In this document: one piece after another, positions 1-33,769 of the stretch
Numbering within the stretch: the first letter of the stretch is position 1
Layout: every line of letters begins with the position of its first letter
Assembly (NCBI GenBank): GCA_947452985.1
Contig: CANGEU010000014.1
Coordinates: 1-33,769, forward strand
Length of the DNA: 33,769 bases
Origin: Micrococcales bacterium
Lineage (GTDB): Bacteria; Actinomycetota; Actinomycetes; Actinomycetales; Microbacteriaceae
Reading direction: 5' to 3'
Notes under the pieces: model-generated
Database searches by the model: none
What the model saw: only the letters and a program-made list of their open reading frames with translations
Told to the model about the DNA's origin: nothing
Program-made: the position numbers and the translations under genes

Positions 1-837
1 GACATCGATTCAGACACTGGAAACATTTCCGTTGAGTCGGTGGCCAGCCTGATCACTCCGCGCACCAAGGTGATTGCCGGTGTTGACTACGCTGGTCACC
101 CAATCGACATCGACGAATTGAAGAAGCTAGCCCACGACAACGGCGCACTGCTGGTTGAAGATGGCGCTCACTCGATTGGCTCAACCTATAAGGGTCGACC
201 AGTTGGTGAAGATGCCGACCTAACCACTTTCTCGTTCTTCCCAACCAAGAACATGACCACCGGCGAGGGCGGTGCCGTGGTTTCACCTCGCGCGGACCTA
301 CTCGATCGCGCACGCAAGTTCCGCATGCACGGACTGGTTCGCGACAAGTCGATTCAGCGTTACCCGAACGAGGGCGACTGGCACCAGGAGATTCACGAAG
401 TCGGTTTGAACTACCGACTCCCAGACATCCTTTGTGCTCTAGGTTCTTCGCAGCTTGAGCGCCTAGACACCTTCAAGGCTAAACGTCGCCACATTTTTGA
501 GGCTTATCAGGCAGCCTTTGCAGACCTTGATAGCGTAATCCTTCCAACCAAGCGTGACTACGTCGACCCGATTTGGCACCTTTACCCAATTCGTGTTCCA
601 GCCGGAGAACGTAAGCGCATCTTCGACTACATGCGAGCCAATGGCGTGATTGTTCAGGTGAACTACATTCCGGTTTACTGGCATCCAGCCTTCGAAGATC
701 TCGGCTACAAGCGTGGTCTAGCTCCAGTTTCGGAAGAGTATTACCGCGGCGAGATTTCGCTACCGATGTATGCCGACCTAAGCGAAGCTGACCTCGCCCG
801 CGTTATCGAAGTATTCCGCGAAGCCGTCCTAGCCTAA
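1..837 (+). CDS. pseC: PseC-like DegT/DnrJ/EryC1 aminotransferase, 5' end cut by window
   Basis: PLP-dependent sugar aminotransferase of the DegT/DnrJ/EryC1/StrS family. PseC makes the 4-amino sugar nucleotide in CMP-pseudaminic acid synthesis. The frame is open from base 1, so the GTG at 40 is probably internal. 278 codons are visible, and roughly the first 100 residues of a usual 370-400 residue enzyme are missing. Visible codon 54 is the Asp of EDGAHSIG, expected to contact the PLP pyridine nitrogen. Codon 83 is the Lys of PTKNMTTGEGG, expected to form the internal aldimine. The PseC assignment rests on this motif style and on the nearby PseI; another DegT sugar aminotransferase cannot be excluded. 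Its stop codon directly abuts that of the convergent acetyltransferase gene, with no base between. Confidence 0.85.
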   Translation, partial: DIDSDTGNISVESVASLITPRTKVIAGVDYAGHPIDIDELKKLAHDNGALLVEDGAHSIGSTYKGRPVGEDADLTTFSFFPTKNMTTGEGGAVVSPRADLLDRARKFRMHGLVRDKSIQRYPNEGDWHQEIHEVGLNYRLPDILCALGSSQLERLDTFKAKRRHIFEAYQAAFADLDSVILPTKRDYVDPIWHLYPIRVPAGERKRIFDYMRANGVIVQVNYIPVYWHPAFEDLGYKRGLAPVSEEYYRGEISLPMYADLSEADLARVIEVFREAVLA

Positions 838-1296
838 TTAGAGGTATTTCACCAGAGACAGCACATCGCCGTCTTCGGTGATTTCGTAGCCAGCCTTTTT
901 GAAGATGGCAATTGAAGCCGGGTTCGTCGCCTTGATCTGTGCCAGAATGCGGTTTAGCCCCAATTCCTCTTTGGCCCAAGCCGCTGCCAGCTCAAGCAGT
1001 AGGCCGCCAACACCTTGCCCGCGTTTTTCCGGGCTGACCGTGATTGAAATTTCTGCAGTGTCGTCGATGTCGTCGAAGCGCACGGTTCCGAAACTTTCGG
1101 CGCCATCGGTTGCCACCAAAAGGTGTCTGGCAGGGTTTTCAAGCACCGAACTGAACCAACGAACGTGGTCTTCCCAGGCAACCGGCTCGGAAACCAGGCT
1201 CATTGCCACAGTGGTTGGGTCGTTTCGCCATTCGAAGAGCTGGCGGCAATCATCCTGTGATGCCAAACGCAACGCAATAGAATTAGCCAAGGTCAC
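838..1296 (-). CDS. pseH: GNAT acetyltransferase, PseH-like
   Basis: A 152-residue GNAT-fold N-acetyltransferase. PseH acetylates the 4-amino group made by PseC, using acetyl-CoA. An N-terminal FEWRNDP segment typical of PseH/RimJ-like proteins is followed by the acetyl-CoA loop RGQGVGG near residue 92. The length fits the family. The annotated start is GTG at 1296. A GAGGTGA match to the Shine-Dalgarno consensus overlaps that codon, so a TTG two codons downstream may be the real start. The gene is inverted between the plus-strand pseC and pseI genes and its 5' end lies 17 nt from pseI. The function is inferred from this position; the GNAT fold itself is clear. Confidence 0.75.
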   Translation of the reverse strand: MTLANSIALRLASQDDCRQLFEWRNDPTTVAMSLVSEPVAWEDHVRWFSSVLENPARHLLVATDGAESFGTVRFDDIDDTAEISITVSPEKRGQGVGGLLLELAAAWAKEELGLNRILAQIKATNPASIAIFKKAGYEITEDGDVLSLVKYL

Positions 1297-1313
1297 CTCA
1301 ATAAAAGGAACAT

Positions 1314-2354
1314 ATGAGCCCCAAGTCTAACGCCGCCAGCGGAAAACCATTCATCATCGCTGAGATTTCCGGCAACCACAACGGCAACCTGGAACGTGGC
1401 CTAGAGATCGTTCGCGCTGCCGCTGCAGCCGGTGCCAGCGCAGTCAAAATTCAGACCTACACCGCCGACACCATCACCTTGCCGGTCAGCACGCCAGCGT
1501 TTAAGGTGAGCGAAGGCCACGAACTTTGGGGCAACAAAACCCTTTACGAACTATACGAAGAAGCGCACACTCCGTGGGAGTGGCACAAGCCGATCTTCGA
1601 CCTCGCCAAAGAGCTTGGCATGCAGGCATTCAGCACCCCGTTCGACGAAACCGCGGTGGACTTCCTGGAATCACTGGATGTTCCGCTCTACAAGATTGCT
1701 TCGCTTGAAATCGTTGACCTGCCGCTGATCAAGCAGGTTGCTCAGACCGGTAAGCCAATGATTCTCTCGGTTGGCACCGCGTCGATTGGTGAAGTAGCCG
1801 ACGCCGTGGAGGCTGCCCGCGATGGCGGTTGCACCGACCTCACCCTACTTGCCTGCACCAGTTCATACCCGGCCAAGCCTGAAGACGCGAATCTGCTTCG
1901 CATCCCGGCGCTAGCTGAAATCTTCAACGTAAAGGTTGGCCTTTCTGACCACACGCTCGGAATTGGTGTAGCGGTTGCTGCCGTTGCTCTCGGCGCGACC
2001 GTAATTGAAAAGCACGTAACCCTGCGCCGTGCCGATGGCGGCGTCGACTCAGCTTTCTCACTGGAACCTGAAGAACTAAAGGCACTGGTTGACGAATGTA
2101 ACGCGGCTTATGTTGCTCGTGGTTCAGCACACGTCTGGACCACCAAGGCCGAAACCGAATCGCTGCGCCTGCGCCCTTCGCTTTACGTAACGAAGGCGGT
2201 CAAGGCCGGCGAGCTGATCTCACACGAGAACGTTCGCTCGGTTCGCCCTGCCGGGGGCCTTCCACCGAAGGACCTGCCGCTAGTGATTGGTCGCCACTTC
2301 TCCCAGGACGCCGAAATCGGCACACCTGTGGAGTGGTCACTAATTAATGACTAA
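1314..2354 (+). CDS. pseI: Pseudaminic acid synthase (NeuB family)
   Basis: A 346-residue enzyme condensing phosphoenolpyruvate with a 6-deoxy-diacetamido sugar to give pseudaminic acid in the cytoplasm. The N-terminal NeuB TIM-barrel opens with IIAEISGNHNG and carries AVKIQTYTADT, which is closer to PseI than to sialic acid NeuB. Further conserved blocks are FSTPFDETAVDFL, KIASLEI and GLSDHT. A C-terminal SAF (antifreeze-like) domain covers about residues 285-346. Start ATG 1314 has AAAGGAA about 5 nt upstream. The 3' end overlaps the acyltransferase start by 8 nt (ATGACTAA), which suggests translational coupling. Legionaminic acid synthase is the main alternative. Confidence 0.88.
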   Translation: MSPKSNAASGKPFIIAEISGNHNGNLERGLEIVRAAAAAGASAVKIQTYTADTITLPVSTPAFKVSEGHELWGNKTLYELYEEAHTPWEWHKPIFDLAKELGMQAFSTPFDETAVDFLESLDVPLYKIASLEIVDLPLIKQVAQTGKPMILSVGTASIGEVADAVEAARDGGCTDLTLLACTSSYPAKPEDANLLRIPALAEIFNVKVGLSDHTLGIGVAVAAVALGATVIEKHVTLRRADGGVDSAFSLEPEELKALVDECNAAYVARGSAHVWTTKAETESLRLRPSLYVTKAVKAGELISHENVRSVRPAGGLPPKDLPLVIGRHFSQDAEIGTPVEWSLIND

Positions 2355-4389
2355 GCGGGTCGTCAGACCAGACATCCAGTTCCTCAGGATGGTCGCGGTC
2401 CTGATGGTCACCCTTTTTCACTTTTGGCCGACCCTCCTGCCCGGCGGCTTTGCCGGCGTTGATGTATTTTTTGTAATTTCCGGTTACCTAATATCCAGCA
2501 GTCTGATCAAATCGGTTCGAAGCGAAGCGGGTTTGAACCTAGCTAGGTTTTGGTCCGGACGTGTCCGCCGTTTACTACCAGCAGCCATCGTGGTTTCCAC
2601 GCTCGCATTCATTGCGCTATTTGCTTTGGTGAACCCAGCCCAGCGCATCTCGTCGATCCAGCACTTCATCCCGAGCTTCCTATACTTCGAGAACATTCAA
2701 CTGCAGTTCGACTCAGTCGACTATTTTGCCGACCCGAACCCGAGTATCTACCAGCACTACTGGAGTCTTTCGGTTGAGGAGCAGTTTTACCTGATTTGGC
2801 CAATCGTGCTCCTACTAACTTGGCGAGCTTTCAAGAGTTTAGGCAAACTGCGAGCGGTTATCGTGGCTGCTTCCGCGGTTTCTTTCTGCTACGGGCTCTA
2901 CCTAACCTTCGCCAACCCAGCAGCCGCCTACTTCAACAGTTTCTCGCGCGCTTGGGAGTTTGGTGTTGGCGCCGTTTTGGCAACTCTCGTTTTCAAGAAA
3001 CAACTTCGTTTTGCCAGGGTGATTTCACTGGCCGGTCTAGCTCTAATTGGCGCGTCGATGTTTCTGATTGATCAGACCAGTCACTTCCCCGGCTACCTTG
3101 CTCTTGTCCCAGCGCTTGGAACCGTCCTGGTAATTGCATCGAACGCTAATGGTTGGCTGAAAAGTGTTTACGCATTCAAGCCGTTCCAGTTCCTCGGCGA
3201 CATAAGTTACAGCCTCTACCTCTGGCACTGGCCGGTCGTGGTCATTCTCACCTACTGGCTTGCCAAACACCCCAGCAACTTGCAGTTAGTGATCGCACTC
3301 GGTATCGCCGTGTTGCTTTCCTGGCTAACCAAGCGCTTCATCGAGGACCCGATTCGCTTCAACCACAAGCTAGCAACCGGCAAGTCTTCGCTGACCTTCA
3401 AATGGCTGGGTGCAAGTGTGGTGGCAATCATCGCGGTGGCAGCTCTCGGTGGAAGTTACAACACTGGCGTGATTGAACAGCGGCAGCGCGATCTTAAGAA
3501 ACAGCTCAGCGACAACGCGGGCTATTGTCTAGGTGCGGAATCTCTTCAAAACTTCGGACGAAGTTGCCAGCCAGTTCCCGAGAACCTTCGAATTCCATCG
3601 GACTACCAGTTGGTTTCCCAGATTTTTCCTGAAATCCAAGATTTGAAGTGTCGAGCAGACACTTTCGAGAAAGTTGTTAGGGTTTGTGATTTCGGGGACA
3701 AAAACTCCAATATCGAAATTGCCCTGGTTGGCGATTCTCACGCAGCACCATGGTTTTCGGCCATTCGCTCGGTCGTTCTCAAGAACCGTTGGCATCTGGT
3801 CACCTATTACAAGTCGGCTTGCGCCTTGGCTCCGGGTATGAGAACTGATACTGCTCCTGGAAAAGCCGCCAGCTGCGAGTGGTGGAATCACCAGGTCATG
3901 AAAAAACTTGAGTCGACCAAGACCGACATCGTGATTGTGGGCTATGGAGAACTCACTCTCAACCTGGTACAAAAACCTGGCGAAACCAGACTGGAAACTC
4001 AAACCAGCAGCCTTTCCCAGATGCTTGGCAGCCTCGAAGCGTCTGGTAAGACTGTAATCGCGATTCGAGATACTCCAGTTCCAGGCCCCAAATTGGCTTC
4101 CTGCCTGACCGAACATAGTCAAAACCCAAAGAAGTGCGACATGAAGAAGTCGGACGTTCTAAAACCGGTTGACGCCATGGAGCTGGCAAGCCGTCAGTAT
4201 CCGAGCGTGATTTTGGCCGACTTTACGAACTATTTCTGCTTGAGTCAGATCTGCCCGGCGCTGATCGGTGGAATCTATCCTTACCGCGACGACGACCATG
4301 TACTTTCTAACTACGCCGACACCGTCGCTCCAGTTTGGTCAAAGCTACTGGTGAAGGCCACCGAAGCTAGGGCTTCAACGGCACGATAA
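2347..4389 (+). CDS. Membrane O-acyltransferase (acyltransferase-3 plus SGNH domain)
   Basis: A 680-residue OafA-type protein that would O-acylate a surface glycan outside the membrane. Residues 1 to about 375 form a multi-pass Acyltransferase_3 domain, with the family's essential-type His25 in LFHFWP followed by GGFAGVDVFFVISGYL. One further membrane segment near residue 360 leads to an extracytoplasmic SGNH domain, with GDSH at 462-465 and the Asp-x-x-His dyad at D648 and H651. Length and order match two-domain OafA/YrhL proteins. Overlap with pseI suggests that pseudaminic acid or a glycan carrying it is the acceptor, but this is inference. The last 23 nt overlap the convergent nitroreductase gene. 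Confidence 0.88.
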   Translation: MTKRVVRPDIQFLRMVAVLMVTLFHFWPTLLPGGFAGVDVFFVISGYLISSSLIKSVRSEAGLNLARFWSGRVRRLLPAAIVVSTLAFIALFALVNPAQRISSIQHFIPSFLYFENIQLQFDSVDYFADPNPSIYQHYWSLSVEEQFYLIWPIVLLLTWRAFKSLGKLRAVIVAASAVSFCYGLYLTFANPAAAYFNSFSRAWEFGVGAVLATLVFKKQLRFARVISLAGLALIGASMFLIDQTSHFPGYLALVPALGTVLVIASNANGWLKSVYAFKPFQFLGDISYSLYLWHWPVVVILTYWLAKHPSNLQLVIALGIAVLLSWLTKRFIEDPIRFNHKLATGKSSLTFKWLGASVVAIIAVAALGGSYNTGVIEQRQRDLKKQLSDNAGYCLGAESLQNFGRSCQPVPENLRIPSDYQLVSQIFPEIQDLKCRADTFEKVVRVCDFGDKNSNIEIALVGDSHAAPWFSAIRSVVLKNRWHLVTYYKSACALAPGMRTDTAPGKAASCEWWNHQVMKKLESTKTDIVIVGYGELTLNLVQKPGETRLETQTSSLSQMLGSLEASGKTVIAIRDTPVPGPKLASCLTEHSQNPKKCDMKKSDVLKPVDAMELASRQYPSVILADFTNYFCLSQICPALIGGIYPYRDDDHVLSNYADTVAPVWSKLLVKATEARASTAR

Positions 4390-5092
4390 TTTCGTCCGAC
4401 TTAAAGCGAGGAGCGGCAAAGCTATTCGCCTTGTCATTGCTCGGGTAACCTAGGGCAACGCCGTAAAGCAGTTCATAGCCTTCTGGCACGTCGAATTCAG
4501 CGCGCACGATGTCGTCGTAGATCGAAATCGCACCCTGAGCGCAGGTTCCAAGGCCGCGAGCGTGAGCACCAAGCATTAGGTTCATTACGAACATTCCGGC
4601 ATCATTTGCTGAGAATTTGCCAAGGCTGGTGTGGGTCAGAATGAACAGCTCGACTGGAGCCCCGAAGAACTCATAGTTGCGCGCCCAGGCGGTATCGCGG
4701 GCCACGCGGTCTTTGCGGTCGATGCCTAGGTGAGCAAACAGTGCTGCACCAACCCGTTGCGCCCTAGGAAGCAGTGCTGGAACATAAGGCTTGGCAACGA
4801 GCGGGTTGCTGGTCGGCAGACCTCGGCGAGTAAACAACAGTTTGAACTGCCCCCATTTGCTGGAGCGAATCGGGGCAACGATCTCCCAACGGGCCATGAA
4901 TTCAGCGCTCATCCGGTCGCGAACGGCGCCGGTAGCAACTGCAACCATAATCGGGCGGGTGTTCGACCACGATGGTGAAGTCAGCCCGTCATTGATGATT
5001 TCGTCAATAATGCTCTCGGGAACCGGCTTCGGTAGGAAGTCTCGAGTGGTGTGCCTAGACGCTAAGAATTCTGAGAGCTGTTTTGAGTCCAT
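4367..5092 (-). CDS. Nitroreductase family FMN-dependent oxidoreductase
   Basis: A 241-residue cytoplasmic flavoprotein of the nitroreductase family, expected to bind FMN and use NAD(P)H. The N-terminal SRHTTRDF supplies the family's FMN-phosphate-binding arginine, SPSWSNTRP follows near residue 38, and a C-terminal GLGTCAQGA plus GVALGYP block is characteristic. The natural substrate cannot be told from sequence. The start codon has no Shine-Dalgarno match; a TAAGTT hexamer ends 6 nt before the ATG, so the mRNA is probably leaderless. The 3' end overlaps the convergent acyltransferase gene. Nothing links it functionally to its neighbours. Confidence 0.85.
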   Translation of the reverse strand: MDSKQLSEFLASRHTTRDFLPKPVPESIIDEIINDGLTSPSWSNTRPIMVAVATGAVRDRMSAEFMARWEIVAPIRSSKWGQFKLLFTRRGLPTSNPLVAKPYVPALLPRAQRVGAALFAHLGIDRKDRVARDTAWARNYEFFGAPVELFILTHTSLGKFSANDAGMFVMNLMLGAHARGLGTCAQGAISIYDDIVRAEFDVPEGYELLYGVALGYPSNDKANSFAAPRFKSDEIIVPLKP

Positions 5093-5098
5093 GAAACT

Positions 5099-5104
5099 AA
5101 CTTA
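5099..5104 (-). promoter_or_regulatory. Putative -10 box of leaderless nitroreductase mRNA
   Basis: On the minus strand TAAGTT is followed by exactly 6 nt and then the ATG at 5092. Transcription would start at or next to the start codon. No recognisable -35 element was seen. Inferred from sequence only. Confidence 0.5.
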
Positions 5105-5148
5105 TCCCTATCTTTTGGCGGGAAACCAGCCGTTCGTTTGTTATTGAA

Positions 5149-5162
5149 TCGAAATTCGAAAT
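5149..5162. repeat. Tandem TCGAAAT repeat in the aglE upstream region
   Basis: Two perfect adjacent copies of TCGAAAT (5149-5155 and 5156-5162) lie between the divergent nitroreductase and transporter genes. They could be an activator or repressor half-site pair, or chance in an AT-richer stretch. Confidence 0.35.
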
Positions 5163-5188
5163 TGTGGGTAAGTGTCCGCCATCACCAT

Positions 5189-5194
5189 TAGATT
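5189..5194 (+). promoter_or_regulatory. Candidate -10 box for the ABC transporter operon
   Basis: TAGATT fits the actinobacterial TAnnnT pattern and lies about 8 nt upstream of a perfect inverted repeat. Transcription would then start near 5201. No convincing -35 box at 16-18 nt was found. Confidence 0.35.
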
Positions 5195-5201
5195 TAGAGG
5201 G

Positions 5202-5218
5202 ACTCGTAATCTACGAGT
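5202..5218. promoter_or_regulatory. Perfect inverted repeat (candidate operator) before the transporter operon
   Basis: ACTCGTA, a 3-nt spacer, then TACGAGT form a perfect 7-bp inverted repeat. It lies just after the candidate -10 box and 22 nt upstream of the ATG at 5241, outside the AGGAG ribosome site at 5230-5234. The position suits a repressor operator controlled by sugar. The odd spacing does not fit the usual even-symmetry LacI-family operator with a central CG. A short mRNA hairpin is the alternative. Confidence 0.5.
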
Positions 5219-5240
5219 TTCCAATCATTAGGAGAAATAC

Positions 5241-6584
5241 ATGAAGTCTACGAAGGGTCGTGTTTTCGCAGTTGCCGCTACCGCAGCAGTTGCAGCACTA
5301 GTTTTCGCCGGCTGTGCTCCAGCAGCAACTGACGGTACCACCGTCAACTGTGACGACTACAGCAAGTACAAGGGCCACGAGGGCACCGAGGTTGAGGTTT
5401 ACACCACAATCATCGACCCAGAGGCAGCGCTATTCAAGCAGTCATTCGCTGACTTCGAGAAGTGCACCGGCATCACCATCAACTGGAACGGTACTCAGGA
5501 GTTCGAAGCTCAGATTCCTGTTCGCGTTGAAGGTGGAACCGCTCCAGATCTAGCGATCTTCCCACAGCCAGGTCTACTAGCAAAGTTCGCTGGTAAGGGT
5601 CTAGTTGAGGCAAGCGCAGACGTAACCGCTTCGGTTGACGCTAACTACAGCGCTGACTGGAAGAACTACGGAACCGTTGACGGCAAGTTCTACGCTGCAC
5701 CTCTAGGTGCAAACGTTAAGTCGTTCGTATGGTACTCACCAAAGGTATTCAAGGACAACGGTTACACCGTTCCTACTACCTGGGACGAACTAATCACCCT
5801 GTCTGACAAGATCGCTGCCGACGGCAAGATCCAGCCTTGGTGTGTAGGTTTCGGTTCTGGTGAAGCTACCGGTTGGGTCGGAACTGACTGGATGGAAGAC
5901 ATCATGCTTCGTACCGCGTCTCCAGAGACCTACGACGCTTGGGTAACCCACAAGATCAAGTTCAACGACCCAGCTGTTGCTAAGGCAATTGCTCAGGCCG
6001 GCTCGATCATCAAGAACCCTAAGTACGTTGGCGACGTCAAGTCGATCGCAACCACCACTTTTCAGGCTGCTGGTGCTGGTGTAGTTGACGGTACTTGTGC
6101 AATGCACCGTCAGGCATCGTTCCTTGGTGGAATCTTGGCTTCGGACAACGGCGCAAAGATCGTTGACCCAACCGACACCACCACCGAAAACGGTATCTCG
6201 GTGTTCTACTTCCCAGGTGCTTCAGCTGACAACAAGCCTGCTCTAGGTGGTGGAGAATTCGTTGGTGCTTTCTCTGACCGTCCAGAAGTTCAGGCAGTTC
6301 AGTTGTACCTAACCACCCCAGAGTGGAACAACAAGAAGGCAAAGCTTGGTGGCTGGTTCTCAGCTAACAAGGGCCTAGACGAAGCTAACGTAGCCGACCC
6401 AGTAAACAAGGTTGCAGTTCAGATCCTAAAGAACGCAACCACTTTCCGCTTCGACGGCTCGGACACCATGCCAGCTGCTGTTGGTGCCGGATCGTTCTGG
6501 AAGGAAATGACCGCTTGGGTTGCCGAGAACAAGTCTGACAAGGCTGTTCTTGACGCAATCGAGAAGTCATGGCCAAAGAAGTAA
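5241..6584 (+). CDS. aglE: ABC transporter sugar-binding lipoprotein, AglE-like
   Basis: A 447-residue extracellular solute-binding protein (family 1, alpha-glucoside type) that would capture a di- or oligosaccharide for the two permeases downstream. An N-terminal signal peptide ends in a lipobox FAGC with the lipidated cysteine at residue 25. The mature part has typical features: VEVYTTIIDPE, GGTAPDLAIFPQPG and the YFPGAS block. ATG 5241 is preceded by AGGAG at 6 nt spacing. The gene is followed by a strong hairpin and T-tract before the permease genes, which would give more binding protein than permease. No ATPase gene is present; a shared MsmK/UgpC-type ATPase elsewhere is likely. The exact sugar is unknown. 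Confidence 0.88.
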   Translation: MKSTKGRVFAVAATAAVAALVFAGCAPAATDGTTVNCDDYSKYKGHEGTEVEVYTTIIDPEAALFKQSFADFEKCTGITINWNGTQEFEAQIPVRVEGGTAPDLAIFPQPGLLAKFAGKGLVEASADVTASVDANYSADWKNYGTVDGKFYAAPLGANVKSFVWYSPKVFKDNGYTVPTTWDELITLSDKIAADGKIQPWCVGFGSGEATGWVGTDWMEDIMLRTASPETYDAWVTHKIKFNDPAVAKAIAQAGSIIKNPKYVGDVKSIATTTFQAAGAGVVDGTCAMHRQASFLGGILASDNGAKIVDPTDTTTENGISVFYFPGASADNKPALGGGEFVGAFSDRPEVQAVQLYLTTPEWNNKKAKLGGWFSANKGLDEANVADPVNKVAVQILKNATTFRFDGSDTMPAAVGAGSFWKEMTAWVAENKSDKAVLDAIEKSWPKK

Positions 6585-6605
6585 GTTAGGCTAATACCTA
6601 GCTGA

Positions 6606-6650
6606 GCGGGTGTGAGCAACTCTTTTGAGGCTCACACCCGCTTTCTTTTT
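6606..6650 (+). terminator. Strong intrinsic terminator or attenuator between aglE and aglF
   Basis: A perfect 12-bp stem, GCGGGTGTGAGC (6606-6617) and GCTCACACCCGC (6630-6641), encloses a 12-nt loop that can add three more pairs. The T-rich tract TTTCTTTTT (6642-6650) follows. It sits 19 nt before the permease start, so partial read-through is expected to set the binding protein to permease ratio. Confidence 0.9.
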
Positions 6651-6668
6651 CAGTTGGAAGGGAAGACA

Positions 6669-7676
6669 ATGACCGAAAGCTATTTAGCGTTTGGCAAGAC
6701 CCCGTGGGACACCATCGGCCCAAACTTATTGCAGCTAGTTCTAGGTTTGGTGGCCTTCGCTGCGATTGTTTACATCTGCTTCCTGCTGGCTAGCCGTGCC
6801 AGCGTAAAGGCTCAAGACTGGCTGAAATACCTGATCTTCCTGGTGCCAGCCAGCCTGCTTCTACTAATCGGCCTGGTTTACCCAACCATTCGAACGCTGA
6901 TCATGGCGTTTATGGATTCGGACAGTCAACAATTTGTCGGCTTCGATAACTTCGCTTGGGCATTCACAATGCCAGAAATCCTTACAGTTCTTAGGAACAC
7001 AGCAATTTGGGTGCTACTTGTCCCATTGTTCGCAACAGCCCTGGGACTAGCCATTGCATATATGACCGACCGCATGAAGCGGGCCGCCGTCGTAACTTCA
7101 CTAATCTTTATGCCAATGGCAATTTCGTTTGTTGGCGCCGGAGTTATCTGGAAGTTCGTTTACGATTACCAACCAAACAAATTCAAGCCAGACATTGGCC
7201 TGCTGAGCGCGATTACCAAGGCCCTCGGGATGACCCCTCCAAACTGGCTTCTAGAGGCTCCAGTGAACACCTTGCTGCTAATCGTGGTGATGATCTGGAT
7301 TCAAACCGGTTTTGCCATGGTGGTTCTTGGGGCAGCAATGAAGAATGTGCCAGACGAAGTTGTTGAAGCTGCCATGCTAGACGGAGCAAAGCCCTGGGCT
7401 CGATTCATTCGCATCACCCTGCCAATGATTCGCTCGACCATTGTTGTGGTGCTAACCACCACCATGATTGGAACCTTGAAGGTGTTCGACATCGTTCGCA
7501 CCATGACCGGTGGAAACTTCTCTACCAGTGTTATCGCGAACGAAATGTATTCACAGTCGTTCCGAGCTATGGATTATGGTCACGGCAGTGCCCTGGCAAT
7601 TATTCTTTTCGTTGGTTGTTTGCCCATCATCGCCTACAACATCCGACAACTACGCCTCGAGAGGACGGAACGCTAA
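6669..7676 (+). CDS. aglF: ABC sugar transporter permease, AglF-like (MalF type)
   Basis: A 335-residue integral membrane permease of the binding-protein-dependent sugar transporter family. Several hydrophobic helices are visible. The ATPase-contacting EAA loop reads EAAMLDGAKPWARFIRITLP near residue 255. An extra N-terminal helix before the core is MalF-like. I chose ATG 6669, preceded by GGAAGGGAAG, because the longer frame from GTG 6612 would begin inside the terminator hairpin. It pairs with the next permease, whose start overlaps its stop by one base (TAATG). Confidence 0.87.
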   Translation: MTESYLAFGKTPWDTIGPNLLQLVLGLVAFAAIVYICFLLASRASVKAQDWLKYLIFLVPASLLLLIGLVYPTIRTLIMAFMDSDSQQFVGFDNFAWAFTMPEILTVLRNTAIWVLLVPLFATALGLAIAYMTDRMKRAAVVTSLIFMPMAISFVGAGVIWKFVYDYQPNKFKPDIGLLSAITKALGMTPPNWLLEAPVNTLLLIVVMIWIQTGFAMVVLGAAMKNVPDEVVEAAMLDGAKPWARFIRITLPMIRSTIVVVLTTTMIGTLKVFDIVRTMTGGNFSTSVIANEMYSQSFRAMDYGHGSALAIILFVGCLPIIAYNIRQLRLERTER

Positions 7677-8581
7677 TGAGCGCCCGCAAAAAAGCGAAAG
7701 ATATTTTCTCCTCACCAATCGCGTCGGCTACGGCAATTCTGATTGCAATTCTGTGGACTATCCCTACTTTTGGGTTGCTAGTAAGTTCATTCAGGCCACA
7801 GATAGACATCAACCACAGCGGTTGGTGGATGTTCTTTACCAAACCAAACGTAACTTTGGAAAACTACGCCTCGGTTTTGTTCGAAGGCTCAACCACGAAC
7901 CCGCCGCTAGCCCAGTTCTTCGTGAACAGCTTTGCCGTCACTATTCCAGCCGTTGTTTTCCCAATTACCTTGGCTCTGTTCGCGGCCTACGCCTTGGCCT
8001 GGTTCGAATTCAAAGGTAAAGACACAATCTTCTTCATCATCTTCGGTCTGCAGATTGTTCCGATTCAGCTAACCCTAATTCCTTTGCTACAGCTGTTCTC
8101 AAAGGGTTTAGTGCTTGGCGGAGTGACGATTATTCCGAACCTGCACATTACCGGAACCTTTCTGCCAATCTGGATTGCGCACACCATCTTTGGTTTGCCG
8201 CTGGCAGTGTTCTTGCTTCACAACTTCCTAAGCCAGATTCCTCGCGAACTAATTGAAGCTGCTCGTGTTGATGGTGCCGGCTGGTTCACCCTGTTCACCA
8301 AGATCATCTTGCCGCTCAGCGTTCCAGCAATCGCATCGTTCTCGATCTTCCAGTTCCTGTGGGTATGGAACGACCTCTTGGTCGGTCTAACCTTCGGTGG
8401 TGGCGTGAAAGAAGTTGCACCGATGACCGTACGCATCGCCGAGATGGTCGGTACTCGTGGCAGCGGTTGGGAGCTGCTTACCGCTGGTGCCTTCGTTTCG
8501 ATGATCGTTCCACTAATCGTGTTCTTCTCATTGCAGCGATTCTTCGTACGCGGCCTGCTAGCCGGTTCGGTAAAGGGCTAA
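7676..8581 (+). CDS. aglG: ABC sugar transporter permease, AglG-like (MalG type)
   Basis: A 301-residue second permease subunit. Its EAA loop reads EAARVDGAGWFTLFTKIILPL near residue 215, and an N-terminal helix precedes a large external loop containing PNVTLENYASVLFEG. ATG 7676 overlaps the preceding stop in a TAATG junction, with GAGAGGA upstream. The longer frame from 7616 lies inside aglF and is rejected. It ends 6 nt from the convergent beta-glucosidase gene. The locus lacks an ATPase gene. Confidence 0.87.
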   Translation: MSARKKAKDIFSSPIASATAILIAILWTIPTFGLLVSSFRPQIDINHSGWWMFFTKPNVTLENYASVLFEGSTTNPPLAQFFVNSFAVTIPAVVFPITLALFAAYALAWFEFKGKDTIFFIIFGLQIVPIQLTLIPLLQLFSKGLVLGGVTIIPNLHITGTFLPIWIAHTIFGLPLAVFLLHNFLSQIPRELIEAARVDGAGWFTLFTKIILPLSVPAIASFSIFQFLWVWNDLLVGLTFGGGVKEVAPMTVRIAEMVGTRGSGWELLTAGAFVSMIVPLIVFFSLQRFFVRGLLAGSVKG

Positions 8582-8587
8582 AAACTT

Positions 8588-9970
8588 TTAGCGCTGTTCG
8601 AGCAACTGCTTGAACATGCGAGCGCTTGCCTTTGGCGTGCGCTCCATGGTCTGCTGGTTTACGTGAACGATACCGAAAGTCATTTTCCAGCCTTCCGCCC
8701 ACTCCAGGTTGTCGAACATCGACCAGGCGTAGTAACCGCGTAGGTCAACTCCGCCATCACGCGCGTCCAATGCGGCGTTGATGTGGTTTAGGTAGTAGTC
8801 CATGCGATCTTGATCGTTTACGAAGCCGTCAGTCAGCTGGTCGTCTTTGAAAGCTCCGCCGTTCTCGGTGACATAGAGCGGAACACCCGGAAGGCGTTCT
8901 GAAGTCTGCTGCAAGGTCGTGGTCATGCTCGATGCGTCGATTTCCCAACCCATGTTGGTGCGTGGCTCGCGAGGAACGAAGTTCACCGGAGGCATGCCAG
9001 GGTAAACATCGGTATTTTGGCCAACAATGAAGCCCTTGTCGGTTTCGCTCGGGCTTTCGATGCGGTTAGGCGTGTAGTAGTTGATGCCAAGCCAGTCGAC
9101 TGGGGTAGCAATCTCTGCTAACTCGGACTCCTTTACGAAGCTCCAGTCGGTGATGTGACGGGTGGCCTCGACAACGTCGGCAGGAATACCGCGCCCTGCC
9201 ACCGGGTCTAAGAACAGGCGGTTCTGAAGGCCATCCATGAGCCAGGCGGCATCCTTGGTTCCCTCGTCCTCGGCGATCATGGTGGTTAGGTTCAAAACCA
9301 GTCCGGTGTTCTTGGCGCCGTTGGCACGTAGGGCTTCGATTCCTCGGCCGTGGCCAAGGAGAAGACGGTAGGCAGCTTCGAAACCCTTAGCTTGGTCGTT
9401 GGCGCCCGGCGCGTGAATGTCGGTCGCATAACCCAGGAACGAAGAAACCCAAGGCTCGTTGAGGGTAGCCCAAGAGTCAACGCGGTCGGCGAACTTGGTT
9501 GCCAAGACTGCTGCGTAGTCGGCGAACTTGTCGGCGATAGGCTCCCAGGTCCAGCCGCCTTTGTCGCCGAAAGTTGAAGGGAGATCCCAGTGGTAGACGG
9601 TGGCAGCTGGCTTGATGCCGCGCTCCAAAAGGCCGTCTATCAATCGGTCGTAGAAGTCGATTCCCTCAGGGTTTAGAGCGCCTTCGCCAGTTCGCATGAT
9701 TCGCGGCCAGGAGAACGAGAATCGGTAGGAGTCAAAACCAAGCCACTTCAAAAGCTCGAGGTCTTCATCCACGCGATTCACGTGGTCGCAGGCGGGTTCT
9801 CCGGTTGAGCCATCTTTGATGTGCCCAGCCTTGGCGAAGTCTTCCCAAATCGATGAACCGCGGCCGGCCAGGTTTCCCTCGATCTGCCAAGACGATGTTG
9901 CAGTACCGACCACGAAATCTTTTGGCAGGCGAGCCGCCAATTTTGCAATGCGGTCAGAAACGTTGGTCAT
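8588..9970 (-). CDS. GH1 beta-glucosidase
   Basis: A 460-residue glycoside hydrolase family 1 enzyme, cytoplasmic since no signal peptide is visible. It should release glucose (or galactose) from beta-linked disaccharides or glucosides. Family marks: FVVGTATSSWQIEG at the N-terminus, the acid/base Glu172 in TLNEP, the nucleophile Glu369 in YVTENGG, and EWAEGWKMTFG near the C-terminus. The length is standard. It lies 14 nt downstream of the phosphorylase-like gene in one operon, with AGAAAG upstream of the ATG. A 6-phospho-beta-glucosidase is less likely because the importer nearby is of ABC type. Confidence 0.92.
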   Translation of the reverse strand: MTNVSDRIAKLAARLPKDFVVGTATSSWQIEGNLAGRGSSIWEDFAKAGHIKDGSTGEPACDHVNRVDEDLELLKWLGFDSYRFSFSWPRIMRTGEGALNPEGIDFYDRLIDGLLERGIKPAATVYHWDLPSTFGDKGGWTWEPIADKFADYAAVLATKFADRVDSWATLNEPWVSSFLGYATDIHAPGANDQAKGFEAAYRLLLGHGRGIEALRANGAKNTGLVLNLTTMIAEDEGTKDAAWLMDGLQNRLFLDPVAGRGIPADVVEATRHITDWSFVKESELAEIATPVDWLGINYYTPNRIESPSETDKGFIVGQNTDVYPGMPPVNFVPREPRTNMGWEIDASSMTTTLQQTSERLPGVPLYVTENGGAFKDDQLTDGFVNDQDRMDYYLNHINAALDARDGGVDLRGYYAWSMFDNLEWAEGWKMTFGIVHVNQQTMERTPKASARMFKQLLEQR

Positions 9971-9984
9971 AGTTTGGTGCTTTC

Positions 9985-11451
9985 TTAGTATTTGGCAAAG
10001 GCTTCGATGGTCTCGAAGTGCTGCTTTTCCCCGGCAGTCGTAACTTCAATCTCAAACGAAGGCAAGCCTACTTTGGTAACGAAACTTAGACGCACTGAAT
10101 CTGAGCCGTGTTGCCAGGCTAAGGTCATGCTGTCGTGGCCGGTTTCCGAGTAGCTGAAAGTGCCGTTGAAGGAATTGTGTTTGCGCAGGCGGGCTAACGC
10201 GATAATGCCCTGGACCACCGGCTGTTTCAATGCTTCTTCGATTTCGGAAGGAGTGTAGTTGTGGCGGTTTACATCGCGCCCTTGGTCACTCTTGCGGAAA
10301 AGCTCCTGGTCGTCCATGCCATTGAATAGGCCAACGTAGTAAACCTGTGGCTCACCCGGCAGGAAGAACTGCACTGCGCGGCTAATAAAGTACGCGGTGT
10401 TGTTGGCCAAGATGTTTGGGAGGGTGGCGTTGATCTGGTGAGGCAGGGTGAACCATTGCGGCACCACGCTGGCAATGTTTGAGTGACCGTGGGTGTTCTC
10501 GGCCGCCTTCTCAAAAATGAACGCCATGTCGTCTTGGCCAATCAGACCAGGCTTACCGTTTATTGGTCCGGCATCGATCACGCCATAACCGTCGTGGGTA
10601 TCTAAAACGTTGAGGCAGTTGTTTGGTCGCTGTTGGAACCATAGGGCCAACTTGTCGACGGTTCCGGTGAAGAACGAGTGCAAAAGCAGTGGCGCGGTCT
10701 GGAAGTCGTAGATCAGGTCGACCAGCGGAGCAATTGCCTGCTGCTGAGTGTAGTGAGCGTGAACCTCAACCAACACTCGCATGTCGTAAGAGTGGATTAG
10801 CTCGGTGATTTCCTCAACGAACTTGAGGGTCTCTGGGGTCATGAACGAATCGGTGCCAGGGGTCTTCACGGCGTAACCAACGGCGTCTAGGCGAACTACC
10901 TTTACGCCGCCAGACTTCAATGCCTCCAGCACGTTGCGCAGGTACTTCTGACCGGCTGGGTGCTTGATGTCAATGTCCACCTGAGATGGCATGAACGTGG
11001 TCCAAACTAACCGACGACGTCCGTCGACTTCATAAGCGGTGAATGGCAAACCAGGACGAGGACGATAGAACGAGGTGATTCCGTCTTCGGTGCCACCGTT
11101 CGGGAAAACCACGTCGAAGGTTAGGAACAGGCCGTTGTATTCCGACTTGTCGCCCTTTTCCTGCCAGTCCAGGAACTCTGGAGAAAGGTAAGAGGAGTGG
11201 TTCACAATTAGGTCGGCGGTTAGCTCGTGGGTTTCGGAAATGCGCTTGAAATCTGACCAGTCTCCGAGGCGAGGGTCAACAATTTTGTGGTCGATTGGGT
11301 CGAAGCCCGCGTCGTCGCCGTCGTATGGGTGGAAGAAAGGCAAAACGTGGATGCCTTCAAAATCTTTCAATGGCCCTTTGAGTAGTTTCTCAATTTCCCC
11401 AAGGTTTCCGCCAACGCGCTCGGCATAAACCAGAATGCTTGAACCAGCCAT
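9985..11451 (-). CDS. GH13_18 sucrose phosphorylase-like glucosyl phosphorylase
   Basis: A 488-residue GH13 subfamily 18 enzyme that would split an alpha-glucoside with phosphate to give glucose 1-phosphate. Visible family blocks: GFDPIDH, the nucleophile Asp189 in VRLDAVGYA, acid/base Glu229 in LVEVHAHY, DTHDG with Asp287, FYRPRPGLP at 128-136, and QFFLPGEPQVYYVG. The acceptor loop departs from classic sucrose phosphorylases: residues 336-339 are Leu-Pro-His-Gln where I recall Asp-Leu-Tyr-Gln in the bifidobacterial enzyme. Glucosylglycerol or glucosylglycerate phosphorylase activity is therefore possible. I chose ATG 11451, preceded by GAGGAAGAGG, over an upstream TTG at 11475. First gene of the operon with the GH1 enzyme. 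Confidence 0.85.
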   Translation of the reverse strand: MAGSSILVYAERVGGNLGEIEKLLKGPLKDFEGIHVLPFFHPYDGDDAGFDPIDHKIVDPRLGDWSDFKRISETHELTADLIVNHSSYLSPEFLDWQEKGDKSEYNGLFLTFDVVFPNGGTEDGITSFYRPRPGLPFTAYEVDGRRRLVWTTFMPSQVDIDIKHPAGQKYLRNVLEALKSGGVKVVRLDAVGYAVKTPGTDSFMTPETLKFVEEITELIHSYDMRVLVEVHAHYTQQQAIAPLVDLIYDFQTAPLLLHSFFTGTVDKLALWFQQRPNNCLNVLDTHDGYGVIDAGPINGKPGLIGQDDMAFIFEKAAENTHGHSNIASVVPQWFTLPHQINATLPNILANNTAYFISRAVQFFLPGEPQVYYVGLFNGMDDQELFRKSDQGRDVNRHNYTPSEIEEALKQPVVQGIIALARLRKHNSFNGTFSYSETGHDSMTLAWQHGSDSVRLSFVTKVGLPSFEIEVTTAGEKQHFETIEAFAKY

Positions 11452-11504
11452 TTTTCCTCTTCCTCCAAGAACCAATCTCTTAATCGTATAACTGCGGTTT
11501 GCCT

Positions 11505-11510
11505 TAAACT
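11505..11510 (+). promoter_or_regulatory. Candidate -10 box TAAACT for rlmN
   Basis: TAAACT followed by TG matches the element seen before several other genes in this window. It would start transcription about 26 nt before the ATG, giving a short leader with an AAGGAG site. Confidence 0.45.
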
Positions 11511-11513
11511 TGT

Positions 11514-11530
11514 GGTTGTAACCAACAACC
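11514..11530 (+). promoter_or_regulatory. Small inverted repeat in the rlmN leader
   Basis: GGTTGT, 5 nt, then ACAACC form a 6-bp hairpin just before the AAGGAG ribosome site of rlmN. It could modulate translation or be a protein site in the divergent region shared with the phosphorylase operon. Weak support. Confidence 0.3.
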
Positions 11531-11543
11531 TCAAGGAGCGGCC

Positions 11544-12722
11544 ATGACCGAAAAACAGGTTCGCCCGCGTACCGAGGGTTGGAAACAGAAGCTCGACGAA
11601 AACGGTCGCCCGCTTCTCGAGTTTGAGCAAAAGCGCCGCGGTCAGCCGCCAGTTCACTTCACCGATTTATCTGTTGAAGAACGTGTTGAAAAGGTGAAGA
11701 GCCTTGGCCTTCCAGGTTTCCGCGCCAAGCAGCTAGCCAACCACTACTTCGTTCACTACACCGACGACGCCGCTGACATGACCGACCTCCCTAAGGAAAG
11801 CAAGGAAGAGATCGTCAAGGAGCTCTTCCCGCCGCTGCTCACGGAGGTGAAGCGCCTGCAAACTGATAAAGGCGACACCATCAAGTTCCTTTGGAAGCTT
11901 TTTGATGGAGCGTTGGTTGAGTCGGTGCTTATGCGCTACCCGAGTCGAATTACCCTCTGTGTTTCCAGCCAAGCTGGTTGCGGAATGAACTGCCCGTTCT
12001 GTGCCACCGGCCAGGCTGGCCTAACTCGTAACATGTCGGCTGCCGAGATTGTTGCCCAGATTGTTGCCGCCAACAAGGTAATCGCGGAGGGCGGCCTTGG
12101 CGGAAAGAAGACCGGTAACGGCGAGGAGCGCGTTGGCAACATCGTGTTTATGGGCATGGGTGAACCACTTGCCAACTACAACCGCGTGATGTCTGCCGTT
12201 CGCACCATGGTGGCCGAACAGCCAAATGGCCTAGGTATGAGCGCCCGCAACATCACCGTTTCCACGGTTGGTCTGGTTCCTGCGATCAAGAAACTCTCCG
12301 ACGAACACATCCCGGTTACCTTTGCTCTCAGCCTTCACGCCCCAGACGACAAACTTCGCGATGAATTGATTCCAGTGAACTCGAAGTGGAAGGTCGATGA
12401 GGCGCTGGATGCGGCGAGAGAGTACTTCGACAAGACCGGTCGCCGCGTTTCGATTGAGTACGCACTGATTCGCGACATGAACGATCACGCTTGGCGAGCC
12501 GACTTACTGGCAGAGAAGCTCAATGCCCGAGGTAAGGGCTGGGTTCACGTCAACCCGATTCCGCTAAACCCAACCCCAGGCTCGGTTTGGACTGCCAGCA
12601 CCCCTGAGGCCACCGACGAATTCGTGCGACGCCTCGAAAAGGCTGGAGTACCGACCACTCTTCGAGACACCAGAGGCAAGGAAATCGACGGCGCCTGCGG
12701 TCAGCTTGCTGCTGCCGACTAA
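11544..12722 (+). CDS. rlmN: 23S rRNA (adenine-C2)-methyltransferase RlmN
   Basis: A 392-residue radical SAM enzyme methylating A2503 of 23S rRNA (and A37 of some tRNAs in other bacteria). The iron-sulfur motif CxxxCxxC is at Cys146, Cys150 and Cys153, inside [15 protein letters not shown]. The second-step cysteine is Cys385 in DGACGQL near the C-terminus. MGMGEP, SLHAPDD and INPIPLNP-like blocks are present. ATG 11544 has AAGGAG at suitable spacing. Length is normal for actinobacteria. Housekeeping gene with no clear link to its sugar-related neighbours. Confidence 0.96.
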
Positions 12723-12760
12723 CTGGAACAAAACCTGTCAAGGTGGTGTTTACTTAATAC

Positions 12761-13801
12761 ATGACTAAGAACCAAGAAGTAACTTTCGGCCTGGACACCT
12801 TCGGCGACATGTCTCGCGACCTCGAGGGCAAAGAAATCTCGGCCGGCCAAACCATTCGCAACCTGATCGAGCAGGGAAAACTTGCCGACGAACTTGGGCT
12901 GAGTAACTTCAACGTTGGCGAACACCACCGCGACGATTTTGCAGTTTCTGCGCCAGACACCGTTCTCGCCGGCCTTGCCACAGTCACCAAAAACATCATT
13001 CTCGGAACCGGCGTCACCGTGCTTTCGAGCGAAGACCCAGTTCGCCTCTACCAGCGCTTTGCGACCATCGACGCCATGTCGAATGGCCGAACCGAAATCA
13101 CCGCCGGTCGAGGTTCGTTCATCGAATCCTTCCCCCTATTTGGTTACTCCATGCAGGACTACGAAGTTCTATTCGAGGAGAAACTCGAACTGCTCAAGGA
13201 ACTTCTAAAAGAAGAGCCAGTCACCTGGTCTGGCACCAAGCGAGCTAGCCTCAACAACCAGCAGGTTTACCCAAAGACCGAAGACAAGAACATTCGCCTT
13301 CGTGTTGGTGTTGGCGGAAGCCCAGAATCGGTTATTCGTGCAGCCCGTCTCGGTATACCTATGGCGTTGGCCATCATTGGCGGCGACCCTGCCCGCTTTG
13401 CACCGTTCGCCAAACTTTACCGAGACAGCCTCATGAAATTTGGTCACGGTCCGCTACCGATCTCAATTCACTCGCCAGGTCACATTGCCGAGACCGACGA
13501 CGAAGCATTTGAGCAACAGTGGCCAAACTACGCCATCAGCTTCGGACGAATCGGTCGCGAACGCGGCTGGGGACCAATGAGCATCGACCACTTCATCCAA
13601 GAGGTGAATCAAGGCTCGCTTTACGTTGGATCACCGGAAACTGTTGCCAAAAAGATCGTTCATGCGATCACTTCGGTGGGTGCGAACCGATTCGACCTAA
13701 AGTACGTAACCGGCCCAACTCCGCACGAACTTGCCATGAAGTCGATTGAACTTTATGCAACCGAGGTAGTGCCTCGAGTTAAGGCACTCCTTACTAAATA
13801 A
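12761..13801 (+). CDS. LLM-class flavin-dependent oxidoreductase
   Basis: A 346-residue luciferase-like monooxygenase (bacterial luciferase fold, FMN or F420 dependent). Visible blocks: FNVGEHHRDDFAVSAP near residue 50, GTGVTVLSSEDPVRLYQRFATIDAMSNGR near 87-115, and a C-terminal YVGSPETVAKKI. The substrate is not predictable. Unlike most genes here it shows neither a usable ribosome site nor an ideal -10 hexamer: TTTACT ends 6 nt before the ATG. Start ATG 12761 is the first in frame after the rlmN stop, 38 nt away. Confidence 0.88.
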   Translation: MTKNQEVTFGLDTFGDMSRDLEGKEISAGQTIRNLIEQGKLADELGLSNFNVGEHHRDDFAVSAPDTVLAGLATVTKNIILGTGVTVLSSEDPVRLYQRFATIDAMSNGRTEITAGRGSFIESFPLFGYSMQDYEVLFEEKLELLKELLKEEPVTWSGTKRASLNNQQVYPKTEDKNIRLRVGVGGSPESVIRAARLGIPMALAIIGGDPARFAPFAKLYRDSLMKFGHGPLPISIHSPGHIAETDDEAFEQQWPNYAISFGRIGRERGWGPMSIDHFIQEVNQGSLYVGSPETVAKKIVHAITSVGANRFDLKYVTGPTPHELAMKSIELYATEVVPRVKALLTK

Positions 13802-13857
13802 CACTGCTAGTTATCCGATAGATTTGAGCCTGTTCAAGTTCTAGAGGGGAACCCCAG

Positions 13858-16800
13858 ATGTCTAAAGTCACCAAATTTCTTGCGTCCGTAGCCGCCACAG
13901 CTTTAGTTCTTACGGGTCTAACTGTGATGCCGGCGCTCGCGGGTGGTGCAGGGGCTCCATACACGGTCACGCAGGTTAAAACCGGTATGCCGGTTTCCAG
14001 TGAACTCGTTGCCGGAACTACGCGGGTTTTCTGGAAAAACGGTGCAGAACTTTGGACTAGCGATGGCACGACAACTCAGTCGGTGCACACATTCGCGAGT
14101 CACGACTCCTTCGCTTTGACTCAGTCGAGCCCGCAGTACACGGAGGGCGGATTCTATGACACCAGCTATTACATTCACCGTTCGGTATTTGTGGGAGACA
14201 CGGTTTACTTCTGGGTAGCTTCTGCTACCAACGACTGGGACATTTGGAAGTCGAATGGAACAGTGGCCGGCACCGTGAAGGTAACTTCGCTAAGCCTGAA
14301 CTATGGAGTGCGCAACTCAGGTCAAACCCCTCCTTCGCTGTTTGTAAATGGAACCGACATCTACTTTTGGTCTGAGCGCTTCGACGTGAATTACAACCAC
14401 TTCCGCGATCTGCGTAAACTCAACACCCTCACCGGAACCAACGCAGTTGTTACCAACTCTCCAACCACCAACGTTTGCTCCGACCAAATGTTTGGTCACC
14501 AGTATTCCTTCGCAGTGGTTGCTGGAAAGCTTTACTTCGACTGGGTAACCGACTGCGTAAACCACGTTGGTGTAATCAACTTGGCCACCAACGCCTACAT
14601 TGACTTACAGCCATCCGGTCTCGCGTCTGGAAGCGTAATTTCCATGGCGACGCCGTCGGAGTTTTCCGTACTTGGAAGCAAGGTTTACTACATTGCTACC
14701 GAAGTAACCAGCGCCGACTTCGCAAACAACGCCCGTTGGAACTGGCAGTCTGAGCTTTACTCCACTGACGGCACGGTAGCCGGAACCTCAAAGGTTGCCA
14801 GCCTAAATCCTGGCAGCCTTGGCGCGGGAAACCCGAAGATGCCAATGCTGCGCCCGACCACCATTGGTAGTTACCTCTACTTCCTTGGTTGGGATTCTGC
14901 GCTAAGTGCAAACAGCATCTACCGAACCGACGGCACTTCCGCTCCGGTTGTTTGGATTCCGGGAGACACCTTCGGTAACGCTGGCGCTCGAACCAATACC
15001 CCTGCCTCGTGGGTAACCACCGGCGGGGTTACCTACCTTGTCGCAGATGCCCAGCATTCCAGCGGAGGTCAGCAGATGTACTCGGTAAACCTAGCCACCA
15101 AGGCTGTTACCTGGATTACCCCAACCCTTCCGGCAAGCGCCGACTCAGTTGGCATCATCGATCAGCCTTGGGCTGCCACCGACTACACCACTCCGATTAC
15201 CTGGGACGGAAAAGTGTGGTGGGTTGGTCGAACCAACGCCGACAACGGTGACAAGGGTTTGAACGTTTTCTACACCGACGGAACAGTCGCCAACACCGCG
15301 AACCTAACCGGCTACCTTGGCGATAACAATCAGGGTATTGGTTACATCGGTGACTACGCCGACATCGACCAGTTTGCTCGAAATGCCACTGTTCCACTAG
15401 CTGCTACCACCACTAGTGTTTGGTTCTTGCGTGGGCCTGCCGGTGCCAGCGATTGGTCGCTTTACAAGATTGCAGCCACTCCGGTAACCCCACCGCCACC
15501 ACCTCCGGTAACCCTCACCTGTGCTGCGGAAATTACGAAGCTCAAAGTTGAGGCCGAGACAGCTACCGCGCTGGACCCTGTTTTCAACAAGAACACCTGT
15601 GAGTACTCAATCAAGGTTGACGCCAAGACTTCAAAGGCAGACTTCACTCCAACCTTCGTTCCAGCCACGGTGAACGTGAAGGTCGGAGGAACTTCAATTA
15701 GCACCACATTGAAGTCCACCAAAACTCAGAGCGTGACTCTTGGAGCTTCTGGAACTACCACTCAGGTTGACTTTGTTTTTGGGTCAAACACCTACCGCGT
15801 GAATGTTCAGCGCGGCACTCCTGCAGTATCTGGTGCCAGGGACCAGAACTTCACCGCTCCAACTTTGAACGGGGCTGTAAAGACTGTCGACAAGGACGAG
15901 AAGAAAGAATCCGACGAGGACGGCAATAAGAAGAAGGTTGAGGTGACCATTATTGGTGGTGACTTCGATAAGAAGGTTGCCAAGTTGGACGACAACGGCA
16001 AGAAGGACGAAGTCTTTGCTGCCAAGGTTCCTGAAATTAACGGAACCGTTGAGAAGGTTAAGGTCGACGACGAGCACCGAATCATCGTGGCCGGTAACTT
16101 CACGACTCCAGAAGGTGACAAAGACATCATCCGTTTGAAGCCAGATGGCTCGAAGGATAAGAGCTTTGATGCACCGGACCTAGGTGGTTCGAATGCCAAG
16201 GTGAAGGATGTCGACATCCAGAAGGACGGCAAGATTGTGGTCGTCGGTGACTTCGATGATTCTTCGAAGTCAAACGTGAAGCGTTTGAAGGATGACGGCA
16301 AGGAAGACACAGTTTTCGAATCGAAACTTCCTGACATTGGCGGCGAAGTCAAGGCTGTGAAGGTTCAGGACGACGGCAAGATTTTGCTCGGAGGTCACTT
16401 CGAGAACGCGGGCGGCGATAACGACCACGACAAGATTGTCCGCGTTGAAAAAGACGGAAAGATTGACAACACCTTCAAACCGGCAATTAACGGTGCTCAC
16501 TTCAACGACGACGTCGAAGATATTGAGACTCAGAAAGACGGCAAGATCATCGTGGTTGGTAAGTCTGACAAGACTTCCGAAGGCGAAGCCGACCAGGTTA
16601 CCCGACTGAAGAAGGACGGCAAGGAAGACGAGACCTTCAACTTCGACGGCAACATTCCTGCCGGCAAGAAGGTTGAGTCGGTCAAGGTTCGCGACAGCGG
16701 CGACATCTACATTGCAGGTGACTTCGACAACGTTGGCGACGACGATGGCGACAAAATTGCCAAGGTGAAGAAGGACGGTCACGTTGACAACGACTTCAAC

Positions 16801-18324
16801 CCGGAGCACCAGGATGGCGATGTTCACGACGTTGAACTAGAGAAACACGGCAAGGTGTTCTTGGGCGGCGAGGGTTCCGGCGACGGCGACCGCGTTGACA
16901 AGCTTGAACAAGACGGCGACGACACCCCTCGATATGACTCGATCGATAACGAGCGTTCGGCGAACAAGGTTCCAACCGGTGTTCCAGGCCAGACCCACAT
17001 TCACGGTGATGGTTTCACCCCAGACACCACGGTGACCATCGGCGGAAAGCCGGCAACCGTGGTTTCGGTGGATGACCGCGGTGAAGACCTAGTCGTGCAG
17101 ATTCCTGCACCAGACAACGACCACAAGGGCGGAGCGGATCACAACCGTAAGCCTGCCGATGTTGTTATCTCGGTTCCAGGTGAGGATCCAATCACCGTTC
17201 CAGAAGCGTTTGGTTACACCGACCGCCTTGAGCCTCAGAAGATCACACCGAACGGTGACCACTTCAATTCCGATAAGGATGATGAAGATAAGAAGGGTAA
17301 GGTTCAGGACGACGAAGCCATCACTGGAAACATCCCAAGTGGTGAGCCGGTAGTTGCAGTATCAAAGACCCCTGAGGTTTGTACCGTCGACGACGAAAAC
17401 CGAGTTCACTACCTCCACCGTGGTGATTGCAAGGTTGTCATTGATGCACCGGCAACCTTGGGGTACGCTGACCCAGCACCGGTCACCGAGGTTATTCCGG
17501 TTGCAGGTCTTGACCCACAGTTGGCACCACCAACTCTTCCAGACCTAACCACCCCTTCGGTACCAGACACCGGCTACCAGCTGCCTCCAGCAGTTACTGC
17601 GGATCCTGAAATCCCAGTGGTCTTCGTGGCTACCACCCCAGATGTCTGTGTGGTCGGTACCGACGGTGTAGTTACCCCGATTGACACCTCGGTTGATTGC
17701 ACCATTCAGGTGACTACCCCGGGCACCACTATTTACGAACCGACTGCACCAACCGCACCACCGGTAACGTTCACCGTGCCACACACCGCTTGGATTCCTC
17801 CAACGCCGGTGGATGGCGTGGTTACGGAACCAACCGTGCCTTCGGTTTCGATTCCTGGCACTGGCGGTACCGCGATGCTTGGAAAGGACTTGAGCTTCAA
17901 GTACGACAAGGCGAAGGGCACGTTGACCCCAACCGCCTGGGGTATTTACTTCGGCCCAATCAAGGCAACCATTAACTACTCGTGGACCAAGGCGGACAGC
18001 TCAACCGGCACCGGCACCTGCGTGGTCAACTGGGGTGTCTTGAAGAAGTGGACGAAGCTCAGCAAGGCCGATCAGAAGAAGTACAAGAAGCCGCTGGCTG
18101 CCAAGGTGTTCACGACTACCGCCAACTGTAAGGTGAACCCGGCTGCCAAGGCTGCGCTTGCGGTTGCTGGTACTTCGTTCACAGCCACTTCAGATGTTCT
18201 TCGCACACGTATGTGGCCTGCCACCTACAAGCCGGAAAAGCCGATCATCCCAGGTGTTCGTCTGCAGCCGGTTCCAATTGAGCCAAGAACCCGTCACTAC
18301 ACGTTGGTAATCAACACCCAGTAG
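13858..18324 (+). CDS. Large secreted multidomain protein with delta-60 beta-propeller repeats
   Basis: A 1488-residue secreted protein of unknown function. Signal peptide 1-28 (cleavage after ALA). Residues about 60-540 carry ELYSTDGT-type repeats (near 64, 130, 299, 354 and 471). A Pro linker spans 545-550. A cadherin-like beta-sandwich lies at about 551-652 with Cys555 and Cys581. Seven delta-60 repeats cover about 662-1021, enough for one seven-bladed propeller. An IPT/TIG domain follows at about 1028-1123, then two Ig-like units each with a TPxVC...DC cysteine pair (about 1165-1300). The lysine-rich C-terminus lacks an LPXTG signal and a final membrane helix, so release or non-covalent wall binding is inferred. 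The propeller is unusually rich in Asp and Lys. ATG 13858 follows AGAGGGGA. It converges on the GT2 gene with a 3-nt gap. Confidence 0.85.
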   Translation: MSKVTKFLASVAATALVLTGLTVMPALAGGAGAPYTVTQVKTGMPVSSELVAGTTRVFWKNGAELWTSDGTTTQSVHTFASHDSFALTQSSPQYTEGGFYDTSYYIHRSVFVGDTVYFWVASATNDWDIWKSNGTVAGTVKVTSLSLNYGVRNSGQTPPSLFVNGTDIYFWSERFDVNYNHFRDLRKLNTLTGTNAVVTNSPTTNVCSDQMFGHQYSFAVVAGKLYFDWVTDCVNHVGVINLATNAYIDLQPSGLASGSVISMATPSEFSVLGSKVYYIATEVTSADFANNARWNWQSELYSTDGTVAGTSKVASLNPGSLGAGNPKMPMLRPTTIGSYLYFLGWDSALSANSIYRTDGTSAPVVWIPGDTFGNAGARTNTPASWVTTGGVTYLVADAQHSSGGQQMYSVNLATKAVTWITPTLPASADSVGIIDQPWAATDYTTPITWDGKVWWVGRTNADNGDKGLNVFYTDGTVANTANLTGYLGDNNQGIGYIGDYADIDQFARNATVPLAATTTSVWFLRGPAGASDWSLYKIAATPVTPPPPPPVTLTCAAEITKLKVEAETATALDPVFNKNTCEYSIKVDAKTSKADFTPTFVPATVNVKVGGTSISTTLKSTKTQSVTLGASGTTTQVDFVFGSNTYRVNVQRGTPAVSGARDQNFTAPTLNGAVKTVDKDEKKESDEDGNKKKVEVTIIGGDFDKKVAKLDDNGKKDEVFAAKVPEINGTVEKVKVDDEHRIIVAGNFTTPEGDKDIIRLKPDGSKDKSFDAPDLGGSNAKVKDVDIQKDGKIVVVGDFDDSSKSNVKRLKDDGKEDTVFESKLPDIGGEVKAVKVQDDGKILLGGHFENAGGDNDHDKIVRVEKDGKIDNTFKPAINGAHFNDDVEDIETQKDGKIIVVGKSDKTSEGEADQVTRLKKDGKEDETFNFDGNIPAGKKVESVKVRDSGDIYIAGDFDNVGDDDGDKIAKVKKDGHVDNDFNPEHQDGDVHDVELEKHGKVFLGGEGSGDGDRVDKLEQDGDDTPRYDSIDNERSANKVPTGVPGQTHIHGDGFTPDTTVTIGGKPATVVSVDDRGEDLVVQIPAPDNDHKGGADHNRKPADVVISVPGEDPITVPEAFGYTDRLEPQKITPNGDHFNSDKDDEDKKGKVQDDEAITGNIPSGEPVVAVSKTPEVCTVDDENRVHYLHRGDCKVVIDAPATLGYADPAPVTEVIPVAGLDPQLAPPTLPDLTTPSVPDTGYQLPPAVTADPEIPVVFVATTPDVCVVGTDGVVTPIDTSVDCTIQVTTPGTTIYEPTAPTAPPVTFTVPHTAWIPPTPVDGVVTEPTVPSVSIPGTGGTAMLGKDLSFKYDKAKGTLTPTAWGIYFGPIKATINYSWTKADSSTGTGTCVVNWGVLKKWTKLSKADQKKYKKPLAAKVFTTTANCKVNPAAKAALAVAGTSFTATSDVLRTRMWPATYKPEKPIIPGVRLQPVPIEPRTRHYTLVINTQ
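15841..16920 (+). repeat. Seven delta-60 protein repeats
   Basis: Codons 662-1021 encode seven repeats of about 45-54 residues following the pattern F-x-P...V..V..Q.DGKI.V.G.F......I.RL..DG..D. Sequence is diverged between copies, so this is a protein-level repeat and not a DNA tandem array. The third copy has 22 charged residues out of 50. Confidence 0.8.
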
Positions 18325-18327
18325 TGG

Positions 18328-19419
18328 TTAGAGGCTAGTAAGGAGCCCCGCACGATCGCCGGCTAGCAGTAGCGGGATGAGAGTGCGGGGCTGCTGCTTT
18401 AAAGAGGAGAAGTCGTTGAAGCCAGTTGCCTTGAAAATCTTCTTGGCGGCATCTGCCAAGGTGTCGAAGTAAAGCTGGTCGGTAACCTTCACGCTTGGCA
18501 GGTAGTAGCCGAGGTCGTGGGTGGCGACAATCCGCCCGTACTCGTAGAGCAGGGTTGGTTCGTTTTTCAAAACGTCTACGGTGTCAAAGATGGCTTTGAT
18601 GCGGTCGTTTAGGTTTCGCATTTCCGCGCGCTTTTGGGTGATCGACTTGGTGTCGCCGGTGCGAACGCGCCAAAGGTAGCTAGGAGCGCTCACCGAGCTG
18701 AAAGTACCAGCCGTTAGGTAGAGCTTGGTCATGACCGCCATGTCTTCGTAGAGCACGTTTTCTGGGAAACGGAAAGCTTGTCCTGCCCAAAGCTCGAACG
18801 AGATTAGTTTGTTCCAAGCCGTGACATCGCTCATGAACTCGGGCTGCTCGGTCAGGTTGGTGCGGTGCAGGTCTTTGGCGTAGAGCGCTGGGCGGCGAGA
18901 TTGCTTCTTAAGGCCCATCATGCGAACTGGGTTTCCAACCACCAGCTTCACCTGGTCGGCTTTGGCAGCTGCTAGGTAGTTAGCAATTGCGTTCGATGGC
19001 AGGAGGTCGTCGGAGTCAACGAAGAGAATCCAGTCGCTCTTAGCGATTGCCTGAACTCCAGTGTTTCGAGCCGCGCCGAGGCCGTTGTTTTTCTTGGTCA
19101 CCAGTTCGAAGTTTGGGTGCTCGGCAACAAAGCGCTTTGCAATCTTGGCCGAACCGTCGGTCGAACCGTCGTCGACCATAATCACCTTCACGTTGCGGTG
19201 AGTCTGAGCCGCCAGGCTCAGCAGGCAAACCTCCAGGTAGGCCTCAACGTTATAGATCGGAACCACAACGGTGACCAGCGGCAAACTGCTATCGATGGTT
19301 TTAGACGCACGCTTGCGAAGTTTGAGTAGGTGCCTTGCGTAAAGCAACTTCTCGGCTGGCTCGTTATCCAGAATGGCGTTTGCCACCTTGGCGAGAGGCT
19401 TTCGAAGTGCACCCAGCAT
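18328..19419 (-). CDS. GT2 family glycosyltransferase
   Basis: A 363-residue GT-A fold family 2 glycosyltransferase. The core begins near residue 47 with VTVVVPIYNVEAYLEVCL, followed by VDDGSTDGS, NNGLGAARNTG and the metal-binding FVDSDD. The N-terminal 45 residues are basic and the C-terminal part is unassigned. It starts 2 nt after the galU stop, the last gene of an operon with galU, a LicC-like gene and two TagF-family genes, so it likely adds a sugar to the wall polymer or its linkage unit. UDP-glucose made by GalU is a plausible donor, though unproven. Confidence 0.9.
   Translation of the reverse strand: MLGALRKPLAKVANAILDNEPAEKLLYARHLLKLRKRASKTIDSSLPLVTVVVPIYNVEAYLEVCLLSLAAQTHRNVKVIMVDDGSTDGSAKIAKRFVAEHPNFELVTKKNNGLGAARNTGVQAIAKSDWILFVDSDDLLPSNAIANYLAAAKADQVKLVVGNPVRMMGLKKQSRRPALYAKDLHRTNLTEQPEFMSDVTAWNKLISFELWAGQAFRFPENVLYEDMAVMTKLYLTAGTFSSVSAPSYLWRVRTGDTKSITQKRAEMRNLNDRIKAIFDTVDVLKNEPTLLYEYGRIVATHDLGYYLPSVKVTDQLYFDTLADAAKKIFKATGFNDFSSLKQQPRTLIPLLLAGDRAGLLTSL
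18344..18392. terminator. Long inverted repeat at the end of the convergent pair (weak terminator candidate)
   Basis: AGCCCCGCAC (18344-18353) and GTGCGGGGCT (18383-18392) are a perfect 10-bp inverted repeat with a 29-nt loop, lying inside the 3' end of the GT2 gene. On the plus strand GCTGCTTT follows, a poor T-tract. It might stop transcripts of the large secreted-protein gene. Confidence 0.4.
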
Positions 19420-19421
19420 GG

Positions 19422-20318
19422 TTAGAGAGTCTTGGCGTATTCCTTGAGCCAGGCGCTGAGCTCTGGGCCAATGTCTTCACGGCGAGTACCAAGGATCATG
19501 GCAGCCTTTAGGAAACCAACCTTGTCGCCGGTGTCGAAGCGGTCGCCGCTGAAGATTACTCCGCGAACCCCGCCGGCAACCTCTGGGTTTGCAACCGCTG
19601 CCTCTAGGGCGTCGGTTAGCTGAATTTCGCCGCCGCGGCCAGGCTTGGTTCGCTCAAGCAGGGTAAACATCTCTGGGCGAAGAACGTAGCGACCGATGAC
19701 CGCAAGATTTGATGGAGCATCTTCGGTCTTCGGCTTTTCAACTAGGTCGTTCACGATCACGACGTCGCCAACTTCGGTCTTGGTAACCGCAGCACAGCCG
19801 TACATCGAAATCTCGGAAGGGTCTACCTCCATAAGAGCAATGACGTTGTCGCCGGTCGCTTCGTGAATTTGAATCATGCGTCCGAGCAGAGGGTCGTGTG
19901 CGTCGATGACGTCGTCGCCGAGGAGAACGGCAAACGAGTTGTTGCCAATGTGCTGCTTGCCGGTGAGCACGGCGTGGCCGAGACCCTTAGGGTCGCCCTG
20001 TCGGGTGTAGTAGATGTCGGCGAGGTGGCTGGACTCTTGAACCTGCTCAAGGCGGTCTTCATCGCCCTTCGCCATCAGGGTCTGCTCAAGTTCGGCGACT
20101 CGGTCGAAGTGGTTTTCAAGGGCGCTCTTGTTGCGACCGGTGATCATCAGGATGTCGGTCAGGCCGGTGTCTACCGCTTCTTCAACGACGTACTGAATCA
20201 CTGGCTTGTCGACCAACGGGAGCATTTCTTTAGGCAGGGCCTTGGTGGCAGGAAGGAAGCGAGTTCCTAGTCCGGCAACCGGAATTAGGGCCTTGGTGAC
20301 CTTGTAACTTCTGGACAT
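19422..20318 (-). CDS. galU: UTP-glucose-1-phosphate uridylyltransferase GalU
   Basis: A 298-residue enzyme making UDP-glucose from UTP and glucose 1-phosphate. The N-terminal signature reads VAGLGTRFLPATKALPKEML, followed by VDKPVIQYVVEEA. GLGHAVL and the LVEKP block are also present. Length is normal. ATG 20318 follows AGGGGAAC. It lies 7 nt downstream of the LicC-like gene. Glucose 1-phosphate could also come from the phosphorylase-like enzyme encoded at 9985-11451, an inferred link between the sugar and cell-surface modules. Confidence 0.95.
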   Translation of the reverse strand: MSRSYKVTKALIPVAGLGTRFLPATKALPKEMLPLVDKPVIQYVVEEAVDTGLTDILMITGRNKSALENHFDRVAELEQTLMAKGDEDRLEQVQESSHLADIYYTRQGDPKGLGHAVLTGKQHIGNNSFAVLLGDDVIDAHDPLLGRMIQIHEATGDNVIALMEVDPSEISMYGCAAVTKTEVGDVVIVNDLVEKPKTEDAPSNLAVIGRYVLRPEMFTLLERTKPGRGGEIQLTDALEAAVANPEVAGGVRGVIFSGDRFDTGDKVGFLKAAMILGTRREDIGPELSAWLKEYAKTL

Positions 20319-20325
20319 TGTTCCC

Positions 20326-21018
20326 CTAGAACATTTCGTTTACGCGTTGAAGATCTTCGTCGAAGTCGATCTCGATGGCGTAAAGGTCTGAGATGTCGAT
20401 GGCCTTGAACTTCAGGCCGTCGCGCTCGATGGCAACTTCAATGCCGCGCTCGAAGTAGTCCTGGTCGCCCACTTCGTCTAGGCGTTCAATTAGCTTGGAC
20501 TTGTCGGCAGCTGAAACGTAGTTGATGCCAACAGCTTCGCCAAGTCCGCCAACAACGACCTTAGACAGTTCGTTGATGTAGCCGGCGTCGTCCAGGGTGT
20601 ATTTGACTTCTTCGTCGCTCACCTTTGAGGTGTTGACCACGATGAACGACTGGTTTGCGTCGATCTGCGGCTTCACGCGGTTTAGAACTTCTGGGTCGTA
20701 AACCACGTCGCCGTTCATCCACAGCACGCCGCCGTCGCCAGAAGCGCGAACCGCCTTGAGCAGCGACTTCGAGGTGTTGGTCTGGTCGTAGAGCTCGTTG
20801 TAAACGAAGGTTGCTTCAGGGAAGCGCTCGATGATTGCCTCGAGCTTGAAACCGACCACAATCATCAGGCGGTAGGTGTCACCGAAACCGTGCTTGATGT
20901 TGTCGATCTGCTGCTTCATGATTGAGCGGCCATCGCGGAGTTCGGTTAGCGGCTTTGGCAGTGGGCGAGCCAGTCTGGTGCCCATGCCCGCGGCGAGAAT
21001 TACTACCTGTTGAGACAT
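20326..21018 (-). CDS. LicC-like phosphocholine/polyol-phosphate nucleotidyltransferase
   Basis: A 230-residue sugar-nucleotidyltransferase-fold enzyme. The signature VILAAGMGTRLARPLPKPLTEL covers residues 5-26, and the metal-binding Asp lies in WMNGDVV near residue 104. The compact size and the C-terminal YAIEIDFDEDLQRVN resemble LicC/phosphocholine cytidylyltransferase-like proteins. Beside two glycerophosphotransferase-family genes, a CDP-alcohol donor for the wall polymer is the likely product (CDP-choline, or CDP-glycerol if specificity differs). No Shine-Dalgarno site is seen; TAAACT ends 6 nt before the ATG and starts with the stop codon of the upstream gene, so the gene may have its own leaderless promoter inside the operon. 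Confidence 0.82.
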   Translation of the reverse strand: MSQQVVILAAGMGTRLARPLPKPLTELRDGRSIMKQQIDNIKHGFGDTYRLMIVVGFKLEAIIERFPEATFVYNELYDQTNTSKSLLKAVRASGDGGVLWMNGDVVYDPEVLNRVKPQIDANQSFIVVNTSKVSDEEVKYTLDDAGYINELSKVVVGGLGEAVGINYVSAADKSKLIERLDEVGDQDYFERGIEVAIERDGLKFKAIDISDLYAIEIDFDEDLQRVNEMF

Positions 21019-21024
21019 AGGTCA

Positions 21025-21030
21025 AGTTTA
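21025..21030 (-). promoter_or_regulatory. Internal -10 box TAAACT formed partly by a stop codon
   Basis: On the minus strand TAAACT precedes the ATG at 21018 by 6 nt. Its first three bases are the TAA stop (21030-21028) of the upstream glycerophosphotransferase gene. Confidence 0.5.
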
Positions 21031-22134
21031 GGCGTGGAACACCGCATCGACCACTCTTGCCGATGCCTTTCCGTCTTCTAGCCGGTTGAACTTTTTGCGC
21101 CAATTCTTGTAGTTTTGCGCGAATTTGGCTTCGGTTTTGGGCAGAGTCTTTAAAACTTGGACAACCTCGGCGGCAGATTTTAGGATCGGTCCCGGTGCTT
21201 CCTTCTCGAAATCGAAATAGAACCCTCGAAGTGCACGGTAGCTGTCTAGGTCTGGGCAGAGAAACAGCATGGGTTTGCCGGTAACGCTGAAGTCAAACAT
21301 AACCGATGAATAGTCGGTGACCAGAACATCGGCTGCTAGATATAGGTCGGTTACGTCTGGGTAGTCGGTAACGTCGATGGTTCCATCGGAAAGTTTGCGT
21401 TCGCTGGCGGCGGTGTTGGTGTGGCCGCGATAAAGCAGCGTGAAGTTGCTCGGAAGTTTTATCTGTTCCAGGTTGTTTACTGAGGCCCAGTTGCCAGCTT
21501 CGTCGCGGGCATTGTCGCGCCAGGTTGGGGCGTAGAGCAGCACGGTTTGGCCGGCCGCGATTCCGAGCTTCTCTCGAAGTCCTTGCGATTTCGGTTTAGC
21601 CAGTCGGTCGTTGCGCGGATAGCCAGTTTCCAGAAGGCGCCCGCGGAAACCGAAGGCTCGAGGGAAAATCTCACTGCTGAACTGGTTAGGGGAAACCAGG
21701 TAATCCCAGTAGCCAGCTTCGCGCTTCATCGCGTTGTTGTAGCCCTCGGTCAACTGGTTCTTGTCGATGTCTTTGCCAATGCGCTTCAGCGGTGTTCCGT
21801 GCCAAGTCTGTAGATAGATCTGCCCAGGACGCTTTCGGAAATACTGCGGCAGGTTGTTGTTACTGACTAAATATTTGGATTGGGCTAGGGCGGCAAACCA
21901 CGACGGCGTGCCAACCACGACCTTCGATGCGCCGGCGGGGACTTCCTGAGCGTCGTCGATTACCGCCCAAACCTTTTTCAGTTTCGGCTGGGTTTTTTGT
22001 AATTCGCGAAAAATGTCGAGCGGGGAGTCGCTCACCTGGCGACCACCGAACGAAACGAACAGCACCTGGCTCACAAGTTTGCCGGAGCGCGGTTTGTAGG
22101 TTAGGCGGCGGGTGACCTTCTCGGTAAATGCCAT
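21028..22134 (-). CDS. CDP-glycerol glycerophosphotransferase family protein (TagF-like)
   Basis: A 368-residue member of the Glyphos_transf family, which adds glycerol phosphate or related units to teichoic-acid-like polymers at the inner face of the membrane. Diagnostic motifs: WHGTPLKRIG with His112, GYPRND at 171-176, APTWRD, YRGHTN with His238, and TDYSSVMFDF at 273-282, which is the CDP-ligand pocket of TagF. It lacks the long N-terminal extension of Bacillus/Staphylococcus TagF, in keeping with TagB-like or actinobacterial forms. Its ATG overlaps the preceding stop by one base (TAATG). Specificity for glycerol versus another polyol is not visible. Confidence 0.88.
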   Translation of the reverse strand: MAFTEKVTRRLTYKPRSGKLVSQVLFVSFGGRQVSDSPLDIFRELQKTQPKLKKVWAVIDDAQEVPAGASKVVVGTPSWFAALAQSKYLVSNNNLPQYFRKRPGQIYLQTWHGTPLKRIGKDIDKNQLTEGYNNAMKREAGYWDYLVSPNQFSSEIFPRAFGFRGRLLETGYPRNDRLAKPKSQGLREKLGIAAGQTVLLYAPTWRDNARDEAGNWASVNNLEQIKLPSNFTLLYRGHTNTAASERKLSDGTIDVTDYPDVTDLYLAADVLVTDYSSVMFDFSVTGKPMLFLCPDLDSYRALRGFYFDFEKEAPGPILKSAAEVVQVLKTLPKTEAKFAQNYKNWRKKFNRLEDGKASARVVDAVFHA

Positions 22135-23294
22135 TACTTGCCCAGGATCGCCTTCGTGGCCTTCATGAACAAAGCGTCAGCCTTCTGGGTGTCTGCCCCG
22201 GCAATGTAGTACGCGCGAATCTTTTTGCGCTTGGCGGCCAGTTTTGCGTCGTCGTTCAATAGCTCGTTAGTTAGCGCATCCTTTTGGGTGAGCACATTCC
22301 CACCCTCGGCAATTGGGTAGCGCTTAGTGAACTTTGCTGGCGACTCGTCCATGCTGACCAGCAGGTAGGGCTTCAACGAGTAAAGCCAGTCGCTGACAAT
22401 TCCGGAAAGGTCTGAAATTAGAACGTCGCTCAGATTCACAACCTGAGATACGGTTCGTTCACTTTCGGCAGCTGGGCCATACAGGTGATCCTTGCCATCG
22501 GCCTTGAGTAGTTCCCAAACCTGTTCGATGATGGCGCGGTCGCTAGCGTCGCGGTGCGAGAACGGGTGCGGGCGGAACACTACTCGGTGCCCCAGGCGAA
22601 TCAGTTCGCGGGTGTAAGCCGGCGCGAGCCCGAGGCTGGTGTAAACCTCGCCGTCGGCTGAGCCACCCCAGGTTGGGGCAATCAGAACGGTCTTACGTTT
22701 TCCAGCTGGCTTGGATGCCACCTTGATGTCGGCAAGCTGCGGGCGACCGACCAAAACGAACTTCTCTTTGCGGATCAGAACGCCGTTGCGCTCATAACGG
22801 TCAACTGCCGCCTGGCCGGAAACAAAGATTTTGGTGAACATGCCGGTGGCTGGGTTGAACGAAGCGGTCTTCTCGCTGTCGCCGTGCAAAAGCTGCACAT
22901 GCACGATGCCTGGGTACTTCGCGGCGTCCGAGTTATAAGGAGCGTTGTTCACATAAAAGAGGAGTTTCAGTTCGCGGTTGTTTGGCACCTGCTCGAAGTG
23001 CTTCACAAGATGAACTGGCGCCTTAGTCAACTTCTTGATGTGAGGCACGAGATCTCCGTTTCGAATAATCACATCGAATGGTTCGCCAACCTTCTCGAAA
23101 ATTGGAAGCCAAAGTTTCAGTTGGTAAAGCGCTGCCACCGAGCCGTCGAAGAGCACAGCGAACCGAACCGAAGACGAATAGCCGGCGGCGGTAGCACGAG
23201 GACGAAGCCGACGAGCGATAGCGGCCGAAGCGCGCGAAACAAAGTCGAATCCGGAAGCAACCGGAGCCAGGGTCTTACGAAGCGCAGAGGTCAT
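22134..23294 (-). CDS. Second CDP-glycerol glycerophosphotransferase-family protein, diverged
   Basis: A 386-residue protein of the same family. The motifs are recognisable but altered: LLHGDSEK with His137 where the neighbour has WHGTPLK, VGRPQ, APTWGG, RPHP with His243, and SDLSG at 294-298 in place of TDYSS. About 40 basic, Ala-rich residues come first and may bind the membrane surface. The divergence suggests a different step from the next gene, for example priming versus chain extension, or a different donor. It is the first gene of the operon. No ribosome site is seen; TAAACT ends 6 nt before the ATG. Confidence 0.8.
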   Translation of the reverse strand: MTSALRKTLAPVASGFDFVSRASAAIARRLRPRATAAGYSSSVRFAVLFDGSVAALYQLKLWLPIFEKVGEPFDVIIRNGDLVPHIKKLTKAPVHLVKHFEQVPNNRELKLLFYVNNAPYNSDAAKYPGIVHVQLLHGDSEKTASFNPATGMFTKIFVSGQAAVDRYERNGVLIRKEKFVLVGRPQLADIKVASKPAGKRKTVLIAPTWGGSADGEVYTSLGLAPAYTRELIRLGHRVVFRPHPFSHRDASDRAIIEQVWELLKADGKDHLYGPAAESERTVSQVVNLSDVLISDLSGIVSDWLYSLKPYLLVSMDESPAKFTKRYPIAEGGNVLTQKDALTNELLNDDAKLAAKRKKIRAYYIAGADTQKADALFMKATKAILGK

Positions 23295-23300
23295 GCCACA

Positions 23301-23306
23301 AGTTTA
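23301..23306 (-). promoter_or_regulatory. -10 box TAAACT of the wall-polymer operon
   Basis: On the minus strand TAAACT, then TGTGGC, then ATG at 23294. This predicts a leaderless mRNA. The box lies only 14 nt from the divergent -10 candidate of the alpha-glucosidase gene. Confidence 0.55.
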
Positions 23307-23319
23307 GTTTTTACTCACT

Positions 23320-23325
23320 TACGAT
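23320..23325 (+). promoter_or_regulatory. -10 box TACGAT of the alpha-glucosidase gene
   Basis: TACGAT ends 7 nt before the ATG at 23333, and no Shine-Dalgarno match is present, predicting a leaderless mRNA. No clear -35 box was found. Confidence 0.5.
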
Positions 23326-23332
23326 TGTTCTT

Positions 23333-24991
23333 ATGTCTGAGCACACTTTCCTTAAAGGCCCAAAGAATTGGTGGCGTCAAGCCGTCGTTTACCAAATTTA
23401 TCCACGCAGTTTCGCCGATGCTAACGGCGACGGCATTGGTGACCTAAAGGGAATCATCAGCCGCGTTGAGTACTTGAAGCAGCTCGGTGTCGATGCCGTT
23501 TGGCTCAGCCCGCACTACCCTTCCGACCTTGCCGATGGAGGCTACGATGTTGCCGACTACCGCGACGTTGACCCAAGAATCGGAACGCTTGCCGAGTTCG
23601 ACGAAATGGTTGAGAAGCTTCACGCTGCCGGCATCCGTATCTTCGTAGACATCGTTCCGAACCACTCGAGCGACCAGCACGTTTGGTTCCAGGAAGCCCT
23701 AAAGGCCAAGCCTGGTTCACCAGAACGCGACCGCTACATCTTCCGCGACGGCAAAGGCGAGACCGGTGAAATTCGCCCAAGTGAGCTAACCAGCCACTTC
23801 GGCCCAACCGGCTGGACTCGCATTACCGAGCCAGATGGCACCCCTGGCCAGTGGTACCTTCACCTCTTCGCCAAGGAACAGCCAGACTTCAACTGGGACA
23901 ACCCAGAGGTTCGCGAAGACTTCCTCAAGACCATTAAGTTCTGGTCTGACCGTGGAGTCGACGGCTATCGCATCGACGTAGCGCATGCGCTGACCAAGGA
24001 CCTAAAAGACGGCCACCTTCCAGCTCGAAACAGCTATGACCTGAAGGTTATGAAGAACGACGGCTCAGACGACCTGTTCGACCGCGACGAAGTTCACGAA
24101 ATCTACAAGTCCTGGCGTCAGGTTTTCAACCAATACGACCCACCACGTGTGGCCGTTGCCGAAGCCTGGGTTCACCCAAACCGCCGCGCAGCCTATGCCA
24201 GCGAGGAAGGACTCGGCCAGGCATTCGGCTTCGACCTACTGGGACAACTTTGGGACCACAAGGGTTTCCGCAAGACCATCGACTTCCAACTAAAGGAAGC
24301 TGAGTCGTTCGGTTCGAGTACTACCTGGGTGTTCTCAAATCACGATGTTGTTCGCCACGCCACCCGCTTCGGCCTCGACAAAGAATCGTTAGCAAACCTG
24401 CCGAAATGGTTCCGAAGCGTTGACCGTGAAAAGAAGATCAACTTCGAACTCGGATCTCAGCGAGCTAAAGCTGCCACCATGCTGGTGCTTGCACTGCCAG
24501 GCTCCACCTACCTCTACCAAGGTGAGGAACTAGGGCTTCACGAGCCTCTGAACATTCCAAGCGAACAGATGCAAGATCCGCAGTGGTTCCGCCAAGAGGG
24601 TTCAATCAGCCGCGACGGTTGCCGTGTGCCACTGCCATGGACCTCGACCGGAAGCTCATTCGGCTTCGGCCCAGGCGGGGCGCACCTGCCACAGCCGGAG
24701 TGGTTCAAAGAAGTCAACGTTGAGGTAGAAAACAAAGACGAAGGCTCAAGCCTGAACCTTTACCGCCTCGCTCTAGCGCTGAGAAAGCAACTGGTCACCG
24801 ATGAGAAGCTTGAGTGGATCAACCACTTCGGGCAGAAGGTGCTTCACTTCCGCAGGCCAAACGGTTGGGAGTCTTTCACTAACTTCGGCAACAAGCCGGT
24901 TAAGGCTCCAGCCGGTCGAGTCATCTTGACCACCAACAAGCTGGTTGACGGCAAGGTTCCTGCCAACACCACGGTGTGGTTGCAGCGCTAA
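23333..24991 (+). CDS. aglA: GH13 alpha-glucosidase
   Basis: A 552-residue cytoplasmic alpha-glucosidase of the oligo-1,6-glucosidase/AglA group, hydrolysing small alpha-glucosides such as maltose or sucrose-type sugars. It opens with WWRQAVVYQIYPRSFADANGDG. The conserved regions are DIVPNHSS near 106, nucleophile Asp215 in GYRIDVAHAL, acid/base Glu277 in VAEAW, and Asp338 in FSNHDV. The length is standard. It is the natural partner of the agl-type importer at 5241-8581, although separated from it by 15 kb. It ends 7 nt from the convergent ptsI gene. Confidence 0.92.
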   Translation: MSEHTFLKGPKNWWRQAVVYQIYPRSFADANGDGIGDLKGIISRVEYLKQLGVDAVWLSPHYPSDLADGGYDVADYRDVDPRIGTLAEFDEMVEKLHAAGIRIFVDIVPNHSSDQHVWFQEALKAKPGSPERDRYIFRDGKGETGEIRPSELTSHFGPTGWTRITEPDGTPGQWYLHLFAKEQPDFNWDNPEVREDFLKTIKFWSDRGVDGYRIDVAHALTKDLKDGHLPARNSYDLKVMKNDGSDDLFDRDEVHEIYKSWRQVFNQYDPPRVAVAEAWVHPNRRAAYASEEGLGQAFGFDLLGQLWDHKGFRKTIDFQLKEAESFGSSTTWVFSNHDVVRHATRFGLDKESLANLPKWFRSVDREKKINFELGSQRAKAATMLVLALPGSTYLYQGEELGLHEPLNIPSEQMQDPQWFRQEGSISRDGCRVPLPWTSTGSSFGFGPGGAHLPQPEWFKEVNVEVENKDEGSSLNLYRLALALRKQLVTDEKLEWINHFGQKVLHFRRPNGWESFTNFGNKPVKAPAGRVILTTNKLVDGKVPANTTVWLQR

Positions 24992-24998
24992 AAAGTTA

Positions 24999-26612
24999 TT
25001 ACAGGGCAGAGAGCGCGGCTATGGCTGCGCTCTTTGTGTCTTCGGCGCTTTTCGCAACCAAGACAGCCTTTGCTAGAGCCTGAGCCTGAGCATCATCAAC
25101 TGCCGACAGAGCAGCGCGAACTGCATCCACCTGCGAACGCGAGGCCGAAACCGAGCTGAATCCCAAACCGGCTAGAAGAACTGCAAATGCTGGGTCGGAA
25201 GCGCTCTCACCACAAACCGATGAGTAAATGCCAGCGGCCTTAGCCTGCGAAGCAATTCGCTCAAGGGTGCGAATCAAACCTGGCTGCCAAGGGTTTAGCA
25301 AAGCACCCAGCGATGGGTTCATGCGGTCGGCCGCGAATAGGTACTGAGATAGGTCGTTGGTGCCAACCGATACAAAGTCAACGATTCCTTCTAGGTCTGG
25401 AAGGAGAGCCGCAATCGACGGCGTCTCCACCATAATGCCAACCTTGAATGAACCAATCGAGCGAGCCAGAGCAGCGAACTCCGCCGCCTCCTGAACCGTG
25501 GCAATCATTGGAGCCATTACCCAAATCTCACGGCCGGTAGCAACGCGGGCAGCTTCGAGACCCTTTAGTTGGTCTTCGATGAACGTGCGGTGATCCTGAA
25601 TCAAACGGTAACCGCGAACACCTAGTGCTGGGTTTTCCTCTTCGGGCATGTTTAGGAATGGCACTGGCTTATCTGAACCAGCGTCGATGGTGCGAACCGT
25701 GATTGGGCCAGCTGGAGCAGCCGCCAAAATCGAAGCGTAAAGATCGCGCTGTCGCTCAACCGAAGGCTGCGAACTTTCGTTCAGGTAAAGAAGCTCGGTG
25801 CGGAACAGGCCAACGCCATCCGCGCCGGTCTTGGCGGCAGCCTCAGCATCTTCGAGCGAACCAATGTTGGCGCGAACCTCAACCAGTGGGTCGCGTCCGG
25901 TGTCTGCAAAAGTTAGAGCCTCAGTTGCATCGGTCAAGGTTCCACCAACAACAACGCGGTCGCCAACCGGGTCAACCAAAACCGAGGTCCCAGCAGGAAT
26001 GTGCTCGGCTCCAGCCACAGACACCACAGCAGGAATGCTGCGTGAACGGCAAATGATTGCGGTGTGCGAAGTCGGACCACCCTTGACCGTAATTACTCCA
26101 ACCACGGCAGGAGTGAACTGTGCGGTATCGGCAGGGGAGAAGTCTTCACCAACGATTACGTAGGCTCCGGTCTGTGGCAGATCCAAGCCAACGTGAATGC
26201 CAGCGATAGAAGCCTGTACGCGCTTAGACAAATCCTGCAGGTCGGCAATGCGTTCTTCGAACGCGGCGTCGCCTGCTAGCATCTCGGCGAACTCATTTAC
26301 GGCCATCCCGTAAGCAGCGCCGGCTGCCCAACCCTCATCCATGTGAGCAACGGCCATGTCGAACAGCGACTCATCTTCCAATAGATAGGTAAGCGCTTCA
26401 AAGATTTCAGCGGTAGTTTCATCGGCAGCCGAACCCAGACGAGCTAGGTCGGAGGCAACGGAAGTGATTGCGGACTTCAGAACGGCCGACTCGGCTTCAA
26501 CACCGGCGGCAGACTTCGCCCAGGCTGGCAGGGCAGCTGCAGGTGCAACCTGGAAAACCTCAGCGACTACAGCGTTTAGACCTACGCCAAGACCGGTCAG
26601 CACCTGGGTCAT
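24999..26612 (-). CDS. ptsI: PTS Enzyme I (phosphoenolpyruvate-protein phosphotransferase)
   Basis: A 537-residue general PTS kinase passing phosphate from PEP to HPr. The phosphorylated His183 lies in GGPTSHTAI. The C-terminal PEP-binding barrel shows GVGLFRTELLYL, NPALGVRGYRL, and VCGESASDP carrying the catalytic Cys. It is slightly shorter than the usual 570 residues, mostly through small loops in the N-terminal HPr-binding domain, which is Ala-rich. It follows ptsH by 3 nt in a two-gene operon, divergent from the fructose-type PTS genes it would serve. Confidence 0.95.
   Translation of the reverse strand: MTQVLTGLGVGLNAVVAEVFQVAPAAALPAWAKSAAGVEAESAVLKSAITSVASDLARLGSAADETTAEIFEALTYLLEDESLFDMAVAHMDEGWAAGAAYGMAVNEFAEMLAGDAAFEERIADLQDLSKRVQASIAGIHVGLDLPQTGAYVIVGEDFSPADTAQFTPAVVGVITVKGGPTSHTAIICRSRSIPAVVSVAGAEHIPAGTSVLVDPVGDRVVVGGTLTDATEALTFADTGRDPLVEVRANIGSLEDAEAAAKTGADGVGLFRTELLYLNESSQPSVERQRDLYASILAAAPAGPITVRTIDAGSDKPVPFLNMPEEENPALGVRGYRLIQDHRTFIEDQLKGLEAARVATGREIWVMAPMIATVQEAAEFAALARSIGSFKVGIMVETPSIAALLPDLEGIVDFVSVGTNDLSQYLFAADRMNPSLGALLNPWQPGLIRTLERIASQAKAAGIYSSVCGESASDPAFAVLLAGLGFSSVSASRSQVDAVRAALSAVDDAQAQALAKAVLVAKSAEDTKSAAIAALSAL
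25010..25036 (+). terminator. Hairpin at the 3' end of ptsI, possible terminator of the alpha-glucosidase gene
   Basis: AGAGCGC (25010-25016) and GCGCTCT (25027-25033) form a 7-bp stem with a 10-nt loop, followed on the plus strand by TTTGTGT. It lies inside the ptsI coding end, 19 nt after the alpha-glucosidase stop. The short T-tract makes this moderate only. Confidence 0.45.
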
Positions 26613-26615
26613 CGA

Positions 26616-26885
26616 CTAGCCCTTCAGGAACTCTTGAACCTGAGCAACCAGCTCGGCTGCGTGAGCCTCATCTGGTGTCTCGATCGAAACCTTCAGAGTT
26701 TCACCAGTCTTGATCTTGAGTGCCATCAGCATTAGCGGAGAGTTTGCCTTGACCAGGTTTTCGCCTTCGCGACCAATCATTACGGTAACGCCAGAGTCCT
26801 TGACCAGCTTCACAATCTGGCTAGCCGGACGAGCGTGAAGACCGATTGGGTCAATAACATCTACGGTGAATTCAAAAGCTGACAT
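26616..26885 (-). CDS. ptsH: PTS phosphocarrier protein HPr
   Basis: An 89-residue phosphocarrier. The active-site His17 lies in IGLHARPAS. The region corresponding to regulatory Ser46 of Bacillus HPr contains Ser49, but its context (KANSPLMLMAL) differs from the usual NAKSIMGVM, so regulation by an HPr kinase is doubtful. ATG 26885 is preceded by GAGAGAG. First gene of the ptsH-ptsI operon, reading away from the IIA gene across a 220-nt AT-richer spacer. Confidence 0.95.
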   Translation of the reverse strand: MSAFEFTVDVIDPIGLHARPASQIVKLVKDSGVTVMIGREGENLVKANSPLMLMALKIKTGETLKVSIETPDEAHAAELVAQVQEFLKG

Positions 26886-26912
26886 GGCACTCTCTCAATC
26901 AGATTTGTAAAA

Positions 26913-26943
26913 AATGTGCTGAAAACCAATTAAAACGCACATT
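26913..26943. promoter_or_regulatory. Inverted repeat AATGTGC/GCACATT between the PTS operons
   Basis: AATGTGC (26913-26919) and GCACATT (26937-26943) are perfect 7-bp arms separated by 17 nt, 28 nt upstream of the ptsH start. They could be an operator with helix-spaced half-sites or a leader hairpin of the ptsHI mRNA. The same spacer also holds a direct repeat, AAATGT twice, at about 26989-27000. Confidence 0.4.
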
Positions 26944-27054
26944 CCAACGACAAAACACCATTTATCTCTTTTTGGTTACTTTTTAGAAAATGTACAAATG
27001 TCGCGTGAAACAACTAATTACAGTTTGGGAAGTAGCTCAAAAGGTAAACTCGCG

Positions 27055-27082
27055 CTTGAGGCAGAGAGAGTCTGGCTTCAAG
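27055..27082 (+). promoter_or_regulatory. Hairpin in the leader of the fructose-type PTS operon
   Basis: CTTGAGGCAGA (27055-27065) pairs with 27071-27082 through 11 base pairs including one G-U, with one bulged G and a GAGAG loop. It ends 23 nt before the TTG start. No T-tract follows, so it is not a classic terminator. It may affect mRNA stability or translation. Confidence 0.4.
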
Positions 27083-27105
27083 TAAGAAAGTGAAGAAACA
27101 AACTA

Positions 27106-27558
27106 TTGAGTAATGCAATAACAACCACCGACATGGTGATCGTTGGTCTAGAGGCCACCGATAAAGCCGACGCAACCCGTCAGCTTGCCGAGCGTCTTGT
27201 AGCCGCTGGGCGCGTCACCGACATCGAGACCTATCTCGTTGCCGTGGCTAAACGCGAAGAACACTTCCCAACCGGGATTGAGGGCGGCATCGCCATTCCT
27301 CACGCCCAGAGCGAAGCAGTGGTGATCCCTTCGGTTGCCGTTGCCACCTCAACCACTGGCGTTGACTTTGGCGCCGAAGACGGAAAGTCGAACCTAATCT
27401 TCCTAATCGCAGCCCCAGCAAACGGCGGCAGCGAACACCTAGAAATCCTCGGAACCTTGGCTTACAAAGTCATGGACGAAGATTTCCGCAATGAACTACT
27501 AAACGAAAAAGACCCTGCGGTCATCGCAGCAACATTGACTCGAGAGGTCCAGAAATAA
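27106..27558 (+). CDS. PTS fructose-type EIIA component
   Basis: A 150-residue EIIA of the fructose/mannitol family (PTS_EIIA_2) receiving phosphate from HPr. The active His66 lies in GGIAIPHA, preceded by REEHFPTGIEG. The start is TTG 27106, which gives the usual short lead before the VIVGLEATDKADA strand; only AAGAAAG-like purines precede it, so initiation is probably weak. The next in-frame ATG at 27133 would cut into the first strand. It overlaps the IIB gene by one base (TAATG). No phosphofructokinase or regulator gene lies alongside, so the sugar is uncertain. Confidence 0.92.
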   Translation: MSNAITTTDMVIVGLEATDKADATRQLAERLVAAGRVTDIETYLVAVAKREEHFPTGIEGGIAIPHAQSEAVVIPSVAVATSTTGVDFGAEDGKSNLIFLIAAPANGGSEHLEILGTLAYKVMDEDFRNELLNEKDPAVIAATLTREVQK

Positions 27559-27983
27559 TGAAGTTTGTAGCAGTAACCGCATGCATCACCGGAATCGCCC
27601 ACACCTACATGGCTCAGGCCGCCCTTGAACAGGCTGCCAAGAAGCTAGGTCACGAGATGGTTGTTGAGACCCAAGGGTCGGCCGGAACCAATCCAATGAA
27701 GCAGGAAATCATCGATGCAGCCGATGGAGTGATTTTCGCTGTGGACCTAGGAGTCAAGGGTCGCGAGCGTTTCGCGGGCAAGCCATTCGTTGAACTTGGC
27801 GTCGCCAAAGTAATCGGTGGCGACAAGGGCGTCAACGTTCTAAACGACTTGATTGCAGCAATTGAAGCAGGATCAGCACCCCTCGTTGCTGGGTCCGCTC
27901 CAGTTGCGGCAAAGGAAGAGCCAAAGGCTGAAAAGCCTGCGGGAGAAAAGAAGAAGGGATTCTTCGGAGGTTTGTTCGGGTAA
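27558..27983 (+). CDS. PTS fructose-type EIIB component
   Basis: A 141-residue separate IIB-Fru domain. The phosphorylated Cys9 lies in VTACITGIAHTYMAQ, with VETQGSAGTNP near residue 37. The fold ends near residue 105. A Pro/Ala/Glu/Lys-rich tail follows and ends in KKKGFFGGLFG, which looks like a basic-aromatic membrane-touching or docking end and is not part of the usual domain. In many bacteria IIA, IIB and IIC are fused as FruA or FruAB; here all three are separate genes. Confidence 0.93.
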   Translation: MKFVAVTACITGIAHTYMAQAALEQAAKKLGHEMVVETQGSAGTNPMKQEIIDAADGVIFAVDLGVKGRERFAGKPFVELGVAKVIGGDKGVNVLNDLIAAIEAGSAPLVAGSAPVAAKEEPKAEKPAGEKKKGFFGGLFG

Positions 27984-28057
27984 GTTCCGAACGAAAAAAC
28001 TTGAGCTGCGACCCCCGCTGTTCAAGATTCAAATTGAGAGCTTTAGGAGGCTCAAAG

Positions 28058-29212
28058 ATGAGTAGTAGTACAGGACTAGGCACCAGACTCAGAAATTATC
28101 TGATGACCGGTGTTTCATACATGATTCCATTCGTGGCTGCAGGCGGTATTTTGATCGCACTTGGCTTCGCGCTAGGTGCTTTGGAGACCGGCGGTAAAGA
28201 CGGTATCTTGGCATACGACCCAGCGGTAATGCACGTATCAGTCGACGACGGTGGCGTCATGACCGGATTCAACCCACTACACGTTGGTGACTGGGCTTAC
28301 CTTATTTTCTGGCTAGGAAAGTCGGGCTTCGACTTCTTCGTTCCAGTTCTAGCTGGTTACATTGCATTCGCAATTGCTGACCGTCCAGGTATCGCACCTG
28401 GTTTCATTGCTGGTGCACTAGCAACCGGCCTTGGAAACGCACACACTCTAGGAACCGGTACCGGCTTCCTTGGTGCAATCCTTGGTGGTCTAGTAGCTGG
28501 TTACGTTGCTAAGTGGATCAGCAGTTGGTCAGTACCAACCTGGCTACGTTCGCTAATGCCAGTAGTAATCATTCCATTGCTAGCAACCGTTGTAACCGGT
28601 CTAGCTATGGAGCTCCTATTCAAGGCTCCAATTAGCTGGCTAATGAAGAGCATGAACGATGGTCTAAGCGGTCTAGGTCTTGGTGCCATGATCGTACTAG
28701 GTCTTATCCTTGGTGCCATGATGGCATTCGACATGGGTGGCCCAGTTAACAAGGTTGCTTACGTATTTGCTACCACCGGTCTTGGTGCAGCCGCTACCGC
28801 AGCTTCGGACCCACACCTAGCAATCATGGCTATCGTCATGGCTGCTGGTATGACCCCACCAATGGGTCTAGCTCTAGCAACCGTTATCCGCAAGAACCTC
28901 TTCACTGAGGAAGAGCGCGAAAACGGCAAGGCTGGCTGGCTACTTGGTGCATCGTTCATCACCGAAGGTGCAATTCCTTTCGCAGCTGCAGACCCAATCC
29001 GTGTGATCCCTTCGATCATGATTGGTTCGGCAGTTACCGGAATCACCGTTGCAGCTCTTGATGTTCAGCAGCGTGCACCTCACGGTGGTATCTTCGCAAT
29101 CTTCGTACCAGGCGTTGTAAACAACGTTCTTGGCTACCTACTTGCGCTAGTTATCGGTACCATCGTTACCGCTGTTGCAGTAATCGTTGCTAAGAGCATC
29201 GGTAAGAAGTAA
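28058..29212 (+). CDS. PTS fructose-type EIIC membrane component
   Basis: A 384-residue sugar-translocating membrane subunit of the fructose family. It opens with LRNYLMTGVSYMIPFVAAGGILIALGFALG-like helices and contains AFDMGGPVNKVAY near residue 225 and FITEGAIPFAAADP near 305, both diagnostic of IIC-Fru. I chose ATG 28058 because a perfect AGGAGG (28045-28050) lies 7 nt before it; the frame extends to 28001 without support. A terminator follows 21 nt after the stop, closing the operon. Substrate is fructose or a related hexose by family. Confidence 0.93.
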   Translation: MSSSTGLGTRLRNYLMTGVSYMIPFVAAGGILIALGFALGALETGGKDGILAYDPAVMHVSVDDGGVMTGFNPLHVGDWAYLIFWLGKSGFDFFVPVLAGYIAFAIADRPGIAPGFIAGALATGLGNAHTLGTGTGFLGAILGGLVAGYVAKWISSWSVPTWLRSLMPVVIIPLLATVVTGLAMELLFKAPISWLMKSMNDGLSGLGLGAMIVLGLILGAMMAFDMGGPVNKVAYVFATTGLGAAATAASDPHLAIMAIVMAAGMTPPMGLALATVIRKNLFTEEERENGKAGWLLGASFITEGAIPFAAADPIRVIPSIMIGSAVTGITVAALDVQQRAPHGGIFAIFVPGVVNNVLGYLLALVIGTIVTAVAVIVAKSIGKK

Positions 29213-29233
29213 CAAGTAACAAACCATTTGGAA

Positions 29234-29260
29234 GGGCTCGGGAGAAATCCCGAGCCCTTT
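29234..29260 (+). terminator. Intrinsic terminator of the PTS operon
   Basis: GGGCTCGGG (29234-29242) and CCCGAGCCC (29249-29257) form a perfect 9-bp stem with a 6-nt loop, then TTT. The T-tract is short but the stem is very stable. Confidence 0.85.
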
Positions 29261-29263
29261 CGC

Positions 29264-29269
29264 TATGCT
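29264..29269 (+). promoter_or_regulatory. Candidate -10 box TATGCT of the 51-residue membrane protein gene
   Basis: TATGCT ends 6 nt before ATG 29276. Any -35 element would have to lie inside the terminator hairpin just upstream. Confidence 0.4.
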
Positions 29270-29275
29270 CCAAAT

Positions 29276-29431
29276 ATGGGACCTGGAATTCAACTCTTCA
29301 TAAACGTTTGTGGGCTACTAATTGGATTAGTAGTTCTGCAGGTTTTTCTAAAAATGTGGGACAAAAAAGCTAAGGCAAAAGAAGCGGCCGATGCGCAAGC
29401 CGCAAAGCCTGTGGCCAAGAAAAAGAAGTAG
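29276..29431 (+). CDS. Small membrane protein with lysine-rich tail
   Basis: A 51-residue protein of unknown function. One hydrophobic helix (about residues 6-26) is followed by a charged tail rich in Lys and Ala that ends in KKKK. ATG 29276 is chosen because the longer frame from 29228 begins before the PTS terminator hairpin. It has no ribosome site and a -10-like hexamer 6 nt upstream, which suggests a leaderless mRNA. Codon use resembles its neighbours. It converges on purC with a 4-nt gap. Chance ORF is possible, but the coherent helix-plus-tail design argues for a real gene. Confidence 0.6.
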   Translation: MGPGIQLFINVCGLLIGLVVLQVFLKMWDKKAKAKEAADAQAAKPVAKKKK

Positions 29432-29435
29432 AGCC

Positions 29436-30296
29436 TTACGCCACTTCGGTAGTTAGACGTTCGACCAGTTCGGCGTACTTGTCCTGGGTCTGAGCCACGA
29501 TTTCTTGAGGTAGAACCGGTGGTTCACTGGTTTGGTCCCAGTTGGCGGCTAGCCAGTTACGAACAATCTGTTTGTCGAAAGAGTCTTTGCGCTCGCCGCG
29601 ATCCCAGGCGGCTTTAGACCAGAACCGTGATGAGTCTGGGGTTAGCACTTCGTCGCCGAGGACGGTATGGCCGGTGGCAGGGTCGATTCCAAACTCAAAC
29701 TTTGTGTCGGCAAGGATAAGGCCTGCGTGCTCAGCTAGCTCAGATGCTTTGTTGAAGATTTCTATCGACAGTGCGCGAAGTCGTTCGGCGTTGTCTAGCC
29801 CAATGATTTCCACAACCTTTTCAAAGCTGATGTTTTCGTCGTGGTCGCCAAGTTCTGCTTTGAAGGCTGGGGTGAAGATTGGCTTAGGAAGCTTTCCGCC
29901 GAAGGTTAGACCTTCTGGAAGTTCGACACCGCAGATTTCGCCCTTCTCCTGGTATTCCTTCCAGCCCGAGCCGGAGATGTAGCCTCTCACGACGCATTCG
30001 ATTGGGAACATTTCAAGTTTCTTGGCAACGGTTGCGCGCCCCTGAACTTCTTGAGGTACTGGAACTTCGTGACTCACGTGGTTCTCCACTGGAAGTCGGT
30101 CAAACCACCAGTTGGTGAGCGTGGTGAGGTGCTTTCCCTTGTTTGGGATGGCTGGCTCTAGAACGTGGTCAAAGGCGCTCACGCGGTCGGAGGCGACCAC
30201 GAGGATGAGGTGGCTAAGACTTGGGTCGTTTGACTCGTAAAGGTCGCGGACCTTGCCCGAGTAGACGTGGTGCCAGCCGGCGATCTCTTTAGTCAT
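29436..30296 (-). CDS. purC: SAICAR synthetase (phosphoribosylaminoimidazole-succinocarboxamide synthase)
   Basis: A 286-residue enzyme of purine synthesis joining CAIR and aspartate with ATP. Blocks seen: SGKVRDLYE at the N-terminus, VVASDRVSAFDHVL, ECVVRGYISGSGWKEY, and the C-terminal DEVLTPDSSRFW. ATG 30296 is chosen as the point where similarity begins; the longer frame to 30359 lies inside purD. It overlaps the purD stop by 8 nt (ATGACTAA), suggesting coupled translation in a purD-purC operon. Confidence 0.95.
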   Translation of the reverse strand: MTKEIAGWHHVYSGKVRDLYESNDPSLSHLILVVASDRVSAFDHVLEPAIPNKGKHLTTLTNWWFDRLPVENHVSHEVPVPQEVQGRATVAKKLEMFPIECVVRGYISGSGWKEYQEKGEICGVELPEGLTFGGKLPKPIFTPAFKAELGDHDENISFEKVVEIIGLDNAERLRALSIEIFNKASELAEHAGLILADTKFEFGIDPATGHTVLGDEVLTPDSSRFWSKAAWDRGERKDSFDKQIVRNWLAANWDQTSEPPVLPQEIVAQTQDKYAELVERLTTEVA

Positions 30297-31545
30297 TAGC
30301 AACCTTTGCCGCGATGTCGGTGCGGAAGTGGGAGCCTTCCAACTTGATCTGAGCCACACCTTCGTAGGCGTGCTTGCGAGCTTGGTGGAAATCTTTTCCT
30401 AGAGCAACCACGCTGAGCACGCGACCACCGTTGGCCATAAGTTTTCCGTTTTCGTTTTTTGCTGCGGCAACACAAACTTCAACGTTTTCAACGCTCTCGG
30501 CTTCGGCGATGCCGCTGAGTTCGCGATCTGGTGCGCTGGTGTCTGGGTAGCCTTCGCTAGCAACAACAACGGCCACGGCAACGTTGTTGCTGAACTCTGG
30601 TTCAGGCTGCGAGGCTAGCTGGCCTGAGGCTGCCTTGTGAAGGAGACCTTCGAGCGGGGTGATCAGGCGTCTTAGAACAACCTGGGTTTCTGGGTCTCCG
30701 AAACGAGCATTGAATTCGATGACGCGAATCCCGGCCTTGGTAACAATCAGGCCGCAGTAGAGCAGACCCACGAATGGGGCGCCGATGTTGGCAAGTTCCT
30801 TCACGGTTGGTTCGGCAATGGTCTCTCGCACTTCGTCCACGAAGCCGGCTGGAAGCCACGGTAGCGGTGTGTAGGAACCCATTCCGCCGGTGTTCGGACC
30901 TTCGTCGTTGTTGAATGCGCGCTTGAAGTCTTGGGCTGGCGTTAGCGGAAGAACGCTCTTGCCGTCGCTCAGGAAGAAAAGGGAAACCTCTTCGCCATCG
31001 AGGAACTCTTCAACCAGGATGCCGAGGTGTAGGAACTTCTTAGCGTGCTCTAAAGCGGCTTCTCGGTCGTTGGTGACGATGACGCCCTTGCCGGCAGCCA
31101 GTCCGTCGGCTTTCACAACGTAAGGAGCTCCGAAGTCGTCGATGGCCGATTCAACCTCTTCGATGGTGGTGCATTCGTGCGCGCGACCGGTTGGAACACC
31201 GGCGGCAGCCATGATCTCTTTGGCGAAAGCCTTTGAGCCCTCAAGCTGAGCGGCAACTTTGCTCGGCCCGAAGACGTCGATGCCGGCTTCGCGAAGTGGG
31301 TCGGCTACGCCTTCGATCAGCGGAGCTTCTGGCCCAATGATGACTAGTTCGAAACCTTTGTTCTTCGCGTATTCGGAAACTGCGGCTGGGTCCATCATGT
31401 TCAGGCTTGGGTCGCACGTTACATCGTTCGCAATGCCGGCATTACCAGGGGCCACCACAATGTTTTCGGCATGAGTGCCGGTGCGAACCAACGCCTTGAC
31501 GATCGCGTGCTCGCGAGCGCCAGAACCAAGAACAAGGATTTTCAT
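30289..31545 (-). CDS. purD: Phosphoribosylamine-glycine ligase
   Basis: A 418-residue ATP-grasp enzyme making glycinamide ribonucleotide. It begins MKILVLGSGAREHAIV, shows ADGLAAGKGV in the ATP-grasp domain, GPNTGGMGSY near residue 215, and FNARFGDPETQ. ATG 31545 is clearly the start; the open frame upstream to 31791 is an antisense shadow of the SCP_3 gene. No ribosome site is seen; TAAACT ends 7 nt before the ATG, so the mRNA is probably leaderless. Confidence 0.96.
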   Translation of the reverse strand: MKILVLGSGAREHAIVKALVRTGTHAENIVVAPGNAGIANDVTCDPSLNMMDPAAVSEYAKNKGFELVIIGPEAPLIEGVADPLREAGIDVFGPSKVAAQLEGSKAFAKEIMAAAGVPTGRAHECTTIEEVESAIDDFGAPYVVKADGLAAGKGVIVTNDREAALEHAKKFLHLGILVEEFLDGEEVSLFFLSDGKSVLPLTPAQDFKRAFNNDEGPNTGGMGSYTPLPWLPAGFVDEVRETIAEPTVKELANIGAPFVGLLYCGLIVTKAGIRVIEFNARFGDPETQVVLRRLITPLEGLLHKAASGQLASQPEPEFSNNVAVAVVVASEGYPDTSAPDRELSGIAEAESVENVEVCVAAAKNENGKLMANGGRVLSVVALGKDFHQARKHAYEGVAQIKLEGSHFRTDIAAKVAND

Positions 31546-31552
31546 AAGTCCA

Positions 31553-31558
31553 AGTTTA
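31553..31558 (-). promoter_or_regulatory. -10 box TAAACT of the purD-purC operon
   Basis: On the minus strand TAAACT is followed by 7 nt (TGGACTT) and the ATG at 31545. It is one half of a divergent leaderless promoter pair in a 36-nt gap. Confidence 0.55.
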
Positions 31559-31569
31559 AGCGACTTGGC

Positions 31570-31575
31570 TAGGCT
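31570..31575 (+). promoter_or_regulatory. -10 box TAGGCT of the SCP_3 gene
   Basis: TAGGCT ends 6 nt before ATG 31582, with no ribosome site. It lies 11 nt from the divergent TAAACT box of purD. Confidence 0.45.
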
Positions 31576-31581
31576 GGTGGC

Positions 31582-31950
31582 ATGCCCATCCGCAGAATCA
31601 AGCCAGTCGACGGAATTGCTTCCGTGCGCGCCGTGCTTTCCGATTCGTCGAAGCGAGTAAATTCCGACGACGATTTCAAGGCTGCGGTTCGTTACCTGCT
31701 TGAAGAGTTGTCGTTTTTGCGCCCTGGGAAATCGGTTGAGGTTCGCGTGCCGCCACTGGGTGCTGTGCAATGCATCGACGGCCTCGCTCACAAACGAGGA
31801 ACACCGCCGAACACCGTGGAGCTTTCATCAGCGGATTGGTTTGCGCTCGCGGTGGGCGAGGTAACCTGGGAGTCGTTGGTTTCTTCTGGTCGCATTTTGG
31901 CTTCAGGAACTCGTTCCGATATCTCCGACGTGTTTCCAATCTGGCGGTAG
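31582..31950 (+). CDS. Sterol carrier (SCP_3) family protein
   Basis: A 122-residue protein of the actinobacterial SCP_3 family (bacterial SCP ortholog), commonly found beside purF in this phylum. Family blocks: VEVRVPPLGAVQCIDG near residue 55, HKRGTPPNTVELSS, and a C-terminal ASGTRSDISDVFPIW. A lipid-binding role is suggested only by fold; its true function is not established. It begins a likely three-gene run with a membrane protein and purF. Confidence 0.85.
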   Translation: MPIRRIKPVDGIASVRAVLSDSSKRVNSDDDFKAAVRYLLEELSFLRPGKSVEVRVPPLGAVQCIDGLAHKRGTPPNTVELSSADWFALAVGEVTWESLVSSGRILASGTRSDISDVFPIWR

Positions 31951-31953
31951 TGG

Positions 31954-31959
31954 TTCAAT
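31954..31959 (+). promoter_or_regulatory. Weak -10-like hexamer before the two-helix membrane protein gene
   Basis: TTCAAT ends 6 nt before ATG 31966, the spacing seen at other apparently leaderless genes here. The match to TAnnnT is incomplete, so support is low. Confidence 0.25.
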
Positions 31960-31965
31960 AGATAC

Positions 31966-32226
31966 ATGCCTACAGAAAAAGTTCAGATTCGCAAAGCGCC
32001 GAAATTCTTGCCGTTCCTAATTTTGTTTGCTCTTGTTGGCGTCGTCGTGGCATTGATTCTGAACTCGTTCATCTCGGACGCGGATCGAACCGCTCAACCA
32101 ATCCTTGGCTATCTGGTTGCCTACCTTGCCGGCCTCGGAGCGGCACTCGGACTCGTCGTTGCGCTGGTCATCGATTTCATCTCCCGCAAGCGCTCCAAGA
32201 CTCTAGAGGCCACGCGTAGCCGCTAA
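31966..32226 (+). CDS. Two-helix membrane protein of unknown function
   Basis: An 86-residue protein with two predicted membrane helices (about 14-35 and 46-72) and basic ends, giving a likely hairpin with both ends inside. Similar small proteins occur next to purF in Microbacteriaceae as far as I recall, without assigned function. It starts 15 nt after the SCP_3 stop and has no ribosome site. Its TAA stop is also the first half of a TAAACT element before purF. Confidence 0.75.
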   Translation: MPTEKVQIRKAPKFLPFLILFALVGVVVALILNSFISDADRTAQPILGYLVAYLAGLGAALGLVVALVIDFISRKRSKTLEATRSR

Positions 32227-32229
32227 ACT
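32224..32229 (+). promoter_or_regulatory. Candidate -10 box TAAACT before purF
   Basis: TAAACT overlaps the stop codon (TAA, 32224-32226) of the upstream gene and lies 38 nt before the purF ATG. Transcription would give a leader of about 31 nt containing the purF ribosome site. Confidence 0.4.
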
Positions 32230-32267
32230 TATAGAAGTATTCCCCCAACATTGAATCGAGGGTAGCT

Positions 32268-33769
32268 ATGCTTCGTGGCGACGGCTTGTTGAATCACGAT
32301 TTGCTACCCGATGAAGAACTCCCGAAAGACCAGTGCGGTGTTTTCGGTGTTTGGGCGCCTGGGGAAGAAGTTGCCAAGCTGACCTTCTTTGGTCTTTACT
32401 CGCTTCAGCACCGCGGCCAGGAATCGGCCGGTATCGCCACCTCAGATGGCAAAAAGATTTTGGTTTACAAAGACATGGGCCTCGTTTCGCAGGTCTTCTC
32501 CGAGTCGGCTTTGGAGAGCCTGGTTGGTCACATCGCGGTTGGTCACAACCGTTACTCAACCACCGGTGCTTCGTCTTGGCGTAATGCTCAGCCAACACTT
32601 GGACGCACCACCGCGGGCACCATTGCGCTGGCTCACAACGGAAACCTCACCAACACTGCCGACCTCCTTGACCTTCTGAAGGCTCGTTACCCAGACCAAG
32701 AGAGCAACGAGATCACCGGCGGTAACACCACCGATACCGCAGTGCTCACCGCGCTGATGGCCGGTGACCTAGACCACACCTTGGAAGCAACCGCTTTGGA
32801 ATTGCTACCAAAGGTGAAGGGTGCTTTCTGTTTGGTGTTCATGGATGAAACCACCATGTATGCGGCGCGTGACCCACAGGGTGTTCGCCCGCTGGTTTTG
32901 GGGCGCCTCGAGCGCGGTTGGGTGGTTGCTTCCGAAACCGCCGCACTAGACATCGTTGGTGCTTCGTTCGTTCGTGAAGTTGAGCCGGGCGAACTTATTG
33001 CCATCGACGAAAATGGTTTGCGTTCAACCCGCTTCGCCGAGACCAAGCGTGCCGGCTGTGTATTCGAATACGTTTATCTAGCCCGCCCAGACACCAGCAT
33101 CAACGGTAAAAATGTTTACGACGCTCGCGTTGAGATGGGTCGCCAGTTGGCTCGCGAATACGCGGTTGAGGCCGACCTAGTTATTCCAACTCCGGAGTCG
33201 GGAACCCCGGCTGCCATTGGTTACTCACAAGAGTCGGGCATTCCGTTCGGTCACGGCCTGGTCAAGAATGCCTACGTTGGTCGAACCTTTATTCAGCCAT
33301 CGCAAACTATTCGCCAGCGCGGTATTCGCCTGAAGCTAAACCCGCTGAAAGAAGTTATTCGCGGCAAGCGCATCATCGTTATCGACGACTCGATCGTTCG
33401 CGGAAACACTCAACGTGCTCTCGTGCAGATGCTTCGTGAAGCCGGTGCTGCCGAGATCCACATTCGCATCTCTAGCCCACCAATCACCTGGCCATGCTTC
33501 TACGGAATCGACTTCGCTACCCGTGCGGAACTAATTGCCACCGGTCTCGGTGTTGAAGAGGTTCGCCAGTCAATTGGTGCCGATTCGCTTGGTTACCTTT
33601 CCAAGGACGGCATGATTGCATCGACCGGCCAGCAAGAGCGCGAACTTTGCACCGCCTGCTTTACCGGCACCTACCCAATCGAACTTCCAACCGCAGACCG
33701 GTTGGGCAAAAACCTGCTTGAACGCGAAGATGCGGCGGCTTGTGAACCAGGACCAGACTCAGAGCTTGA
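32268..33769 (+). CDS. purF: Amidophosphoribosyltransferase, 3' end cut by window
   Basis: First enzyme of purine synthesis, converting PRPP and glutamine to phosphoribosylamine. 500 codons are visible and the frame runs off the window; the TGA at 33767-33769 is out of frame. The catalytic cysteine is Cys23 in DQCGVFG, so a 22-residue propeptide is expected to be removed. Later blocks: LQHRGQESAGI, VGHNRYSTTG, DPQGVRPL, and the PRPP-binding IIVIDDSIVRGNT near residue 370. ATG 32268 follows GAGGG. The protein is close to full length, so few residues are missing. Confidence 0.96.
   Translation, partial: MLRGDGLLNHDLLPDEELPKDQCGVFGVWAPGEEVAKLTFFGLYSLQHRGQESAGIATSDGKKILVYKDMGLVSQVFSESALESLVGHIAVGHNRYSTTGASSWRNAQPTLGRTTAGTIALAHNGNLTNTADLLDLLKARYPDQESNEITGGNTTDTAVLTALMAGDLDHTLEATALELLPKVKGAFCLVFMDETTMYAARDPQGVRPLVLGRLERGWVVASETAALDIVGASFVREVEPGELIAIDENGLRSTRFAETKRAGCVFEYVYLARPDTSINGKNVYDARVEMGRQLAREYAVEADLVIPTPESGTPAAIGYSQESGIPFGHGLVKNAYVGRTFIQPSQTIRQRGIRLKLNPLKEVIRGKRIIVIDDSIVRGNTQRALVQMLREAGAAEIHIRISSPPITWPCFYGIDFATRAELIATGLGVEEVRQSIGADSLGYLSKDGMIASTGQQERELCTACFTGTYPIELPTADRLGKNLLEREDAAACEPGPDSEL

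Follow-up and report, generated by a model that had tools for sequence, protein, structure and literature searches.

LPXTG sortase substrates are secreted, modular proteins with Ig repeats. P0001, a large protein encoded in the 33,769-nucleotide stretch of DNA analysed here (the window), resembles them in being probably secreted, in being modular and in carrying Ig repeats, but it lacks the C-terminal LPXTG motif and the hydrophobic segment. With the ELWxxDGT repeat proteins (TIGR04534) it shares several TDGT-type hairpins at regular spacing, although it scores under the cut-off of that family and several of its units are without the motif; with the delta-60 (DUF5122) proteins it shares scores over both family cut-offs, seven repeats and a propeller model. 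In the S-layer protein SlpA of Lactobacillus brevis, a terminal region of positive charge is reported to be enough for attachment to wall fragments (PMC2571106), and the basic C-terminal domain (CTD) of P0001 can be likened to this region by charge and position, a likeness by description and not by sequence. Among the titles and abstracts examined in one open-licence library, no study dealt with the cell retention of surface proteins in small-genome actinomycetes, and searches of that library found none on the delta-60 repeat, on ELWxxDGT or on an Aquiluna surface protein. P0001 combines, in an arrangement that is new, largely familiar parts with one uncatalogued tail domain, and we put at about even the chance that it is a modular surface protein, accessory and secreted, docked to the wall by its CTD and displaying its propellers.

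The gene is an uninterrupted frame of 1488 codons from ATG to TAG, as seen in the list of open reading frames and in the translation; both this length and its rank as the largest gene, which the initial annotation had given, hold for the window, where the runner-up ORF has 680 aa. The source genome is 1.42 Mb in 39 contigs and 92% complete, and the G+C content of the window is 54%. The secretion proposed at that time is likely: the signal peptide predicted by eye reads MSKVTKFLASVAATALVLTGLTVMPALA, followed after the putative cleavage site by GG, and the top three 19-residue hydropathy windows of the protein begin at residues 7, 10 and 11, near the N-terminus. The protein has ten cysteines, grouped as five pairs of near neighbours (207/233, 555/581, 1175/1191, 1264/1281 and 1388/1424) that are probably joined as disulfides. 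The features of the gene and its surroundings are collected in Table 1.

Table 1. Positions in the window of the P0001 gene, its parts and neighbouring features.
Feature	Residues	Positions	Strand	Basis
Stretch missing in nearest relative G066, whose flanking genes are adjacent (empty site)		13799..18331	+	DNA comparison
GAGGGG, likely ribosome-binding site, 5' of ATG		13844..13849	+	assignment by eye
P0001, whole gene	1488 aa	13858..18324	+	
Sec-type signal peptide, predicted (cleavage ALA/GG)	1-28	13858..13941	+	by eye
ELWxxDGT-like repeat region, probable beta-propeller	about 50-545	14005..15492	+	TIGR04534 below cut-off; leave-one-out test
Cadherin-like beta sandwich	562-652	15541..15813	+	PF12733, 25.5 bits, cut-off 24.2, marginal
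Supercharged block	656-1170	15823..17367	+	D/E/K/R composition
Delta-60 (DUF5122) repeats, cysteine-free, predicted seven-bladed propeller	660-1028	15835..16941	+	Pfam/NCBIfam, AlphaFold2, Foldseek, VIA
Charged stretch, predicted strands in first half	1071-1168	17068..17361	+	AlphaFold2, low confidence after model residue 460
Ig-like repeat 1 (Cys 1175/1191)	1147-1216	17296..17505	+	L030 Ig profile, 20.8 bits
Ig-like repeat 2 (Cys 1264/1281)	1223-1310	17524..17787	+	L030 Ig profile, 26.6 bits
Basic CTD (Cys 1388/1424)	1342-1488 (~147)	17881..18321	+	genus searches, profile A1
CDP-glycerol glycerophosphotransferase, teichoic-acid polymerase type		21028..22134	-	PF04464, 355.3 bits

Upstream of P0001 lies a gene for a luciferase-like monooxygenase, which is matched at E <= 1e-60 in 52 of the 67 genomes of the genus, and we compared 20 of these 52 neighbourhoods (5.6-12.5 kb each); P0001 had no match by tblastn at E <= 1e-8 in any of the 20. 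The nearest relative by the monooxygenase gene, G066 (96% identity), keeps the gene order rlmN, monooxygenase, GT2, galU, NTP transferase and polymerase without P0001, the polymerase gene being cut by the end of the compared stretch. DNA matches between the window and G066, at 84-85% identity, run up to 13798 and start again at 18332 of the window, whereas in G066 both break points fall on a single base. The P0001 gene is accessory, as is seen from this exact empty site in its nearest relative; the site could reflect either a gain here or a loss in G066. Natural transformation has been reported for Rhodoluna lacicola (PMC11577799), and by analogy it could explain a gain of P0001 without a mobile element. 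In the compared stretches of G017 and G061, nothing at this place matched the GT2 and polymerase genes. Genome G001 (L147:2200-8495) has two other secreted-looking frames, of 1069 and 1003 aa, whose C-termini are basic (+18 and +11) and which are at most a few kb away from the monooxygenase gene, a hint that surface genes may accumulate here.

When the rest of the genus (66 genomes) was searched with residues 28-551 of P0001, nothing matched at E <= 0.001. In a search of 59 genomes with whole P0001, the matches were confined to residues 1152-1484, in five genomes besides its own. No relative was found when genome_contigs were scanned with P0001 or viral_contigs with its two repeat regions, and the sequences of the PDB gave a single hit at E 0.52.

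In the N-terminal region, nine hairpins picked by eye, at residues 55, 114, 166, 223, 274, 338, 390, 451 and 519, are spaced by 51-68 residues. A leave-one-out test with 300 shuffles for each hairpin left six that are convincing, beaten by 0, 0, 0, 2, 7 and 9 of the 300 shuffles; the weak ones at 166, 223 and 390 were beaten by 30, 96 and 36. The TDGT repeats of the initial annotation can thus be kept for the six hairpins that stand out among the nine, whereas the TIGR04534 score of P0001, 52.6 bits where the cut-off is 65, places it outside the formal family. That annotation had also suggested two propellers, of which this first one is likely from the sequence repeats and the second is supported by structure prediction as described below. 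The cadherin-like sandwich between them, which had likewise been noticed, is recovered marginally (Table 1); Cys 581 lies within it, and Cys 555, its probable partner, shortly upstream.

Assignment of the second repeat region is firmer. Entire P0001 scores 94.6 bits with DUF5122 (PF17164; cut-off 27) and 84.4 bits with delta_60_rpt (TIGR02608; cut-off 76.5), although no single repeat passes 76.5 bits alone, the best having 33.6. The count of exactly seven repeats made at first reading was correct: seven consecutive units of 48-55 residues span residues 666-1028, with a DG..D..F signature from which the first unit deviates by NG and the last in D..F. An AlphaFold2 model of residues 656-1171, made from the single sequence, consists almost entirely of strands with two short helices (mean pLDDT 63.8, pTM 0.60). 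With this model Foldseek retrieved 197 PDB chains at E <= 0.001, with CylK at the top (E 1.8e-11) and NHL and WD-type propellers in the upper rows, and VIA-align 2 gave Z 30.8 and rmsd 3.4 over 333 residues against CylK, Z 28-29 for two designed seven-bladed propellers, about 29 for RACK1 and 29.1 for 2ymu. The structure prediction that had been recommended as a check of the second propeller therefore supports it, and the delta-60 part of P0001 is predicted to fold as a seven-bladed propeller. Such a fold is not new for DUF5122, because 2ymu, found here among the VIA rows, is listed as a propeller template for this family in an earlier modelling paper (PMC8078820). Of the 67 genus genomes, 3 have delta-60 matches, as do 46 of the 394 in a class sample.

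Because CylK, the best structural match, is a propeller-containing enzyme, one can ask whether P0001 is an enzyme or an enzyme-like receptor, with its delta-60 propeller catalytic or binding a small molecule as in CylK. We regard this as improbable, since the identity to CylK is only 15-18% and since many propellers of differing function reach Z 28-30, so that the match to CylK reflects the fold.

The initial annotation had also pointed out the strong charge of the delta-60 part (22 of 50 residues in one repeat), unlike the domain before it, and composition agrees well with this: D, E, K and R make up 38.3% of residues 656-1070 and 12.5% of residues 32-545, and each repeat has 19-26 such residues among its 48-55. 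What had been overlooked is that the high charge extends beyond the propeller to about residue 1170 (33.7% in residues 1071-1168), a continuation that distinguishes P0001 from its delta-60 homologues. In 21 delta-60 regions of the class, delimited from first to last signature while residues 656-1070 of P0001 were set by hand, the D/E/K/R fraction averages 19.4% (SD 4.0, maximum 32.1%); the charged fraction of P0001 is about double, and its lysine content is 13% against 0.3-5.6%. These 21 are the parsed ones of 29 loci tried (27 of the class and 2 of the genus), 8 with too few signature motifs, both genus loci included, having been dropped.

We also examined where in the repeat the charge resides, by comparing P0001 with 68 repeats from the 21 loci. 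Variable columns are charged in 53% of cases in P0001 and 27% in the homologues, and core columns are hydrophobic in 80% and 90%; core cells are charged in 13% against 1.4%, so that the core is somewhat eroded. On the basis of the values for variable and core columns, the propeller has been supercharged with both signs while its core has mostly been kept. The supercharged variable positions would lie at the surface, and possible roles of such a surface are high local solubility, ion binding and charged-polymer binding. If this is true, nature would here offer a counterpart to the proteins supercharged in laboratories, a case in which about half of the variable positions are charged and the hydrophobic core is mostly retained.

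The erosion of the core, together with runs of K, D and E in repeat 1, the lack of the gene in G066 and the lack of a second sequence for a selection test in the remaining 66 genus genomes, would also fit a drifting low-complexity insertion without function in a decaying gene. To this explanation we give little credence, because a frame of 1488 codons has stayed open, the core is mostly hydrophobic with DG and D..F kept in six of the seven repeats or nearly so, the propeller is predicted from the single sequence, and the ten cysteines, all outside the delta-60 part, form five close pairs.

As a separate observation, one column has the residues D K D K E K E across the seven repeats and is Ala in 38 of the 68 homologous repeats. 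This may be chance, and we do not claim an alternating ring of acidic and basic residues, given the large number of columns looked at and the difficulty of aligning repeat 1.

Behind the propeller, the string of domains proposed earlier stands for most of its parts, with two corrections: the IPT/TIG domain was not recovered, and the domain at the C-terminus had been missed. IPT/TIG (PF01833), whose proposed place corresponds to the charged stretch of residues 1071-1168, found no match when Pfam was searched with whole P0001 at E <= 1 or with residues 1060-1175 alone at E <= 10. Both Ig units were confirmed by a profile built from the Ig repeats of L030, a protein of the same genome, which matches twice and covers a cysteine pair each time; the bacterial Ig-like family PF22359 gives 24.8 bits on repeat 2, below its cut-off of 27.

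The CTD is common to other large proteins of the genus. The last 156 residues of P0001 match in 12 of the 67 genomes, and profile A1, made from 15 CTD ends with P0001 among its rows, gives 27 matches in 20 of the 67, 15 of the matches being rows of A1 themselves. P0001, itself a row, scores 135.7 bits. In 26 of the 27 matches the domain ends no more than 8 residues from the end of the frame, the remaining one being a 46-residue frame with an internal stop. Six columns of A1 are invariant (two Cys, G, R, P and T), and the P0001 domain has all marks of the family, namely a match at the frame end, the Cys pair, R-x(4)-P-x-T and basicity (net +15). When the 15 rows were compared with Pfam and NCBIfam, only single weak hits appeared (best E 0.05 and 0.038), and PDB sequences gave none at E <= 5.

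Matches of the CTD profile are absent from 47 of the 67 genomes, and 17 of the 22 with completeness of at least 90% and contamination of at most 5% have none. A family sample gave matches in 4 of 398 genomes, two of the genus and two of one other genus, and the order (1/297) and class (1/394) samples, which overlap, gave the source genome only.

In the source genome itself there are three copies. One is at the end of L030 (7511-15913 of contig C1), a frame of 2801 residues that begins like a signal peptide, has a front rich in glycine, is matched 25 times by its own Ig-repeat profile and shares the basic tail of P0001; another is at the end of L031 (3173-7603 of contig C18), a frame of 1477 residues with a signal-peptide-like start and three Ig repeats. 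The giant proteins L030, L032 and L034 resemble P0001 in their signal-peptide-like start, in the family to which their Ig repeats belong and in the CTD at the end, but have 22-25 Ig repeats instead of two, and their fronts are unrelated to P0001 by BLAST. Among 14 other CTD proteins, some of them cut by contig ends, 12 carry 2-25 Ig repeats and two none, as scanned with a profile made from one of these 14.

Comparison of P0001 with ten relatives (among them L041, a divergent CTD member outside A1) illustrates how differently front and tail behave. At E <= 1e-3, residues 61-400 were alike in 2 of the 55 pairs, as against 32 for the last 160 residues; by single-sequence BLAST, the last 160 residues of P0001 match 7 of the ten. 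No obvious partner gene was found beside the CTD genes among the frames of at least 550 residues examined. A structure model of residues 1170-1488 is poor (pLDDT 45.2) and has predicted strands with short helices in the CTD at low confidence, and we make no claim on its fold; the best Foldseek match of this model, an ester-bond adhesin repeat at E 1.6e-3, was not counted, because none was below 1e-3.

We next consider how P0001 may be held at the cell. The initial annotation had seen no wall anchor, and in the sense of an LPXTG tail this is right: a sortase gene is present in the genome, and P0001 nevertheless has no such tail at its C-terminus, the motifs VPDTG, VPHTA and IPGTG lying internally at residues 1235-1332. 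Past residue 40 the 19-residue hydropathy peaks at 1.54, at residue 1254, and there is accordingly no C-terminal hydrophobic segment. The CTD, however, found in 20 of the 67 genomes, is a plausible non-covalent anchor. In all 27 parsed CTD loci the last 130 residues are basic (net +11 to +22, pI at least 9.8), whereas the 160 residues upstream of the domain have a mean net charge of -4.5 (26 values) and are basic in 3 of 26; 29 loci had been given, of which L076 and L077 were unparsed, and the fragment L067 was excluded. As controls, 16 secreted-like ORFs not flagged as CTD had a mean of +3.9, with four at +13 or more, one of which, L041, resembles a divergent CTD, and 42 other ORFs had a mean of -1.9, with three at +11 or more; the signal-peptide rule behind this division was crude, and some of the flagged proteins look cytoplasmic. 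Basicity as a mark unique to the CTD was ruled out, since basic ends also occur in some other secreted-like proteins, and for the same reason it is support, though not proof, for binding to an anionic wall polymer.

The genes converging on P0001 are relevant to this point. The minus-strand cluster at 18328-23294 comprises a GT2, two nucleotidyl transferases and two genes of the CDP-glycerol glycerophosphotransferase type, one in Table 1 and a second, weaker one (39.5 bits), and these two genes make a poly(glycerol phosphate)-type polymer likely. From the sequences we infer that the CTD would be a sortase-independent retention domain binding an anionic wall polymer. The domain might instead be a folding or end-cap domain of the Ig stalk, or a secretion aid, and P0001 might then be released from the cell to act in soluble form as a binding protein or scavenger. 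Its two invariant cysteines, the strands and short helices predicted for it at low confidence, its position after Ig repeats in 12 of the 14 other proteins scanned and the lack of an LPXTG-type tail agree with such a role, which we nevertheless consider rather unlikely, because a cap would not need the strong basicity of 27 of 27 parsed tails and because two of the 14 proteins have no detected Ig repeats.

Under our preferred reading, that of a wall-docked display protein, P0001 would be exported by Sec, and its CTD would dock on an anionic wall polymer, for example poly(glycerol phosphate), without sortase. The two Ig repeats would serve as a short stalk, and the two probable beta-propellers, with the beta sandwich between them, would be displayed outward at the front. 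The second propeller, whose charge is evident in the sequence and whose fold is predicted, would present a supercharged surface with a possible binding function, and the propellers would offer a face to which ligands bind, whether cations, glycans or another cell. More tentatively, and with less than even confidence, we propose that the CTD is an undescribed sortase-independent wall-attachment signal of this small-genome actinomycete lineage, a common socket for ever-changing, recombined display modules, here a supercharged zwitterionic propeller. As a handle, the CTD lists candidate surface proteins of the genus and makes the mode of wall attachment testable.

Elsewhere in the window, at 1314-4389, a gene for a NeuB-type synthase adjoins one for an acyltransferase-SGNH fusion, suggesting a nonulosonate or a related surface sugar.
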